A stretch of DNA of 64,000 bases from Sphingobium cloacae (GTDB lineage Bacteria; Pseudomonadota; Alphaproteobacteria; Sphingomonadales; Sphingomonadaceae), in NCBI RefSeq assembly GCF_002355855.1, contig NZ_AP017655.1, positions 1,116,001-1,180,000 on the forward strand. The letters run 5' to 3'. Positions 1 through 64,000 of the stretch are shown one piece after another. Position 1 is the first letter of the stretch, and every line of letters begins with the position of its first letter. Position numbers and translations under genes: made by a program. The notes under the pieces are model-generated. The model was given only the letters and a program-made list of their open reading frames with translations. It was not told where the DNA came from and did not search any database.

Positions 1-127
1 AGCCCGCCAGCCCCAGGAGCAAGGCGGCCGCCGTGATTTCCCGCGCCATCCGGGGAATGGACACGGCATAGAACAGAACCGCCAGCACCAGCAGCGCGAG
101 GCCCGCGGCGACCACCCATCCCGTCAT
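1..127 (-). CDS. ccmI: cytochrome c biogenesis protein CcmI, N-terminal fragment
   Basis: This is the first 42 codons of a gene that continues beyond the left edge. The ATG overlaps the ccmH stop by 4 bp (ATGA). The visible peptide is one hydrophobic membrane helix followed by a basic stretch containing IPRMAREI, then the start of a second helix. This layout matches the N-terminus of CcmI/CycH, the apocytochrome c chaperone that normally follows ccmH. The TPR domain is outside the window, so the call rests on gene order and the N-terminal pattern. Confidence 0.75.
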   Translation of the reverse strand, partial: MTGWVVAAGLALLVLAVLFYAVSIPRMAREITAAALLLGLAG

Positions 128-534
128 GGCCGTTTCCTCCGCTTGATTCGCCCGCGCAGCAGCAGCAGCCCCAGCGCCAGCAACACCACCGGCGCGCCCC
201 AGAGCGGCCACAGGATCGGCGCGGCGGTCGGTTCATAGCTCACCCAATCGCCATAACGCTCGATCAGCCAGGCGCGGATATGCTCCGGCTGCTCGCCCGC
301 CATGATCCGCTGGCGAATCTCCGATCGCATGTCGCCCGCCATGCTGGCATGGCTGTCGGCGATGGACTGGCTCTGGCAGGTGAGGCAGCGGATCGTCTCC
401 ATCAGCACCCGCGCCTTCTTCTCCAGCGCCGGGTCGTCGATCTGCCGGTCGGCATAGGGCGCGGGCGGCAGCGCGGACTGGGCCAGCACCGGCGCGCCCG
501 CCAGCATCAGCAGAAGGGCCAGCAGCGCCCTCAT
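124..534 (-). CDS. ccmH: cytochrome c maturation protein CcmH
   Basis: This 136-aa protein is a membrane-anchored thiol-disulfide component of the periplasmic system I haem-ligation complex; it helps keep the apocytochrome CXXCH cysteines reduced. It has a signal peptide (residues 1-19), the family motif RCLTC (C50 and C53), and a C-terminal membrane helix near 106-126 followed by a basic tail. The start was chosen at 534 because it gives the signal peptide and overlaps the ccmG stop as ATGA; upstream in-frame sequence is a shadow of ccmG. It is coupled to ccmG and ccmI. Confidence 0.93.
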   Translation of the reverse strand: MRALLALLLMLAGAPVLAQSALPPAPYADRQIDDPALEKKARVLMETIRCLTCQSQSIADSHASMAGDMRSEIRQRIMAGEQPEHIRAWLIERYGDWVSYEPTAAPILWPLWGAPVVLLALGLLLLRGRIKRRKRP

Positions 535-1058
535 CGCGCGGCCCTCAGCCGGTCGAGGATCATCGGCACGTCGTCCGCCCGGATGTCGCCGATATGCTGA
601 TAGGCGATCTGCCCCTTGCCATCGATCACGAACGTCTCCGGCACGCCGGACGATCCCAGCGCGATCTGCACGGCGCTGCGGGCGTCGAGGCCGATGCGGG
701 CATAGGGATTGCCGTAGCGGGCGAGGAAGCGGTCCACATCGGTCCGCGCATCGCGAATCGCGATGGCGTCGATCTCCACGCCCGCCTGTTTGAGCGCCAT
801 CAGCTGCGGCGCTTCCGCCGCGCAGGGCACGCACCAGCTGGCGAAGATGTTGAGCAGGCGCGGCCTGCCGGTCGCAAGCTGCGCGCTCGCCAGCGCGGGC
901 CGGTCGCTCGCCGCCGCCGGAAGGGTGAAGGCGGGCAAGGGCTTGCCCACCAGCTTGGACGTGATGAGCCGGTCGTCGGGCTTGAGCAGCCCGCTCGCGA
1001 ACAGGCCGAAAAAGCCGAGGAACAGGACCAGCGGCAGCCAGATCAGCGCTTTCCTCAT
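531..1058 (-). CDS. ccmG: thiol:disulfide interchange protein CcmG/DsbE
   Basis: This 175-aa thioredoxin-fold protein is membrane anchored and acts in the periplasm. It supplies reductant to the CcmH/apocytochrome relay. It has an N-terminal helix (about residues 4-22), then a thioredoxin domain with the active site WCVPC and the cis-proline loop GVPET. The ATG at 1058 overlaps the ccmF stop (ATGA) and precedes the signal anchor directly. A start 11 codons upstream is possible but lies inside ccmF. The order F-G-H-I is the standard ccm operon order. Confidence 0.94.
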   Translation of the reverse strand: MRKALIWLPLVLFLGFFGLFASGLLKPDDRLITSKLVGKPLPAFTLPAAASDRPALASAQLATGRPRLLNIFASWCVPCAAEAPQLMALKQAGVEIDAIAIRDARTDVDRFLARYGNPYARIGLDARSAVQIALGSSGVPETFVIDGKGQIAYQHIGDIRADDVPMILDRLRAAR

Positions 1059-2983
1059 GCCGCCGCCCTCGCCCGCCATTTCATCAGCCATCCGCGCCGC
1101 TCACGCCCTATCAGCGCCAGCACGCCGCCCAGCGCGATCATGAAGCCGCCCAGCCAGATGAAGGTCACGAACGGCTTCCACCAGACGCGGACCTGCCAGC
1201 GGCCATCCTCCGTTTCCTGCCCCAGCACGACATAAAGCTGCCCGTTCCAGCGGGTCAGCAGCGCCGCTTCGGTCGTGGTCGTCGGCGGGGAAGCGAAGAA
1301 ACGCGATTGCGGATGGATGGCGATCGCCCTGCCGCCGCCCCGGCTCGCGCTCATGTCCGCCTGCAACGCCGTCCAGTTGTCGCCGGCCATCGGCATGATC
1401 TTGTCGAAGTGCAGCTTCCAGCCGGCCGTCTCGATGGTGTCGCCGGGCCGCGCGGCCACCAGCTTCTCCACGGTGAAGGCGGAATCGGACGCCATGCCGC
1501 CCAGACTGACCGCGCAGCCCAGATGCGCGATCACCATGCCCCAGGTGAAGAGCGGCGTGCGGCGCAGGTTTCGCTTCCACAGGGGCGCGAGGCTCCCCAC
1601 GCCCACGCCCGTCGCGACCACAAGGCCGAGCAGGGGCAATAGGCCGATCCGCCCCCAGGCCAGCGCCACGACCAGCGCCAATGTCACGAGCGCGACGATC
1701 CCCGGCACCAGCAATCGCCCCGCCACGGCGCGGAAACGGTCCCGTCGCCAGCGCGTGAGCGGCCCGGCGGCCATCGCGATCAGCAGCAGCAGCGCGATCG
1801 GCCCCGCGATCCGGTCGAAATAGGGCGCGCCCACCGAAACCTTGTGCCCGAACGCCTCCGTCAGCAGCGGATAGAGCGTCCCGATCAGCACCAGCCCCAA
1901 TATGACCGACAACAGCAGGTTGTTGACCACCAGCATCGTCTCGCGGCTCACCAGTTCGAAGGGCGCGCCTTCCCGCACGGCCCCGATCCGCCAGCCGAAC
2001 AGCGCGAACGCGCCGCCGATATAGATCGCCAGCAGGGCCAGGATGAAGCTGCCCCGCTCCGGGTCGACAGCGAAGGCGTGCACGCTCGTCAAAATGCCCG
2101 ACCGGACGAGGAAGGTGCCGACCATCGACATGGAAAAGGCGATCACGGCCAGCATCACCGTCCACGCGCGCAAGGCGTCCCGCGTCGCCAGCACCGTCAC
2201 GCTATGCAGCAGCGCCGTCGCCGCCAGCCACGGCATCAGCGAGGCATTCTCCACCGGGTCCCAGAACCACCAGCCGCCCCAGCCCAGTTCATAATAGGCC
2301 CAATAGCTGCCCGCCGTGATCCCCAGCGTCAGCATCACCCACGCCGCCAGCACCCATGGCCGCATCGCCCGCGCGAAGGCCGCGTCCACCTGCCGCGTCA
2401 GCAATGCTCCCACGGCAAAGGAAAAGGCCACCGACAGCCCCACATAGCCCAGATACAGCGTCGGCGGGTGAAAGGCGAGGCCGGGGTCCTGCAACAGCGG
2501 ATTGAGCCCCTGCCCGTCCGGCGGCGGCGGATCGATCCGGGCGAAGGGATTGGAAGAAAAAAGCAGGAACGCATAGAAACCCAGGCTGATCGCGGCCTGC
2601 GCGCCCAGCGTCGCCATATGGGCTTCACGCCGCAACGCCCGCTCGAACAGGGCGACCGCGCTTCCCGCGACGCCCATCACCGTCACCCAGAGCAGCATCG
2701 ACCCTTCGTGATTGCCCCACGTCCCGGCGAACTTGTAGAGCCACGGCTTCATCGAATGGCTGTTGGTGACGACCAGCATGACAGACATGTCCGACCGCAG
2801 GAACAGCAGGATCAGCAGCACGAAGGCCAGAGCCGTCAACGCGCCCTGCGACACCGCGACGGGCCGCACGGCGCCCAGCAACTCCCCCTTGCCCCCGGCC
2901 AGCCCCATCGCGACCAGCGCCAGTTGCAGCAGCGCGAGCGCCCCGGCCAGCCAGAGCGCCGCCAATCCGGCTTCCGCGATCAT
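1055..2983 (-). CDS. ccmF: haem lyase subunit CcmF
   Basis: This 642-aa polytopic inner-membrane protein is the core of the cytochrome c haem lyase; it receives haem from holo-CcmE and attaches it to apocytochrome c. The WWD haem-handling motif (WWFWDPVEN) lies near residues 233-243, and many hydrophobic segments span the protein. Its length is typical of the family. ATGA overlaps join it to ccmE upstream and ccmG downstream, so the proteins are probably made in a coupled manner. Confidence 0.97.
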   Translation of the reverse strand: MIAEAGLAALWLAGALALLQLALVAMGLAGGKGELLGAVRPVAVSQGALTALAFVLLILLFLRSDMSVMLVVTNSHSMKPWLYKFAGTWGNHEGSMLLWVTVMGVAGSAVALFERALRREAHMATLGAQAAISLGFYAFLLFSSNPFARIDPPPPDGQGLNPLLQDPGLAFHPPTLYLGYVGLSVAFSFAVGALLTRQVDAAFARAMRPWVLAAWVMLTLGITAGSYWAYYELGWGGWWFWDPVENASLMPWLAATALLHSVTVLATRDALRAWTVMLAVIAFSMSMVGTFLVRSGILTSVHAFAVDPERGSFILALLAIYIGGAFALFGWRIGAVREGAPFELVSRETMLVVNNLLLSVILGLVLIGTLYPLLTEAFGHKVSVGAPYFDRIAGPIALLLLIAMAAGPLTRWRRDRFRAVAGRLLVPGIVALVTLALVVALAWGRIGLLPLLGLVVATGVGVGSLAPLWKRNLRRTPLFTWGMVIAHLGCAVSLGGMASDSAFTVEKLVAARPGDTIETAGWKLHFDKIMPMAGDNWTALQADMSASRGGGRAIAIHPQSRFFASPPTTTTEAALLTRWNGQLYVVLGQETEDGRWQVRVWWKPFVTFIWLGGFMIALGGVLALIGRERRGWLMKWRARAAA

Positions 2984-3426
2984 GGCCTGGCCTTCATCTC
3001 GTGGGTTTTCTCGTCATATTGAATCCCCTCCAGCTCGCGCGGCATATAGCGTTCGTCATGCTTGGCGAGCAGGTTGGTGGCGAGGAAGATGCCCTTCGCG
3101 TCGAAAGCGCCCTCCGCGACCACGCCCGATCCTTCGCGGAACAGGTCCGGCGCGATGCCGCTGAACCGGGCGGGCACGGTCGCCTTGCCGTCCGTCACGT
3201 CGAAATGGATCGTCACGCCGTCCGCCGCGCGCTTCAGGCTGCCGCCCACGACCATGCCGCCCAGACGGATCGCCTTGCCCGGTTCCACGTCCTTCGTCTT
3301 CACATCGTCCGGCGTGTAGAAATAGGCCGCCTCGTCCTTCAGCGCCGACGCCGCGAGCAGGCCCGCGCCGATCAGCGCCGCCAGCGCGGCCAGCGCCAGG
3401 ATCAGCCGTTGATGCTTCGCCTTCAT
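2980..3426 (-). CDS. ccmE: haem chaperone CcmE
   Basis: This 148-aa periplasmic haem chaperone has one N-terminal membrane anchor (about residues 7-28) and an OB-fold domain. The conserved motif LAKHDERYMP holds the histidine that binds haem covalently and the nearby tyrosine that is an axial ligand. The charged tail after ELEGIQYDEK is usual for alphaproteobacteria. Its ATG overlaps the ccmD stop and its own stop overlaps ccmF. Confidence 0.96.
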   Translation of the reverse strand: MKAKHQRLILALAALAALIGAGLLAASALKDEAAYFYTPDDVKTKDVEPGKAIRLGGMVVGGSLKRAADGVTIHFDVTDGKATVPARFSGIAPDLFREGSGVVAEGAFDAKGIFLATNLLAKHDERYMPRELEGIQYDEKTHEMKARP

Positions 3427-3551
3427 GGCCGCGTCCTGTCCTCCGCCTGTCCTTCAGCCGCCCGCATCGCGCGCCAGCTCTGGATGACGACCGCCGCCGT
3501 CGCGACAAAGGCAAGCGCATAGGCCGCCGCCACGAAAGCCCATTGATTCAT
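3423..3551 (-). CDS. ccmD: haem exporter small subunit CcmD
   Basis: This is a 42-codon gene between ccmC and ccmE that is easily missed. It encodes MNQWAFVAAAYALAF followed by a single membrane helix and a charged tail (QSWRAMRAAEG, then acidic and basic residues). That is the usual layout of CcmD, which helps release holo-CcmE from the CcmABC complex. It starts 4 bp after the ccmC stop and overlaps ccmE by 4 bp. The family is poorly conserved, so position and topology carry the call. Confidence 0.85.
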   Translation of the reverse strand: MNQWAFVAAAYALAFVATAAVVIQSWRAMRAAEGQAEDRTRP

Positions 3552-3555
3552 CGCA

Positions 3556-4278
3556 TTATCCCCGCGCCAGACGCTGCATCCGCGCCTCTATCCGGTTGCG
3601 CGCCAGCAGCGTCCGCATCCGCATCAGCACGATCGCGCCGAACAACAGGCTGAATCCCAGCACCGTCAGCCCCAGCGGCCAGAGCAGCGACCCGTCGATG
3701 CTCGAACCGCGCAGGGTGATGCTCGGCCCCTGGTGCAGGCTGTTCCACCACACGACCGAGCGGTTGATGATCGGGATGTTGATCGCGCCGACCAGACCGA
3801 AGATCGCCGTCACCGGGCTGACGCCGCCTTGCCCCTGCCGCGCGCTGGCGTTGGCGAGCGCGATATAGCCCAGATAGAGGAACAGCAGCACCAGCATGGA
3901 GGTCATCCGCCCGTCCCATTCCCACCAGGTTCCCCAGGTGGGTCGCCCCCATATGGAGCCGGTGGCAAGGCAGATCGCGGTGAACAGCGCCCCCGGCGCG
4001 GCGATGGCGCGGCCCGCGACGGCGGCCAGCGGATGCTTCCACACCAGTTGCATCAGGGCGGCGATGGCGATCCCGGTCCATCCCCCCATGCCCAGCCACG
4101 CGGCGGGCACATGGATATAGAGGATGCGGACCGTTTCCCCCTGCAAATAATCGGCGGGCGTCAGGAAAAGGCCGCAGGCGCATCCGGCCAGCGTCAGCAG
4201 CAGCCCCGGCCACAGCAGCCAGCCGGTGAGCGGCCGCGCGATCTTCAAAAACCGGGCAGGATTGGCGAAACGATGCAT
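3556..4278 (-). CDS. ccmC: haem transporter/handling protein CcmC
   Basis: This 240-aa protein has six predicted membrane helices and the tryptophan-rich periplasmic haem motif WGTWWEWDGR near residues 115-125. It transfers haem to CcmE. It is the first gene of this leftward operon. The ABC exporter genes ccmA and ccmB are not next to it (purF lies upstream, divergent), so they are presumably elsewhere, an arrangement common in sphingomonads. The promoter should lie in the 171-bp gap shared with purF. Confidence 0.95.
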   Translation of the reverse strand: MHRFANPARFLKIARPLTGWLLWPGLLLTLAGCACGLFLTPADYLQGETVRILYIHVPAAWLGMGGWTGIAIAALMQLVWKHPLAAVAGRAIAAPGALFTAICLATGSIWGRPTWGTWWEWDGRMTSMLVLLFLYLGYIALANASARQGQGGVSPVTAIFGLVGAINIPIINRSVVWWNSLHQGPSITLRGSSIDGSLLWPLGLTVLGFSLLFGAIVLMRMRTLLARNRIEARMQRLARG

Positions 4279-4381
4279 CGGGACGTCTCTTTAGACGCGC
4301 CCGCCGCGCAACGCCAGTAGGGGTTTTCCGACATGCCGGGCAGGGCCGGGAAAAGGGCCCAAGCTTTTTTATGTCAAACAG

Positions 4382-4410
4382 GCGACAAATGAGGTGCGAG
4401 CGACTATATG
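4382..4410 (+). promoter_or_regulatory. possible sigma-70-type promoter for purF
   Basis: A GCGACA hexamer (4382-4387) is separated by 17 bp from TATATG (4405-4410), which puts a start site some 15 bp before the chosen purF ATG. Both hexamers match the consensus only in part. A T6 tract lies further upstream at 4365-4370. This is a visual call in a divergent ccmC/purF intergenic region. Confidence 0.3.
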
Positions 4411-4449
4411 CGCGGCATCGGCGCCCTATCGGGGCGGACAGGATCGGCT

Positions 4450-5928
4450 ATGGACCCGCTCACACCCATGTTGACTACACATCCGTTCGACGACGACAAG
4501 CTGCGCGAGGAATGCGGCATCTTCGGCGTTTCCAATGCTGAAACCGCATCGGCCATCGTGGCGCTCGGCCTTCACGCCCTGCAACATCGCGGGCAGGAGG
4601 CAGCGGGCATCACCAGCTGGGACGGCCATGGCTTCCACACGCATCGGGCCATGGGCCATGTCGCGGGCAATTTCGACCGCGACGAAGTGATTCGCGGCCT
4701 GCCGGGCCATTATGCCTGCGGCCATGTGCGCTATTCGACCACCGGCGAAACCTCGCTCCGCAACGTCCAGCCGCTTTATGCCGAACTCAATTCGGGCGGC
4801 TTCGCGATCGCCCATAACGGCAATATCTCCAACGCCATGAAGCTGCGCCGCGAACTCATCCGCCGCGGCTCCATCTTCCAGTCCACCTCCGACACCGAAG
4901 TCATCATCCATCTGGTCGCCACATCGACCTACCGGACGCTGCTCGACAAGTTCATCGACGCGCTGAAACAGGTGGAAGGCGCCTATTCCCTCATCGTCAT
5001 GACGCCCGAAGGCATGATCGCCTGCCGCGATCCGCTGGGCATCCGGCCGCTGGTGATGGGGAAGCTGGGCGACGCCACCGTCTTCGCCTCCGAAACCGTG
5101 GCCTTCGACGTGGTGGGCGGCGACTATATCCGCTCCATCGATCCGGGCGAACTGGTCATCGTCACCCATGACGGCGAAGTGCGCAGCCACCGCCCCTTCG
5201 GCGACAACCATCCCCGTCCCTGCATTTTCGAGCATGTCTATTTCAGCCGCCCCGATTCGATCGTCGACGGCTCCAGCGTCTATTCGGTCCGCAAGGCGAT
5301 CGGCGCGCAGCTCGCCATCGAAAATCCGGTGGACGCAGATCTGGTGATCCCCGTGCCCGACAGCGGCGTGCCCGCCGCCATCGGCTATGCCCAGCAATCG
5401 GGCATCCCCTTCGAACTGGGCATCATCCGCTCCCACTATATCGGCCGCACCTTCATCCAGCCTGGCGACAAGGTCCGCCATCTGGGCGTGAAGCTCAAGC
5501 ACAACGCCAACCGGGCGCTGATCGACGGCAAGAAGATCGTCCTCATCGACGATTCCATCGTGCGCGGCACCACCAGCCTCAAGATCGTGCAGATGATGCG
5601 CGAAGCGGGCGCGGCGCAGGTGCATATGCGGATCGCCAGCCCGCCCACGCGACATAGCTGCTTCTATGGCGTCGACACGCCCGAACGCGCCAAGCTGCTG
5701 GCGCACCGGCTCGACATCAACGGGATGCAGGAATTCATCCACGCCGACAGCCTGTCCTTCGTGTCCATCGACGGCCTCTACAAGGCGCTGGGCGAAGCGA
5801 AGCGGGCCGACATCCGGCCGCAATATTGCGACGCCTGCTTCACCGGCGACTATCCCACCACGCTCACCGACCAGGATGACGCCGTGGTCCAGAACCAGTT
5901 CGAAATGCTGGCCGAACGCGTGGTCTGA
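4450..5928 (+). CDS. purF: amidophosphoribosyltransferase (first step of purine synthesis)
   Basis: This 492-aa enzyme makes phosphoribosylamine from PRPP and glutamine. The N-terminal Ntn glutaminase domain starts at Cys22 (EECGIFGV) after a 21-residue propeptide, so it is the processed type. Four cysteines for a [4Fe-4S] cluster are visible in the contexts PCIFEH, SCFYGVD and YCDACF, as in the Bacillus-type enzyme. The PRPP loop VLIDDSIVRGTT lies near residues 364-376. The ATG at 4450 was preferred over 4408 (which sits in a possible -10 element) and 4468 because AGGA lies about 7 bp upstream. No cvpA is adjacent. Confidence 0.95.
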   Translation: MDPLTPMLTTHPFDDDKLREECGIFGVSNAETASAIVALGLHALQHRGQEAAGITSWDGHGFHTHRAMGHVAGNFDRDEVIRGLPGHYACGHVRYSTTGETSLRNVQPLYAELNSGGFAIAHNGNISNAMKLRRELIRRGSIFQSTSDTEVIIHLVATSTYRTLLDKFIDALKQVEGAYSLIVMTPEGMIACRDPLGIRPLVMGKLGDATVFASETVAFDVVGGDYIRSIDPGELVIVTHDGEVRSHRPFGDNHPRPCIFEHVYFSRPDSIVDGSSVYSVRKAIGAQLAIENPVDADLVIPVPDSGVPAAIGYAQQSGIPFELGIIRSHYIGRTFIQPGDKVRHLGVKLKHNANRALIDGKKIVLIDDSIVRGTTSLKIVQMMREAGAAQVHMRIASPPTRHSCFYGVDTPERAKLLAHRLDINGMQEFIHADSLSFVSIDGLYKALGEAKRADIRPQYCDACFTGDYPTTLTDQDDAVVQNQFEMLAERVV

Positions 5929-5941
5929 GGTTCAGACCACG
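5919..5941 (+). terminator. hairpin overlapping the purF stop codon
   Basis: A perfect 10-bp stem (CGTGGTCTGA with TCAGACCACG) closes a 3-nt loop, and its left arm contains the purF TGA. There is no T tract, so it may act as a 3' stabiliser or pause site rather than as an intrinsic terminator. Confidence 0.4.
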
Positions 5942-6007
5942 CCTGCCTCCGCTTCCCGCGCCCTGCAAATCGCCCCGCCCCGCGCGGGGACGAATGGAAA
6001 TCCGATC

Positions 6008-6721
6008 ATGACCGACACTCTTCCTCTTTCCGGCAAGCTCGCGCTCGTGACTGGCGCCAGCCGCGGCATCGGCGCCGCCACGGCCGAGGCGCTGGCGGCG
6101 GGGGGCGCGCATGTCATCCTGACCGCCCGCACCAGCGGCGCGCTGGAGGAAGTGGAAGAGCGCATCCACCAGGCCGGGGGCCATGCCACCATCGCCCCGC
6201 TCGACCTGATCGACGGGGAAAGCATCGGGCGGCTGGCGCAGGCCATCGGCGGACGCTGGCAGGCGCTCGACATCCTCGTGCTCAATGCCGCCACGCTGGG
6301 CTCGCTGGCCGCCGTCCCTGCGATCGACGCCAAGGAATTCGCGCGCCTGCTGACGCTCAACATCGCCGCGCCGCAAGCCCTGATCGCCGCCTTCGACGCC
6401 ATGCTGCGCGCCAGCAAGGACGCCCGCGTGGTGGCGCTGACCTCATCGGTAGGGGCCGCGCCGCGCGCCTATTGGGGCGCTTATGGCGCGTCGAAGGCCG
6501 CGCTGGAAACGCTGGTCGGCGCCTATGGCGAGGAAGTGAAGAACGTCTCCGCCATCCGCACCCATATCGTCGATCCGGGCGCGACCCGCACCGCGATGCG
6601 CGCCCGCGCCTTTCCCGGCGAAGACCCCGCCACGCTCAAGGGACCGGAAGCGGTGGCCGACGCCATCGTGGACATGATCGCGGCGGACACGCCCACCGGC
6701 TACCGCACGCGGATCGGCTAA
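6008..6721 (+). CDS. short-chain dehydrogenase/reductase family protein
   Basis: This 237-aa classical SDR has the Rossmann motif TGASRGIG (about residues 14-21), the NAG-equivalent LNAAT, an active-site serine in TSSV, and the YxxxK pair in YGASKAA. It is expected to be a cytoplasmic NAD(P)-dependent oxidoreductase. The substrate cannot be read from the sequence; sphingomonads often keep such a gene next to purF. It follows purF by 79 bp and converges with the CFA-synthase-like gene, with a 1-bp gap between stops. Confidence 0.85.
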   Translation: MTDTLPLSGKLALVTGASRGIGAATAEALAAGGAHVILTARTSGALEEVEERIHQAGGHATIAPLDLIDGESIGRLAQAIGGRWQALDILVLNAATLGSLAAVPAIDAKEFARLLTLNIAAPQALIAAFDAMLRASKDARVVALTSSVGAAPRAYWGAYGASKAALETLVGAYGEEVKNVSAIRTHIVDPGATRTAMRARAFPGEDPATLKGPEAVADAIVDMIAADTPTGYRTRIG

Positions 6722-6722
6722 T

Positions 6723-7988
6723 TCAGGCGGACTTCACCAGCGTCACCTGCGCCACGTCGATGGTGCCGCCCCGGAACCCGCCTTCGCAATACATGAGATA
6801 GTAGCGCCACAGGTCCACGAAACGCTGGTCGAAGCTGGCGGGCAGCCGCCCCGCATCGACCACCTGCTCGAACGTCTCGCGCCAGCGCCGCAGCGTTTCG
6901 GCATAATGCAGCCCGAAGCGGGAAACGTCCCGCCACTCCAGTCCCTGCCGTTCCGCAAGTGCCCGGAACCGGCTTTCCGACATCAGCATCCCGCCGGGGA
7001 AGACATAGGTCTGGATGAAATCCGCCCCCCGCGCATAGCTTTCGAAGATCGCGTCGTCGATCAGGATATACTGGATCGCCGCCCGCCCGCCCGGCTTCAG
7101 CAGCCGATGGATCGCCGCGATATAGTCGGGCCAGTAACGCTGCCCGACCGCCTCCACCATCTCCACGCTGGCGATGGCGTCATATTGACCCGCCGCATCG
7201 CGATAGTCGGTCAACAGGATGTTCGCGCCCGACCCCAGCCGGTCCCGCGCATAATCCGCCTGCTCGGTCGAGAGCGTCAGGCCGTCATAGCGCACGCCCC
7301 ACCGCTCCATCGCCCGCTCGCCAAGCCCTCCCCAGCCGCAGCCGATCTCCAGCAGGGCGTCCCCCTGCCGCAAGTCCAGACGATCCAGGATCGCATCGAC
7401 CTTGCGCCGCTGCGCATCCTCCAGCTCTTCCGAACGATCCTCAGGGTCCGCGAACAAGGCGCTGGAATAATGCATGTCGGCATCGAGCCACAGCGCGTAG
7501 AAGTCATTCCCCAGATCATAATGATAGGCGATGTTCCGGCGCGATCCGACGCGGCTGTTCCGCCGCGCCCAGTGCAGCGCCCGCCCGGCCCAGCGCATAG
7601 GCCCCCTCGGCCGCGCCACATTGCCGAGCGCCACGGCATTTTCCATGAACAGCGCGAAAAGCGGCACCGGATCGGGGCTGGTCCACTCTCCCGCCGCCCA
7701 TGCGCGATACCATCCCGCCGAACCGCCCGTCGCCAGCCGCAGCAGCGCGCGCCAGTGCGCCACATGCACCTCGCACACCGGCCCCGGAGCACGACCGCCC
7801 AGGATTCGCCGCGTCCCGTCCGGCAGCGATGCTTCCAGCGCGCCCGCCTCCAGCCCCGCGTCGATCCGGTCGAGCAGCTTGTGGAAGCGCGGCCCCACCA
7901 TCCGCGCCAGCAGGCTGGCCGGCCCATGGGCGGGAGGACGCCGGAGGCTCAACGCCGCCTTTTTCCGCCGGGGATCGATCGCATTCAT
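6723..7988 (-). CDS. cyclopropane-fatty-acyl-phospholipid synthase family methyltransferase
   Basis: This 421-aa SAM-dependent enzyme is of the CFAS/mycolic-acid-cyclopropane type. An N-terminal domain of about 150 residues precedes YHYDLGNDFY (the family's substrate-side signature) and the SAM motif LEIGCGWGG. The C-terminal segment has YVFPGG and RRWRETF, also typical. It would methylenate or methylate unsaturated fatty acyl chains of membrane phospholipids. A homologue acting on other lipids cannot be excluded, so no symbol is assigned. Confidence 0.85.
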   Translation of the reverse strand: MNAIDPRRKKAALSLRRPPAHGPASLLARMVGPRFHKLLDRIDAGLEAGALEASLPDGTRRILGGRAPGPVCEVHVAHWRALLRLATGGSAGWYRAWAAGEWTSPDPVPLFALFMENAVALGNVARPRGPMRWAGRALHWARRNSRVGSRRNIAYHYDLGNDFYALWLDADMHYSSALFADPEDRSEELEDAQRRKVDAILDRLDLRQGDALLEIGCGWGGLGERAMERWGVRYDGLTLSTEQADYARDRLGSGANILLTDYRDAAGQYDAIASVEMVEAVGQRYWPDYIAAIHRLLKPGGRAAIQYILIDDAIFESYARGADFIQTYVFPGGMLMSESRFRALAERQGLEWRDVSRFGLHYAETLRRWRETFEQVVDAGRLPASFDQRFVDLWRYYLMYCEGGFRGGTIDVAQVTLVKSA

Positions 7989-8149
7989 GCCATTCGCCTC
8001 CGCCTCGGGCCGCTTCGCGCCGCAATGTCGCGCGAAATCCGATTCAATCCATGGACGCGCGCCCTTGCCATGCCTATTTCATGTCCCGATTGTAAACGAT
8101 GTTCCCGCGCCATGGCGGAGACAAAGAGATATAGGGATTTGCGGCGACC

Positions 8150-8626
8150 ATGCCACAAAATGAAGAACCGGGTTACCGCCCCTGCGTCGGGGTCATGCTT
8201 GTCAACATGGACGGGCTGGTCTTCGTGGGCCAGCGAATCGACAACCGGGCGGAAGCCTGGCAGATGCCCCAGGGCGGCATCGACGAAGGCGAGGATGCGA
8301 AGGCGGCCGCGCTGCGCGAACTGGGCGAGGAAACCGGCATCGTCCACCGCCATGTGGAAATCATCGCCAAGGCGCGCGACGAGCATTTCTACGACCTGCC
8401 ACCCGAATTGATCGGTCAGATATGGGGCGGCAAATATCGCGGCCAGCGGCAGACATGGTTCCTCGCCCGCTTCCTGGGAGAGGACAGCGACATCGACATC
8501 GCGACCCCGCATCCCGAGTTCCGCGCATGGAAATGGACGGCGCCCGAAACGCTGCCGGACCTCATCGTCCCCTTCAAGCGCAAGCTCTACCGGGACATCG
8601 TGCAGGAGTTCCGGTCGCTGATCTGA
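8150..8626 (+). CDS. rppH: RNA 5' pyrophosphohydrolase (Nudix)
   Basis: This 158-aa protein resembles RppH/YgdP/InvA. It begins YRPCVGVML and has a complete Nudix box, from GGIDEGED through REL to EETGI, near residues 42-64. The sequence WQMPQGGI and the C-terminal FKRKLYRDIVQEF are characteristic of RppH. It removes pyrophosphate from triphosphorylated RNA 5' ends and so promotes RNase E-dependent decay. It is divergent from the CFA-synthase-like gene across a 161-bp gap. Confidence 0.92.
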   Translation: MPQNEEPGYRPCVGVMLVNMDGLVFVGQRIDNRAEAWQMPQGGIDEGEDAKAAALRELGEETGIVHRHVEIIAKARDEHFYDLPPELIGQIWGGKYRGQRQTWFLARFLGEDSDIDIATPHPEFRAWKWTAPETLPDLIVPFKRKLYRDIVQEFRSLI

Positions 8627-8680
8627 GTCGGTTCATCCCATCGGGGTTATATTTCGCGGACGAGCGGCTATGAGGGCGCG

Positions 8681-9580
8681 ATGCGCCGCTGCCTGTTTCT
8701 ATTACCCTTTTTCGTCCCGTCCGTCGCCCGCGCGGAGGAGCCGCCGCTCCTTCCGCCCGCCGTCCGCGAAATGCTGGAAGCGGCCATCGCCAATGGCAAT
8801 GAGGCGGAAATCGTCACCGTCGCCAAGATCGCGAAACAGACCAATCCCGATTCCTCCGACGAAATCCAGCGCATGGTCGCCAGTTGGAAGGACCGCACCA
8901 AGGCTACGCACGACGCGGTGATTCGCGAAGCCCGCTTCATCGAATTGTGGACCGGCCGGATCGAAGCGGGCGGCTTCCGCTCCACCGGCTCCACCAGCGA
9001 GATCGGCATCAGCGCCAACGCGACGGCGACGCGGAACGGCATCCAATGGTCGCACAAGCTGACCGCCAGCGCCGACTATCGCCGCGCCAACGGCGTCACC
9101 TCGCGCGAACGTTATTTCGCCAGCTATGAACCGCGCTATCAGTTCGACCCGCGCGGCTTCGCCTACGGCCTCGTCCAGTTCGAGCGGGACACGTCCATCG
9201 GTTATGACGAACGCTACACCGCCTCGGCCGGTATCGGTTACAAGCTGATCGTCAGCAAGAAGGTGGACCTGACCGTGGACGCCGGTCCCGCCGTGCGTCA
9301 CGCCAAATATGTGCTCGGCGCGCGCGAGACCAAGGTCGGGGGCCGCGCCTCCATGGACCTTGCCTGGCGCATCACCCCCACGCTGACCTTCAAGCAGACC
9401 GCATCGGGCTATGCGGAAAGCAACGTCTTCACGCTCAATTCCCTGACCGCGCTGGAAACCAAGGTGACGAACCGCTGGTCGGCGGCCTTCTCCTACAATG
9501 TCCAATATGAATCGGAAACGCTGCTGTCCGCACGGGATTTCGACACGCTGAGCCGGCTGACCCTCAGCTACGATTTCTGA
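8681..9580 (+). CDS. DUF481-family outer-membrane protein
   Basis: This 299-aa exported protein has a signal peptide ending near VARAEE, an alpha-helical segment (about residues 25-90), and then alternating amphipathic strands ending LSRLTLSYDF. A terminal aromatic residue is typical of outer-membrane barrels. The pattern fits DUF481 (YdiY-like, 'salt-induced outer membrane protein'). Its function is unknown; a porin-like or structural barrel is likely. Confidence 0.75.
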   Translation: MRRCLFLLPFFVPSVARAEEPPLLPPAVREMLEAAIANGNEAEIVTVAKIAKQTNPDSSDEIQRMVASWKDRTKATHDAVIREARFIELWTGRIEAGGFRSTGSTSEIGISANATATRNGIQWSHKLTASADYRRANGVTSRERYFASYEPRYQFDPRGFAYGLVQFERDTSIGYDERYTASAGIGYKLIVSKKVDLTVDAGPAVRHAKYVLGARETKVGGRASMDLAWRITPTLTFKQTASGYAESNVFTLNSLTALETKVTNRWSAAFSYNVQYESETLLSARDFDTLSRLTLSYDF

Positions 9581-9589
9581 ACCTCCTCA

Positions 9590-9611
9590 ATCCTCTCCAT
9601 CAGGGGAGGAT
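9590..9611 (+). terminator. weak hairpin after the DUF481 gene
   Basis: A 6-bp stem ATCCTC/GAGGAT closes a 10-nt loop 9 bp after the stop. It has no T tract. It may be a transcript end, but support is weak. Confidence 0.3.
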
Positions 9612-9719
9612 GTGAATGGCCGCAATCCGAAATCCACCCAAACCATTCTTCCTCACAGGAAAGGATTTTCGGCTGCCTTGGGGTGGAGAGGCGCGCGCCG
9701 CTCTGTTAGACCATAGGAA

Positions 9720-10943
9720 ATGACAGCCATTTCACCTGCCGAACAAGCGGTTCTGGACCATGCCTCGGCCGCGCCGATGCTGGAGCAGGTGCAATCATGG
9801 TCCGCCGTCAACAGCGGATCGCGCAACCTGAACGGCCTCGCCGCCATGGCCGCGCTTCTCGCCGATGCTTTTTCAGCGCTCCCCGGAGACATCCGCCTCA
9901 TCGATCCCGCCCCGGTCGACAGCATTTCCCCCGACGGCGCGCTGCTTCAGATCGACCATGGCCGCCACCTGCTCCTTTCCGTGCGCCCCGAAGCGCCGGT
10001 CCGCGTCCTGCTGACCGGCCATATGGACACGGTGTTCGCCGCCGATCATCCCTTCCAGACGCAGCGATGGCTGGACGATCATGTGCTGAACGGCCCCGGC
10101 GTCGCCGACATGAAGGGCGGCATCGCCGTCATGCTGGCCGCGCTTCGCGCCGTGGAGACATGGGAAGGCCGCGCCGCATTGGGCTATGATGTCGTCATCA
10201 ACAGCGACGAGGAAACCGGCAGCGCCTCCTCGGCGCCCCTGCTGCGGGACATGGCGGCGGGCAAGATCGCGGCCCTCACCTATGAACCCGCCTTGCCCGA
10301 CGGCACGCTGGCGGGGGCGCGGGCGGGCAGCGGCAATTTCTCGATCATCGTCACCGGCCGCAGCGCCCATGCGGGCCGCAATCCCGAAGAAGGCCGCAAC
10401 GCCCTGCTCGCCGCCGCCGACCTGGCGCTCCGGCTCAAGGCGGCGAGCGGCACCGGCTTTTCCTGCAACCCGGCCCGGATCGACGGAGGCAGCCCCAACA
10501 ATGTCGTGCCCGATCACGCCATCCTCCGCGTCAATTTCCGCCCTCGCACCCCCGCCGACGAAATCGCCGTCCGCCGCCTGATCGAAACCGGCATGGAGGC
10601 GGTCGCGCGCGATCATGAAGTCGCCATGCACCTCCACGGCGGCTTCGGGCGCCCGCCCAAGCCCATGGACGAAAAGGCACAGGCCCTCTTCGATCTCGTC
10701 CGCCGCTGCGGCGCGGATCTGGGCCTGCCGATCGGCTGGCGCGATACGGGCGGCGTGTGCGATGGCAACAATATCGCGGCCTGCGGCGTGCCGGTCGTCG
10801 ACACCATGGGCGCGCGCGGCGGGGCGATCCACAGCCCGGACGAGTTTCTGATGACGGACAGCCTGCCCGAACGCGCCCGCCTGTCCGCGCTGGCGCTGAT
10901 GCGGATCGCTCAGGGGCAATATCAGGGGAGGATGACGGCGTGA
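9720..10943 (+). CDS. M20-family zinc hydrolase of the arginine succinyltransferase cluster
   Basis: This 407-aa di-zinc amidohydrolase shows the M20 metal ligands: GHMDT, GVADMKGG (bridging Asp), DEETGS (Glu pair) and a late histidine in GAIHSPDEF. The dimerisation domain lies between the two halves. M20 enzymes remove acyl groups from N-acyl amino acids. The gene overlaps astA by 4 bp (GTGA), so it may be the N-succinylglutamate desuccinylase of this pathway in place of the usual M14-type AstE. That role is inference; acetylornithine deacetylase or a carboxypeptidase G2-like role are alternatives. Confidence 0.8.
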   Translation: MTAISPAEQAVLDHASAAPMLEQVQSWSAVNSGSRNLNGLAAMAALLADAFSALPGDIRLIDPAPVDSISPDGALLQIDHGRHLLLSVRPEAPVRVLLTGHMDTVFAADHPFQTQRWLDDHVLNGPGVADMKGGIAVMLAALRAVETWEGRAALGYDVVINSDEETGSASSAPLLRDMAAGKIAALTYEPALPDGTLAGARAGSGNFSIIVTGRSAHAGRNPEEGRNALLAAADLALRLKAASGTGFSCNPARIDGGSPNNVVPDHAILRVNFRPRTPADEIAVRRLIETGMEAVARDHEVAMHLHGGFGRPPKPMDEKAQALFDLVRRCGADLGLPIGWRDTGGVCDGNNIAACGVPVVDTMGARGGAIHSPDEFLMTDSLPERARLSALALMRIAQGQYQGRMTA

Positions 10944-11959
10944 CCTTCTTCATGCGGACCGCGCGGGCGGACGATCTCCAGACGCTCTATGAGATGGCGA
11001 AGCTGACGGGCGGCGGCTTCACCAATCTGCCCCCGGACCGCAAGGCGCTCGCCGCCAAGCTCGAACGCACCGGACAGGCGCTCTCCCGCGCGGAGGACGG
11101 CATCAGCGACGAACTCATCCTCATGGTGCTGGAAAACGCCCGGACGGGGCAGGTTCGCGGCACGTGCCAGATTTTCAGCACCGTGGGGCAAAGCTGGCCC
11201 TTCTATTCCTATCGCCTGGGCGTCCTCACCCAGCACAGCCGGGAACTGGGCCGCACCTTCCGTGCGCAGATGCTCTCGCTCACCACCGACCTGGAGGGTT
11301 CCACCGAAGTCGGCGGTCTCTTCCTCCACCCCCGCGAGCGGGCCGAAGGGCTGGGCCTGCTGCTTGCCCGCAGCCGCTATCTCTACATCCGCAACCACCG
11401 TCCCCGCTTCGGCGACCGGATCATCGCGGAATTGCGCGGCGTCATCGACGAAGCGGGCGGCTCCCCCTTCTGGGACGGGCTGGCGGGCCGCTTCTTCGGC
11501 ATGAGCTTTCAGGAGGCGGACGAATTCAACGCCATCAACGGCAACCAGTTCATCGCCGACCTGATGCCCAAGACGCCGATCTACACCGCCATGCTGACCG
11601 ACAGCGCCCGCGCCGTCATCGGCCTGCCCCATCCCAATGGCCGCGCCGCGATGCGGATGCTGGAGACGGAGGGTTTCACCAATCCGGGCTATGTCGACAT
11701 TTTCGACGGGGGCCCGACCATGGTGGGCCAGATCGATTCGCTCCGCACCATCGCGCAGGCCCGCGACGTCGCCCTTTCAGCCCTGCACGACAAGGGTGGG
11801 GACAAGATGCTGATCGCCACAGGCCGCCTCGCCGACTACCGCTGCACCTGGGGCTTCGTGCGGGAAAGCGAGGACGGCGCGGTGTCGCTGGACGCGGACA
11901 GCGCGGCATTGCTCGGCATCGAGCCGGGCCAGCGCTTCACCATGGCGGGCCGGGCATGA
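10940..11959 (+). CDS. astA: arginine N-succinyltransferase
   Basis: This 339-aa enzyme transfers succinyl from succinyl-CoA to arginine, step one of the AST pathway. It shows family landmarks: DLEGSTEVGGLFLHP, RSRYLYI, and EADEFNAINGNQFIADLMPK. The start is GTG at 10940, inside the stop of the M20 gene (GTGA), giving MTFFMRTARADD. A downstream ATG four codons in is the alternative. It is followed by astB with an ATGA overlap. Arginine catabolism to glutamate is the expected role. Confidence 0.95.
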   Translation: MTFFMRTARADDLQTLYEMAKLTGGGFTNLPPDRKALAAKLERTGQALSRAEDGISDELILMVLENARTGQVRGTCQIFSTVGQSWPFYSYRLGVLTQHSRELGRTFRAQMLSLTTDLEGSTEVGGLFLHPRERAEGLGLLLARSRYLYIRNHRPRFGDRIIAELRGVIDEAGGSPFWDGLAGRFFGMSFQEADEFNAINGNQFIADLMPKTPIYTAMLTDSARAVIGLPHPNGRAAMRMLETEGFTNPGYVDIFDGGPTMVGQIDSLRTIAQARDVALSALHDKGGDKMLIATGRLADYRCTWGFVRESEDGAVSLDADSAALLGIEPGQRFTMAGRA

Positions 11960-13218
11960 GCGTCAGGGAAATCAACTTCGACGGGCTGATAGGCCCCAGC
12001 CACAATTATGCGGGCCTGAGCCTCGGCAACCTCGCCTCCGCCCGCAACGCAGGCGCCGTCTCCCGCCCCCGCGCGGCGGCGCTGCAAGGGCTGGAGAAGA
12101 TGCGCGGCAACATCCGCCTCGGCCTGGCGCAGGGCATCTTCCTTCCCCAATGGCGGCCCGACAATGCGTGGCTCGCCGCGCTGGGCACCAGTGTCAGCCA
12201 TGCCGAGCCGCCCATCCGCGCGGCGGCCATGTCGGCATCCTCCATGTGGGCCGCCAATGCCGCGACCGTCTCCCCCGCCAGCGACACGGCGGACGGGCGC
12301 ACCCACCTCACCGTCGCCAATCTGGTGACGATGCCCCATCGCAGCCATGAATGGCCCCAGACGCTGAAACAACTTCAACTCGCCTTCGCCGCGAGCGACG
12401 CCTTCACCGTGCACGGCCCCGTCCCCCCACCCTTCGGCGACGAGGGCGCGGCCAACCATATGCGCCTTGCCGAAAGCCATGCCGCCCCGGGCGTCGAGGT
12501 GTTCGTCTACGGCGAGGCCGGCGGCCCCTTCCCCGCCCGCCAGCATATCGAGGCAAGCAAGGCCGTCGCTCGCCTCCACGCGCTCGACCCCGCCCGCACC
12601 CTCTTCGTCCAGCAGTCGGAAGAAGCCATCGCCGCTGGCGCCTTCCACAACGATGTGGTCGCCGTCGCCAATGAGCGCGTCCTCTTCACCCACGAACAGG
12701 CTTTCGCCGACAAGGGGGGCTTCTACGCCGATCTGCGCGCCGCGCTCCCCTGCGTCGAGATCGTCGAAGTCCCCGCCAGCGCCGTCAGCCTGGCCGACGC
12801 GATCCGCAGCTACCTTTTCAACGCGCAGCTCGTGACGCTATCCGATGGCGACGGCATGGCCCTCATCCTTCCCACCGAAGCGCGGGAAACGCCCGCCGTC
12901 TGGTCCTGGCTCGAACGGATGATCGCGGGCAACGGCCCGATCCGCCGCCTCATCCCCGTCGACGTGCGGCAATCCATGGCGAATGGCGGCGGCCCCGCCT
13001 GCCTGCGGCTGCGCGTCGTCGCCGATCCCGCCGACATCGACCCCCGCTTCCTGCTCGGCGAAGCGAAGCTCGACCGGATCGCCGCCATCGTCGCGGATTA
13101 CTGGCCGGAGGAAATCGCACCGGACGACCTGAACGACACGCGCCTCATCGCCCGGATCGAACAATCGTGGTTAACGCTTGTTGACCATTTGCAGCTTTCG
13201 GGCGACTTAATCCCATAG
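11956..13218 (+). CDS. astB: N-succinylarginine dihydrolase
   Basis: This 420-aa enzyme of the amidinotransferase-like fold hydrolyses succinylarginine to succinylornithine, ammonia and CO2. The N-terminus REINFDGLIGPSHNYAGLS is the family hallmark. The catalytic triad can be placed at Glu163 (DEGAANHM), His231 (AFHNDVV) and Cys349 (GPACLRLRV). It is the last gene of the three-gene unit. astC and astE-type genes are not here, but astD lies at 34.4 kb. Confidence 0.97.
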   Translation: MSVREINFDGLIGPSHNYAGLSLGNLASARNAGAVSRPRAAALQGLEKMRGNIRLGLAQGIFLPQWRPDNAWLAALGTSVSHAEPPIRAAAMSASSMWAANAATVSPASDTADGRTHLTVANLVTMPHRSHEWPQTLKQLQLAFAASDAFTVHGPVPPPFGDEGAANHMRLAESHAAPGVEVFVYGEAGGPFPARQHIEASKAVARLHALDPARTLFVQQSEEAIAAGAFHNDVVAVANERVLFTHEQAFADKGGFYADLRAALPCVEIVEVPASAVSLADAIRSYLFNAQLVTLSDGDGMALILPTEARETPAVWSWLERMIAGNGPIRRLIPVDVRQSMANGGGPACLRLRVVADPADIDPRFLLGEAKLDRIAAIVADYWPEEIAPDDLNDTRLIARIEQSWLTLVDHLQLSGDLIP

Positions 13219-13250
13219 CGGCGGGCGAGACATCGCCAGGTGGGATTGCA

Positions 13251-13472
13251 ATGGAACGGATCAAGCGTCTTTTCACGATCAAGACCAAGTTCGAGGCGTT
13301 CCTGGTGATCTACGCCCTCGCTTTGGGCGCGACGGAGCGCGGCCTGGTCTACATGCACCAATATCCGGGTTTCGGCGGCCAGTTGCTCGCCCTCGCCTGC
13401 ACCGGCGCGGTGTTCATGGCGGGCGGCAAGATCATCGACGCGGTGGAAATGCAGAAAGCCCTGTCCCGCTAG
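13251..13472 (+). CDS. small hypothetical membrane protein
   Basis: This 73-aa protein has a basic N-terminus (MERIKRLFTIKTKFE), a hydrophobic segment ending ALALGATERG, and a second hydrophobic stretch around residues 42-60. It starts 32 bp after astB, and G+C and codon use match the neighbours. I do not recognise a family; similar short proteins occur as uncharacterised sphingomonad genes. The two possible membrane helices suggest an inner-membrane location. Confidence 0.6.
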   Translation: MERIKRLFTIKTKFEAFLVIYALALGATERGLVYMHQYPGFGGQLLALACTGAVFMAGGKIIDAVEMQKALSR

Positions 13473-13757
13473 CGCTTGCCGAAAGGTGAAAGCCGCCTGC
13501 GCTCCTGTCCCGGACAGAAATCATGGGTGGATTTCAACCATGAGCGCACCCCTCGCGTCTCCTTCACAACAGGAGACACGAAAATCAAGCGTCCACGCTC
13601 AGTCAAAATCGAACATCGTCAAAGCAAAGGCAATAGAAAAGAGCTACCTTCTTCTTCCGAAATGGCGTGATTCCTCCACTTCCGATACGTCTGCATCTTC
13701 GCCTCTTCCTGCGTCGCTGTATCTTTTTTCTCATAACGATGAGGAAGGGGATCAACC
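13473..13757. other. intergenic region, visibly less G+C-rich, with an inverted repeat
   Basis: No convincing gene lies in these 285 bases; short open frames run through but lack sphingomonad-like composition. A perfect 7-bp inverted repeat, GTCTCCT/AGGAGAC (13557-13563 and 13571-13577, loop 7), has no T tract and could be an operator. GAGGAAGGGG about 7-16 bp before the next ATG is a good ribosome binding site for the PAS gene. Confidence 0.5.
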
Positions 13758-14660
13758 ATGCTGAACGATCGTTACGGCCGAAGCGTCCCGGCAGCCGAAC
13801 TTGTCCGCAATTTCGCCCATTGGCGGGAAGTGGGGGTGCAGGAACCGCTCCTGGTCACCCACCATGGACGCGGAACGCATGTCTTCATGGGGCTTGACCG
13901 TTTCCGCACCATGACCGTGAGCGGCCCCGAAGCGTCGGCGGGCGCCGATCCGCTTTCGCACCTGCCCGAATGGATACATCAGGGCCTGATCCTTTGCCGC
14001 GCCGACTACACCATCGGCCATGTCAACCAGGCCGCGCTCGCCATGACGCGCCGCTGGGACCGGCAACTGGCGGGCCTGCCGCTCTGGGAAGCCCTGCCCG
14101 AACTGGCCGAAACCCTGACGCAGGCGCATATCCGGCACAGCATGGAATCGGGAGAAGGCAGCGCCGCCGACATTCCCTCCCCCTTCCGCGAAAATTGCTG
14201 GATACGGTTCGAAACCCATCCCTTCCCGGAAGGCGTCGCCCTGTTGCTGAGCGACATTACGGAGGATGTCCGGCGCAACCGCCTCGCCGATGTGAAGGCC
14301 AGCCTGAAGCAGGCCATGCAGGCCCATGGCGGCGTCGGCCATGTGCAGGTGTCCAGCCGGGGATTCATCGAGTTCGCCGACGACGTCTTCTGCACCTTGG
14401 TCGGATTGCCGCTGGACCGCTTGATCCACATCAGCCTCACCGACCTGGCCGACCTGCCGGCCCGGCCCCGCCTGCGCGAGGAACTGGAACATGTCCTGCG
14501 GGGCGAAGGCGACCGCAAGACCGACACCAGCCTGCTCGCCAATAGCGGCGCGGTGATCCCGGCGGACATCGGCATCGCCCGATTGCAGGGTCTTTACGGG
14601 TCCGAAGGCGCGGTGGTGGTCGTCACCCGCCGGAACGAACCCGCAAATTCCGCAAATTGA
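13758..14660 (+). CDS. two-PAS sensory protein with an antitoxin-like N-terminus
   Basis: This 300-aa cytoplasmic protein starts with about 55 residues (VPAAELVRNFAHWREVG, then LLVTHHGRGTHVFMGLDRF) that resemble the Phd/YefM antitoxin DNA-binding fold. PAS-like domains follow at about 70-185 (ending LLLSDITEDVRR) and 195-290. No histidine kinase, GGDEF or other output domain is present, so the N-terminus may be the output. It has a strong ribosome binding site. The function is unknown; ligand-controlled transcription is one possibility. Confidence 0.7.
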   Translation: MLNDRYGRSVPAAELVRNFAHWREVGVQEPLLVTHHGRGTHVFMGLDRFRTMTVSGPEASAGADPLSHLPEWIHQGLILCRADYTIGHVNQAALAMTRRWDRQLAGLPLWEALPELAETLTQAHIRHSMESGEGSAADIPSPFRENCWIRFETHPFPEGVALLLSDITEDVRRNRLADVKASLKQAMQAHGGVGHVQVSSRGFIEFADDVFCTLVGLPLDRLIHISLTDLADLPARPRLREELEHVLRGEGDRKTDTSLLANSGAVIPADIGIARLQGLYGSEGAVVVVTRRNEPANSAN

Positions 14661-14815
14661 ATCCGTTCCGGACGAAAATCGCAGGTCCGCGTTAAGGAAA
14701 CCGCCTTTTTCGCCGCCCGCCGCGCTTCCCGGCCAAAGCCACTTACACAAATAGCGCACATCCACTCCATTTATCCAAAAACCGGGCATTGAACGGCGCG
14801 GGCTAGGCTGGGGGC

Positions 14816-15247
14816 ATGGAAAAGCGCCTTCACCCAGCCCCGCCGCATCCGCTCCGCCGCGACATGCGCGGCAGTGTCCTCGTGGAAGCCGCCGTCGCGC
14901 TCCCGCTGCTCATCGCCCTGCTGATGGGCATATGGGTCTATGGGTCATGGTTCATGACGGCGCACAGCCTGCAACAGGCCGCCAATGACGCCGCGCGCGC
15001 CGCCGTCGCCGGGCTGAACGCGACCGAAAGGCAAGCCCTGTCGCGCCAAAGCGTCACCGCCAGCACCGCCGCCCTTCCCCTGCGCGGCAACCGGCCCGTT
15101 GGCGTCAACAGCAGGGAGAATGGCGGCTATTTCACCGTCACGCTCGATTACGACCTGTCCGGCGACCCGCTCTTCGCCACCACCTTCATTCCCGTCCCTT
15201 CGCGCACCCTGGAACGCAGCGCCGTCATAAGGATCGACGAACGATGA
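14816..15247 (+). CDS. TadE-like pilus assembly protein
   Basis: This 143-aa minor pseudopilin-like protein has a basic N-terminus, then RGSVLVEAAVALPLLIALLMG. The conserved Glu in a hydrophobic helix is the TadE signature. The rest is periplasmic. It overlaps the TadG-like gene by 4 bp. TadE/TadG proteins are associated with Flp/Tad pilus assembly at the envelope, but no tadA, tadB, tadC or rcpA genes are adjacent. Confidence 0.8.
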   Translation: MEKRLHPAPPHPLRRDMRGSVLVEAAVALPLLIALLMGIWVYGSWFMTAHSLQQAANDAARAAVAGLNATERQALSRQSVTASTAALPLRGNRPVGVNSRENGGYFTVTLDYDLSGDPLFATTFIPVPSRTLERSAVIRIDER

Positions 15248-16881
15248 AGCCTCTGGCCCGCAGATTGGCGCCCCTTCGCCGCGACCGGAAAGGCGGGGTC
15301 ACCATCCTGCTCGCGGGGTCTCTGCTGATGCTGGCCGGGTCGGCGACGATGGCGGTGGACCTGGGCTCCCTCTATCTCGCCAAGCGCCAGTTGCAGGGCA
15401 TCGCCGACGCCGCCGCGCTGGCCGCCGTCAGCGGAGGCCGCCCTGCCGCCGAACAGCTCATCGCCCATAGCGGCGTCGGCGGCGTCGTCATCACCTCGGT
15501 CGAAAGCGGCCAGTATCGCGCCGATCCCGCCGTGCCCGTTCCCCAGCGCTTCGTGCCCAACGATCCGGCGGGCGGCGCGCTGCGCCTGGAGGTGCGGCGG
15601 CGCGCGCCCCTGTTCTTCGGCCGGATGCTGATCGGGTCGGACGGCGTGAACCTCAGCGCCCGCGCCACCGCCGCGCGCAAGGACGCCGCCGCCTTTTCCA
15701 TCGGCACGGGGCTGGCTTCGGTCAGCGGCGGCCTGCCCAACATGCTGCTGTCCAACCTTGCCGGGACCAACCTCAACCTGTCGGTGATGGACACGCAGGG
15801 GCTGCTCCATGCGAATGTCGACCTGCTGGGCATGGCGGATGCCTTGCAGGCGCGCCTGGGCCGTCAGGACGAAGCCTTCGCCCAATTGTTCGACCGGCAT
15901 ATTCCGATCGCCGACATCGTGAACGCCATCGGCGACGGCGTGACCGACAGCCAGGTGGTCGGCACGCTCCGCCGCATCGGCAACTCCGTTCCGGGCCGCA
16001 CCGTCCGTCTGAAGGACATCATCGACCTTGGTCCCTCCGGCGGGGCCACCGATGCCACCGGGCAGCCGACGATCCTGATGGACGCCTTTTCGATGCTGCG
16101 GATGGTGCTGAACCCGGGTCCCGGCGTCTCGGTGCCCATCGACCTGCAACTGGGCGTGCCGGGGCTCAGCAGCACGCGGCTCAAGCTGATCGTAGGAGGC
16201 GGCAGCGCCATGTCCCCGCTGCTCACCATCACGTCGAGCCGCGATGTCGTCCTGCGCACGGCCCAGACGCGCATCTATCTGGAAAGCGCGGTGGCCGCCG
16301 CCCTCGCACCGATCGCATCGATCCGCGTCCCCCTCTATGTCGAACTGGCCGAGGCGGAAGCGCGCCTGTCGGACATCAACTGCACGCGCGGTACGCCCGG
16401 CCATGGCGTCACGCTGGCGGTCAAGCCGTCCATCGGATCGGTGGCACTGGCCGACGTGGACCAGAGCGCGCTCACCGATTTCGCCCGCCCCGCCAATCCC
16501 CGTCCCGCCGTGCTGGCCGATGTCCTGACCACCAGGATCACCGCCCATGCCAATATCGCATTGGGCGGGGTGGAGCCGCAAAGCGTTCATTTTTCCCCCG
16601 CCGAAATCAGCGCGCAGCAGACCAAGACCGTCAGCACGCAGGACCTGACGCAGGGCCTGGCCGCCAGCCTCGTCCGGCAAGTGAAGATCGACGTCTATCT
16701 CCTCGGCCTCAAAATCCCCCTCAGTCCGCTCACCGCGCCCATCGGCGCGCTGCTGGGCACCACCGCGCCCCTGCTCGACGGCGTTCTGAACAGCGTCACC
16801 GCGCTGCTCGGCGTCCGGCTGGGCACGGCGGACGTGCGGGTGCATGAAATGCGCTGCGGCCTCGCCACCATCGTCGCCTGA
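15244..16881 (+). CDS. TadG-like envelope protein
   Basis: This 545-aa protein has the Flp pilus TadE/TadG-like N-terminal helix ([21 protein letters not shown]) followed by [25 protein letters not shown], the typical TadG start. A long periplasmic region follows with no von Willebrand motif that I can see. It is coupled to the TadE-like gene (ATGA). It probably helps anchor or assemble pilus components. Being with TadE alone, away from a tad locus, it could be a satellite of one elsewhere. Confidence 0.78.
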
Positions 16882-16927
16882 TCTCTCCCCTTGCCTTGGG
16901 CGGCCCGAACCTTCAGGGAACGGGATC

Positions 16928-18385
16928 ATGGGCGCGATCATGCTACAGGGAACCGGATCGGACGTGGGCAAGTCCGTCCTTGTCGCCGGCCTCTGCCGGG
17001 CGCTGGTGCGGCGCGGCTATCGCGTGCGCCCCTTCAAGCCGCAGAACATGTCCAACAACGCCGCCGTGACCGTCGACGGCGGAGAGATCGGCCGCGCCCA
17101 GGCCTTGCAGGCGATGGCGGCGGGGGTCGAACCGCATAGCGACATGAACCCGGTCCTCCTGAAACCGCAGGCCGATCACACGTCGCAGCTCATCGTCCAC
17201 GGGCGCGTGCGCGGCACGCTGGGCGGCGGCAATTTCCGGCAGGCGCGCGGGCAGCTTCTCTCCGATGTCATGACCAGCTTCCACCGGCTTCGGGCGCAAT
17301 GCGACATCGTCGTCGTGGAAGGCGCGGGATCGCCCGCCGAAATCAACCTGCGCGCGGGCGACATCGCGAATATGGGCTTCGCCCGCGCCGCCGACGTGCC
17401 CGTGATCCTGGTCGGCGACATCAACCGGGGCGGCGTCATCGCCTCCATCGTCGGCACGCGGACAGTGATCGATCCGGGGGACGCCGCCATGATCCGCGGC
17501 TTCCTCATCAACAAGTTCCGTGGCGATCCCGCCCTTTTCGAGGACGGCTATCGCCAGATCGAATCCCTGTCCGGCTGGCGCGGCTTCGGCGTCATCCCCT
17601 GGCTCCCCGCCGCCGCCCGCCTCCCCAGCGAGGATGCGGTCGTCCTCGAAAAAAGGGAGCGGCCGGACGGCGCGCGCTTCGTCATCGCCTGCCCGATACT
17701 ACCCCGCATCTCCAATTTCGACGATCTCGACCCCTTCAGGACCGAGCCGGAGGTGGAGTTGGTCATGGTCCCGCCCGGCAGCCCCATCCCGGCGGAAGCC
17801 TCGCTCATCGTGCTGCCCGGATCGAAGACGACCATCGCCGACATGCAGGCCCTGCGCGCGCAGGGGTGGGACATCGACATCCTCGCCCACCACCGGCATG
17901 GCGGCGCGGTTCTGGGGATATGCGGCGGCTATCAGATGCTGGGCCGCCGCATCGCCGATCCCCACGGCATCGAAGGCCCGCCCGCCGCCATCGACGGGCT
18001 CGGCCTGCTCGACATCGAAACCGCGCTGTCGGGCGGCAAGACGCTGCAACAGGTGTCGGGCCGCGCGCTGGACGCGGCCTTCACCGGCTATGAAATGCAT
18101 ATGGGCCGGACTTCCGGCCCCGATGGCGCCCGCCCCTTCGCCCATCTGGACCGCGGCCGCCCCGACGGAGCGACCAGCCCGGACGGCCGGGTCATGGGCA
18201 CCTATGTCCACGGCCTCTTCGCCAGCACGCCGCTGCGCAAGGCGTTCCTGGCGCGCTGGAACCTCTCTTCCTCCGAACAGGACCATAACGCCGCCGTCCA
18301 CGCGGCCCTCGACGACATCGCCGCGCAGATGGAGGCGCATGTCGACATGCCGGCCCTCATCGCGCTGGCGCAAAAGGGCGCATAG
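16928..18385 (+). CDS. cobQ: cobyric acid synthase
   Basis: This 485-aa glutamine-dependent amidase amidates adenosyl-cobyrinate a,c-diamide at four positions in cobalamin synthesis. The N-terminal synthetase domain has the P-loop GTGSDVGKS and the motif [11 protein letters not shown]. The C-terminal glutaminase domain has the nucleophile Cys in [10 protein letters not shown] and the catalytic His in GTYVHGLF. The ATG at 16928 was chosen because it places the P-loop at the usual position; the frame is open further upstream inside tadG. No other cob genes are adjacent. Confidence 0.95.
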
Positions 18386-18691
18386 AGTCCCGGCCGTCCC
18401 ACGACCCTATGATGACAATATAGCGCAGGAACAGCGCGATTCATCGCCTCCGTCGAACGACCGGGCGACAAATCGTTTCGATACCGAACCGTCGATCATA
18501 CCATTTCCGTTCTAAAAGACTCCAGTCACGACCGATCTCATCATGATGAACGCGGTCTATACTATAGTATATTTGCGACGGACCGTGTCCATCGCAAGGA
18601 TTTTCTCAACCATTCGACCATAGAAAAGGAGACAAGTCCGGGGCTTTTCCAACCAATAATGCACCATCCATAAAAAGAACGGGGGTCGTTC
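18386..18691. other. intergenic region upstream of the GH16 gene
   Basis: These 306 bases hold no gene that I can support. They are less G+C-rich than the flanks and contain two perfect palindromes (described separately). The leader between the palindromes and the ATG is about 120 bp. GGGGGTCG close to the start could serve as a ribosome binding site. Confidence 0.6.
18538..18571. promoter_or_regulatory. pair of perfect palindromes, candidate operators
   Basis: TCATCATGATGA (18538-18549, 12 bp) and TATACTATAGTATA (18558-18571, 14 bp) are both fully self-complementary and 8 bp apart. They lie about 120-155 bp upstream of the GH16 gene. An A+T-rich 14-bp palindrome is rare by chance in this high-G+C sequence. 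Dimeric regulator binding is the natural reading, but no regulator is identified. Confidence 0.45.
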
Positions 18692-20098
18692 ATGATGAAG
18701 AAACTAAAAGGCGTCGGTCCGATAGGGGCCGGCGCGATGATCCTGCTTGCCCTCAGCGCGGCGGCGGCCGTTACCCGGATGGGGACATCCCTCCCCACCA
18801 CCAGGAACAGTATCACCATCGCCAGCGGCAGTAACAGGGCCGCGTCACAAGCCACCTATACTGCAAAGGCATCCATCAATAGCAGCGGCATCGGCGATGA
18901 CAGCCGAACCGAAGGCAGCTTCGCCGCCTTCGATTTCGCCAGCGGAACGCGATTGCCGGAAAAGGCGACCGTCTCGCTCGGCAACGCCACCTTCAAACCC
19001 GGCGTGAATGTCGCCTATGTCCCGCTCACGCTGGATCGGCCGACGCCCAACACCATCATCATCCGTCTCGTCACGGTGAACGGCTCGGGCGCCGGCGCGG
19101 CGAAATCCGGCACCCATTACCGCACGGTCGACACGGTGGCCATCTTCCGCCCCGGCGATCCACTGCGCCAGACCATCGCCGTCCCCATCGTCGCCGCGCA
19201 GGAAGGGCAACAATTCCTGCTCAAGATGCGCGAAACGCCCTGGGGCGGCCTGCAAGGCCAGTCGGCCGCCATCATCACCGCCGACGGCAACGCGGCGGCC
19301 ACGGCGATGGCCACCGGCATCTTCCGCGCCCCGCGCACCTTCGCCGCGACCGGCACGCTCCAGTTCACGCTGGAGAAGGAAACGCACAAACGGTCGGCCG
19401 AAGGCGGCTGGAACCGCTGGGCCACGTCGCTTTCCCATGGGCGCACCCAGATCGCGAACGAGGAAACCGGCCTCTATCTCGACTCGTCGGTGTTCCCCGG
19501 CGTGGAAGGCCCGGTCTACTGGAGCAACAAGGGCCTTGTCCTGCACAGCCAGAAACTGAAAACACCCATCTATCACGAAGGGCGCAGCTGGCATTATGGC
19601 GCGTCGGTCCTGGACGGCCGCCACTATCTGGCGACCCAGATCGGCTATGGCCAATATGAATGGGAAGCGAAGATGCCCGACCGGCGCGGCGCATGGCCCG
19701 CTTTCTGGCTGATCTCTACCAGCGGCTGGCCGCCGGAAATCGATGTCTACGAAGGCTTCGGCCAGCAAAGCTACTGGGATTTCGACCGCCATGTCGCCCA
19801 CACCATCCACGGCGGGGCGAACGTCGCCCGCACATTCCAGCGCGGCATGGTCATCCAGACCGACCAGGCCTATGGCTGGAGCGGATACAGCCAGGACTTC
19901 CACCGCTTCGCCATCGACATCCAGCGCGACTATATCACCTGGTTCATCGACGGGAAGGAAAGCTATCAGTCGGTCAATCCCTTCCGGGGTTTCCGCTGGT
20001 ATCCGATCATGGACGTGGCCGTGAAAACCGGCGGAGCCTATGACGACGGCAGCGGCGACATGATCATCCGCAGCCTGAATATCCACTCGGCCCCTTAA
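18692..20098 (+). CDS. exported GH16-family glycoside hydrolase with an N-terminal beta domain
   Basis: This 468-aa protein has a signal peptide or anchor (about residues 1-28) and a beta-rich domain at about 85-200 that resembles Calx-beta modules (VSLGNATFKPGVNVAYVPL, then a late DPLRQTIAVPI). A GH16 domain follows from about residue 220, with catalytic motif E349-I-D351-V-Y-E354. GH16 enzymes cut beta-1,3 or beta-1,3-1,4 glucans, galactans and similar polymers. A role in trimming the cell's own exopolysaccharide is possible, but the substrate is unknown. Confidence 0.85.
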   Translation: MMKKLKGVGPIGAGAMILLALSAAAAVTRMGTSLPTTRNSITIASGSNRAASQATYTAKASINSSGIGDDSRTEGSFAAFDFASGTRLPEKATVSLGNATFKPGVNVAYVPLTLDRPTPNTIIIRLVTVNGSGAGAAKSGTHYRTVDTVAIFRPGDPLRQTIAVPIVAAQEGQQFLLKMRETPWGGLQGQSAAIITADGNAAATAMATGIFRAPRTFAATGTLQFTLEKETHKRSAEGGWNRWATSLSHGRTQIANEETGLYLDSSVFPGVEGPVYWSNKGLVLHSQKLKTPIYHEGRSWHYGASVLDGRHYLATQIGYGQYEWEAKMPDRRGAWPAFWLISTSGWPPEIDVYEGFGQQSYWDFDRHVAHTIHGGANVARTFQRGMVIQTDQAYGWSGYSQDFHRFAIDIQRDYITWFIDGKESYQSVNPFRGFRWYPIMDVAVKTGGAYDDGSGDMIIRSLNIHSAP

Positions 20099-20099
20099 T

Positions 20100-20121
20100 G
20101 GGGAAGGCCTGCTCCTTCCCC
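20100..20121. terminator. hairpin between convergent GH16 and gspO genes
   Basis: A perfect 8-bp stem GGGGAAGG/CCTTCCCC with a 6-nt loop begins just after the GH16 stop. It lacks a T tract. Its position between convergent genes suggests a shared transcript end. Confidence 0.5.
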
Positions 20122-20174
20122 GCATGACGTGGGGGAGGAGCGCCCCTTGCATCCTCGCCGTTCAGCAGCACAAC

Positions 20175-20927
20175 CTACCCCGACAACAAAGCCGACAACC
20201 ACCATCCCGGCACCGCCGCAACGGCCAGGGCCGTCCCCAACGGCACCCGCGTCGCGCGCTCCACCCGCTTCCCAAGCGCCGCCGCCACGCCCACCGCGAG
20301 CAACCCGGTCCCGGCCGCCAGCAACAGCACAAAGGGCAAGGCCTGCCACCCGAACCACGCGCCCAGCGCGCCCAGCAGCTTGGCGTCGCCCAGCCCCAGC
20401 CCCTCGCGTCCCCGCGCCCACCGATAGGTCCACGCCACCGCCAGCAGCCCCGCATAGCCCGCCGCCGCGCCGATCGCCCGATCCGCCAGAACGGCGTCCG
20501 TCACCCACGAGCCGACGGTGAGCCCCAAAAAGGTCAGCGGCAAGGTCAGCGCATCGGGCAACCAGAAATGCCGCCAGTCCAGCACCGCCAGCGTCAACAG
20601 CCACCACCCCAGCAGCGCCCAGCCCAGCCCGGCGACATCCGGCGCGAGCCCGACCGCCAATGCCCCGATGACGGCGCAGGCGGCCTCCACCCGGCCATGC
20701 AGCGGATCGATCCGCGCGCCGCACGTCCGGCACCGTCCCCGCTGCGCCATGGCGCTCAGCAACGGCACCAGATCGCCCGCGCCCAGCGTCCGCCCGCATC
20801 CGTCGCAGGCCGACCGCCCCCGCATGACGCCCCGTCCCTGCGGCCATCGCAGGATCAGCGTCGCAAGGAAACTCCCCGCAATCGCCCCGGCCACGCCGCC
20901 GAGCATCGCGCCAAGCGGTTCGATCAC
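20175..20927 (-). CDS. gspO: type II secretion prepilin peptidase/N-methylase GspO
   Basis: This 250-aa A24 aspartic peptidase of the inner membrane cleaves prepseudopilins (GspG-K) after glycine and N-methylates the new end. The N-terminal cytoplasmic domain has the zinc pairs CDGCG and CRTCG. The catalytic aspartates sit in VLDWRHFWLPD and GLGLGDAKL. It starts with GTG at 20927, overlapping the gspN stop (GTGA). It is the last gene of the gsp operon. Confidence 0.95.
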   Translation of the reverse strand: MIEPLGAMLGGVAGAIAGSFLATLILRWPQGRGVMRGRSACDGCGRTLGAGDLVPLLSAMAQRGRCRTCGARIDPLHGRVEAACAVIGALAVGLAPDVAGLGWALLGWWLLTLAVLDWRHFWLPDALTLPLTFLGLTVGSWVTDAVLADRAIGAAAGYAGLLAVAWTYRWARGREGLGLGDAKLLGALGAWFGWQALPFVLLLAAGTGLLAVGVAAALGKRVERATRVPLGTALAVAAVPGWWLSALLSG

Positions 20928-21646
20928 AACGTTCCTTCAACCTTCAGCACCCGGGCGCCGCCCGCCTCGGCAAAACCGGCCCCGGCCAGGGTCGCCGCCA
21001 GCGTGGGATCGGCCGTCTCCACCCGCATCTCCGCGACATAGCGGCCCGACCGCCATATCCTGAGGTCGATCTTCTCCATGCCCGACTGGCTCACCAGCGG
21101 CAGCAGCAGCGCCTCGCCGTCGCAGCGCGCTTCGCCCGACAGGCCCTGCGCCAGATTGAGTCCCGGCATCTGCGCCGCCATATGCGCGCGCACCCGTCCC
21201 TCGGCATGGCCGCAAAGCGTGCCGGCAAAGGTGGCGCTCACATCCTCCAGCACGAAATTGCCCACCGGCAGCGGGGCAAAGGCGCGGCCCAGCGGAACCG
21301 AACCGCTCAGGTCGTCCACGCCGATCCTCCCGAACCCCGCCGTCACCGCGCCCTCGATGTCGTCGGGCCCGCCGGCTTTCCGCCACAGGTCGAAACGCGC
21401 CCGCCCCACCAGCAGCGGCACCGGCGAAAGCGCCGCATGAACCGATCCCAGCGACACGTCGCCCAGCATCAATCTGTCGATCCGACCGCTCCACACCGTG
21501 CCGCGCACGTCGCGCGCGGCCATTCCGAACCGCTCCAGCCCCGCCATGCCCAGCGCCATGCGCAACGGCAGGAACAGCAGCAGGCCCACCGCGAAGGTCA
21601 GGATCAGCGCGATGCGCGTTCGGCGTGACAGGGACAGCCCCTTCAT
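20924..21646 (-). CDS. gspN: type II secretion protein GspN
   Basis: This 240-aa inner-membrane protein has one N-terminal helix (about residues 11-30) and a periplasmic domain. The pattern GTVWSGRIDRLMLGDVSLG is typical of GspN. It is placed between gspM and gspO with 4-bp overlaps on both sides. GspN is missing from many type II systems and its exact role is not settled. The start at 21646 precedes the membrane helix and overlaps gspM; upstream in-frame sequence belongs to gspM. Confidence 0.85.
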   Translation of the reverse strand: MKGLSLSRRTRIALILTFAVGLLLFLPLRMALGMAGLERFGMAARDVRGTVWSGRIDRLMLGDVSLGSVHAALSPVPLLVGRARFDLWRKAGGPDDIEGAVTAGFGRIGVDDLSGSVPLGRAFAPLPVGNFVLEDVSATFAGTLCGHAEGRVRAHMAAQMPGLNLAQGLSGEARCDGEALLLPLVSQSGMEKIDLRIWRSGRYVAEMRVETADPTLAATLAGAGFAEAGGARVLKVEGTL

Positions 21647-22131
21647 TGCGCCGCTCCCCGCACCAGCACAGCCTGCACCGACACGCTGCCCGCCGTCGGC
21701 GAAGGCCGCGCGCTCATCGTCTCCACCCGGACGCCCTGCGCCTCCAGCCCCGCAAGCCATGTCATCAGCGCGATGGGCCGAACGGCGGCGATGGCGATGT
21801 CCATCCGGTCCGCGCCCTGCCCCTGCGCCCTTTCCAGCGTCAGCCCCGCCTCGCCCGCGCTCTGCCCGACGAACTGGTCCAGCGGCGCGCCCCGCGAAGT
21901 CGCGGCAGGCCCGCGCGGCAGGGATTTCATCAGCTTCACCTTGGCGCGGATCGCCGCGTTGCGGTCCGTCGCCGCGCCCAGCGCCTCATGCGCCGACCGC
22001 TGCGCCGCGCCCAGCGGCCGCACGATCCCCAGCCACAGCACGACCACTGCCAGCAGCGCGAACATGACGCCCAGCATCCATTGCTCGCGCGGCGACCGTT
22101 CGCCCCACATCGTCTTCCACCGTTCCATCAT
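21643..22131 (-). CDS. gspM: type II secretion protein GspM
   Basis: This 162-aa bitopic inner-membrane protein of the assembly platform binds GspL. It has a short cytoplasmic N-terminus (MMERWKTMWGERSPREQW), a helix at about 20-40, and a small periplasmic ferredoxin-like domain ending QAVLVRGAAQ. It overlaps gspL by 4 bp. The start could be either of two adjacent ATG codons (22131 or 22128). Confidence 0.88.
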   Translation of the reverse strand: MMERWKTMWGERSPREQWMLGVMFALLAVVVLWLGIVRPLGAAQRSAHEALGAATDRNAAIRAKVKLMKSLPRGPAATSRGAPLDQFVGQSAGEAGLTLERAQGQGADRMDIAIAAVRPIALMTWLAGLEAQGVRVETMSARPSPTAGSVSVQAVLVRGAAQ

Positions 22132-23246
22132 GACCGCACCGTGATGTCCGCCAGCGTCCGTCCGCCCGGATCCTGCGAAGGCGTCGCCGTGATCGTGAAG
22201 CCCGCCGCCTGCAATGCCAGCAACACGCTGTTGATGTCGTCCGCCTTCGCCGCCGCCAGCGTGGCGCGGATCATCCCGTCCGCATCGCGCGACAAGGCGG
22301 TGATCGACACGCCCGGCGCGTCCTGCATGGCGCTCATCAAGGCGCTGACCGGCGCGGTGAAGGCATAGCCCCCCGCCCCCCGCGCCGCCAGTTGCCGGTC
22401 CATCTCGCTCTCCGCCGCCGCCGCATCGGCCGCGCCCGGCACGACTTCCCGCGCCAGCGCCAGGCTCTCCGCATCCAACCGGCTGGCGGCACCATATTCC
22501 TTCACTACCCCGATCACCGCGATCAACAGGCTCGCCAGCAGCACCAGCCCGCTCCACAAGGCGATCCGTCCCAGCGCCTGCCTGTCCCACTCCCGCCGCG
22601 CCCGCTTCGCGAAATCGCCCTGCCGCAGGTTGAGCGGCGGGCGTTCCAGCGCCGCGATGGCCAGCGTCTCCACCTGCGCCGGGCCGACATCGCGCACCCG
22701 CGCCTCGCCGACGATTTCCGGCAGCGCCATATCCTCGCCGAACGCCACGTCCCGCCCGCGCCACACCGCCGCGCCGCCGACGATGCCCCGCGCGAAACCC
22801 TCCTCCGGCTCCGGCAACAGCAAGGGCGCAGGCACGATCAAATCCGGGTCCAGCCCATGATGCTGCGCCCATAGCAGCCAATGCTGCACATCGCTCCGCG
22901 CTGCCAGCGCGACCAGATGGGGCCGCGCCGGATCGTTATTCCCGTCCGCCACCGCGAACAACTGATCCGCCGGCGCGATCCCGCCCGCCAGCGCTTCCAG
23001 CCGCGCCGCCGCCTGCCCCTGGCGCGGAGCCAGATCGGGATGCGACGCCCAATGCAGCGTCACCAGCGGCGCGGGCGGCACCAGCATCACCGCCATGCCG
23101 GACGGCAGCTCCGCCAGCCCGCAAGCCGCCAGCCAGTTCGCCCCCGCGCCCCGCTGTGCGACCGCGCCGTCCGCCACGTGCATCCACAGCGGCTCCGCGC
23201 CCGCGCCATCGGGCAGCGCGACGATCAGCGCGTCCTTCCCGCTCAT
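22128..23246 (-). CDS. gspL: type II secretion protein GspL
   Basis: This 372-aa protein links the ATPase GspE to the inner-membrane platform. It has an actin-like cytoplasmic domain (about residues 1-225), a single membrane helix near 245-265, and a periplasmic C-terminal domain ending GGRTLADITVRS. The start at 23246 overlaps the gspK stop (ATGA). Upstream frame is shadow. Confidence 0.88.
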   Translation of the reverse strand: MSGKDALIVALPDGAGAEPLWMHVADGAVAQRGAGANWLAACGLAELPSGMAVMLVPPAPLVTLHWASHPDLAPRQGQAAARLEALAGGIAPADQLFAVADGNNDPARPHLVALAARSDVQHWLLWAQHHGLDPDLIVPAPLLLPEPEEGFARGIVGGAAVWRGRDVAFGEDMALPEIVGEARVRDVGPAQVETLAIAALERPPLNLRQGDFAKRARREWDRQALGRIALWSGLVLLASLLIAVIGVVKEYGAASRLDAESLALAREVVPGAADAAAAESEMDRQLAARGAGGYAFTAPVSALMSAMQDAPGVSITALSRDADGMIRATLAAAKADDINSVLLALQAAGFTITATPSQDPGGRTLADITVRS

Positions 23247-24232
23247 GCGCCGCTGCCCCAGCTGCGCCGCACCAGCGTGGCCGGGCTTTGCCGGGCATCG
23301 ATCAGCCCCCGTTCCACCACCTGCGTTCCCCCGACATTCACCGCCACTTCCACCCCGAAAAATCCCGTCGTCACCTTGACCTGCCGGGCCGCCTCCTCCA
23401 GCGGATTGATGCCCAGATTCGATGGCCCCGCCCAGAACTGCACCACGCTGCCGTAGCCTTGCTCGGGCCGCTGCGCCAGCATTTGCCGCGCCTGCGCCAC
23501 GCTCATCTGCCCCTGGAGCAGCATGACCAGCAGCGGCGCCTGATCGGGCAGCAGCGTGTTCACGTTGATCGGCGACAGGTCCGCCGTCGGCAGCGCGCAC
23601 ACCCATGGCCGCGCCAGATCGTAGATGGCGGGCGTCACCCCGTTCACCGCCCGCAATTCGCTGGCGTCCACCATGAAGCGGTTGGCGGTGCGATAGGGCC
23701 GCTCCGCCCGCGCATAGACCTCGTCCTCCGCCCCGCCCGGCTGCGGCGCGCTGTCGCTGTCGACCCAGTCCGCCAGCGAAGCCGCCGCCACCTGCGCCTG
23801 CCGCGCATCCACGCCCAGCGCCTGCAACAGCGCCTGAAACTGCGTCACGCCGATGGGCCGCACCTTGAGGTTCGCCTCATTCTCCCCTTCGACCACGCTG
23901 TTGAGGTTGAAGCAATTCCCCCCATCGCTCACCCGCGCCGTAGCAATGCCGCCCGGCACCGGAATGTCGCGCGGCGCGCCCATCCAGCCGCCCGCCAGCG
24001 TCGTCCTGCCCGGATTGGCCGCGACCAGATCGCCAATCTTGAGCCGCGCGATCTCCATGCCCGCATCGGCAAAGGCCCGCGCCTGATCGACCGCGCCGCC
24101 ATTGCCCGTCATCCGCGTCGCCAGCGCCAGCCGCTCCAGCGCCGTGGAGGCCACCACCGCCATCACCGCCACCAGCAGCAGCACCGTCAGCAACGCCGCG
24201 CCGCGCTCGCCCTCTTTGCGGGGATCAGCCAA
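23243..24232 (-). CDS. gspK: minor pseudopilin GspK
   Basis: This 329-aa tip pseudopilin has the leader MADPRKEGERG and then AALLTVLLLVAVMAVVAS. The residue at mature +1 is Ala rather than Phe, and there is no Glu at +5, as is normal for GspK. A large alpha domain is inserted between pilin-fold parts. The start appears to be TTG at 24232, overlapping gspJ by 8 bp; I see no better ATG. It caps the pseudopilus tip with GspI and GspJ. Confidence 0.92.
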   Translation of the reverse strand: MADPRKEGERGAALLTVLLLVAVMAVVASTALERLALATRMTGNGGAVDQARAFADAGMEIARLKIGDLVAANPGRTTLAGGWMGAPRDIPVPGGIATARVSDGGNCFNLNSVVEGENEANLKVRPIGVTQFQALLQALGVDARQAQVAAASLADWVDSDSAPQPGGAEDEVYARAERPYRTANRFMVDASELRAVNGVTPAIYDLARPWVCALPTADLSPINVNTLLPDQAPLLVMLLQGQMSVAQARQMLAQRPEQGYGSVVQFWAGPSNLGINPLEEAARQVKVTTGFFGVEVAVNVGGTQVVERGLIDARQSPATLVRRSWGSGA

Positions 24233-24881
24233 AGTCGCCCTCCCCCTGCACCGCCTGCTTCTCCGCCGGGCCCGGCCCGACCAGGAAACGCAGCGTCACC
24301 CCCGGCTCGCCCGCGCGAGTCACCGTCATCTCCACGGCGCGCGGCATCAGGTCCGGCTGCGTCGGCGTCCATTCGTCGCGCCACTCGCCCTGCGCATCCC
24401 GGAACCGCAAGGCCACATCCTCGACCTGATCGAGCAGCGCCGCCGGTTCATCCCCCGCCGCGCCATCGACCTGCGCGTAGGTCCGCCGCTCCAGCCGCCC
24501 CTGCCGCACCCAATATTCGACCTTCTGCAAGGAAGGCCGCGGCAGATTGCCCAGATTGTCCCAGCCGCCGCGCACGAATTGCAGGACCGGCACCCCCTCG
24601 CCTTCCCGATGCGACCAGAAGGCGGGCGCGAGCGTCCCCGTCTCCGTGCGGCTGATGCGCGGCACCGCCTGCCCCAGATCGGCCGCCAGAGCGCCGCCCG
24701 CCCGCTGCACCGCCGCCAGATCGTCGAGCCGCGCCTTGACCTGCGCCTGCGCCGACACGCTATTGCCCAGCAACAACACGCCCGCGCTCGCCAGCATCGC
24801 GAAGATCATCAGCGCGACCAGCAATTCGATCAGCGTGAAGCCCCGCTCCCCGCCTCCATCAGGGTGAAGGGACTTCATCAC
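24225..24881 (-). CDS. gspJ: minor pseudopilin GspJ
   Basis: This 218-aa prepilin-like protein has the leader MMKSLHPDGGGERG followed by the methylation motif FTLIELLVALMIFAML, with Glu at +5. The beta-rich C-terminal domain follows. It forms the pseudopilus tip complex with GspI and GspK. It overlaps gspI by 4 bp and gspK by 8 bp. Confidence 0.95.
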   Translation of the reverse strand: MMKSLHPDGGGERGFTLIELLVALMIFAMLASAGVLLLGNSVSAQAQVKARLDDLAAVQRAGGALAADLGQAVPRISRTETGTLAPAFWSHREGEGVPVLQFVRGGWDNLGNLPRPSLQKVEYWVRQGRLERRTYAQVDGAAGDEPAALLDQVEDVALRFRDAQGEWRDEWTPTQPDLMPRAVEMTVTRAGEPGVTLRFLVGPGPAEKQAVQGEGDFG

Positions 24882-25258
24882 CCCACCACCCGCACGAAAC
24901 TCAGCGCCGCCGGGGAAGCGCCCGCCTGCCCCTCCACGGTCACATCCACCTGCAACAACCGCTTGTCGTCCGTCGCCTTCACCACCCGCTTCCAGCGCCA
25001 GCGCCGCCCGCCATTCTCGACCTCGCCCTCCTCCTCGCCGACCGAAGGGGGCGCGGGATCGGTCTGCGCCTCGACCATCAGGTTGCGCGCCACGATCTGC
25101 CCCAGCGCCTTGCTGTCGAGGTCCGCCGCCGTCCGCAGCGTCACTCCCTGCAAGCGCACCAGCGCCAGCGCCGCCAGGCTGAACACCGCCAGCGCCACCA
25201 GCATCTCCAGCAGCGTGAAGCCCTGTTCTCCATTTCGAACGGACGGCCGTCTACTCAC
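24878..25258 (-). CDS. gspI: minor pseudopilin GspI
   Basis: This 126-aa pseudopilin has the leader MSRRPSVRNGEQG and then FTLLEMLVALAVFSLAALAL, with Glu at +5. The start is GTG at 25258, overlapping the gspH stop by 8 bp. GspI nucleates the tip trimer. Length is typical. Confidence 0.93.
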   Translation of the reverse strand: MSRRPSVRNGEQGFTLLEMLVALAVFSLAALALVRLQGVTLRTAADLDSKALGQIVARNLMVEAQTDPAPPSVGEEEGEVENGGRRWRWKRVVKATDDKRLLQVDVTVEGQAGASPAALSFVRVVG

Positions 25259-25739
25259 CGACCATGACCTTCCCGGCCATATCGACCGTCACCGAAACCC
25301 GTTCGCCCTCCCGCGCCAGGGTCACCTTCAGCGGATCGGTGGGCAGGCCCGTCCCGTCAAAGCCGATCTGCTTCACGCCGTCCTTGCCGACCAGCGCCCG
25401 CGTGCCCGCCTTCCAGTTGGCGGTGACGAAGGGCCTGTCCTCCATCGCCACCCATTGCGCCCCCTCCCGGCGCTGGAAGCCATAGCCCGAAGCCGACACC
25501 CACACGCCCATCGGGTGCGATGTCACGACCGCTTCGTCGCGCGCGGCGGCCACGCGCGCGGCAAAGCGGTCGGCATCCTCGATCACCCGCCCACGCGGGT
25601 CCGGCATCGCCAGCACGACCGCCGCCGAAACGAAACCGATGATCGTCAGCACCACCATCAACTCAACAAGGGTAAAGCCATCCTGCCGCACAGGACGGAC
25701 CAGCGCACCTTCAAAGCGCGCTGGAATAAATATCGGCAT
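25251..25739 (-). CDS. gspH: minor pseudopilin GspH
   Basis: This pseudopilin of about 162 aa has a long leader of about 21 residues ending RQDG and then FTLVELMVVLTIIGFVS. The C-terminal domain has a GspH-like YGFQRREG strand. Two starts are possible. ATG 25739 has GGAG 9 nt upstream; ATG 25745 has it only 3 nt away, so 25739 is preferred. Either start overlaps the end of gspG by about 30 bp, which is unusual beside the 4-8 bp overlaps of the rest of the operon. Confidence 0.88.
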   Translation of the reverse strand: MPIFIPARFEGALVRPVRQDGFTLVELMVVLTIIGFVSAAVVLAMPDPRGRVIEDADRFAARVAAARDEAVVTSHPMGVWVSASGYGFQRREGAQWVAMEDRPFVTANWKAGTRALVGKDGVKQIGFDGTGLPTDPLKVTLAREGERVSVTVDMAGKVMVGE

Positions 25740-26307
25740 TCTCATGATCTCCGCCCGGCTGCCCGTCCGCGCCCAGCGACACGATGTCGAACGCGCCCTT
25801 CCGGCCCGGCACGGTATAGCTATAGGGCCGCCCCCAGGGATCGTTGGGCAGCTTCTTGATATAGCCCCCGCGCCGGTAACGCTGCGGCTGAGCCAGCGAA
25901 GCGGGCGGCGCCAGCAGCGCCTGCAACCCGTCCGTCGCTGAGGGATAGGTGAGGTTGTCGAGCCGATACTGCTCCAGCGCCTGCTCGATAGTGGCGACAT
26001 CCGCCTTCGCCTTCTCGACCCGCGCCGTGTCGGTCGCCGGGATGACGTTGATCGCCACGATCGTCGCCAGCAGGCCGATGATGACGATCACGACCATCAG
26101 TTCGACCAACGTGAAGCCGTGTTCGGCGGAACGTCGCAAAGAAGTGAAGCCGTGTTCGGCGGAACGTCGCAAAGAAGTGGAGCCGTGTTCGGCGGAACGC
26201 CCCGAAGAAACGAAGCCGTGTTCGGCGGAGTGCCTCAAGGAGGTGAAGCCGCGTGCGTTGGCACTCGAACACGGCTGGTTGTCAGGATGGCGGAACAGTT
26301 TGAACAT
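25711..26307 (-). CDS. gspG: major pseudopilin GspG with a repeat-expanded leader
   Basis: The mature part is a standard GspG: FTLVELMVVIVIIGLLATIVAINV, the motif PNDPWGRPY, and a calcium-loop-like C-terminus (GADGQPGGDHENADI). The leader is abnormal. It runs about 64 residues instead of the usual 6-20 and contains an 11-residue unit repeated four times, each including SAEHG. Only the last G/F junction is followed by Glu at +5, so cleavage is expected there. The ATG at 26307 has GGAG 5 nt upstream; a GTG two codons earlier is possible. It lies 9 bp after gspF. Confidence 0.93.
   Translation of the reverse strand: MFKLFRHPDNQPCSSANARGFTSLRHSAEHGFVSSGRSAEHGSTSLRRSAEHGFTSLRRSAEHGFTLVELMVVIVIIGLLATIVAINVIPATDTARVEKAKADVATIEQALEQYRLDNLTYPSATDGLQALLAPPASLAQPQRYRRGGYIKKLPNDPWGRPYSYTVPGRKGAFDIVSLGADGQPGGDHENADIYSSAL
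26111..26242. repeat. four tandem 33-bp repeats inside the gspG leader
   Basis: Units lie at 26111-26143, 26144-26176, 26177-26209 and 26210-26242. The first two are identical on reading, and the third and fourth carry several substitutions. A more decayed copy may follow from 26243. Units are contiguous with no spacers. Being 33 bp, they keep the reading frame and add 11 residues per copy to the GspG leader. Confidence 0.95.
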
Positions 26308-26316
26308 ATGCACTCC

Positions 26317-27534
26317 TCAAGCCCCCGTCAGGCTCTGCAATTGCAGGATCGGCAGCAGGATGGACAGGATGATGACGGCGACGATGCCGCCCATGGCGAT
26401 GATGATGATCGGCTCCAGCATCGCCAGCGCCGCGGAGGTGAAGCTGTCGAACTCCCGTTCCAGATAGTCCGCCGCCCGTTCCAGCATGGTATCCAGCCGC
26501 CCCGCGCTCTCCCCGCTGGCGGCCAGATAAACCAGCAGCGGCGGAAACACGCCCGCCCGCCGCAGCGCCGCCGACAGGCTGCCGCCGCCGCGAATGGCCT
26601 CGACGATCTGCTCGGAAGCCTGCCGCAGCACGCGATTATGGACCGTCTGCGTCGTCAGCGACAGCCCCTCCATCAACGGCAAGCGGCTCGCGACCATGGT
26701 GGAAAGCGTCCGCGCCATCCGCGCCGCATGCAGGTCGCGGATCAGGCGGCCCAATAAAGGCAATCGCAACAGCGTGGCATCGACGCGATAATGGAAACTC
26801 TCGATTTTCAGCGCCCGCCAGAAACCGAACGCCCCCAACCCCATCAGGATCAGCAGCAGCCACCAATAGCCCGCCAGAAAGGCCGAAACCCCCATCACCA
26901 TCCGCGTCAGCAGCGGCAATTGCTGTCCGACCGTATCGAACTGCTCCACCACCTTGGGCACGACGAAGATCATCAGCGCCGCCACCACGCACACGGCAAA
27001 GACCGCCAGCACGCTGGGATAGGCGATGGCGGTCAGCACCTTGGCCCGGATCACCGCCTGCCGCTCCATCAGTTCGGAAAGCCGCTCCATGATCGTGGGC
27101 AGGCTGCCCGAGCTCTCGCCGGCGGAGATCATCGCGCGATAGAGCGCCGGAAAGCTCTTCGGCTCCGCGCCCAGCGCATCGGCCAGCCGCCGTCCTTCCA
27201 GCACGCCCGCATGGACCTTGCCCACGATGGCGCGGACGTGCGCCTGCTCGCTCTGCCGCCCGATGGTGCGGAGCGCCTCCTCCAGCGGGCTGACCTGCAC
27301 CAGCGTCGATAATTGCCGCGTGAACAGCGTCAGTTCCTTGGCCGAAAGGCGCGGGCTGCGCAGCGACAGCCCCGCCCGCTTGCGCGCCGTCTCCACCGCG
27401 CCCGGCTCGATCCGCACGATAAACAGCTTGCGCGCGTCCAGCCGCGCCCGCGCATCGTCCACCGTGTCGGCCTTGACCGATCCCTTCCGCTCGCGCCCCG
27501 CCGGGTCGATGGCGATATAGTCGAACTCAGTCAT
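26317..27534 (-). CDS. gspF: type II secretion inner-membrane platform protein GspF
   Basis: This 405-aa polytopic protein has two homologous T2SSF domains (about residues 70-195 and 270-395), each with helical bundles, and three membrane helices. The motifs MISAGESSGSLP and YLAASGESAGRLD are the repeated family signature. The ATG at 27534 overlaps the gspE stop by 8 bp and gives the standard N-terminus MTEFDYIAID. It forms the rotor-like platform core that contacts GspE. Confidence 0.96.
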   Translation of the reverse strand: MTEFDYIAIDPAGRERKGSVKADTVDDARARLDARKLFIVRIEPGAVETARKRAGLSLRSPRLSAKELTLFTRQLSTLVQVSPLEEALRTIGRQSEQAHVRAIVGKVHAGVLEGRRLADALGAEPKSFPALYRAMISAGESSGSLPTIMERLSELMERQAVIRAKVLTAIAYPSVLAVFAVCVVAALMIFVVPKVVEQFDTVGQQLPLLTRMVMGVSAFLAGYWWLLLILMGLGAFGFWRALKIESFHYRVDATLLRLPLLGRLIRDLHAARMARTLSTMVASRLPLMEGLSLTTQTVHNRVLRQASEQIVEAIRGGGSLSAALRRAGVFPPLLVYLAASGESAGRLDTMLERAADYLEREFDSFTSAALAMLEPIIIIAMGGIVAVIILSILLPILQLQSLTGA

Positions 27535-29074
27535 CGGCGATGGTTTCCGCCTCGATCGCGTCGCGGCGCGACACGCGGATGGCTTCCTCCGCCGTGGTCT
27601 GTCCATCGCGCACCAGCGCCCGCGCCGCCGATCCCAGATTGGGCGCGTTCAGGAACGCATGGCGCGCGATCAGCGATTCATCGCCCCCGTCATTGATGAG
27701 GCGGCGGATCGTGTCGTCGATGCGGATCGCCTCGAACACGCCGATCCGGCCCTTATATCCGGTCCCGTTGCACGCCTCGCACCCCCTGGCGCGATAGATG
27801 ATCGTTCCGGGGTCGAAACCAAGCAGCGCGCTCGCGGACTTGTCCGCCTGCATCGGCTCCCGGCAATGCTGGCACAACCGCCGCACCAGCCGCTGCGCGA
27901 TGACCGCGCGCAAGGTGGAGGCGAGCAGGAACGGCTCCACCCGCATGTCCCGCATCCGCGTGATCGCGCCCACCGCATCGTTGGTATGCACCGTCGACAG
28001 CACCAGATGGCCCGTCAGCGAAGCCTGCACCGCGATCTCCGCCGTCTCCCGGTCGCGGATTTCGCCCACCATCACGACATCCGGGTCCTGCCGCAGGATC
28101 GCGCGCAATCCCGCGGCGAAAGTCAGGCCGACTTTCGCGTTGACCTGCGTCTGACCCACGCCTTCGATGGCATATTCGACCGGATCTTCCACCGTCAGGA
28201 TGTTGCGCGTTCCGTCATTCAGGTGCCGCAAACCCGCGTAAAGCGTGGTCGTCTTGCCCGACCCTGTAGGACCCGTGACCAAAATAATCCCGTTCGGTTC
28301 TTTAAGTCCTTCATGAAAAATCCGGTCCGCCGCCCCCGTCATCCCCAGCAAATCCAGCGAAATCCCGGCATTCTCCTTGTCCAGGATACGCAGCACCACC
28401 CGCTCGCCCGCCCGGCTCGGCAGGGTGGACACGCGCACGTCCAGCAGCTTGCCGCCCAGCGTCAGCCCGATCCGCCCATCCTGCGGCACCCGCCGCTCCG
28501 CGATGTCCAGCCGCGCCATCACCTTGATCCGGCTCACCACCACGGGCGCGACATGGGGCGGCATCCGCAACGTCTCGCGCAATACGCCATCCACGCGCAT
28601 CCGCACGACGAGGCCCGTCTCATAAGGCTCGATATGGATGTCGGACACGCCCTGCCGCGCCGCTTCGGCGATGATGCCGTTGATCAGGCGTATCGCGGGC
28701 GCATCGTCCGCGCTATCGAGCAGATCGTCGGCGGTCGGAATATCCGCCGCCAATATATCGAGTTCGTCCTCACCCATCTCAATGGAGCCGGCCATCGCCG
28801 CCGCGCTGCCTTCCATCGCATAGTGATCGGAAAGATTCCGGTCGAACTGCGCCGCATCGACGAAGCGCACGTCGAAGCTGCGCGCCAGATGCCGCCTGAC
28901 TTCCAGCAATATCCGGGGATCGCTCCCCTCCCGCACCGCGACCGCCAGCCGCCCGTCCTCTTCCGGCAGGAGCACGACGCCGTGCCGCCGCGCGAACAGA
29001 TAAGGGATGTCCAGCGCGCGCGGCCCGACATGCGGCGGGATCGGACCGGTATCGGGTCCTTGGGGATCGCTCAT
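27527..29074 (-). CDS. gspE: type II secretion ATPase GspE
   Basis: This 515-aa cytoplasmic hexameric ATPase powers pseudopilus assembly. The N-terminal GspL-binding domain is followed by the catalytic domain, with Walker A GPTGSGKTTTLYAG near residue 267 and the Asp and His boxes LTVEDPVEY and STVHTNDA. A zinc domain has the pairs CQHC and CEACNGTG at about residues 400-435. It overlaps gspD by 4 bp. Confidence 0.97.
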   Translation of the reverse strand: MSDPQGPDTGPIPPHVGPRALDIPYLFARRHGVVLLPEEDGRLAVAVREGSDPRILLEVRRHLARSFDVRFVDAAQFDRNLSDHYAMEGSAAAMAGSIEMGEDELDILAADIPTADDLLDSADDAPAIRLINGIIAEAARQGVSDIHIEPYETGLVVRMRVDGVLRETLRMPPHVAPVVVSRIKVMARLDIAERRVPQDGRIGLTLGGKLLDVRVSTLPSRAGERVVLRILDKENAGISLDLLGMTGAADRIFHEGLKEPNGIILVTGPTGSGKTTTLYAGLRHLNDGTRNILTVEDPVEYAIEGVGQTQVNAKVGLTFAAGLRAILRQDPDVVMVGEIRDRETAEIAVQASLTGHLVLSTVHTNDAVGAITRMRDMRVEPFLLASTLRAVIAQRLVRRLCQHCREPMQADKSASALLGFDPGTIIYRARGCEACNGTGYKGRIGVFEAIRIDDTIRRLINDGGDESLIARHAFLNAPNLGSAARALVRDGQTTAEEAIRVSRRDAIEAETIADD

Positions 29075-31257
29075 GGCCGGGCGTCGCTGGCTGGAACTTC
29101 GACGGGGCGCACCACGCCGCTCGACCGGCGGGCGGTGGGTTCGATCACCTGGGGCGGGGGCGGCACGACCGCATCGCCCGGCCCCGCCGCCGCGCCCGGA
29201 GGCACCGCGCCCATATAATCGCGCACCAGTTCGTCTATGCCCGGCTCCACGTCCGGATTGCGCCGCATCTGCATGTCCCGCACATAGCCGTAACGTTGCT
29301 GCGTCAGGCGCTGGGCGTCCTCCTTGCTGCGCAATATGGTCGGCCGGATGAAGACCATGAGGTTGGTCTTGGTCCGGCTGCGGCTGCGCGACTTGAACAG
29401 TTCGCCCAGCCCCGGAATGTCGGACAGCAAGGGAATGCGCTCGATCGTCTTGCGCTCATTGTCGTCCAGCAGGCCGCCCAGCGCCAATATCTCGCCATCG
29501 TCCACGGTGACCGTGGTCTCGATCTCGCGCTTGTTGATGATGAGGTCGCTATTGTTGTTGCTGACCGGCCCGGCGACGCTCGACACCTCCTGCTTCAGGA
29601 ACAGCTTGATCGCGCCGCCCGCGTTGATCTGCGGCTTCACCTCCAGCTTGATGCCGACATCCTGCCGCTGGACGGTGCGGAACTGGTTGTCGAAATTCTG
29701 GCTGAGCGCCTCGCCGGTCGTCACCGGCACCTGCTGGCCGACCAGGATCGACGCCTTCTGATTGTCCATCGTCATGACCGAAGGCGTGGACAGGATATTG
29801 CTGTCCGTGTCCGACTTCACCGCATTGATGATCGCGCCGAAGATGCCGTGGCTGCCCAGTTGCGTCGCGATCCCGCCAAAGCCGCCGGTCGCGTTCATCA
29901 GGCTGTCCACCGCCGCCTTCTGGAGCGTGTTGGCCAGGTCGCCGTTCTGCCTGGTGGTCGTGGTGGTGCGGGTTCCGTCCGGCGCGACCACCGTCGTCGT
30001 CGTCTCCCCCAGCTTGTCGGCTCCGACCGCGCCCGCCAATGTCAGGATATTGGGCGCGGCATTGGAATAGTTGGTCGCGGCAAAGCCCGTCTTGGTGCTG
30101 CCGATCAGGAATTGCACGCCCAGCTTCTTCGCCGCCGCGTCGCTGATCTCGACGATGATGGCTTCCACCAGCACCTGCTCGCGCCGGGTGTCGATCTGGC
30201 GGATGGTTTCGCCGAGCATCCGCTGCACATCGCTGTTCGCCGCCACGATGATCGCATTGGCGCCTTCATAGCGGGTGACGATGGACGGCCCGCGGGTTGA
30301 AATGCCCGTGCCGCTGGGGGCAGGCGCGACAGCGGGCGGCGGCGCTGCCGCCGCTGGCGCAGAGCCCTGTGCCGCGGGCACGGATGCGCCGACCGGCTCG
30401 CTGGTCGATTGGCCGACCAGTTGCTGCAACACCGGCAGCAGCTTTTCGGCATCGGCATGTTCCAGCCAATAGACCCGGATTTCCGTGCCGCTGGCGGCCT
30501 GCCGATCCAGATCGCGCGCCATCTGCACAAGCCGGGCGACGGTGCCCGCATCGCCGCGTATGGCGACCGAATTGCTGCTGTCGATCGGCACGATGGTCGC
30601 GGCTGCGGGCGCTCCGCCCTCCCCGCCGCCGCCCGCCACCAATGCCTGAAGCGATGTCGCGATTTCGCGCGCTCCGGCATTTTTCAACAGCACCGTCTGG
30701 GTTGCCGCCGTGTCGCGATCGATCCGCGCGATGATCTGGCGGATACGCGCGATATTATCGGCATAGTCCGCCACCACCACGCTGTTCCCCGCGCGATTGG
30801 CGGTGACCGAGCCATCCCTGCTGACCAGCGGCCTCAGCGTTTCAAGAGCGCTGGTGGCGTCGATGGAACGGAGGCGGAACACTTCCGTCACGAACTGGTT
30901 ACGATTGGCCGCCCGGCCCACGGCGCTCGGCTGCCCCGCCGCGCCGTCGGCGGGCTGGATGCGATAGGCTCCGTCCGGCGCCGGCACCGCGACCAGCCCG
31001 TTCGCGCGCAGGGTGGACAGGAATATCTCGAAATATTCCGACCGCGACAGGGGCCGGTCGGTGACGACAGACACCTTCCCCTGCACGCGGTTGTCGATGA
31101 TGAAGGTGCGCCCCGTCACGCGGGCCGCATCCTGGATGAAAGCCCTGATGTCGGCATCCCGCACGTTCAGCGTCTGTTGCGCTTGGGCAGGCGCGGCGAG
31201 GGGAGCGGCCAGGGCAAGCGCGACGGCGGCGGCGGATAAAAGGAAATGTCTTGTCAT
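29071..31257 (-). CDS. gspD: type II secretion outer-membrane secretin GspD
   Basis: This 728-aa secretin has a signal peptide (ending PAQAQQ), the N0 domain (LNVRDADIRAFIQDAARVTGR), N1-N3 repeats, then the secretin barrel at about 440-640 (VPVTTGEAL, SDIPGLGELF). A proline/alanine-rich linker occurs in the N3 region. The C-terminal tail of about 60 residues could be an S-domain, but no pilotin gene is nearby. It overlaps gspC and gspE by 4 bp. Confidence 0.97.
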   Translation of the reverse strand: MTRHFLLSAAAVALALAAPLAAPAQAQQTLNVRDADIRAFIQDAARVTGRTFIIDNRVQGKVSVVTDRPLSRSEYFEIFLSTLRANGLVAVPAPDGAYRIQPADGAAGQPSAVGRAANRNQFVTEVFRLRSIDATSALETLRPLVSRDGSVTANRAGNSVVVADYADNIARIRQIIARIDRDTAATQTVLLKNAGAREIATSLQALVAGGGGEGGAPAAATIVPIDSSNSVAIRGDAGTVARLVQMARDLDRQAASGTEIRVYWLEHADAEKLLPVLQQLVGQSTSEPVGASVPAAQGSAPAAAAPPPAVAPAPSGTGISTRGPSIVTRYEGANAIIVAANSDVQRMLGETIRQIDTRREQVLVEAIIVEISDAAAKKLGVQFLIGSTKTGFAATNYSNAAPNILTLAGAVGADKLGETTTTVVAPDGTRTTTTTRQNGDLANTLQKAAVDSLMNATGGFGGIATQLGSHGIFGAIINAVKSDTDSNILSTPSVMTMDNQKASILVGQQVPVTTGEALSQNFDNQFRTVQRQDVGIKLEVKPQINAGGAIKLFLKQEVSSVAGPVSNNNSDLIINKREIETTVTVDDGEILALGGLLDDNERKTIERIPLLSDIPGLGELFKSRSRSRTKTNLMVFIRPTILRSKEDAQRLTQQRYGYVRDMQMRRNPDVEPGIDELVRDYMGAVPPGAAAGPGDAVVPPPPQVIEPTARRSSGVVRPVEVPASDARP

Positions 31258-32108
31258 TGGCCTTGCAGCATAAGGTTGATGGTCGCGGTGGAGGCGCCCC
31301 GTTCAACGGTCAGGGAAACGCGTGCGCCGGGCGCGATCTTCGTCCGCAACGCTTGCAGATCGCTCGCCGAACCGATGCTCTGCCCGTCGACCTGCGTGAT
31401 GATATCGCCTGGCTGAAAGCCCGCATTTTCGAAGCCCGGACCCTTGGCGGTCAGGATCAGGCCGGTAATGCGGCCATTCTCGGTTCTGGGGGTGAAGCCC
31501 ACATCCTGCCTGATGCTGTCCGCCGTCGGATTGTCGCGGCCCGCTGGCGGAGCCGCATCGGCATGCGCCGCCGTGGACCGTTCCTCCTGCTCAGCGTCGG
31601 GAGCGGATTGGGACTGGTCGAGGAAGAGCTGTTCTTCCGATCCGCCCCGGTCGATGGTCACATGATCGAAGGAAACCGCTTTCAGGACGACGCCGGAGGT
31701 GATTTCGTCGCCGACCGCGAAACTGTTCTGCACCCCGTCCGATCCGGCAATGATCGCCGATCCCAATCCCGTTCCCTCATTCAGCCGCACGCCATAGAGA
31801 GTAAGCGCCAGGGAAGTGACGACATTCGCGCTTTCCTGCTGCGGCGCAGCACGGAAGAATGGATCGAAATTCGCGAAAAGAGCCTGACGGGCGGCAGGGG
31901 AAGGAAACCGGGCCTGCGAACCGGACCAGATGCCGAAGCTCCCCACGGGCGTGAGGAGCACCCAGATCAAACGCGCCGCCTGAATGGCCAGCAAGGCCAG
32001 CACCAGTTTTTCGATGATCGACACGCCGTCCATGCGGCGCAAGCGCTCTGCCCACTTCCGTGCAGCCTCGCCAACCGGCCCCTGCATGAATATGCCCCTC
32101 TTTGCCAC
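31254..32108 (-). CDS. gspC: type II secretion protein GspC with PDZ domain
   Basis: This 284-aa inner-membrane protein has a cytoplasmic N-terminus, one helix at about 33-52, an HR domain (SLALTLYGVRLNEG, then AIIAGSDGVQNSFAVGD), an alanine/acid-rich linker, and a C-terminal PDZ domain (ENAGFQPGDIITQVDGQ). It connects GspD with the platform and is thought to help choose substrates. It is the first gene of the operon; the promoter should lie in the 154-bp gap to the divergent oxygenase. An alternative ATG lies at 32087. Confidence 0.93.
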   Translation of the reverse strand: MAKRGIFMQGPVGEAARKWAERLRRMDGVSIIEKLVLALLAIQAARLIWVLLTPVGSFGIWSGSQARFPSPAARQALFANFDPFFRAAPQQESANVVTSLALTLYGVRLNEGTGLGSAIIAGSDGVQNSFAVGDEITSGVVLKAVSFDHVTIDRGGSEEQLFLDQSQSAPDAEQEERSTAAHADAAPPAGRDNPTADSIRQDVGFTPRTENGRITGLILTAKGPGFENAGFQPGDIITQVDGQSIGSASDLQALRTKIAPGARVSLTVERGASTATINLMLQGQ

Positions 32109-32262
32109 CGGCGCCTGCTAGGCAACGGCGATTACGCAATGATGACAAGTAGATGTCGGTTTTATGACAATCGCAACGGCTAAGCTGTCAGCCTTGCATT
32201 TACAGCGCCGAACGATAGTCAGGGCCGGTCAGGAACATCCTCCCCACAAGTTCGGATTCGTC

Positions 32263-32916
32263 ATGTCGGACCGTCAAATCCCTTTTGCTGTCGATGCGGA
32301 CCCTGCCTGGATCGCGCGCCATCCCGGCATCCAGCGCGTGCCCAGCCGCGAGTTGACGCTCTTCATCGCCAGGGATTTCCTGACGCCCGAAGAATGCGAG
32401 GGACTCGTGGAATTGATCGATTCCAGCCGCCGTCCCTCGACCATCGCCGACGCCAATGGCGACCGATATTTCCGCACCAGCGAAACTTGCGAACTGGACG
32501 GCGCCGATCCGCTGGTCGCCACCGTGGAGGCCCGCCTCGCGGCCTTTGCCGGGATCGATCCCGCCCATGGCGAACCCATTCAGGGCCAGCGCTATGCCGT
32601 GGGGCAGGAGTTCAAGGCGCACACCGATTACTTCGATCCCAAGGGGACGGATTTCCAGGAATATTGCGCCATGACGGGCAATCGCACCTGGACCCTGATG
32701 ATCTATCTGAACAAGCCGCAGGCGGGCGGGGCGACCCGCTTCATCAAGATCGGCAAGACGGTCCAGCCCGAAACCGGCAAGCTGCTCGCGTGGAACAACC
32801 GGACCGGCCCGGGCGCCTACAACCCCGCCAGCCTCCATCACGGCATGAAGGTGCGCGCAGGCGTGAAGCATGTCATCACCAAATGGTATCGCGAGCGGCC
32901 ATGGATGGCGGCATGA
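32263..32916 (+). CDS. 2OG-Fe(II) oxygenase, prolyl 4-hydroxylase-like
   Basis: This 217-aa protein contains a P4Hc-type double-stranded beta-helix. Iron ligands are H120-T-D122 (HTDYFDP) and a distal histidine near 192-193 (SLHHGMKV), followed by the 2-oxoglutarate-binding lysine in VKHVITKW. The ATG at 32263 was chosen; the frame is open further upstream but has no family match. The target protein or small molecule is unknown. Confidence 0.85.
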   Translation: MSDRQIPFAVDADPAWIARHPGIQRVPSRELTLFIARDFLTPEECEGLVELIDSSRRPSTIADANGDRYFRTSETCELDGADPLVATVEARLAAFAGIDPAHGEPIQGQRYAVGQEFKAHTDYFDPKGTDFQEYCAMTGNRTWTLMIYLNKPQAGGATRFIKIGKTVQPETGKLLAWNNRTGPGAYNPASLHHGMKVRAGVKHVITKWYRERPWMAA

Positions 32917-33009
32917 ACGATGGGTCCCGTTTCGCCGAAGAATCGCGTGATGCCTGGAACGCCGATGATCGGGAACGGCTGCCCGCCTATCCTTGTGTCG
33001 ATGTTCCGG

Positions 33010-33513
33010 TCACTGGATTTCCCGACGCATGAAGACGGCGTCGGAGCCGTAAGAGGCGCGTTTGGCCGGATCGAGGCGGCCGGAAATGTCGGTGAAACCC
33101 TGCCTCCTCCAAAAGGTGTCCGCGCCGCCGACGGCCATGAGGATGATCGCGCCCTGTCCCGCCCCACGAGCGGCATCGATGGCATATTGCGTCGCGGCTG
33201 ATCCGGCTCGACCGCCCCGCGCTTCGGGCAGGAGGGCAAGATCGTGCAGATAATAGCAATCGGCATCGGCCGGAATGGCGCCGATCGGCTCGTTCAGCGG
33301 CGGCGGGTTGGCCGTCGTCCAGGGATGGGTGACGAGATAGCCCATCGGCGATCCATCCCGGTCCAGCATGAAACATCCCGCCGGATAGAGCGCCAGCCGC
33401 TCCGCATAGATGGCCGCGTCTTCCGTGAAGACCCCATGGACCGCATCGGAAATCCCGGAGACGGCAGGAATGTCGGATGGCTGCATCGGCCTCCAACCGC
33501 TGGGCGGCGTCAT
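33010..33513 (-). CDS. GNAT-family N-acetyltransferase
   Basis: This 167-aa protein has the GNAT core: MGYLVTHPW, YLHDLALLPEARGGRAGSA (acetyl-CoA loop Q/RxxGxG/A variant), and the late strand GADTFWRRQGF. The start at 33513 has an excellent ribosome binding site, GGAGGAG, 6 bp upstream. The substrate cannot be inferred. It lies convergent to the oxygenase gene. Confidence 0.82.
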   Translation of the reverse strand: MTPPSGWRPMQPSDIPAVSGISDAVHGVFTEDAAIYAERLALYPAGCFMLDRDGSPMGYLVTHPWTTANPPPLNEPIGAIPADADCYYLHDLALLPEARGGRAGSAATQYAIDAARGAGQGAIILMAVGGADTFWRRQGFTDISGRLDPAKRASYGSDAVFMRREIQ

Positions 33514-33687
33514 TTCCACTCCTCCCTGTCGAGGCGGGCGCTCTGTTTGCGGTCGGTTCATGGCCGATGTCCCCAATGATGGATGTCTTTTAACCGCAAT
33601 GGCGCACTTCCCGAAGGAATTTCAACCGGATCGAAGGGATTTCTTCGCCGCTTGAATGAAACGGGGCTGCCGCGTTACGAGGGCGTC

Positions 33688-34383
33688 ATGACGCCCAGGC
33701 CTTCCGCATCGCGCCGCCGTTCCCGCTGGATCATGATTCCGTTCAGGATCGTGGCGGGATTCGTGATCGTTTCACTCCTGGTGGTGGGGTTGTACCGCTT
33801 CGTTCCGCCGCCCGTCACATGGACCATGCTGTTCGATTCCCACGGCTTCACCAAGGACTGGATGAGCCTGGAAGATATGGACCAGAATATGCCCCGCGCC
33901 GCCATCGCTGCGGAGGACAGCCGTTTCTGTTCGCACCATGGTTTCGACGTCGACGCCATCGCGCAGGCCATGCGCCACAATGCCAGCGGCGGGCGGATCA
34001 GGGGCGGATCGACGATCAGCCAGCAGACCGCGAAGAATGTCTTCCTGATCCAGGGCGGCGGCTTCGTCCGCAAGGGGTTCGAGGCCTGGTTCACGCTGCT
34101 GATCGAAGGCATATGGGGCAAAAAGCGGATCATGGAAGTCTATCTGAACGTCGCGGAGACAGGGATCGGGACTTATGGCGCCAATGCGGGCGCCATGCGC
34201 TATTTCCATCATGACGCCAGCCGCCTGACGCGGGCGGAGGCCGCGCGGATCGCCGCCGTGCTCCCCCTTCCCAAGAAGCGGGCGGCGGTCGCGCCCAGCG
34301 GCTTCACCCGGCGCTATGGCAACAGCATCGCGGCGCGGATCGGCGTGGTGCAGCGCGATGGGCTGGACGCCTGCCTGCGATGA
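33688..34383 (+). CDS. mtgA: monofunctional peptidoglycan glycosyltransferase
   Basis: This 231-aa GT51 enzyme is anchored by one N-terminal helix (about residues 15-37). It polymerises lipid II into glycan strands. Conserved motifs are AAEDSRFCSHHGFD (catalytic Glu), RGGSTISQQTAKN, and KKRIMEVYLNVAETG. There is no transpeptidase domain. The ATG at 33688 gives the normal short cytoplasmic N-terminus. Confidence 0.95.
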   Translation: MTPRPSASRRRSRWIMIPFRIVAGFVIVSLLVVGLYRFVPPPVTWTMLFDSHGFTKDWMSLEDMDQNMPRAAIAAEDSRFCSHHGFDVDAIAQAMRHNASGGRIRGGSTISQQTAKNVFLIQGGGFVRKGFEAWFTLLIEGIWGKKRIMEVYLNVAETGIGTYGANAGAMRYFHHDASRLTRAEAARIAAVLPLPKKRAAVAPSGFTRRYGNSIAARIGVVQRDGLDACLR

Positions 34384-34433
34384 GGGCATAACCGCCTTCC
34401 CTCTCCCGCTTTTTTCCGCCATATCCTCATCGC

Positions 34434-35867
34434 ATGTCTTCGGCACTGACCTCGTTCGAACCGGCCACCGGCGCGCTTTTGTGGCAGGGGGCGGCGGGCG
34501 ATGTGGAGGCAGAGGTCGCGCGGGCGCGCTCAGCCTGGCCGCTCTGGGCCGCGCAGCCCATCGCCTATCGCATCGAAACGCTGCGCCGCTTCGTCAATGT
34601 GGTGCGCGCGCATGAGGACAGGCTGGCCGACCTGATCGCACGGGAAACCGGCAAGCCGCTGTGGGACGCGCGGACCGAAGTCGCCGCGGTGATGGGCAAG
34701 GTCGATATTTCCATATCCGCCTATGCCGAGCGCACCGGGCAGAAAAGGCTGGACGCCGCCATGGGCGCGCGCCAGTCCGTCCGGCACAAGCCCCATGGCG
34801 TGATGGCGGTGCTGGGGCCGTATAATTTTCCGGCGCATCTGCCCAACGGGCATATCGTCCCAGCCCTGCTGGCGGGCAACAGCGTCGTGTTCAAGCCTTC
34901 GGAAAAGACCCCCGCCGTGGGCGAGATGCTGGTGAAGCTCTATCATGAGGCGGGGATTCCACAGGATGCGGTCCGCCTGCTGCTGGGCGCGGCGGAAGAG
35001 GGCAAGGCGCTGGCGGCGCATCCCGACGTGGGCGGCGTGCTGTTCACCGGATCGGCGCAGACGGGCATCGCGATCAACCGCCAGTTCGCGGGCGAGCCAG
35101 GCAAGATATTGGCGCTGGAAATGGGTGGCAACAATCCGGCGATCGCCTGGGACACGCCCGACATCGCCGCCGCCGCGACGCTGGTGGTGCAATCGGCTTT
35201 CCTGTCGAGCGGCCAGCGCTGCACCGCAGCCAGCCGCCTGATCGTCAAGGACAGCATCGCCGACGCCGTGATCGGGGAGGTCAAGAAGATCGCCGACCGG
35301 CTGATCGTCGACCATCCCCATGCCGACCCCGCGCCCTTCATGGGGCCGGTGATCGACGAGGCGGCGGCGGACGGGCTGACGGAAAGCTTCCTCTACCTGA
35401 TGAGCAATGGCGGCAAGCCGATCAAGCATATGGTCCGCCCGATGAAGAACCTGCCCTTCCTGACGCCGGCTATCATCGACGTGACGGCAATGGCGGAACG
35501 GCCCGATGTGGAGTTGTTCGGGCCGCTGCTTCAGGTCGTCCGCGTTCCCGACTTCGACGCCGCCATCGCGGAGGCGAACAATACGCGCTTTGGCCTGTCC
35601 GCCGCGCTGATCGGCGGGACGCCGGAGCAATATAACCAGTTCTGGACGCAGATCCGCGCCGGGATCGTCAACTGGAACCGGCCGACCAACGGCGCCTCGT
35701 CCGCCGCGCCCTTTGGCGGCGTCGGGATTTCCGGCAATCACCGGCCCAGCGCCTATTATGCGGCGGACTATTGCGCCTATCCGGTGGTGTCGGCGGAAAT
35801 CGAGCAGCCGCGCGCTTCCATCGGAGTCGGATTGAAGCCTGTCGACACCAGCGCGATGGGGGATTGA
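34434..35867 (+). CDS. astD: succinylglutamate-semialdehyde dehydrogenase
   Basis: This 477-aa aldehyde dehydrogenase has the AstD-specific start (FEPATGALLWQG), NAD site VLGPYNFPAHLPNGH, general base Glu in LEMGGNNP, and nucleophile Cys in SGQRCTAASR. It oxidises succinylglutamate semialdehyde to succinylglutamate. It lies 21 kb from astA-astB and follows mtgA by 50 bp, so it is not part of that operon. G+C and codon use look native. Confidence 0.92.
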   Translation: MSSALTSFEPATGALLWQGAAGDVEAEVARARSAWPLWAAQPIAYRIETLRRFVNVVRAHEDRLADLIARETGKPLWDARTEVAAVMGKVDISISAYAERTGQKRLDAAMGARQSVRHKPHGVMAVLGPYNFPAHLPNGHIVPALLAGNSVVFKPSEKTPAVGEMLVKLYHEAGIPQDAVRLLLGAAEEGKALAAHPDVGGVLFTGSAQTGIAINRQFAGEPGKILALEMGGNNPAIAWDTPDIAAAATLVVQSAFLSSGQRCTAASRLIVKDSIADAVIGEVKKIADRLIVDHPHADPAPFMGPVIDEAAADGLTESFLYLMSNGGKPIKHMVRPMKNLPFLTPAIIDVTAMAERPDVELFGPLLQVVRVPDFDAAIAEANNTRFGLSAALIGGTPEQYNQFWTQIRAGIVNWNRPTNGASSAAPFGGVGISGNHRPSAYYAADYCAYPVVSAEIEQPRASIGVGLKPVDTSAMGD

Positions 35868-35948
35868 AAAGGCGGGGCTTCTCGGGTCGCAACTTTTCCT
35901 ACGCCCCGGTAAAAGCATTCTGGATTGCAGTTCGCCTGCGCGTTCGCC

Positions 35949-36749
35949 ATGTGGGCCAGCATGGCCGAAAATGTCCCTGCCACCGTTTATCTCGTCGGCG
36001 CGGGTCCGGGCGATCCGGAACTGCTGACGCTGCGCGCCGCCCGCCTGATCGGCGCGGCGCGGGTGATCGTGCATGACGGCCTCGTTTCCCGCGAGATATT
36101 GGCGATGGCCGCGCCGGAGGCGGAATTGATCTCCGTCGCCAAGCAGCGCAGCCGCCATTCCATGCCGCAGCAGGACATCAACGCCCTGCTGGTGCGGCTG
36201 GCGAAAGCCGGGCAGTCGGTGGTGCGGCTGAAGGGCGGCGACCCCTTCATCTTCGGACGCGGGGGCGAGGAAGTGGACGCCTGCCGCGAGGCTGGAGTGC
36301 CAGTAGAAGTCGTGCCGGGCATCAGCGCGGCGATCGGCAGCGCAGCGCAGGCGCAACTCCCCCTCACCCACCGCGCTGCGTCGAGCGCGGTCAGCTTCGT
36401 CGCCGGCCAGTGCAAAGGACTGACGGATCAGGACTGGTCGGGACTTGCGGGCAAGGGGCGAACCCTCGTCATCTATATGGGCGTCGCGACGGCGGCGGAC
36501 ATCGCCGACAAGCTGATGGCCGATGGCGTCGCGCCAGGCATTCCCGTCGCGGTGCTGGAAAACGGCACGCGCCCTGATATGCGGACGCTTCGCACGCTGC
36601 TCGCCGATCTGGGCGACATGGTGAAGCGGGAACAGGTGAAGAGCCCGGCGCTGATCGTCGTCGGGGAAGTGGCGGCTCATGCCTTGGCGCGCGACGTGCT
36701 GGCGGGATGGAGCGCGCAGGCGGAGATGGTTTCGGAGATGCACAAGTGA
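35949..36749 (+). CDS. cobA: uroporphyrinogen-III C-methyltransferase (SUMT)
   Basis: This protein of about 266 aa makes precorrin-2 from uroporphyrinogen III with two SAM. Motifs are VYLVGAGPGDPELLTLRA, VRLKGGDPFIFGRGGEE and the central VPGISAAIGS. It begins a cys operon, so the product is likely needed for the sirohaem of CysI; precorrin-2 could also feed cobalamin synthesis. Start choice is uncertain: ATG 35949 and ATG 35961 are both possible and neither has a clear ribosome binding site. No oxidase/chelatase domain is fused. Confidence 0.92.
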   Translation: MWASMAENVPATVYLVGAGPGDPELLTLRAARLIGAARVIVHDGLVSREILAMAAPEAELISVAKQRSRHSMPQQDINALLVRLAKAGQSVVRLKGGDPFIFGRGGEEVDACREAGVPVEVVPGISAAIGSAAQAQLPLTHRAASSAVSFVAGQCKGLTDQDWSGLAGKGRTLVIYMGVATAADIADKLMADGVAPGIPVAVLENGTRPDMRTLRTLLADLGDMVKREQVKSPALIVVGEVAAHALARDVLAGWSAQAEMVSEMHK

Positions 36750-37042
36750 AGATTCTGACCGGCAACGACCTTGGCACCGGCGACGTGATCTGGTGGGCGG
36801 GCGACGGCTGGTCGCGGCAGGTCGGCGATTCGGCCGATGTCGGCGAGAAGGGCGAAGACCTCGTCCGCTCCGAGGAAGCCGCGCAGCGCGTGGTGGGCGC
36901 CTATGTGATCGACGCGACCGTGACCGATGAAGGCATCCGCCCCGCGCATATCAAGGACCGCATCCGTGCCTTGGGACCAACGGTGCGCCCCGACCTCTCG
37001 CTCAAACCGAATGACGCCGACGCCGGCAACTGGGTGATCTGA
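36746..37042 (+). CDS. DUF2849 protein of the sulfite reductase operon
   Basis: This 98-aa protein starts with GTG at 36746, overlapping the SUMT stop (GTGA), and ends 3 bp before cysI. It begins VKILTGNDLGTGDVIWW and matches the DUF2849 pattern (a small protein found between cysG-like and cysI-like genes in alphaproteobacteria). Its function is unknown. The context suggests a small accessory or regulator of sulfite reduction. Confidence 0.8.
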   Translation: MKILTGNDLGTGDVIWWAGDGWSRQVGDSADVGEKGEDLVRSEEAAQRVVGAYVIDATVTDEGIRPAHIKDRIRALGPTVRPDLSLKPNDADAGNWVI

Positions 37043-37045
37043 ACC

Positions 37046-38677
37046 ATGTATCGTTACGACAGCTACGACCAGTCCATCGTCGACGCCCGCGTCGAGGAGT
37101 TCCGCGATCAGGTGCAGCGCCGCCTTGCCGGACATCTGACCGAGGACCAGTTCAAGCCGCTGCGGCTGATGAACGGCCTCTACCTCCAGCTTCACGCCTA
37201 TATGCTGCGCGTCGCCATCCCCTATGGCACATTGTCGGCGAAGCAGATGCGCAAGCTGGGCGAGATCGCGCGCAAATATGACCGGGGCTACGGCCATTTC
37301 ACAACGCGGACCAACATCCAGTATAACTGGATCAAGCTGGCCGACGCGCCCGACATCCTCGCCGAACTGGCGACGGTGGAGATGCACGCCATCCAGACCA
37401 GCGGCAACTGCATCCGCAACATCTCGTCCGACCAATATGCGGGCGTCGCCGCCGACGAGGTGACGGACCCCCGCCCCTGGGCGGAACTGCTGCGGCAATG
37501 GTCGACCTTCCATCCGGAATTCACCTATCTGCCGCGCAAGTTCAAGATTTGCGTGATCGCGTCGGAAGAGGACCGCGCGGCGATGCGGTTGCACGACATC
37601 GGCCTCAAGCTCGTGAAGCGCGGGGATGAGATCGGCGCGGAAGTCTATGCCGGTGGCGGCATGGGACGGACGCCGATGGTCGGGCCGCAAATCAGGGACT
37701 TCGTGACCGAAGATGAGATCGTGTCTTATCTGGAAGCGTGCCTGCGCGTCTACAACCGCTATGGCCGCCGCGACAACAAGTTCAAGGCGCGGATCAAGAT
37801 CCTGGTCCACGAACTGGGCGTCGAGGAATATAAGCGGCAGGTCGAGGAAGAATTCGCCCATATGAAGACGCTGGGGCTGAACCCGCCCCGCGAGGAACTG
37901 GACCGCATCCGCCCCTTCTTCGCCAATCCCGCCTATGAGCAGGGATTGAGCGACGAAATCGACCGCAGCGATCCGGCCTTCGCGCTATGGGTCGAACGGC
38001 AGGTCGTCGATCATAAGCAATCCGGCTATGCCATCGTCAACATCAGCCTGAAGCCGGTGGGCGGCATTCCCGGCGACGCTTCGGCCGACCAGATCGATCT
38101 GGTGGCGGATTTGGCGGAACGCTATTCGCTCGACGAACTGCGCGTCACCCATGCCCAGAACCTCGTCCTGCCGCATGTGCGGAAAGCGGACCTCTACGCC
38201 ATCTGGCAGAAGCTGGACGAAGCGGGGCTGGCCGAGGCCAATCTGGACCTGATCGGCGACATCATCGCCTGCCCCGGCCTCGATTATTGCAGCCTTGCCA
38301 ATGCACGGTCGATCCCGCTGGCGCAGAAGCTGTCCCAACGCTTCGCGTCGCCGGAGCGGCAGAAGGACCTTGGCGAACTGAAGCTCAAGATTTCCGGCTG
38401 CATCAACGCCTGCGGCCACCATCATGCGGGCCATATCGGCATCCTTGGCGTGGACCGGAAGGGCGTGGAGAATTTCCAGCTTCTGCTCGGCGGATCGGGC
38501 GCGGAGGATGCTTCGTTGGGCCAGATCACCGGCCCCGGCTTTTCCGAGGACGGCGTGGTCGACGCGATCGAGAAGGTCACGGACATCTATCTGGCGGAGC
38601 GCGAGCAGGGCGAACGCTTCCTCGACACCTATCGCCGCATCGGCATGAAGCCCTTCAAGGAGGCGATCTATGGTTGA
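37046..38677 (+). CDS. cysI: ferredoxin/NADPH-type sulfite reductase haemoprotein
   Basis: This 543-aa sirohaem [4Fe-4S] reductase converts sulfite to sulfide. The two half-domains are present: THFTTRTNIQYNW-like substrate residues near 75-90, and cluster cysteines in CPGLDYC and CINACGHH near residues 410-460. The sirohaem/sulfite family includes nitrite reductases with the same motifs, but the cysH neighbour favours sulfite. No cysJ flavoprotein is adjacent, so electrons may come from ferredoxin or a separate reductase. Confidence 0.92.
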   Translation: MYRYDSYDQSIVDARVEEFRDQVQRRLAGHLTEDQFKPLRLMNGLYLQLHAYMLRVAIPYGTLSAKQMRKLGEIARKYDRGYGHFTTRTNIQYNWIKLADAPDILAELATVEMHAIQTSGNCIRNISSDQYAGVAADEVTDPRPWAELLRQWSTFHPEFTYLPRKFKICVIASEEDRAAMRLHDIGLKLVKRGDEIGAEVYAGGGMGRTPMVGPQIRDFVTEDEIVSYLEACLRVYNRYGRRDNKFKARIKILVHELGVEEYKRQVEEEFAHMKTLGLNPPREELDRIRPFFANPAYEQGLSDEIDRSDPAFALWVERQVVDHKQSGYAIVNISLKPVGGIPGDASADQIDLVADLAERYSLDELRVTHAQNLVLPHVRKADLYAIWQKLDEAGLAEANLDLIGDIIACPGLDYCSLANARSIPLAQKLSQRFASPERQKDLGELKLKISGCINACGHHHAGHIGILGVDRKGVENFQLLLGGSGAEDASLGQITGPGFSEDGVVDAIEKVTDIYLAEREQGERFLDTYRRIGMKPFKEAIYG

Positions 38678-39110
38678 GTTCCTGACTTTCCGCGACGGCG
38701 ACGCCGCGCAGGAACCCGCCGTGACGGTCGAATCCTTCACCGGCCAGTCCAACTCCACCGCCGTCCGCATCGAAGCGGGCGAGGATGCGCGGGAATTGCT
38801 GCCCTATCTCGACCGGCTTTCCTTGGTGGAGGTGAATTTCCCCGCCTATACCGACGGGCGCGGCTATTCGGCGGCGCGCATCCTGCGGGAGGCGGGCTAC
38901 CAGGGCGAACTGCGCGCCGTGGGCGATGTGCTGGTGGACCAGATCGTCCCCATGCGCCGATGCGGCTTCGACAGCTTCCGGCCCGACAAGGCGCTGGACG
39001 ACGATGCCGTACAGCGCGCCCTTAATCGCTATGCCGACGTGTATCAAAAAACCGTCGATGGCCGCCGCCCGGTATGGGCGAAACGGCACCCGGAGAGTGT
39101 GAATGGCTAA
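38670..39110 (+). CDS. DUF934 protein of the sulfite reductase operon
   Basis: This 146-aa protein overlaps cysI by 8 bp and cysH by 8 bp. The pattern VEVNFPAYTDGRGYSAARILRE and GDVLVDQIVPMRRCGFDSF is characteristic of DUF934. Such genes accompany cysI/cysH across proteobacteria. It has been regarded as an oxidoreductase-like partner of sulfite reduction, but its role is unproven. Confidence 0.88.
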   Translation: MVEFLTFRDGDAAQEPAVTVESFTGQSNSTAVRIEAGEDARELLPYLDRLSLVEVNFPAYTDGRGYSAARILREAGYQGELRAVGDVLVDQIVPMRRCGFDSFRPDKALDDDAVQRALNRYADVYQKTVDGRRPVWAKRHPESVNG

Positions 39111-39891
39111 AGCCGCCCGTGAAATCGACCTGATCGACGCCCGCTCCGCCTTTACCCAGGCCGACGCCGATGCCCTGAACCAACGGTTCGAAGGCGTGGA
39201 CACGCTGCCCATGCTGAAGACGGTCTTTGCCGAGGGACTGGCGGGCAATGTCGCCGTCGTCTCCTCCTTCGGCACGGAAAGCGCCGTGCTGCTGCATCTG
39301 GTGGCGCAGGCGGACCGCACTGTGCCGGTGATCTTCGTCGATACCCTCAAGATGTTCGGCGAGACGCTGGACTATCGCGACACGCTGATCGAACGCTTCG
39401 GGTTCACCGACAGCCGGGTGGTCGCGCCCAAGCCGGATGTGATCGCGGCGAAGGACGAAACGGGCCTGCGCTGGTCCTACGACCCGGACGGCTGCTGCGA
39501 GATCCGCAAGGTCGAGCCGATGGCCCGCGCCAAGGACGGCCTCGATGCCTGGATTTCCGGCCGCAAGGCGTTCCAGTCGGTGACGCGCCAGAACCTGCCC
39601 CGCTTCGAGGTGGAGGATGGGCGGCTGAAGCTCAATCCGCTGGGCGATTGGACCAAAGCCGATCTGGAAGCCTATTTCGCCGAACATGACCTGCCCCGGC
39701 ATCCGCTGGAGGCGCAGGGCTATCTGTCCATCGGCTGCGAGCCGTGCACGTCCAAGGTCCTGCCGGGCGAAGACCCGCGCGCGGGCCGGTGGCGCGGATG
39801 GGACAAGGTGGAATGCGGCATCCACTCGCCGGTTTCGACTGTGACGCCGGTCGGCGATCCCGACGATCCCGCCAACCAGCCCGTATTCTGA
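39103..39891 (+). CDS. cysH: adenylyl-sulfate (APS) reductase, [4Fe-4S] type
   Basis: This 262-aa assimilatory reductase forms sulfite from activated sulfate. It has the P-loop-like SSFGTESAVLLH, the cluster cysteines CC (DGCCEIRK) and CEPC (GCEPCTS), and the catalytic C-terminal ECGIH. The CC...CxxC set indicates the iron-sulfur type that uses APS rather than PAPS. It is the last gene of the operon. Confidence 0.94.
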   Translation: MAKAAREIDLIDARSAFTQADADALNQRFEGVDTLPMLKTVFAEGLAGNVAVVSSFGTESAVLLHLVAQADRTVPVIFVDTLKMFGETLDYRDTLIERFGFTDSRVVAPKPDVIAAKDETGLRWSYDPDGCCEIRKVEPMARAKDGLDAWISGRKAFQSVTRQNLPRFEVEDGRLKLNPLGDWTKADLEAYFAEHDLPRHPLEAQGYLSIGCEPCTSKVLPGEDPRAGRWRGWDKVECGIHSPVSTVTPVGDPDDPANQPVF

Positions 39892-39898
39892 TCGCCTA

Positions 39899-39929
39899 GC
39901 GCGCAAAGGGAGGGTTTCCCTTTGCGCGC
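39899..39929 (+). terminator. strong hairpin after cysH
   Basis: A perfect 13-bp stem (GCGCGCAAAGGGA with TCCCTTTGCGCGC) closes a 5-nt loop 8 bp after the cysH stop. No T tract follows on the plus strand. It probably ends the sulfate assimilation operon. Confidence 0.6.
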
Positions 39930-39968
39930 AAAAGGTTAGAATGACCCTTTCGCACGAAGGAGAGGATC

Positions 39969-40364
39969 ATGCCCGTCGAACTCAAGATCCTGGCCTGGGG
40001 CACGGTCTTGCTGCTGGTGCATATCTTCGCGGCCGCGCATCTCAAGACTAGGCAATATGGCGCTGGGTGGAACATGGGAGCGCGGGATGAAACGCTGCCG
40101 CCGCTGCGTCCCATGGCCGGACGGCTCGTGCGGGCGCAGGCCAATTTTCAGGAGACCTTCCCCATCGCCATCGTGGCGCTGATCGGCGTCGTGCTGGCAG
40201 GGCGGACGAGCGAATGGACCGCGTTGGGCGGGTGGATCTGGCTGGGGGCTCGGCTGATATATCTGCCGCTTTACGGGCTGGGTGTGCCGGTCGTGCGGAC
40301 GCTGGCCTTTGCGGTCAGCCTTGCCGGGCTGGTCATGGTGCTGATGCCGTTGATCCGGGGATAG
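39969..40364 (+). CDS. MAPEG-family membrane protein
   Basis: This 131-aa protein has four predicted helices and the MAPEG-like stretch RLVRAQANFQETFPIAIVAL, with conserved RA-N-E residues. Bacterial MAPEG proteins resemble glutathione transferase-type membrane enzymes, but their substrates are usually unknown. It has a good ribosome binding site (GGAGAGG). It converges with dnaB. Confidence 0.82.
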   Translation: MPVELKILAWGTVLLLVHIFAAAHLKTRQYGAGWNMGARDETLPPLRPMAGRLVRAQANFQETFPIAIVALIGVVLAGRTSEWTALGGWIWLGARLIYLPLYGLGVPVVRTLAFAVSLAGLVMVLMPLIRG

Positions 40365-40421
40365 CGGGTTCGGACGGATCGCTGGCGATCTCACCTGACC
40401 GAAATCCCGCATCCGCTTCCG

Positions 40422-41906
40422 TTATTCGTAATCTTCCATATAGCTGCCCTCCGCCAGGTCGGAGAAGCGCGTGATCTTCGCATCGAACTTCATGCGGATG
40501 CGGCCGGTGGAGCCGTGGCGCTGCTTCGCGACGATCAACTCCGCAAGGCCGTAGATACGCTCCATTTCCTGTGCCCATTCAAGATGCTCGGGGCTTTCCT
40601 TGTTTCCCGGTTCCTTGGCGGCGACATAATAATCCTCGCGAAAGACGAACCATACCATGTCCGCATCCTGTTCGATCGAGCCGGATTCGCGCAAGTCCGA
40701 TAGCTGGGGACGCTTGTCCTCGCGCTGCTCGACGGCACGGCTGAGCTGGGACAGCGCCAGCACCGGGACGTTCAATTCCTTCGCCAGGGTCTTCAAGCCA
40801 CGGGAGATTTCCGAAATCTCCTGCACGCGATTGTCGCTACCCTTCCCCGTGCCCTGCAACAACTGAAGATAGTCGACGATGACGAAGCCAATGTCATGGC
40901 GACGCTTCAGACGACGCGCGCGGGTGCGAAGCGCCGCGATGGTGAGGCCGGGGGTGTCGTCGATGAACAGCGGCAGTTCCTGCAACTCGCGGGCGGCGCG
41001 GGAAAGGTTCTGGAAATCGGCGCGGCTGATCTTGCCCATGCGAAGCGCTTCGCCGCTGATCCCGGATTGTTCCGCCAGAACGCGCGTGGCAAGCTGGTCC
41101 GCCGACATTTCCAGACTGAAGAAGGCCGTCTTGGCGCCCATATTCTTTTCCGGCGGGATGCCGTCGGCATGGTCGCGCAGCCAGCGGGAGGCGGCATTAT
41201 AGGCGATGTTGGTGGCGAGCGAGGTCTTGCCCATGCCCGGACGGCCCGCCAGGATCATGAGGTCCGAATTGTGAAGGCCGCCGATCTTCTCGTTGAGGCT
41301 GTTGATGCCGGTCGTGATGCCCGACACATGGCCGCCGCTGTTCAACGCACGTTCTGCCACCTGCACGGCCATGGTGGTGGCGGCGGCGAAGCTCTTGACC
41401 GAACCGACTTCGCCCTCCCCTTCCGACACTTTATAGAGCGAGACTTCGGCCTGCTCTATCTGTTCGCGGGGATTGACGTCCTCGCTGGTATCCAGCGCAT
41501 TTTCAACCAGTTCCCGTCCGACATTCACAAGCTGCCGGAGCAAGGCCAGGTCGTAGATCTGCTGCGCGAAATCGCGCGCGCCCAGCAGCGCCGCGCCATT
41601 GCCGGTCAGTTGCGCCAGATAGCCTGCGCCGCCCAGTTCCTTGAGCGCCGGGTCCTGATCGAGCAGGGGTTTCAGCGTCACCGGATTGGCGATCATGTCG
41701 CGCTCGACCAGCTTCATCACCGCTTCATAGATGCGGCCATGCAGCGGCTCGAAGAAATGTTCGGGCTTCAGCTTGAGCTGGATGTCCTCGGCGATCCGGT
41801 TGTCGATCATCAGCGCGCCCAGCAGCGCGGCCTCCGCCTCCACATTGCGCGGCAGTTCGGGGCCACCCGCATCGGGAGCGGCATTGATCTTCACCAGTTC
41901 AACCAT
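40422..41906 (-). CDS. dnaB: replicative DNA helicase
   Basis: This 494-aa hexameric helicase has an N-terminal primase-binding domain (RNVEAEAALLGALMIDN) and a RecA-like C-terminal domain with Walker A GRPGMGKTSLA and Walker B VIVDYLQLL. The C-terminus, with RHGSTGRIRMKFD, is standard. No intein is present. It unwinds DNA at the fork. The following gene on the opposite strand is UPF0262, across a 114-bp divergent gap. Confidence 0.97.
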   Translation of the reverse strand: MVELVKINAAPDAGGPELPRNVEAEAALLGALMIDNRIAEDIQLKLKPEHFFEPLHGRIYEAVMKLVERDMIANPVTLKPLLDQDPALKELGGAGYLAQLTGNGAALLGARDFAQQIYDLALLRQLVNVGRELVENALDTSEDVNPREQIEQAEVSLYKVSEGEGEVGSVKSFAAATTMAVQVAERALNSGGHVSGITTGINSLNEKIGGLHNSDLMILAGRPGMGKTSLATNIAYNAASRWLRDHADGIPPEKNMGAKTAFFSLEMSADQLATRVLAEQSGISGEALRMGKISRADFQNLSRAARELQELPLFIDDTPGLTIAALRTRARRLKRRHDIGFVIVDYLQLLQGTGKGSDNRVQEISEISRGLKTLAKELNVPVLALSQLSRAVEQREDKRPQLSDLRESGSIEQDADMVWFVFREDYYVAAKEPGNKESPEHLEWAQEMERIYGLAELIVAKQRHGSTGRIRMKFDAKITRFSDLAEGSYMEDYE

Positions 41907-42020
41907 TCGTCCCTCATCGCGCCGCCGGAGCCCCCGCGCAAGATGCCAGTTCGAAACGATCTGTGGATAAGTCGCGCTTGCATTTCGTCATTCCCCGCCG
42001 CAGTGACGGAAGCCTGCACC

Positions 42021-42503
42021 ATGGCCGATCCTCGCATCATAGACATAAAACTCGACGAACGCACGATCCTGTGGCGCAACGCCGATGTCGAACAGGAACG
42101 GCGCATCGCGATCTTCGACCTGTTGGAAGACAATCATTTCGCGCCGCAGCGAGTGCATGAGGACGGCTATGCCGGTCCCTACAAGGTGCTGCTGCGGGTC
42201 GAGGACGGGCGGCTGGTGATCGAAATGCAGCGCGAAGACGACAGCCCGCTGGAAGCCGTGATCTTGGGGCTGGGCCGGTTCCGTCGGCCTATCCGGGAAT
42301 ATTTCGCGATCTGCGACAGCTATTATCAGGCGATCAACAACGCCTCGCCCCAGCAGATCGAGACGGTGGACATGGCGCGACGCGGCATCCACAATCAGGC
42401 GGCGGAAATGCTGATGGAACGGCTGGAAGGCAAGATCGAGGTGGATTTCGACACCGCACGGCGGCTCTTCACGCTGATCTGCGTGTTGCATATCAAGGGG
42501 TGA
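42021..42503 (+). CDS. UPF0262 family protein
   Basis: This 160-aa protein begins MADPRIIDIKLDERTI and has the conserved block QREDDSPLEAVILGLGRFRRPIREYF, typical of UPF0262, which is restricted to alphaproteobacteria. Its function is unknown. It overlaps the GH25-like gene by 4 bp (GTGA), so these two are probably co-translated. The long open frame upstream is a shadow of dnaB. Confidence 0.9.
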   Translation: MADPRIIDIKLDERTILWRNADVEQERRIAIFDLLEDNHFAPQRVHEDGYAGPYKVLLRVEDGRLVIEMQREDDSPLEAVILGLGRFRRPIREYFAICDSYYQAINNASPQQIETVDMARRGIHNQAAEMLMERLEGKIEVDFDTARRLFTLICVLHIKG

Positions 42504-43201
42504 GGACAATCGGGGGGCTGACTTCGCGGCAATGGCTGGCGCGCATGGGCTTTGCGCTGGCGGTGAGCGCGGCGCTCATGACGGCGCTGTGGCTCTACGC
42601 GCGCGGCTGGGCGCCGGACCGCGACCATTATCCGATGCAGGGCGTGTCGGTGGATGCGGGCAACGGCGTCATCGATTGGGGCACGCTGGCGGCGCAGGGG
42701 ACGGATTTCGCCTATATCCGCGCCGCCAATGGCTGGGGCCAACGCGATCCGGCCTTCGGCGCGAACTGGGCCGAAACGCGCAAGGCCGGGATCCGCTATG
42801 GCGCGATGCTGGAGTTCGGCCTGTGCCGCCGAGCCTATGAACAGGCGACGCCCTTCATCACCACGGTGCCGCGCGACAATGCGGCCCTGCCCCCGGTCGT
42901 CAGGCTGGCGTTCAACCCCGCCTGCAAGGCACGGCCGGGACGGGACAAGGTGCTTTCGGAACTCAACACGCTCATCAACCTGATCGAAAGCCATTCGGGC
43001 AAGCCGGTCCTGCTCAACGTGACGAAGGATTTCGACGCCGATTACGACATCGGCTCGGGCATCAACCGCACGCTGTGGCTGGACGGCAATTTCTTCCCGC
43101 CCGATTATGCGACGCGGCCGTGGGTGGTGTGGACCGCCAGCGACATGCGGCACATCGACGGGGTGGACGGTCCTGTGCGCTGGAATGTGGTCGCGCCATG
43201 A
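42500..43201 (+). CDS. GH25-fold protein lacking the expected catalytic acids
   Basis: This 233-aa membrane-anchored protein has a helix near residues 17-34 followed by a GH25 lysozyme-like barrel. The conserved start GxDVS...G-IDW is GVSVDAGNGVIDW (about residues 48-60), with Ser where the first acid is expected. The strand that usually ends in D-x-E reads PPVVRLAFNP (131-140), so both acids appear to be replaced. It may bind peptidoglycan without cutting it. The start is GTG at 42500, inside the UPF0262 stop. Confidence 0.7.
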   Translation: MRTIGGLTSRQWLARMGFALAVSAALMTALWLYARGWAPDRDHYPMQGVSVDAGNGVIDWGTLAAQGTDFAYIRAANGWGQRDPAFGANWAETRKAGIRYGAMLEFGLCRRAYEQATPFITTVPRDNAALPPVVRLAFNPACKARPGRDKVLSELNTLINLIESHSGKPVLLNVTKDFDADYDIGSGINRTLWLDGNFFPPDYATRPWVVWTASDMRHIDGVDGPVRWNVVAP

Positions 43202-43635
43202 GGAAAGAGGCATCCGCGAAAGCTCTGGTGGAAGCGGCGCGAACGGCAATGGCGCATGCCCATGCGCCCTATAGCGGCTTTGCGGTGGGAGCGGCGGTGC
43301 GGTTGACGGATGGGCAGATCGTCACCGGCGCGAATTTCGAGAATGCGAGCCATGGCCTGTCGCTTTGCGCCGAAACAGTGGTGCTGGCGACCGTCAACTC
43401 GCTGGGGCGGCTGGCCGATGTGGAGGCGATCGCCGTGGCGGGCGGCAAGGATTGCATCTCGCCCTGTGGCCGGTGCCGTCAGGTCATGCATGAAGCGGAG
43501 CAGATTGCGGGCCGCCCCATCGCCGTCTATTGCGCTGCTGCAAGCGGCGACGCCATGATGGAACATGGCGTCGCCACGCTGCTGCCCCATGCCTTCGGTC
43601 CGGCGGACCTGGGCGTCACGAAGAAGAAAAGCTGA
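43198..43635 (+). CDS. cdd: cytidine deaminase
   Basis: This 145-aa zinc enzyme converts cytidine or deoxycytidine to (deoxy)uridine. Motifs are APYSGFAVGAAV, the zinc-ligand/proton-donor CAE (LCAETV) and PCGRC. It is the short tetrameric form. The ATG overlaps the GH25-like stop. It precedes dcd by 6 bp, giving a pyrimidine-salvage pair. Confidence 0.95.
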   Translation: MRKEASAKALVEAARTAMAHAHAPYSGFAVGAAVRLTDGQIVTGANFENASHGLSLCAETVVLATVNSLGRLADVEAIAVAGGKDCISPCGRCRQVMHEAEQIAGRPIAVYCAAASGDAMMEHGVATLLPHAFGPADLGVTKKKS

Positions 43636-43641
43636 GGACCA

Positions 43642-44196
43642 ATGGCTATCCTGTCGGACAAATGGATTCGCGAGCAGGCCCTGAACAGCGGCATGATCGA
43701 GCCTTTCGTGGAAAATCAGCGGCGGGACGGCTGCATCAGCTACGGCCTCTCCTCCTATGGTTATGACGCGCGGGTGGCGGACGAGTTCAAGATTTTCACC
43801 AATGTCGACAGCGCCGTGGTGGACCCCAAGGATTTCGCGTCGAACAGCTTCGTCGACCGCAAGACCGACTGCTGCATCATCCCGCCCAACAGCTTCGCGC
43901 TCGCCCGCACGGTCGAATATTTCCGGGTGCCGCGTGACGTGCTGGTCATCTGCCTCGGCAAGTCCACCTATGCGCGGTGCGGGATCATCGTGAACGTCAC
44001 CCCGCTCGAGCCGGGCTGGGAGGGGCATGTGACGCTGGAATTTTCCAACACCACGCCCCTGCCCGCCAAGATCTACGCCAATGAGGGCGCGTGCCAGTTC
44101 CTGTTCCTGCAAGGCAATGAGCCGTGCGAGGTGAGCTATGCCGACCGGGCGGGGAAATATATGGGCCAGCAAGGGGTGACATTGCCGCGCCTCTGA
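43642..44196 (+). CDS. dcd: dCTP deaminase
   Basis: This 184-aa trimeric enzyme converts dCTP to dUTP. It has the conserved start [11 protein letters not shown], active-site residues in KSTYARCGI and the motif [18 protein letters not shown]. Length is normal. It is placed right after cdd, consistent with dUMP supply for thymidylate. Confidence 0.97.
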
Positions 44197-44217
44197 AGCC
44201 GTGCAACAATCGGCGGC

Positions 44218-45015
44218 ATGATCGCCCTTCCCGCATGGCTGCGCCGCAAAGCGCCGATGACAGCGCCCCTGTCGCCCAGCGTCGGCGACGACCGGCGGGT
44301 CTACGCCATCGGGGACATCCATGGCCGGAACGACCTTCTGGGCGATCTTCTGGAGTTGATCGCGCGCGACCATGAGGCGCGCGGGGCGATGCCGGCGCAT
44401 CTGATCCTGCTGGGCGACCTGGTCGACCGGGGCCCCTGCTCCGCGCAGGTGATCGAACGCGCCATGGAACTGGCGCGGACCGATCCTCTCGTCCGCTTCG
44501 TCAAGGGCAATCATGAGGAAGCATTCTTGCTGGCGGCGCGGGGCCATGTCCGCGCGACCCACTTCTTCCGGCAATATGGCGGGGCGGAAACGGCGGCGAG
44601 CTATGGGCTGGACCCGCGGGAATGCCGCGCCATGGACGATGAGGAACTGGCGGACTGGATGGCCGACAATGTGCCGCAGGCCCATGTCGATTTCGTGGAA
44701 GGGTTCGAGGACAGCGTGGAGATGGGCGATTATTTCTTCGTCCATGCAGGGGTGAAGCCGGGCATCGCGCTCCATGCCCAGTCGCCCGACGACCTGCGCT
44801 GGATCAGGGCCGAGTTCCTCGACTATCCGCACGGGCATGAGAAGGTCATCGTCCATGGCCATAGCATCAGCGAGGATGTGGACGAATGCTCCAACCGCAT
44901 CGGCATCGATACGGGCGCCTATCGCTCCGGGCGGCTCACCGCCATCGGGCTGGAAGGGACGGCGCGGTGGTTTATCCAGACGGGGGTGGAACGGGATTTA
45001 GGAGAACATAGCTAA
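44218..45015 (+). CDS. calcineurin-like metallophosphoesterase (serine/threonine phosphatase type)
   Basis: This 265-aa protein has all the metal motifs: GDIHGR, GDLVDRG, GNHEE, a central HAG (FVHAGVKPG) and GH (IVHGHSI). It resembles bacterial PrpA/ApaH-like phosphatases of the PPP family. The substrate, phosphoprotein or dinucleotide, is not certain. It lies 21 bp after dcd and could be part of the same transcript. Confidence 0.88.
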   Translation: MIALPAWLRRKAPMTAPLSPSVGDDRRVYAIGDIHGRNDLLGDLLELIARDHEARGAMPAHLILLGDLVDRGPCSAQVIERAMELARTDPLVRFVKGNHEEAFLLAARGHVRATHFFRQYGGAETAASYGLDPRECRAMDDEELADWMADNVPQAHVDFVEGFEDSVEMGDYFFVHAGVKPGIALHAQSPDDLRWIRAEFLDYPHGHEKVIVHGHSISEDVDECSNRIGIDTGAYRSGRLTAIGLEGTARWFIQTGVERDLGEHS

Positions 45016-45055
45016 CACGAATGGCAGGATTCGGCCAAGAGCGGACATCCAATCT

Positions 45056-45151
45056 CCGTTCGGGCTGAGCTTGCCGAAGCCCTCCACTGGGCGGAGCAAA
45101 GTGGCCTCCCTACGGTCGGCCGAGCCCTTCGACTTCGCTCAGGGCGAACGG
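45056..45151. repeat. interspersed inverted repeat (REP-like)
   Basis: The left arm 45056-45083 (starting CCGTTCGGGCTGAGC) and right arm 45122-45151 (ending CTCAGGGCGAACGG) are imperfect reverse complements around a spacer of about 38 bp. A related core occurs at 59150-59168. Sequences with GAGC-TTG-CGAAG cores are widespread as intergenic repeats in sphingomonads. It lies between the phosphoesterase gene and the ctrA terminator. Confidence 0.7.
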
Positions 45152-45207
45152 AATGAAGAAAGCGGACTGTCGCCAATCCACCCCAAACCGCCGCCACCAT
45201 GAACGGA

Positions 45208-45242
45208 AAAGGCCGGCGCTCCTTAACGGAACACCGGCCTTT
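45208..45242. terminator. terminator between convergent phosphoesterase and ctrA genes
   Basis: A 9-bp stem AAAGGCCGG/CCGGCCTTT with a 17-nt loop lies 25 bp after the ctrA stop. On the minus strand the stem ends in TTTT. It could serve both strands. Confidence 0.6.
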
Positions 45243-45266
45243 CCACCCCCTGTTGTCTCGGAAAAT

Positions 45267-45974
45267 TCAGGCGACCTTGGCCTGAACCTGCGCTTCTTCC
45301 TCGGCGTCGCGCAGCACATAGCCGCGGCCCCACACCGTCTCGATATAATTCTCTCCGCCGCAGGCCAGCGCCAGCTTCTTGCGCAGCTTGCAGATGAAAA
45401 CGTCGATGATCTTGAGTTCCGGTTCGTCCATGCCGCCGTAAAGGTGGTTCAGGAACATTTCCTTGGTCAGCGTGGTGCCCTTGCGGAGCGAGAGCAGCTC
45501 CAGCATCGCATATTCCTTGCCGGTCAGGTGGACGCGGTTGCCGTCCACTTCCACCGTCTTGGCGTCCAGATTGACGGCCAGCTTGCCGGTGCGGATCACC
45601 GATTGCGAATGGCCCTTGGACCGGCGGACGACGGCGTGGATACGCGCGATCAGTTCCTCGCGGTGGAAGGGCTTGGTCACATAATCGTCGGCGCCAAAGC
45701 CGAAGGAGCGGACCTTGCTGTCCATTTCCGCCACGCCCGACAGGATCAGCACCGGAGTCTGGACGCGGGCGGCGCGCAGCTTCTTGAGCACGTCATAGCC
45801 GTGCATGTCCGGCAGGTTCAGGTCCAGGCAAATGATATCGTAATCATAGAGCTTGCCGAGGTCGAGGCCCTCTTCACCCAGGTCCGTCGTATAGACGTTG
45901 AACCCTTCGGTCGTGAGCATCAGCTCGATGGCCTTGGCCGTGGTCGGTTCATCTTCAATAAGCAGGACGCGCAT
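45267..45974 (-). CDS. ctrA: cell-cycle response regulator CtrA
   Basis: This 235-aa OmpR-type regulator starts [20 protein letters not shown], the CtrA signature. The receiver has the phospho-acceptor Asp in [12 protein letters not shown] and the conserved Lys in [11 protein letters not shown] winged helix-turn-helix follows from about residue 130 ([14 protein letters not shown]). CtrA controls replication initiation, division and polar development in alphaproteobacteria. The start at 45974 has AAGGGG upstream. The promoter region holds a CtrA-box-like site and five GANTC sites. Confidence 0.96.
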
Positions 45975-46064
45975 GTGAAGCCCCTTTTGGTAACAGGTCC
46001 GTTCACCCCACCAGAACGGCATCTGCTGTAATTCATTAACCAAAAAACTTCTGAAGGACAAAGG

Positions 46065-46079
46065 TTAATTTTTCGCTAA
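46065..46079 (-). promoter_or_regulatory. candidate CtrA-binding site upstream of ctrA
   Basis: On the minus strand this reads TTAG-N7-TTAA, one mismatch from the CtrA full site TTAA-N7-TTAA. It lies about 91 bp before the ctrA start, where autoregulation is expected. Confidence 0.5.
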
Positions 46080-46086
46080 CCCGCAG

Positions 46087-46166
46087 GATTCCGCGAGTCG
46101 CGGTAAAATGAATCACTTTACAAAGGGTTGAGGGCGTAACGGCCGGCCCGGAGTCAAGCTGGATTC
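46087..46166. promoter_or_regulatory. cluster of five GANTC methylation sites upstream of ctrA
   Basis: GANTC occurs at 46087-46091, 46095-46099, 46110-46114, 46151-46155 and 46162-46166. CcrM methylates this sequence in alphaproteobacteria, and the methylation state of the ctrA promoter times its transcription in Caulobacter. Confidence 0.6.
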
Positions 46167-46183
46167 ACCTGCGAAACGACATG

Positions 46184-47077
46184 TCAGCAATCATGATGAC
46201 GCACAAGGAAATCGAGCAGCGCCTCGACCCGCGCGGGGCGCAGGCGCGATGGCGGCGTCACCAGATGAAGACCCAGCGCAGGGGGGCGCCAGTCGTGCAG
46301 GATTTCCTCCAGATCGCCCGCCGCCAGCGCATCGCCCACGATGAAATCGGGAAGACGCGCAATGCCAATGCCCTCCCCCAGCGCGGGCAGCATCGCTTCG
46401 CCGCTATTGACGGTGAGGCGCGCATGAACCTGCACCACGACATGCTGCCGCCCCGGCCCGAAAAAGCGCCACACGCCGGGGGTGGGCGAATTGGAGTAGC
46501 ACAGGCAATGATGGCCGCTAAGATCGGACGGATGAACGGGCCTGCCGCGTTCGGCCAGATAGGCGGGCGATGCGACCACATGCAGCATCACGTCCGCCAG
46601 TTTGCGCGCGCGAAGCGAACTGTCGGGCATGTCGGCAATGCGGATGGTCGCGTCCAGCCCGGCTTCGACAAGGTCGATATGCGCATCCGAAAGTTGCAGA
46701 TCGACATCCACCAGCGGATTCTCCTTGCAGAATTGCGCGATAAGCGGGGCGATCCGAAGCAGGCCGAAGGTCATGGGCGCGCCCAGACGCACGGTGCCGG
46801 AAAGCTCGGCCGTTTCGTCGCGCGCCGCTTCCTCCGCCGCGACGCCTTCGGACAGGATGCGTTCGGCATGGGCGACGAGCCGCCTCCCGCTTTCTGTCAG
46901 CGACAGGCGACGGCTGGTGCGATGGAAGAGACTGGTGTCCAGATGCTGCTCCAGCCGGGTGACAGCCTTGGAAACGGTAGCCTTCGAGACGCCTAATGCC
47001 CTCGCCGCGTCGGTGAAGCTGCGATGCTCCACCACGGCAGCGAACATGGCCCAGGCTTCAAAATCGGGGAGACGCAT
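46184..47077 (-). CDS. LysR-family transcriptional regulator
   Basis: This 297-aa regulator has an N-terminal helix-turn-helix (FAAVVEHRSFTDAARALGVSKATVSKAVTRLE) and a periplasmic-binding-protein-like effector domain. It resembles the DsdC/CrgA-like subgroup found next to pirin genes. The start at 47077 gives MRLPDFEAWAMF; the open frame further upstream runs into the pirin gene's antisense strand. It is divergent from pirin, 110 bp apart, and is likely to regulate it. Confidence 0.9.
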   Translation of the reverse strand: MRLPDFEAWAMFAAVVEHRSFTDAARALGVSKATVSKAVTRLEQHLDTSLFHRTSRRLSLTESGRRLVAHAERILSEGVAAEEAARDETAELSGTVRLGAPMTFGLLRIAPLIAQFCKENPLVDVDLQLSDAHIDLVEAGLDATIRIADMPDSSLRARKLADVMLHVVASPAYLAERGRPVHPSDLSGHHCLCYSNSPTPGVWRFFGPGRQHVVVQVHARLTVNSGEAMLPALGEGIGIARLPDFIVGDALAAGDLEEILHDWRPPALGLHLVTPPSRLRPARVEALLDFLVRHHDC

Positions 47078-47081
47078 AATG

Positions 47082-47096
47082 GAAACAATCCGTTTC
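47082..47096. promoter_or_regulatory. candidate LysR operator between lysR and pirin
   Basis: An inverted repeat GAAAC-N5-GTTTC lies 5 bp before the LysR start and about 100 bp from the pirin start. Its size and place fit a regulator's own recognition site. Confidence 0.4.
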
Positions 47097-47187
47097 AATA
47101 CCACTTGTTCAAGAAACGATTCCTGATCGCTAGATTGTCGGAAAGCAAGCCGGAAACCTCCGGCGCGACGAATGGAAAGGCAAGCAT

Positions 47188-47907
47188 ATGCGCACGGGCA
47201 CAACGAACCGCATCGAGCGGCGGCCGTTTGAATCGCTCGGCCATGCCGACCATGGCTGGCTGAACGCACGGCATCATTTTTCCTTCGCGGACTATCATGA
47301 TCCCGACCGGATGCACTGGGGCGCGATCCGGGTGTGGAACGACGATGAAATCGCCGCGCGATCGGGCTTTCCGCCGCATCCGCACGCCGACATGGAAATC
47401 ATCACCTATGTCCGCAGGGGCGCGATCACCCACCAGGACAGCCTGGGCAACAACGGCCGCACCGCGGCAGGCGATGTCCAGGTGATGAGTGCAGGCACCG
47501 GAATCCGCCATGCCGAATATAATCTGGAGGATGAGACGACGACGCTCTTCCAGATCTGGATCATCCCGCGGGCGCGGGGCGGATCGCCGATCTGGGGCAC
47601 CAAGCCTTTCCCCAAAGGCGACCGTTCAGGCAAGCTGGCGGTTCTCGCCAGCGGCTATGAGGAGGATAAGGAGGCGCTCCGCATCCGGGCCGACGCCCGC
47701 CTGCTGGGCGGGACGGTAAAGGCCGGGGACAGCGTGACCTATGACAGCGCGCCCGGACGGCACCTCTATCTCGTCCCCGCCACCGGACGGATCGAGATCG
47801 ACGGCGAAGTGTTCGAGGCGCGGGACGGCGCCGCGATCATCGGCGGCCAGCCGATCACCATCAGAGCGATCGAGGACGCGGAAATCGTCCTGGTCGACAG
47901 CGAATAA
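47188..47907 (+). CDS. pirin-family (bicupin) protein
   Basis: This 239-aa protein has two cupin halves. Motifs are HHHFSFADYHDPDRMHWG, the metal-binding PHPHADMEIITYV and the later ITHQDSLGN and AGTGIRHAEYN. Bacterial pirins include quercetin dioxygenases and redox-sensing regulators. The function here is unknown. It is controlled probably by the divergent LysR protein. Confidence 0.9.
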   Translation: MRTGTTNRIERRPFESLGHADHGWLNARHHFSFADYHDPDRMHWGAIRVWNDDEIAARSGFPPHPHADMEIITYVRRGAITHQDSLGNNGRTAAGDVQVMSAGTGIRHAEYNLEDETTTLFQIWIIPRARGGSPIWGTKPFPKGDRSGKLAVLASGYEEDKEALRIRADARLLGGTVKAGDSVTYDSAPGRHLYLVPATGRIEIDGEVFEARDGAAIIGGQPITIRAIEDAEIVLVDSE

Positions 47908-47931
47908 GGCTGGCCCTCCCACCAGCCGACA

Positions 47932-47963
47932 GGCCGCCCGCGTCTTGCCTGATGCGGGCGGCC
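47932..47963 (+). terminator. hairpin after the pirin gene
   Basis: A perfect 10-bp G+C stem GGCCGCCCGC/GCGGGCGGCC with a 12-nt loop begins 25 bp after the stop, followed by a C/T-rich run (CCCCTCTTCC). Confidence 0.5.
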
Positions 47964-48000
47964 CCCCTCTTCCCTCTCATCCCATCAAAGGGGCAGCCGC

Positions 48001-48600
48001 ATGGCAAAGATTCTGGTTCTCTATTATTCCTCCTACGGCCATATCGAGACGATGGCGAAGGCCGTCGCGGAAGGCGCGGCGGGCGCGGGCGCGCAGGTCG
48101 ATATCAAGCGCGTGCCCGAAACCGTCCCGCTGGAGATCGCGCAGAACGCGCATTTCAAGCTGGATCAGGATGCACCCGTCGCCACCGTCGCGGAGTTGGC
48201 CGATTATGACGCGATCATCGTCGGCACCGGGACGCGCTTCGGCCGGATGTCCAGCCAGATGGCGGCTTTCCTCGATCAGGCGGGCGGATTGTGGGCGAAA
48301 GGCGCGCTCAACGGCAAGGTCGGCGGCGCCTTCACCTCGACCGCCAGCCAGCACGGCGGGCAGGAAACCACGCTCTTTTCCATCATCACCAACCTGCTCC
48401 ATTTCGGCATGGTGATCGTGGGGCTGGACTATGGCTTCACCGAGCAGTTGGGCGTCGACAAGGTGCGCGGCGGCGCGCCCTATGGCGCGACCACCATCGC
48501 GGACGGCGACGGCAGCCGCCAGCCGGGCGAGGAAGAGCTGGCCGGCGCGCGCTATCAGGGCCGCCGCATCGCGGAAACGGCGATCAAACTGCACGGTTGA
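48001..48600 (+). CDS. wrbA: NAD(P)H:quinone oxidoreductase WrbA
   Basis: This 199-aa flavodoxin-like FMN protein has [14 protein letters not shown] (phosphate loop), [11 protein letters not shown], and the WrbA-type [14 protein letters not shown]. It reduces quinones by two electrons and limits oxidative damage. It follows the pirin gene and has a strong terminator of its own. Confidence 0.95.
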
Positions 48601-48666
48601 GGCGCCGTCGCGCCGTCATCCCATTGCTATTGCAGAGCCTTTGGGTCGCACTATGGGCTTTGCGGG

Positions 48667-48704
48667 AAGGGTCCGGCGCACGGGACTGCGCGCCGGACCC
48701 TTTT
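48667..48704 (+). terminator. intrinsic terminator of wrbA
   Basis: A perfect 13-bp stem (AAGGGTCCGGCGC with GCGCCGGACCCTT) and 10-nt loop end in TTTT. It lies 66 bp after the wrbA stop and separates wrbA from the ECF41 unit. Confidence 0.85.
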
Positions 48705-48730
48705 CCTCACGCTCCTTTTTAACCGAGGCA

Positions 48731-48757
48731 TGTCACAATCGGCTTCCCCCGCTCGTC
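48731..48757 (+). promoter_or_regulatory. ECF41-type promoter upstream of the sigma factor operon
   Basis: TGTCACA at 48731-48737 and CGTC at 48754-48757 are separated by 16 bp. This matches the recognition elements reported for ECF41 sigma factors (TGTCACA and CGTC). It sits 33 bp before the CMD-family gene that is co-transcribed with the sigma gene, so the operon is likely autoregulated. Confidence 0.75.
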
Positions 48758-48790
48758 ATGACAGCGCAACCTCCAGGAAAGGAACCGTCC

Positions 48791-49252
48791 ATGACCGACA
48801 AGATCGACCTCTTCACTGCTGCGCCGCCGCTCATGAAAAACTGGTTCGCGATGTCCAACGCGGTCGCCGCCAGTCTGGAACCGAGCCTGGCCCATCTGGT
48901 GAAAATCCGCGCGTCGCAGATCAACCAATGCGCCAATTGCATCAACATGCATGCGCTCGACGCGCGGGCGCAGGGTGAGACGGAGCAGCGCATCCATCTG
49001 CTGCCGGCCTGGGCCGAAGCGCCCTGCTATACGCCTCGCGAACGCGCCGCTCTCGCATGGACGGAAGCCTTGACGCGCATGTCCGAAGGGCACGGCCATA
49101 GGGAAGCCCGCAAAGCGCTGGAGGCCGAATTTTCGGAAGAGGAGCAGGTGAACCTGACCTTGATGATCAACGTCATCAACGGATGGAACCGCCTGATGAC
49201 GGGCTTTGGCCTGTGGATCGATCATGTTCCCGCGAAGGCCGTGGCGGCATGA
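48791..49252 (+). CDS. carboxymuconolactone decarboxylase (AhpD-like) family protein
   Basis: This 153-aa protein has the CMD/AhpD-like core with the redox pair C47-A-N-C50 followed by INMHALDAR. Such CxxC-H members can act as peroxidatic or alkylhydroperoxidase-like enzymes. It overlaps the sigma factor gene by 4 bp. The pairing of a CMD-type protein with an ECF41 sigma factor is a known arrangement. Its physiological substrate is unknown. Confidence 0.9.
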   Translation: MTDKIDLFTAAPPLMKNWFAMSNAVAASLEPSLAHLVKIRASQINQCANCINMHALDARAQGETEQRIHLLPAWAEAPCYTPRERAALAWTEALTRMSEGHGHREARKALEAEFSEEEQVNLTLMINVINGWNRLMTGFGLWIDHVPAKAVAA

Positions 49253-50118
49253 TCGGAGCCGGGACTCAGGCGGACGCGGCGGACAGCTTCGATCCGCTGC
49301 GTCCCCGGCTGATCCGGGTCGCCTATCGTATGCTGGGTTCGCTCGCCGACGCGGAGGATGTGGTGCAGGACGCCTTCATCCGGTGGATGGGGACAGATCG
49401 CCGCGCCGTCCGCGAACCGGAAGCCTTCCTGCGCCGCACGGTAACGCGCCTGTCCCTCGACCAGCTGAAATCGGCGCGCAGGCAGCGGGAAAGCTATGTC
49501 GGGCCATGGCTGCCCGATCCGCTGGTCAGCGACGAAGAGCAGGAGGAGGACGAAGACATCACCCTGCCCCTGATGCTGGCGCTGGAAAGGCTGTCGCCGC
49601 TGGAGCGGGCGGCGTTCCTGCTGCATGACGTGTTCGGCATGGGCTTTGACGAAGTGGCGGCGACGATTCATCGCGACGCCCCCACCTGCCGCCAGCTCGC
49701 CGCGCGGGCGCGAGGCCATGTGCGGGAGGCGCGGCCCCGCTTTCAGGTGGAAAAACGGCGCGGGCTGGAGATCGCGGAGGCTTTCTTCACCGCGTCGCGC
49801 AGCGGCGACATGACGACGCTGGGCGCGATGCTGGCCGCCGACGTCAGCATGCACAGCGACGGCGGCGGCAAGCGTCCCGCCGCGATCAGGCCGATCCTGG
49901 GGCTGAGGCAGGTGATGCGCCTGCACAAGGCGCTGGCGGTCATGTTCGGCAAATATGGATCCACGCTGGTCCGCGCCGTCATGGTGAACGGCCTGCCCGG
50001 CTTCATCACGCGTGAGGCCGACGGCGAATTGCAGACCACCGCCCTCGACGTGGAGGATGGGAAGGTGCGCGCCATCTATGTGACGCGCAACCCCGACAAG
50101 CTACGCCATCTGCATTGA
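49249..50118 (+). CDS. ECF41-type RNA polymerase sigma factor with C-terminal extension
   Basis: This 289-aa ECF sigma factor has region 2 (RVAYRMLGSLADAEDVVQDAFIRW) and region 4, followed by a SnoaL-like C-terminal domain (from about residue 180). The three ECF41 motifs are visible: WLPDPL (from W87), DGGGK (from D204) and NPDKL (from N281). In this group the C-terminal domain regulates activity in cis instead of an anti-sigma factor. The start at 49249 overlaps the CMD gene (ATGA). No anti-sigma gene is adjacent, as expected. Confidence 0.93.
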   Translation: MIGAGTQADAADSFDPLRPRLIRVAYRMLGSLADAEDVVQDAFIRWMGTDRRAVREPEAFLRRTVTRLSLDQLKSARRQRESYVGPWLPDPLVSDEEQEEDEDITLPLMLALERLSPLERAAFLLHDVFGMGFDEVAATIHRDAPTCRQLAARARGHVREARPRFQVEKRRGLEIAEAFFTASRSGDMTTLGAMLAADVSMHSDGGGKRPAAIRPILGLRQVMRLHKALAVMFGKYGSTLVRAVMVNGLPGFITREADGELQTTALDVEDGKVRAIYVTRNPDKLRHLH

Positions 50119-50122
50119 AGGG

Positions 50123-51058
50123 TCAGAGGAAGATACGGCTCGCCCGGCGGCTGCGGCGGATGAGATGCCATGTGAGGAAAGGGACCATCAAGGCGATCGC
50201 GAACAGCCATGGCTTGCCCAGATAGGGCGTCAGATAGTGGATGAAGGCCACATGCAGATACATGATGACCAGCGATGCCTGTCCCAGCCCGATCAGCGGC
50301 CTGGCGAACGGCCGGGGCACGGCGGGCGACAGGCGGAAGATCAGGATGGAGGTCGCGATGGCCGACAGCATCGACAGCAGCGGCCAGCCATAATCGCCCG
50401 CCTTCATGTTGAGGGTCGGGAAAATCCCGGCAAGACCGCATAAGGAGAGCGCCGCCAGCGGCACGATCATCCATCGCCGCCAGCCCGTCCGCTGCCATGC
50501 CGCCCCCACCCATAGCAGGAAGAACGCCATCGGCACCGTGAGCAGGCCCATGGGCGAAATATCCGTCGCCCATCCTGCCCCATAAGCGACCAGCAGGCTC
50601 CCGCCCGCCGCCATCGCCCCATATGCCTGGCGGGGCTCGGACCATCGGCTCAGCAGCGCATTGAACAGGATGCGCCCGGCCATCAGGCACGGCACGAACC
50701 AGAAGATCGTATAAGGCCCGCGCAGCCATGTGCCACCCAGCAGGATCGGGATCAGGTCCTGCGGCCAATGGGTGAAGATGGGGCGGTTTCCCTTCAGCGG
50801 CTCGATGATCTGGTCGGCAAGGATCAGCAGGGCGAGGAAAGCGAAATAGGGCCGCATCTGGCCCGCCACCTGCCGCCATGCAAAGCGCGCGACCGGTTGC
50901 GGCCGGGTCAGAGCGCCCGACAGCAGGAAGAAGAGCGGCATGTGGAAGCTGTAGAGCGCATCGCGCACCGGCCCACGCGTCCACACATGCGCGGCGACCA
51001 CCGCGACGATGCCGATGCCCCGCGCCACATCGACCCATTCGAGACGTTCGCCCTTCAT
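50123..51058 (-). CDS. acyltransferase-3 family membrane protein
   Basis: This 311-aa protein has about ten predicted helices. It starts RLEWVDVARGIGIVAVVAAHVW, with the catalytic histidine, and has SFHMPLFFLLSG, the classic acyltransferase-3 pattern. Members O-acetylate or O-succinylate surface polysaccharides and lipids. The target is unknown. It converges with the sigma factor gene, with 4 bp between stops. Confidence 0.85.
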   Translation of the reverse strand: MKGERLEWVDVARGIGIVAVVAAHVWTRGPVRDALYSFHMPLFFLLSGALTRPQPVARFAWRQVAGQMRPYFAFLALLILADQIIEPLKGNRPIFTHWPQDLIPILLGGTWLRGPYTIFWFVPCLMAGRILFNALLSRWSEPRQAYGAMAAGGSLLVAYGAGWATDISPMGLLTVPMAFFLLWVGAAWQRTGWRRWMIVPLAALSLCGLAGIFPTLNMKAGDYGWPLLSMLSAIATSILIFRLSPAVPRPFARPLIGLGQASLVIMYLHVAFIHYLTPYLGKPWLFAIALMVPFLTWHLIRRSRRASRIFL

Positions 51059-51124
51059 GCCGCGGGCATAGCGTGGTTGTTCATCGACTCCACCCCCTGT
51101 AGGAAGACCGCAACCTTCCCATGC

Positions 51125-51823
51125 ATGGTTTCCGATCGGATCACTATCTTGTCCCTGCTCAACGACAAAGTCCTCTTCATCGACGGCGAAGCCATCATCC
51201 TGAACAAGCCGGCCGGACTGCCCGTCGATGCCCCGCGCGACGGATCGCTGAGCCTGGAAAACTATTTGTCCTCGCTAACCTTCGGCTTTCAGCGCTGGCC
51301 GCTGGCGGTGCACCGGCTGGACCGGGACACCAGCGGATGCCTGCTGCTCGCCCGCAACCCCAAGGCGCACAAGCGCTTCGCCGCCGCGTTCGAGGCGGGA
51401 ACGGTGACGAAACGCTATGTCGCGGTGGTCGAGGGCGTTCCGTCGGAGGAAAGCGGAATCATCGACCTTCCGCTCAAGAAGATCAGCAGCGTCGAGAAAG
51501 GCTGGCGCATGGTCGCCGACCGCTCCGGCAAGAGCGCCGTCACTCACTGGCGCAGGATCTCGGAGAAAGATGGACGCGCCCTGATCGCCTTCATGCCGCG
51601 AACCGGGCGCACGCACCAGATTCGCGTCCACGCGCTTCAGGGGCTGGGCGCGGCTATCGTCGGCGATCCGGTCTATGGCAATGCAGGGGAGCCGATGCTG
51701 CTCCATAGCCGCTTCCTCAGCATCCCGCGCAATGCAAAGCCGGCCGTGGAGGCCACCGCCCCCCTGCCCGCCACCTTCGCGCAGGCGGGCTTTGGCGAAG
51801 AGCTTCTGGACGACGCCGCATAG
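51125..51823 (+). CDS. RluA-family RNA pseudouridine synthase
   Basis: This 232-aa protein has the RluA active site HRLDRDTSGCLLLARN (catalytic Asp) and the later GRTHQIRVH. There is no S4 domain. The size suits a tRNA- or rRNA-modifying enzyme such as RluA/TruC-like proteins, but the target uridine is not clear. The ATG at 51125 was chosen; an ATG at 51121 is out of frame. Confidence 0.9.
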   Translation: MVSDRITILSLLNDKVLFIDGEAIILNKPAGLPVDAPRDGSLSLENYLSSLTFGFQRWPLAVHRLDRDTSGCLLLARNPKAHKRFAAAFEAGTVTKRYVAVVEGVPSEESGIIDLPLKKISSVEKGWRMVADRSGKSAVTHWRRISEKDGRALIAFMPRTGRTHQIRVHALQGLGAAIVGDPVYGNAGEPMLLHSRFLSIPRNAKPAVEATAPLPATFAQAGFGEELLDDAA

Positions 51824-51857
51824 ACGAATCGCCGACACCGAATTTTCCCGTTTCTTA

Positions 51858-51885
51858 TTGAAACGAAGAAGACGTGCCCTATATC
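51858..51885 (+). promoter_or_regulatory. candidate sigma-70-type promoter
   Basis: TTGAAA (51858-51863) and TATATC (51880-51885) are separated by 16 bp. It is a good match in a high-G+C setting. It lies 34 bp after the pseudouridine synthase and would start transcription near 51892, leading into the terminator-like hairpin at 51919-51959. Confidence 0.55.
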
Positions 51886-51891
51886 GGCTCC

Positions 51892-51959
51892 GTTCGCCCC
51901 ATGGCGCACATTGGATGGCCCGGCAGCTTTCCCCTCCCCCTCGCTGCCGGGTCATTTTT
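51892..51959 (+). ncRNA. candidate small RNA with a C-rich (anti-Shine-Dalgarno-like) terminator loop
   Basis: Between the promoter above and a strong intrinsic terminator lies a transcript of about 68 nt. The terminator has a 9-bp stem CCCGGCAGC/GCTGCCGGG (51919-51927 and 51943-51951) and T5 (51955-51959). Its 15-nt loop, TTTCCCCTCCCCCTC, could pair with purine-rich ribosome binding sites. The alternative is a leader attenuator of arfB, which starts 42 bp downstream. Confidence 0.4.
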
Positions 51960-52001
51960 CCATTCCTTTTGCATCGGCCCGCTTTGCGCTACATCGCGAC
52001 C

Positions 52002-52424
52002 ATGCCTGCCATTCCGATCACCCGGTCCATTGCCATCGACAGCGATGAGATTTCCGAGACGTTCGTCCGCTCGACGGGCGCGGGCGGGCAGCATGTCAAC
52101 ACGACCGACAGCGCCGTGCAGTTGCGCTTCGACGTCGCCAGCAGCCCCTCCCTTCCCGAAGCGGTCAAGCACCGGCTCGCCGCGATCGCCGGGCGGCGGA
52201 TGACGGCGGACGGCATCCTGATCCTGCGGTCGGAAGGATCGCGCTCGCAACTCATGAATCGGCAGGAAGTGACGGCGCGGCTGGTCGACCTGATCCGCCA
52301 GGCGACCATCGTGCCCAAGAATCGCAAGGCCACCAAGCCCACCAAGGCATCGAAAACCCGGCGCATGGACGGCAAGTCGAAGCGCGGCGCGGTCAAGAGC
52401 CTGCGCCGCAAGCCGGTGGATTGA
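52002..52424 (+). CDS. arfB: alternative ribosome-rescue factor ArfB
   Basis: This 140-aa peptidyl-tRNA hydrolase has the release-factor GGQ loop (STGAGGQHVNTTDSAV) and a basic C-terminal tail (PKNRKATKPTKASKTRRMDGKS) that enters the empty mRNA channel. It frees stalled ribosomes without tmRNA. The start at 52002 gives the usual N-terminus. Confidence 0.95.
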   Translation: MPAIPITRSIAIDSDEISETFVRSTGAGGQHVNTTDSAVQLRFDVASSPSLPEAVKHRLAAIAGRRMTADGILILRSEGSRSQLMNRQEVTARLVDLIRQATIVPKNRKATKPTKASKTRRMDGKSKRGAVKSLRRKPVD

Positions 52425-52468
52425 CCGGGCGCCATCCCGCCGTGGCGTTCGGCGGTGCCAGGGCCTAT

Positions 52469-52963
52469 ATGCCCGCCATGTTCGATTTCGCTCCCGCCGC
52501 AGACAGCGACAAGCCTGCCCTTTACGCCGACCTGCTCTCCGCCGCCGACGCCCTGACCGGCGGCGAGACGGATGCCATCGCCAATATGGCGAATGTCTCC
52601 GCGCTGATCTGGCAATTCCTGCCCGACCTCAATTGGGCGGGCTTCTATCGCATGGTGGACGGCGCATTGCTGCTCGGCCCGTTTCAGGGCAAGGCCGCCT
52701 GCATCCGCATCCCGCTGGGCAAGGGCGTTTGCGGCACCGCGGCGCAGACGCGCCAGACGCAGCTGGTGGAGGATGTCCACGCCTTTCCCGGCCATATCGC
52801 CTGCGACGCCGCCAGCGCGTCTGAAATCGTGGTGCCCATCGTGTATCGCGACAGGCTGGTCGGCGTGCTCGATCTGGACAGTCCGCTTGCAGGCCGTTTC
52901 GACAGGGATGATGCGGCGGGACTGGAGGCGCTGGTCGCGTCGATCGCCCCGCGCATCGGCTGA
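52469..52963 (+). CDS. msrC: free methionine-(R)-sulfoxide reductase (GAF domain)
   Basis: This 164-aa GAF-domain protein has NVSALIWQFLPDLNWAGFYRM, the reactive cysteines in LGKGVCGTAA and HIACDA, and SEIVVPI. These match fRMsr, which reduces free methionine-R-sulfoxide. The ATG at 52469 is a judgement. An ATG three codons later and a TTG at 52421 that overlaps the arfB stop are alternatives. Confidence 0.9.
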   Translation: MPAMFDFAPAADSDKPALYADLLSAADALTGGETDAIANMANVSALIWQFLPDLNWAGFYRMVDGALLLGPFQGKAACIRIPLGKGVCGTAAQTRQTQLVEDVHAFPGHIACDAASASEIVVPIVYRDRLVGVLDLDSPLAGRFDRDDAAGLEALVASIAPRIG

Positions 52964-53104
52964 AATCCGTTAATTTCTGCCCCGTTTCGGGACAAGCCAG
53001 CCGGCCCCGAACTCTTGGAAACGCGCGGATCGCCATGCTAAACAGCCCGTTAGCAATTGGCGGGCGGCTCCCATGCGCCCACCGGACGAACAGGGAGTTT
53101 GGAC

Positions 53105-54139
53105 ATGCGGAACCGGAGCATCCTTATCCTCGGCGTGATCCTGCTGGGCGGGGCGAGCGCGCCTGCCATGGCATCGGGCGCGGCGCCGGGCGGCGCATCG
53201 CTGCCGGTCATGGGCAAGGGCTATTCCGGCCCCCGGCCCGGCCATGGATGGAATGGCGGCCACCGCTGGGGCCCTCGCCATGGCGGGCGCTGGTATGCGG
53301 GCTGGCAGGCGCCGGGCGGATGGGCGGCCTATCGCCGCCCCGTCTATGGCTATATCCTGCCGCGCTACTGGGTCAATCGCACCTACTATATCGGCAATTA
53401 CGGCGCTTATGGCTTGCCCGCGCCGGCTTACGGCTATGGCTGGTCGCGCTATTATGACGATGCGGTGATGACCGACCGCTTCGGCCGCGTCTACGACTGG
53501 CGCGACGATATCGACTGGGATCGTTACGAGGGCGGCTATGCCGACGACGATCGCGCGCGCCGCCGGGACAACGGCGTCGGCGGCGCGGTGGCAGGCGCGG
53601 TCGTCGGCGGCGTCGCGGGCAATCTGATCGGGGGCAAGGGCAACCGCACGGCGGGCACGCTGATCGGCGCAGGGGTCGGCGCGGCGGCGGGCTATGCCAT
53701 CGACAAGGCCGAGGACCGGGGCCGCGACGGCCCGCCTCCGCCCCGCGCCGGCGTGGACTACGACCCCGGCGCGCCGGACGATGCGGTCACCTATGACAAT
53801 GCCTGGCAGGGCCGCTGGACCGGCACCTGGCACGACAGGGACGGCAAGGCCTATGAGGGCCAATATGAAGGCCGCTTCGAGGGCACGGCCGAAGGCGCGC
53901 CGGGCGTGGACTATGCCGCGCCGCCCTATGATGGCCCGTCGCATTGGGGGGACGGCGGCGTTTCCCATGGCGGAGGCTACATCTCGGGCGGCTATTATTA
54001 TCCCGCGCCGACGGTGACGACGGTCGTGGTCAATCCCGCGACGACCACCACCACGACGACCACCTACGTGACCGAGAAGGTTCGCTATCGCAAAACGGTG
54101 CCCCGGTCGAAGATCATCCGGTCCTGCCGCTGCAAATAA
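53105..54139 (+). CDS. RcnB-like protein with a glycine-zipper domain
   Basis: This 344-aa exported protein has a signal peptide (ending PAMASG) and a His/Gly/Trp-rich region. An RcnB-type segment follows (YILPRYWVNRTYYIGNYG, about residues 80-98). A glycine-zipper helix pair follows near 160-200 (GGAVAGAVVGGVAGNLIGG, then IGAGVGAAAGYA). The C-terminus has a threonine run and ends CRCK. RcnB helps metal homeostasis in enterics; here the function is unknown. The zipper suggests the outer membrane or a pore. Confidence 0.8.
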   Translation: MRNRSILILGVILLGGASAPAMASGAAPGGASLPVMGKGYSGPRPGHGWNGGHRWGPRHGGRWYAGWQAPGGWAAYRRPVYGYILPRYWVNRTYYIGNYGAYGLPAPAYGYGWSRYYDDAVMTDRFGRVYDWRDDIDWDRYEGGYADDDRARRRDNGVGGAVAGAVVGGVAGNLIGGKGNRTAGTLIGAGVGAAAGYAIDKAEDRGRDGPPPPRAGVDYDPGAPDDAVTYDNAWQGRWTGTWHDRDGKAYEGQYEGRFEGTAEGAPGVDYAAPPYDGPSHWGDGGVSHGGGYISGGYYYPAPTVTTVVVNPATTTTTTTTYVTEKVRYRKTVPRSKIIRSCRCK

Positions 54140-54154
54140 GGCAGCCATCCGGGT

Positions 54155-54182
54155 CGCCCGCGCTGCCGAGGCGCGGGCGTTT
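54155..54182 (+). terminator. intrinsic terminator after the RcnB-like gene
   Basis: A perfect 9-bp stem CGCCCGCGC/GCGCGGGCG with a 7-nt loop, 15 bp after the stop, ends in TTT. Confidence 0.7.
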
Positions 54183-54278
54183 CCCGCATCACCCTGAATA
54201 TGTTCGGCAGGACGATGGAGGACAGGTCCACCCTCTCCTCAATCCATCCGCGCCTCCCATGGGGAGAGGCCGCCTATC

Positions 54279-55097
54279 CTATTTACGGAAGACCCGCGCC
54301 AGTTCCACCGGCAGGGACGGTTGTTCACGCGGGATGTCGCTGCGGACGGCGTGGCTTTGCTCGGCCGGGTCGAAGCGGGTCCAGCCTGCCCGCGTCAGCT
54401 TCTCCAGCGGGCGGTAGCGGACCTTATATTGCATCCGCTGCGATCCTTCGACCCAATAGCCCAGATACACATAGGGCAGGCCCGCGCGCGCCGCGCTCAA
54501 TATATGGTCCATGATGATGAAGTTGCCCAGGCCCTTGCGATGCTCCAGCACCGTGTCGAAGAAACTGTAGATCATCGACAGCCCGTCGCCCTGCCGGTCG
54601 GTCAGGCATGCGCCGACCAGGCGGCCCGGCCGCCCGTCCTCGCCCGGTTCGCGATATTCGATGACATGGCTGTCGACAGGCGTCTGCTCGACCATGTCGG
54701 CAAAGTCCATCTCGTCCATTTCGGCCATGCCGCCGCCGGGATGCCGCACGGAAAGATAGCGCCGCAACAGGGCGAACTGCTCCTCCGTCGACCACGGCTT
54801 GCAGGCGGTGACGATCAGATCCTCATTCTTCCGCAGCAATTTGCGCTGGGTCGCGTTCGGCTGGAACTCGCCCGCCACTACCCGCACCGATATGCAGGCC
54901 GAACAGTCGGCGCAACTGGGGCGGTAAGCGACATTCTGGCTGCGGCGGAAGCCGATTCGGCCCAGCGCGTCGTTCAGTTCGGACGCATTTTCCCCGGACA
55001 GTTCCGTGAACACCTTCCGTTCGCTCTTGCCCGGCAGATAGGGGCAGGGCGACGGATTGGTGACGAAAAAGCGCGGGAAACGGAAAGGCGCGGTCAC
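54279..55097 (-). CDS. bpt: aspartate/glutamate leucyltransferase (N-end rule)
   Basis: This 272-aa enzyme adds leucine to N-terminal Asp or Glu, marking proteins for ClpS/ClpAP. It starts [30 protein letters not shown], then has [12 protein letters not shown] and the GNAT-like [17 protein letters not shown]. The start is GTG at 55097. Family length is normal. Older annotations call such genes arginyltransferase (ate). Confidence 0.94.
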
Positions 55098-55210
55098 GCT
55101 CCCCTCTCCTTCTGCACCCTGTTCGCCGGACGATTCATGGGTGGACTATGCCGCTCCGGCCCGCCCGTGAAAAGACCGTTTACCACGAAAAAGGGATGAA
55201 GCGCGCGCCG

Positions 55211-56458
55211 TCATGCCACTTCGATCGGCGCGACCTCATAACCGGCTTCGCGCAAAGCGGCGATCAGGCGCTGGAGATGGGCGCGATCCCGCGTCTCGCA
55301 CTCCACGTCGAGGCTGAGCCCCTTGGCGGGCAGATTGGTGAAAATGCGCTGGTGCGACAGTTCAAGGATATTGACCGCTTCCTGATCGAAGATACGGGCG
55401 ACATGGAACAGCGCGCCCGGACGGTCCTGCAACCGGATGCGCAGGCGCGCCAGACGGCCCGACCGCGCCAGATCGCGCAGCAGCACATTGGCGAGCAGCC
55501 GCGTATCGATATTGCCGCCGGTCAGCACCAGCCCGACATGGCGGCCCGCGAACATCTCCCGATGGGTGAGCAGCGCGGCGAGGCCCGCGGCCCCCGCCCC
55601 TTCCACGACCGTCTTTTCGATCTGGAGCAGCAGGCTCACCGCTTCCTCCAGGCAACGCTCATTGACCAGCAGCACGTCGTCGGCCAGCCGCTCGACGAAG
55701 CGGCGGGTGAGTTCGCCCGGATGCTTGACGGCGATCCCCTCGGCCAGCGTGTCGCCGTCGCAGGGCAGATCCGCGCCCTTGATATAGTCGTACATGGACG
55801 GATAGAGTTCCGCCTGCACCGCGACCAGGCGGATGTCGGGCTTCATCGCCCGCGCCGCCGTGCCCATGCCGGAAAACAGGCCGCCGCCGCCGATGGGGAT
55901 GATGAGGGTGTCGATCTCCGGCGCCTGCTCCAGCATTTCCAGCGCGATAGTGCCCTGCCCGGCGATGATGTCGGGCTGATCGAAGGGATGGACGAAGGTC
56001 AGCTCCTCCTCCGCTTCCAGCTTGCGTGCGTGGGCATAGGCATCGTCGAACTTCTCGCCATATTGCACGACGCGCGCGCCATGGCCCTGCGTCTGCGTCA
56101 CCTTCACCGTGGGCGTGGTGGTCGGCATGACGATGGTGACGGGCACGCCCAGCCGCTTGCCATGATAGGCAAGACCCTGCGCATGATTGCCCGCCGACGC
56201 GGCGATCACGCCCTTCTTCTTCGCGCCCTCGTCCAGTTGCAACAGGCAGTTGAGCGCGCCGCGCTCCTTATAGGCGGCGGTGAACTGGAGATTTTCGAAC
56301 TTCAGGAACACCTTGCAGCCGAGCATGTCGGACAGCGTCTGGCTGACCAGCGTGGGCGTCTGCACGATGGAACCCGAAATGCGCACGCGCGCCGCAAGGA
56401 TGTCATCCACGGAAACGGGCAGCGGCAGGGCGCCTTCAATCTTGGTCAGAGTGTTCAT
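55211..56458 (-). CDS. ilvA: threonine dehydratase with C-terminal ACT domain
   Basis: This 415-aa PLP enzyme deaminates threonine (and serine) to 2-oxobutyrate. Its PLP lysine lies in AAYKERGA and the phosphate loop in GGGGLFSG. A single ACT-like domain occupies about residues 335-410 (GALFHVARIFDQEAVNILELS). One ACT domain and this length fit the shorter tdcB/IlvA2-like type, so a biosynthetic or catabolic role is not settled. Confidence 0.85.
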   Translation of the reverse strand: MNTLTKIEGALPLPVSVDDILAARVRISGSIVQTPTLVSQTLSDMLGCKVFLKFENLQFTAAYKERGALNCLLQLDEGAKKKGVIAASAGNHAQGLAYHGKRLGVPVTIVMPTTTPTVKVTQTQGHGARVVQYGEKFDDAYAHARKLEAEEELTFVHPFDQPDIIAGQGTIALEMLEQAPEIDTLIIPIGGGGLFSGMGTAARAMKPDIRLVAVQAELYPSMYDYIKGADLPCDGDTLAEGIAVKHPGELTRRFVERLADDVLLVNERCLEEAVSLLLQIEKTVVEGAGAAGLAALLTHREMFAGRHVGLVLTGGNIDTRLLANVLLRDLARSGRLARLRIRLQDRPGALFHVARIFDQEAVNILELSHQRIFTNLPAKGLSLDVECETRDRAHLQRLIAALREAGYEVAPIEVA

Positions 56459-56553
56459 GGGGAGGCCCCTATACGAAAATTACGACGGAAGAAACTGGCA
56501 CCCGCTGCAAACTGGCCCTATGGCTAGGGGAACGCACATAAAGAACGGGATCT

Positions 56554-57423
56554 ATGGCACATATCGCGTTTATCGGCCTGGGCATCATGGGCGGTCCGAT
56601 CGCGGGGCATCTGGCCAAGGCGGGACACAGGCTCACCGTCTACAACCGCTCCATCGGCAAGGCGAAAAGCTGGGCGGAAGCCTATGGCGGAGAGGTCGCG
56701 ATCAGTCCGGCCAAGGCGGCGGAGGAAGCGGACATCGTCATCAGCTGCGTCGGGACCGACGACGACCTGTCGCAGATCACGCTGGGCCGCGACGGGGTGT
56801 TCCGGGCGATGAAGACGGGCAGCCTCTTCATCGACCACACCACGGTGTCCGCGCGCATCGCCCGGCAGCTTTATGTCGAAGGGCAGAATCTGGGGCTGTA
56901 TTGCGTGGACGCGCCGCTGACCGGGGGGCAGATCGGCGCGGAGAACGGGACGCTTTCCATCATGTGCGGCGGGGCGAAGCCGGCGGTCGCGGCAGCGCGG
57001 ATCGTGATGCAGGCCTATGCGGCGCGTATCGTCCATGTGGGCGGCGCGGGCGCGGGGCAGACGACCAAGATGGTGAACCAGATATGCCTTGCAGGCACCT
57101 TGCAGGGCGTGGCGGAGGCGCTGCGGTTCGCGCAGGCCGCCAATCTGGACGTGGACAAGATCTATGACGCGATTTCGGGCGGCGCGGCGCAAAGCTGGGT
57201 GATGGACAATCAATGGAAGTCGATGGCGCAGGACAGTTTCGATTTCGGCCTGTCGGTGGACTGGATGCGCAAGGATCTGGGGCTGGCGCTGGAGGAAGCG
57301 CGGGCCAATGGCGCGACACTGCCGGTGACGGCGCTGGTCGATCAATTCTATGCCGATGTGCAGGCGATGGGCGGCCATCGGCAGGACATCAGCGCACTCG
57401 TGCGGCGGATCACGCGGGCATGA
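56554..57423 (+). CDS. beta-hydroxyacid dehydrogenase (3-hydroxyisobutyrate dehydrogenase-like)
   Basis: This 289-aa enzyme has the NAD site FIGLGIMGGPIAGHLAKAG, the substrate loop DAPLTGGQIGAENGTL and the catalytic Lys in GQTTKMVNQ. Family members act on 3-hydroxyisobutyrate, tartronate semialdehyde or succinic semialdehyde. The exact substrate is unknown. It overlaps the amidohydrolase gene by 4 bp. Confidence 0.88.
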   Translation: MAHIAFIGLGIMGGPIAGHLAKAGHRLTVYNRSIGKAKSWAEAYGGEVAISPAKAAEEADIVISCVGTDDDLSQITLGRDGVFRAMKTGSLFIDHTTVSARIARQLYVEGQNLGLYCVDAPLTGGQIGAENGTLSIMCGGAKPAVAAARIVMQAYAARIVHVGGAGAGQTTKMVNQICLAGTLQGVAEALRFAQAANLDVDKIYDAISGGAAQSWVMDNQWKSMAQDSFDFGLSVDWMRKDLGLALEEARANGATLPVTALVDQFYADVQAMGGHRQDISALVRRITRA

Positions 57424-59111
57424 GGGTTGCATGGCTGGCGGCGCTGGCCGCGACGGTTCTGCCGATGCCAGCGCTCGCTTCGGGCGTGATCGACAATGTG
57501 AACGGCATCGCGCTCGACGCGCAGGGAAAGGTCGTGCGCTTCGGTGCGCTGCTGATCGACGATGAGGGGAAGGTCGAGAAGCTGCTCCCCGGCCGTTATC
57601 AGGAACCGACGCCGCCCAGGCGCAAGAAACGCAAGGACGACGCCCCTGCGCCCAAGCGGCTGGACTTCAAGCTGGACGCGGGCGGCAAGACGCTGATCCC
57701 CGGCCTGATCGACGCGCATGGGCATGTGATGGGGCTGGGCCTGTCGCTGGTGACGCTGGACCTGTCGGACACGCGGTCGCTGGCGGAGGCGCAGGCGAAG
57801 ATACGCGCCTATGCCGCCGCCAATACGGGGCGGAAGTGGATCATCGGCACGGGCTGGAATCAGGAACAATGGGGATTGGGCCGTTTCCCGACCGCCGCCG
57901 AACTGGATGCCGCCGTGTCCGACATTCCGGTCTGGCTGGAACGGGTGGACGGCCATGCGGGCTGGGCCAACAGCCTGGCGCTGAAGGCGGCCGGGGTCAC
58001 GGCCACGACGAAGGCTCCTTCCGGCGGACGGATCGAGGGCGGCGTGCTGGTGGACAAGGCGATGGACCTGATGGCCCGCGTCGTGCCGCCGCCCGCGCCC
58101 AAGGATCGGGACATCGCGCTTGAAAAGGCCCAGCAGGCGCTGCTCGCCGCCGGCGTCACCGCGATCGCCGACATGGGGACCGGCATCGAAGACTGGCAGG
58201 CGTTCCGCCGCTCCGCCGACCGGGGGGCGCTGCGGGTGCGGATCATGGCCTATGCGCGGGGCCTTGAGAATATGGTGCTGATCGCCGGGCCCGAACCGAC
58301 GCCGTGGCTCTATGACGATCATCTGCGGATGGGCGGGGTCAAGCTGGTGCTGGACGGCACGCTAGGGTCGCGGGGAGCATGGCTCAAGGCCGACTATGCC
58401 GACGCGCCGGGGCAGAAGGGGTCTCCCATGATCCCCTCGACCCAGCTTCGCAACGTCATGAGCCGGGCGTCGATGGACAATTTCCAGATCGCCGTCCACG
58501 CCATCGGTGACGCGGCGAACAGCGAAGTGCTGGACGCGATCACGGAGCTGGCCGAAACCTACAAGGGTGACCGGCGCTGGCGCGTCGAGCATGCGCAGAT
58601 CGTCTCGCCCGGCGACCTGCCGCGCTTCGGACAGTTCGGCATCGTCGCGTCGATGCAGCCGATCCATGCGGCGTCCGACTGGCGCATGGCGACCGCGCGC
58701 CTGGGCGAGGCTCGGCTGAAGGGCGCCTATGCGTGGAAGTCCATGCTGGACAATCGGGTGCCGCTGGCCTTCGGGTCGGACGCCCCGGTCGAAAGCCCCA
58801 ACCCCTTCCCCGGCATCGCCGCCGCCATGAGCCGCGAGGATGCGAAGGGCGAGCCGCCGGGCGGCTGGATGCCGGAACAGCGTATCGGCTTCGAAGCGGC
58901 GCTGGACGCTTTCACGCGGCAGGCGGCCTATGCCGGTTTCGCGGAGAAGCGCTTCGGCAGCCTGATACCCGGCCAGCGCGCGGACTTCCTGCTGATCGAC
59001 CGCGATATTTCCATCAGCCGCCCCGCCGACATCCGGGCGACGGGGGTTATGGAGACGTGGATCGGCGGCAAGCGGGTCTATGTGAAGGGGCAAGGAGAAG
59101 TGCTTCGGTAA
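57420..59111 (+). CDS. exported amidohydrolase family 3 protein
   Basis: This 563-aa protein has a signal peptide (MRVAWLAALAATVLPMPALASG) and the metal motif DAHGHVMGLG. Other landmarks are GTGWNQEQWG, LDGTLGSRGAWL, HAIGDAAN and the terminal domain PGQRADFLLID. It belongs to the YtcJ-like amidohydrolase_3 family, so it would hydrolyse a cyclic amide or similar compound in the periplasm. A basic insert (PRRKKRKDDAPAPKR) lies at about residues 62-76, between early beta strands. The ATG at 57420 overlaps the dehydrogenase stop. Confidence 0.88.
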   Translation: MRVAWLAALAATVLPMPALASGVIDNVNGIALDAQGKVVRFGALLIDDEGKVEKLLPGRYQEPTPPRRKKRKDDAPAPKRLDFKLDAGGKTLIPGLIDAHGHVMGLGLSLVTLDLSDTRSLAEAQAKIRAYAAANTGRKWIIGTGWNQEQWGLGRFPTAAELDAAVSDIPVWLERVDGHAGWANSLALKAAGVTATTKAPSGGRIEGGVLVDKAMDLMARVVPPPAPKDRDIALEKAQQALLAAGVTAIADMGTGIEDWQAFRRSADRGALRVRIMAYARGLENMVLIAGPEPTPWLYDDHLRMGGVKLVLDGTLGSRGAWLKADYADAPGQKGSPMIPSTQLRNVMSRASMDNFQIAVHAIGDAANSEVLDAITELAETYKGDRRWRVEHAQIVSPGDLPRFGQFGIVASMQPIHAASDWRMATARLGEARLKGAYAWKSMLDNRVPLAFGSDAPVESPNPFPGIAAAMSREDAKGEPPGGWMPEQRIGFEAALDAFTRQAAYAGFAEKRFGSLIPGQRADFLLIDRDISISRPADIRATGVMETWIGGKRVYVKGQGEVLR

Positions 59112-59149
59112 TGGCTGGCGCCGGCGATTTGTTGCCGTTCCAACCTCCT

Positions 59150-59168
59150 TTCGGGCTGAGCCCTTCGA
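59150..59168. repeat. short relic of the interspersed repeat
   Basis: TTCGGGCTGAGCCCTTCGA carries the same TTCGGGCTGAGC core as the repeat at 45056-45151. It lies 39 bp after the amidohydrolase gene. It looks like a deleted form of the full inverted repeat. Confidence 0.5.
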
Positions 59169-59187
59169 ACGAGCATAGCCCATAACC

Positions 59188-61083
59188 CTAAAGCGCAAAC
59201 AGCCGCCCCAACGCCTTGTCCAGCATCACCAATTGCCACAACAAACGACCGTGGTCGGCCAGGCCAGACCTGTGGTCGGCGGCGACCCTGGCCAGCAATT
59301 TCGTTTCGAACCAGCCGGTCCGCGCCAGCGCCGATCCGCCCGCGACCGCCATCGCCTCTCCCGCCAGCGCGCCGCGGAACCAGTCGCTGATCGGCGTCAC
59401 GAAGCCCATTTTCGGGCGGTAGAGTATGTCCTGCGGCAGGAACGGCTCCATCGCCTTCTTCATCAGATATTTGCCGCTATTGCCCCGGATGCGCAGCGGC
59501 ACCGGCAGACGCGAGGCAAATTCGACGAGGCGATGGTCGAGCAGCGGCTCGCGCGCTTCCAGGCTGACGGCCATGCTCATGCGGTCGGTCTTGGTCAGTA
59601 TGTCGCCGGGGAGCCAGATGCGGATATCGGCATATTGCGCCCGGTCCAGCGCGTCGCGCGCGGGCGCGTTCGCCATCGCCGCGATATAGCGATCCTCCGC
59701 CCGGTAAGCGCCCAGCGTCGTTTTCACATCCTGCGTAAAGAGGCGGCGGCGCAGGTCATAGGGCGTGACGCCGACCGATGCGGCATAGGCCTCCCCGCCC
59801 TCCCCCGCCAGTTCGAGCAGCGTCGACTTGGCGCGCAGGGGGCGCGGCGCCCAGTCGGCCTTGGGATACCAGCGGCCCAGCGCTCCGAAGACGGACTGAC
59901 GGAATCCTGCTGGCAGCAGGGCGCGAACCCGCTCCCCCTGCATCTGGAAACGGTGGCGGCGGTAACCCGCGAAGGCTTCGTCCGCGCCGTCGCCGGACAG
60001 GGCCACCGTCACCTGCTCCCGCGCCAGTTCGCAGACGCGATAGGTGGGAAGCGCGGAGGCGTCCGCGAAAGGCTCGTCGAAATGGAAGGCCAGCGTGTCG
60101 ATCAGGCCGTAATCGTCGGGCGACACGATGCGGGTGCGGTGATCGGTGGCGAAGCGTCGGGCGATGCGGTCGGCATAGGCGGTCTCGTCCAGCGAAGCGA
60201 CATCGAAGCCGATGGTGCAGGTCTTGACCGCCTGTTTGGAGGCTTCGGCCATCAGCGCGACGACGCTCGAACTGTCCACGCCGCCGGAGAGAAACGCGCC
60301 CAGCGGCACATCGGCCACCATGCGGGAACGAACGGCCTGCCGCATCAGGGCGACCAGTTCCTCTTCCAGTTCCGCCGGTCTGGACTTGGTGCGGTCGGCG
60401 AAGCTGACATCCCAATAGCGTTGCGGCCGGGGCAAGGAACGCCCCCGCACGAGACGCAGCGTCTCCCCCGCGCCCAGCTTCCTGACCCCCGCGACGAGGC
60501 AGGCGTCGTCGGGCACATAGCCATAGGCCATATAATCCTCGACCGCCGACAGGTCCGGCGCGCGGCGCAGCAGCGGGTGGGCCAGCAGGCTCTTGAGTTC
60601 CGATCCGAAGATCAGGCTGCCGTCGGAAAGCGAGGCATAATGCAGCGGTTTCACGCCCAGCCGATCGCGCGCCATCCAGAGCGACTGCGCGCGCGCGTCG
60701 AACAGCGCGAAGGCGAACATGCCGTGGAAGCGTTCGACGCAGGCCTCCCCCCATTGGCGATAGCCGTGGAGGATGACTTCGGTGTCGCTATGGGTGCGGA
60801 AGACATGCCCCTTGTCCTCCAGTTCCGCGCGCAATTCGGCGAAATTATAGATTTCCCCATTGAAGACGACGGCCAGGCTTTCGTCCTCCGTCAACATCGG
60901 CTGGGCGCCTGCGGCAAGGTCTATGATCGAGAGGCGCAGGTGGCCGAGCCCCACGCCCGGCGCGGTCCAGACGCCGCTCCCGTCGGGGCCGCGATGAGGC
61001 ATGGCGTCGATCATGGTCCGGACCCGGGCCGGATCGACCGGCTTGGCCGTTTCGAGGTGGAAGATGCCCGCAATTCCGCACAT
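59188..61083 (-). CDS. XrtA-system amidotransferase (asparagine synthase-like)
   Basis: This 631-aa protein has an N-terminal class II glutaminase with Cys2 (MCGIAGIF), a domain with PHRGPDGSG and FNGEIYN, and a C-terminal synthase domain with the PP-loop SGGVDSS. It matches the exosortase A-associated amidotransferase group next to XrtA. It probably amidates a sugar in exopolysaccharide synthesis. The start at 61083 was chosen because Cys must follow the initiator Met; a longer open frame starts at 61122. Confidence 0.92.
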   Translation of the reverse strand: MCGIAGIFHLETAKPVDPARVRTMIDAMPHRGPDGSGVWTAPGVGLGHLRLSIIDLAAGAQPMLTEDESLAVVFNGEIYNFAELRAELEDKGHVFRTHSDTEVILHGYRQWGEACVERFHGMFAFALFDARAQSLWMARDRLGVKPLHYASLSDGSLIFGSELKSLLAHPLLRRAPDLSAVEDYMAYGYVPDDACLVAGVRKLGAGETLRLVRGRSLPRPQRYWDVSFADRTKSRPAELEEELVALMRQAVRSRMVADVPLGAFLSGGVDSSSVVALMAEASKQAVKTCTIGFDVASLDETAYADRIARRFATDHRTRIVSPDDYGLIDTLAFHFDEPFADASALPTYRVCELAREQVTVALSGDGADEAFAGYRRHRFQMQGERVRALLPAGFRQSVFGALGRWYPKADWAPRPLRAKSTLLELAGEGGEAYAASVGVTPYDLRRRLFTQDVKTTLGAYRAEDRYIAAMANAPARDALDRAQYADIRIWLPGDILTKTDRMSMAVSLEAREPLLDHRLVEFASRLPVPLRIRGNSGKYLMKKAMEPFLPQDILYRPKMGFVTPISDWFRGALAGEAMAVAGGSALARTGWFETKLLARVAADHRSGLADHGRLLWQLVMLDKALGRLFAL

Positions 61084-61163
61084 GGAGGAGGCCTTAAAGT
61101 GATTTCGAGCCAGATGGAACATCCGGCGGCCCGGAAATCACGGCGAGCAAGGAATTTCAGGCT

Positions 61164-62729
61164 TTATCCGGCTCCATTCGAGCCGGGCATCGCCTGATCG
61201 ATGCCGACGCTGTCGTCGGCCAGATCCTTCACGTTGCCCAGATCGGCGAGGAAAGCGGCAATCGCCCTGCTCGCGGGCTGCCCTTCCGCTTCTTCCGCGG
61301 AGACGAGGATGGCCGATGCGCGCTGGTCGCTGCCGAACAGGCGGGCCTGCATGGTCGCCATCTTCACGCGGGGCTTGCTGCCGGTGGGATCGCCCCCGCC
61401 GATCGTGAAGAAGCTGACGACCTCGCGCACCACCGGGCCGGGGGCGGTGATCTGCTCGCCCAGCGCATTCTTCGGCGCGGGCGCGGGCGAGGACCAGACC
61501 CATTTCCCGTCGGGGTCGACGGACCCTTGCCCGAAGCCCACCAGTTCGCGGCCTTCTTCCTGCCGGTCGTAGGTCGCGATGGAAAGATCGACCACCTGCC
61601 CCGCCGCGTTGCGATAACGGGCCATGACGAAATGGTCCGCGCCATCGAAACGCGGCTTCCATGGGGCTCGCTGCGGCGTGTCGACGCGGGTCCATCCCTT
61701 GACGTCGGGCAAGCGGAGCGTTGCCGGCAGCGGATCGCCCGCCGCCGCCGTGGCCGCCAGCCAGAGAGGCGCCGCGACGATGAGGGCCAGGGCGGCTCCG
61801 GCGATAGTGCCGGTGGCGGCGGAACGGCGGGGCTGACGCTGCAAATCCTTCGGATCGAACCACGGATCGCCCGGCTTGCGGTCGAAGAAGGGCCAGGCGG
61901 TCGCCATCACGACCGTCAGGATGATGGCGAAGAACACCCAGCCATAGACGACATGATCGAACCCGACCGCCGCATCCACCGTCGTCATATGGGCGACGAG
62001 GATGGTCGCGAAGGCCCGCACGCCATTGGCCAGGATGGAAAGCGACAGCGCGCCCGCCATGAAGACGATCCGGCGCGGCCATGTCCGGAAGCAGACATTG
62101 CAGACCAGCACGCCATAGGCCGTCATGGCGATCAGGAACTTCGCGCCGGAACAGGCTTCCGCCACCTCGAAATAGCCGGTGGGCGTGGTGATGAAGATGC
62201 CGTCCAGATGCGCGGGAACGCCCGCTCCCGTCAGGAACAGCATGGAAAGACGCGCCGTCACGAGCTGGAGGGGAGGCACCAGCTCTTCGCCGAAGGGCAC
62301 CATGAAGAAGGCGTAGAAGAGCGGGAAGACAAGGGCGCGGGATATGGCCGGGCCGAGCAGGGCGATCACCACCCCTTGCAGCATGACGACCAGCGCGCCA
62401 TGACGGATCAGGGCCACGCCCGCCGCCTCGCCCACCAGCCATGCCGCGACGCCGGCGCCGAGCCAGAGCAGCCCCGGCGCCCAGGCGACCGGCTGTAACT
62501 GTTTAAGGCCGGACATGCGTTGCTGCACCAGCCAGCCGACCAGCAGGGGCACGAACAGGCAATGGCCGAAGGTGGAACTGTTCCACCAGATCGCCACCAT
62601 GCTTTCCACGTCACCGAAGAACAGCGTCATGATGACCAGCGCCACCACGCCCAGCGCGGTCAGGTGGCCGCGCCAGCCGCCAAGGTCCATCCGGCGGGCC
62701 TGCATGAAGGAAAGGGTCTGTTCGGTCAT
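61164..62729 (-). CDS. xrtA: exosortase A fused to an EpsI domain
   Basis: This 521-aa membrane protein has about eight helices with the exosortase catalytic triad Cys193 (EACSGAKFL), Arg238 (NGVRAF) and His259 (DHVVYG). A C-terminal EpsI-like domain covers about residues 315-505. XrtA recognises PEP-CTERM proteins and cleaves them for surface attachment, in cells that make a linked exopolysaccharide. Such fusion is usual for XrtA. It overlaps the glycosyltransferase by 4 bp. I saw no PEP-CTERM substrate in this window. Confidence 0.94.
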   Translation of the reverse strand: MTEQTLSFMQARRMDLGGWRGHLTALGVVALVIMTLFFGDVESMVAIWWNSSTFGHCLFVPLLVGWLVQQRMSGLKQLQPVAWAPGLLWLGAGVAAWLVGEAAGVALIRHGALVVMLQGVVIALLGPAISRALVFPLFYAFFMVPFGEELVPPLQLVTARLSMLFLTGAGVPAHLDGIFITTPTGYFEVAEACSGAKFLIAMTAYGVLVCNVCFRTWPRRIVFMAGALSLSILANGVRAFATILVAHMTTVDAAVGFDHVVYGWVFFAIILTVVMATAWPFFDRKPGDPWFDPKDLQRQPRRSAATGTIAGAALALIVAAPLWLAATAAAGDPLPATLRLPDVKGWTRVDTPQRAPWKPRFDGADHFVMARYRNAAGQVVDLSIATYDRQEEGRELVGFGQGSVDPDGKWVWSSPAPAPKNALGEQITAPGPVVREVVSFFTIGGGDPTGSKPRVKMATMQARLFGSDQRASAILVSAEEAEGQPASRAIAAFLADLGNVKDLADDSVGIDQAMPGSNGAG

Positions 62730-63952
62730 GCCGCGCGCGCATCCTTTTCCGGTTGGCCGAAGAGCAGGTCCGGCACGGCGTCCAGTGTCGCGGACCAGCG
62801 ATAGCGTTGCTCCATGCGCGCGCGCGCCGCCTGCGCCAGACGCGCCGCCCTGGCCGGATCGGCGAGCAGGGCGATGATCCTGGCGGCTTCCCCGGCGGGA
62901 TCGGCGGCGATCAGGAAATGGGTTTCATCCTGCGCGTCGATCCCTTCGGCGGCTTGCGGCGAAGCCACGACCGGGCGCGCCATGGCCATGGCTTCGAGCA
63001 CCTTGTTCTGGATGCCGCGCGCGATCCGAAGCGGCGCGACCACCACGTCCGCCGCCGCCAGCCAGCCGCGCACATCGGGCACGCCTCCGGTCACGATCAC
63101 GCCGGCGAGAGCGGCGAGCGCCTGCACCGACTTCGACGGATTGCGCCCGACTATGGCGAAGCGGGCGTCGGGATGGACGGCGCGGATGGCGGGCAGGCTT
63201 TCGCGGGCAAAGCTCTCCACCGCCTCGACATTGGGGCGGTAATCCATCTGGCCAGTGAAGACGAGCAGCGGCCCCTCGCCCTTTTCGACGGCGGGGAAAT
63301 CGGTGGAGGGGTCGAAAAAGTCGAGCGCCACGCCATTTTCGATGGCGACCACCTTGTCTCTTCCCTGCCCGCTCGCCTGCCGGAACAGGGCGGCTTCCGC
63401 TTCGCTGACGAAGGCGCAGACATCGGCGCGGGCGGCGGTCCTCTTCTCGAAATCCAGCAGGACGCGGCCTTCGCGCCGGTTGATCCAGGCCATGGGACCG
63501 GAACCCTCCGCGCCGTAAGCGGCATATTTGGCGGAATCGAAATCGACGAAATCCATGAGAAATCGCACAGGGTCCGGCAGCATTGGCACGAAATGCGCCA
63601 TCTGCGCGGAATAGGCGACGACGGCGGAGATGGGCCGCTCCGCCATGACCTGCGCGACCCAGCGGTGCAGTTCGGGATGATCGAACAGGGAGACGAGCAG
63701 CGGCTGCCCCTTGGCGAGACCCGAAAGACCCGCGACCAGCCGCGATCTGTCCCGCATCAGGACGCGCTGGCTGGCGGCGAGCGCGGCCATCTCCTGCGCG
63801 AACCCCATGTCCCGCGCATCGTCGGCGAAGCAGCCGACATGGACCGGCGCGATCTCCGCCAGCCGCTTCAGCAGATGATAGGAGCGGATCTTGTCTCCCC
63901 GATCCGGCGGAAAGGGAATGCGGTGGCAGAGAAAGAGGATTTCTCCCGTCAT
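62726..63952 (-). CDS. XrtA-associated family 1 glycosyltransferase (TIGR03087-like)
   Basis: This 408-aa GT-B enzyme begins MTGEILFLCHRIPFPPDRGDKIRSYH and ends with a donor-binding domain (VVAPLRIARGIQNKVLEAMAM). The sequence resembles the exosortase/PEP-CTERM-linked glycosyltransferase TIGR03087. It probably adds a sugar during exopolysaccharide synthesis. It overlaps xrtA and the upstream gene by 4 bp each. Confidence 0.9.
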   Translation of the reverse strand: MTGEILFLCHRIPFPPDRGDKIRSYHLLKRLAEIAPVHVGCFADDARDMGFAQEMAALAASQRVLMRDRSRLVAGLSGLAKGQPLLVSLFDHPELHRWVAQVMAERPISAVVAYSAQMAHFVPMLPDPVRFLMDFVDFDSAKYAAYGAEGSGPMAWINRREGRVLLDFEKRTAARADVCAFVSEAEAALFRQASGQGRDKVVAIENGVALDFFDPSTDFPAVEKGEGPLLVFTGQMDYRPNVEAVESFARESLPAIRAVHPDARFAIVGRNPSKSVQALAALAGVIVTGGVPDVRGWLAAADVVVAPLRIARGIQNKVLEAMAMARPVVASPQAAEGIDAQDETHFLIAADPAGEAARIIALLADPARAARLAQAARARMEQRYRWSATLDAVPDLLFGQPEKDARAA

Positions 63953-64000
63953 CCCAACCCTCGCGAAATGAAGGGCCCGATCAGGTTCGCGACGGGGAGC
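63949..64000 (-). CDS. C-terminal end of an upstream gene, possibly FemAB-like
   Basis: Sixteen codons followed by TGA are visible; the stop overlaps the glycosyltransferase start (ATGA). The peptide ends LPVANLIGPFISRGLG. The cluster position and this ending fit the FemAB-like protein of XrtA loci, but so little sequence is seen that the call is tentative. Confidence 0.35.
   Translation of the reverse strand, partial: LPVANLIGPFISRGLG

Follow-up and report, generated by a model that had tools for sequence, protein, structure and literature searches.

The extended leader of the major pseudopilin GspG in Sphingobium cloacae is real and translated, and it represents one case of a pattern that runs across the Sphingomonadaceae. 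In this family, the cytoplasmic leaders of the T2SS pseudopilins GspG, GspH, GspI and GspJ form a hypervariable zone, filled with two kinds of DNA. The first kind is a 33-bp unit with a palindrome-containing core, which is found almost only in these leaders, in all four genes and in copy numbers that differ. The second is dispersed REP-type palindromes, inserted in frame. We favour, with a probability of about 0.6, the reading that the leader is a tolerated refuge for a leader-confined repeat and for selfish palindromes, with the frame kept by selection. A leader that is cytoplasmic and cut off would be a stretch tolerant of added in-frame sequence. The leader stretch is a place where repeated and selfish DNA can build up within a gene that seems functional, with little visible cost, since its product is presumably cut off. 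Nature thereby supplies leaders of every size between 17 and 86 residues on mature pseudopilins that are close relatives, and the requirements for the content of a prepilin leader can be put to a direct test.

The gene that introduces this pattern lies in the window, the whole stretch of 64,000 nucleotides that was analysed. On its minus strand, gspG (25711..26307) encodes a pseudopilin of 198 residues. Translation from the ATG at 26307 reads MFKLFRHPDNQPCSSANARGFTSLRHSAEHGFVSSGRSAEHGSTSLRRSAEHGFTSLRRSAEHG|FTLVELMVV, a 64-residue leader before the cleavage site, and a GTG two codons upstream would lengthen the leader to 66 if used. The coding region of the extended leader, down to the Gly at -1 of G|FTLVE, is 26116..26307 (minus strand), with the cleavage site placed by the N_methyl/TIGR02532 motif. 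The ATG stands 9 bases past the gspF stop codon and behind GAGGAG (26313..26318, minus strand), a likely ribosome-binding site that overlaps this stop codon (26317-26319), and the relatives show a similar spacing of the gspG start. The identity of the protein is given by a profile search, in which TIGR01710 matches residues 63-194 (E 5.2e-50, 169 bits against a cut-off of 88.85) and PF08334 and PF07963 match as well, and by the place of the gene between gspF and gspH. The leader is unstructured in the predicted AlphaFold model, with pLDDT under 50 across residues 9-61; this model has a mean pLDDT of 58 from 28 sequences and was used for the lack of structure in the leader only. An Rfam search of 25600-26500 returned a single sub-threshold match, to mir-598 (22.9 bits, gathering 69), which we took as chance.

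Four contiguous 33-bp units occupy 26111..26242 (minus strand) within this leader. They had been claimed in a preliminary description, together with a leader of about 64 residues, and TRF, core matches and translation all confirm them. TRF reports a single array at 26111-26251, with a period of 33, 4.3 copies, 86% matches and a score of 198, and the runner-up among the 11 rows of the window scores 68. The unit core, CGTTCCGCCGAACACGGCTTC, is exact at 26113..26133, where its G|F would be the true site of cleavage, and exact again at 26146..26166; the copy at 26179..26199 carries one mismatch (TTC to TCC, F to S) and the copy at 26212..26232 carries two (CAC for CGT), all on the minus strand. 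The same description rightly stated that most units keep EHG-F and that the last one alone precedes FTLVE, the second unit having S in place of F after EHG. The upstream-most unit has 4 extra bases between GGCACTC and GAACACGGC. An inverted copy of these two parts, GCCGTGTTCGAGTGCC, is seen in the sequence at 26260..26275 (minus strand), and may be a footprint of the sort expected from template switching at hairpins; an ungapped repeat search reported no inverted pair.

The surrounding T2SS operon is on the minus strand. Profiles matched gspF (26317..27534, TIGR02120), gspG, gspH (25251..25745, TIGR01708 at 79 bits against a cut-off of 80), gspI (24878..25258), gspJ (24225..24881) and a prepilin peptidase gene, gspO (20175..20927, PF06750 and PF01478); the remaining operon genes of the window were read by eye from the list of open reading frames. 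Here gspH, gspI and gspJ are without repeat units, and their leaders, counted from the chosen starts, have about 23, 13 and 14 residues, respectively, close to the 10-21 given earlier for the other pseudopilins. The peptidase, for which an NCBIfam search gave no match, is the presumed leader-cleaving enzyme. Its gene and the G|F motif of GspG are both present, and removal of the leader would take place at G|F itself. Beyond the operon, on the plus strand, an open reading frame of 468 residues (18692-20098) has an apparent N-terminal signal and an EIDVYE motif, which by eye we take to resemble GH16 glycoside hydrolases; judged from its sequence, it is a possible candidate for a T2SS substrate.

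The core hardly occurs outside pseudopilin leaders. In the genome of the window (4.55 Mb), a search at up to 3 mismatches finds it four times in gspG and once elsewhere, at 3. At up to 2 mismatches, it is present in 54 of 61 same-genus genomes. In the 46 of these 61 genomes whose gspG locus was retrieved, 149 of 151 matches are pseudopilin leaders read in frame, a confinement that is not the dispersal of a REP. This breaks down into 148 matches in the gspG locus, of which 146 run in frame into a pseudopilin by script, and further in-frame cases comprising one variant motif (G029) and two in the leaders of a second system (G046). The other two matches are an out-of-frame copy in a gspI leader (G018), discussed below, and a stray one (G034). 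Among the remaining 15 same-genus genomes, G019, G026 and G090 have no match; G032, G083, G080, G081, G084-G087 and G089 have, on reading, matches in pseudopilin leaders throughout, except for a single stray match in G083. For G041 the location comes from coordinates alone, and G082 and G088 stayed outside this reading. Across the family, the core at up to one mismatch is found in 24 of 298 genomes and 13 of 96 genera, in a search that lists the first places per genome. By coordinates it is within about 2.2 kb of gspG in 21 of the 24, and the other three (G276, G341, G363) turn out on reading to be pseudopilin leaders. A core search over a class sample of 289 genomes, 285 of them from other families, matched in the window's own genome only. 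A search for a mobile vehicle of the unit found none, which speaks against the favoured reading: viral contigs gave no exact core match, and among 26 records from a plasmid search with an 81-nt query, no single place reached 80% coverage of it. The lowest E-value there, 4e-3, belongs to a 30-base match between genes in Caballeronia.

The relatives carry the unit in all four pseudopilin genes. We compared 47 same-genus loci fetched by GspG similarity, which come from 45 of the 49 same-genus genomes of a first search (two others had no match and two had only weak ones) and from two genomes of the family search. By amino-acid motif, at least one unit stands at the cleavage site in 29 of 47 GspG, 24 of 45 GspH, 16 of 46 GspI and 15 of 43 GspJ, and at least two units in 16, 16, 7 and 9, respectively. 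The tandem units are of the 11-residue RSAEHGF type. GspG had been thought odd among the pseudopilins in carrying such repeats; this is not supported, as GspH, GspI and GspJ of the relatives have the same units. Second or divergent systems also have the unit in their pseudopilin leaders (L180 of G032, L179 of G046), with four RRSAEHGFTFA-type units in G032.

The sameness of the core extends to its codons. The codon set consists of 157 same-genus units in pseudopilin leaders (44 loci), with the mature pseudopilin parts as reference. For the core Arg, 145 of the 157 units use CGT, which makes up 8% of the Arg codons of the mature parts. Likewise, Ser is TCC in 145/149 (mature 17%), Gln is CAA in 40/45 (15%), Ala is GCC in 147/152 (30%), Glu is GAA in 104/112 (36%), His is CAC in 93/97 (36%) and Gly is GGC in 153/157 (60%). 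Other genera give CGT in 90 of 97 units against 12%, in a sample that leans to the consensus because its 15 loci were chosen for having units, four of them via the DNA pattern. In four other-genus loci, the four-fold sites of mature GspG match those of the window at 48-61%; of the 23 cores in these loci, 19 show at most one mismatch over 21 positions. Of 16 loci entered in this comparison, 9 (counting that of the window) had a recognisable mature part, and one same-genus locus, at 57% four-fold identity, falls within the other-genus range. An identical full 33-mer is found in four genera. Additionally, neighbouring units differ by 0.047 per site in the core (120 pairs) against 0.242 in the linker (53 pairs), about five-fold, in a set that still included a few chance motifs.

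A tolerated leader explains the REPs, the swings in length and the frame, but does not by itself explain the cross-genus DNA sameness of the core. Tolerated filler does not explain a core that stays near-identical at such four-fold identities, nor why the core is kept and the linker is not. Either the unit continues to spread as DNA through these genes and genomes, or selection acts on the core at the level of DNA or RNA. The first option we hold as a tentative possibility: the 33-bp unit could be a new coding mini-element, confined to prepilin leaders of a single secretion machine and of its near relations, and moving between genes and genera as conserved DNA, with the leader as a harmless landing place, and it may act as a hairpin. 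In the gspI leader of G018 (L016, about 2736-2760 of the locus), a unit copy reading KRSAQQGFTP lies between the arms of a REP-type palindrome, in its loop and out of the gspI frame. Such a copy is expected if the unit moves as DNA, and it speaks for DNA.

The second option appears rather doubtful, although the unit may have a DNA- or RNA-level role. It holds that the core is a functional element, a hairpin or a binding site that, for example, tunes translation or mRNA processing of the pseudopilin genes, and that the arrays multiply this site. Core codons far from local usage, in the genus and outside it, argue for such an element, as do cores near the consensus in genera with strongly diverged silent sites. 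The core also has a stem, GCCG-AACA-CGGC, whose counterpart in RSAQQGF units is GCCC-AACA-GGGC. With G-T counted, 239 of 249 units pair position 10 with position 15, mostly as G-C, and the RSAQQGF variant has C-G there, a two-sided change. QQG and EHG are both ordinary ends of prepilin leaders. The covariation is a lead and not a result, because it is confounded by amino-acid constraints, codon bias and shared ancestry, and a shared ancestry of the RSAQQGF variant explains it. The commonest silent changes, in the third base of CGT and of GAA, run toward preferred codons, so the conservation of the stem is confounded by base composition. Moreover, 18 of the 47 same-genus gspG leaders are without a unit at the cleavage site, which means that the gene can do without it.

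The contents of the leader turn over on nearly unchanged proteins. Annotated leaders have 8 to 86 residues among the 120 listed of 6502 homologues. Two proteins with identical mature GspG (P0023 and P0073) have unrelated leaders, and 1, 2 or 3 units stand on otherwise matching leaders (P0037 or P0046, P0012 and P0006, respectively) whose mature parts are 98.5-100% identical. These are database proteins of different organisms, so the variation is between lineages. The proposal of a slippage hot spot that varies in number thus holds between lineages, with slippage itself as the probable cause. In the draft genome G229, two contigs (C53 and C84, loci L137 and L181) share 1740 bp at 100% identity and differ in unit number, with at least 7 against 4 units in gspG and 5 against 9 in a gspJ-like gene. 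As an array lies at or next to the start of C53 and the end of C84, this difference may be an assembly effect or reflect real variants, and it was left out of the turnover evidence.

REP-type palindromes are the other content of these leaders. By hand-made motifs, 28 of 44 GspG leaders have one (family A in 10, B in 14, C in 2 and D in 2), and by the same motifs the other 16 have none, the window's among them, which is a point against the favoured reading. Stable hairpins are predicted in 13 folded leaders, those of 12 relatives and of the window, folded without a shuffled control; that of L027 folds at -83.6 kcal/mol. Dispersal in the genome was shown for two of the four families. Family A is dispersed in 7 of 8 genomes, the window's own being the one without a match, and family B in all 8 genomes examined for it, the window's own with 21 matches. 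In these counts a palindrome may appear once per strand and the copy in the leader is included, and in most genomes they come from 40 scored candidates. Three gspG leaders (L017, L034 and L040) keep one REP end only, reading RLRGND, RLRGDD and TLRGND, a state that looks like an in-frame loss of the remaining palindrome. The leaders of L030 and L043 have the fourth palindromic family in frame, CCCTCCCT...AGGGAGGGG, which reads PNPSLGREG or PLPSREG.

Whatever the content, the frame is kept. Comparison of the gspF-gspG junctions places an ATG at most 33 nt from the gspF stop in 45 of the 47 same-genus loci, and 9-11 bases past this stop in 39; the exceptions are one locus without a recognised junction (L048) and one without an ATG within 33 bases (L047). 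From this shared start, 44 of the 45 read in the correct frame up to the cleavage site without meeting a stop, and their leaders have 17-86 residues (median 41.5). Over 43 leaders (those among L006-L050 with such an ATG), a single stop occurs among the 1856 codons of frame 0, compared with 53 and 68 stops in the other two frames, each of 1813 codons. The binomial figure for frame retention is 3e-20, which ignores shared ancestry. This retention, and the fact that most units supply RR or KR plus the G-F context, would also fit a long leader that is functional in itself, its length or its many Arg, His and Glu residues setting the insertion, processing rate or dosage of GspG. We consider this quite unlikely, given a length that runs from the shortest to the longest of these leaders in one genus and unrelated content on identical mature GspG.

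The frame evidence likewise makes it unlikely, from sequence comparison, that translation begins downstream and that repeats and REPs lie in an untranslated spacer. Several genomes do have an in-frame TTG or GTG 8 residues before the cleavage site, and REPs at N-termini can cause such misannotation (Di Nocera et al. 2013, PMC3733652). One relative, G001 (L032), seems to start internally, which also speaks against the favoured reading: because of a frameshift in the REP of its leader, reading from the shared start ends at a stop codon, whereas an ATG within this REP opens the frame of the mature protein and would give a 19-residue leader, so that translation there appears to begin inside the REP. 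Against a single stop in frame 0, with 121 per 3626 codons in the other two frames, and against a start beside the gspF stop that nearly all loci share, a wrong start has a very small probability. In distant bacteria, the nearest in-frame ATG is 7-44 residues before the cleavage site (24 usable GspG from 40 non-family loci, L051-L055 and L058-L092, of a genome-contig scan that kept 80 loci, nearly all from distant bacteria). An assembly or sequencing artefact, which contigs of a draft genome (G229) ending inside such arrays might suggest, is practically negligible, as the units of the window differ from each other and the same kind of unit occurs in many independent assemblies.

If the leader is a tolerated refuge, its history may be outlined as follows. 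The number of units would change through slipped-strand mispairing or template switching, helped by hairpins, and REPs would arrive by transposition. Selection would ask for no more than a frame free of stops, a leader that is cytoplasmic and positive, and an undamaged G|F site, and would remove frameshifts and losses of G|F. The mature pseudopilin would remain unaffected and selection on the leader lax, because the prepilin peptidase cuts the leader off.

In the open-access papers covered by our searches, we found none on repeat build-up or REP insertion in pseudopilin leaders, nor a DNA-conserved unit confined to pseudopilin genes. The nearest systems resemble the leaders described here in part. 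Class III prepilin leaders are cytoplasmic and hydrophilic, end in Gly and are cut by prepilin peptidase, and leaders of varying length as well as very long ones are known, the long ones in pilins of Streptococcus sanguinis (PMC10191384). The sections consulted of that account mention neither repeat build-up nor palindromic inserts, whereas here the length changes from species to species. PARCEL elements (Roske et al. 2010, PMC2996958) are alike in being variable-number tandem coding repeats with dyad symmetry of the DNA, a punctate distribution and a suggested horizontal spread. However, they are amphipathic domains of 25 residues, and the present unit has a period of 33 bp, hence 11 residues, in a leader that is presumably removed. 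Small palindromic repeats inside coding genes are known as Rickettsia elements and as intragenic CGTC/GTAG REPs, the latter described with a CGTC tag, an 8-bp stem from AT, a 4-base loop and a CCA tail (PMC3733652). Leader family A fits this description as an inverted dimer: by eye, L027 reads CGTC-ATTCCCGC-GCAG-GCGGGAAT-CCA, in line with the features of that group (the tag, stems of 8-9 bp from AT, loops of 4-5 bases and the tail). The remaining family A leaders vary, and the palindromes of B, C and D belong to separate families. Unlike REPs, copies of the 33-bp unit are not scattered through the genome. Furthermore, the CGTC/GTAG REPs and the Rickettsia elements are reported from varied and unrelated proteins, whereas the leader inserts recur in the cleaved leaders of one machine.
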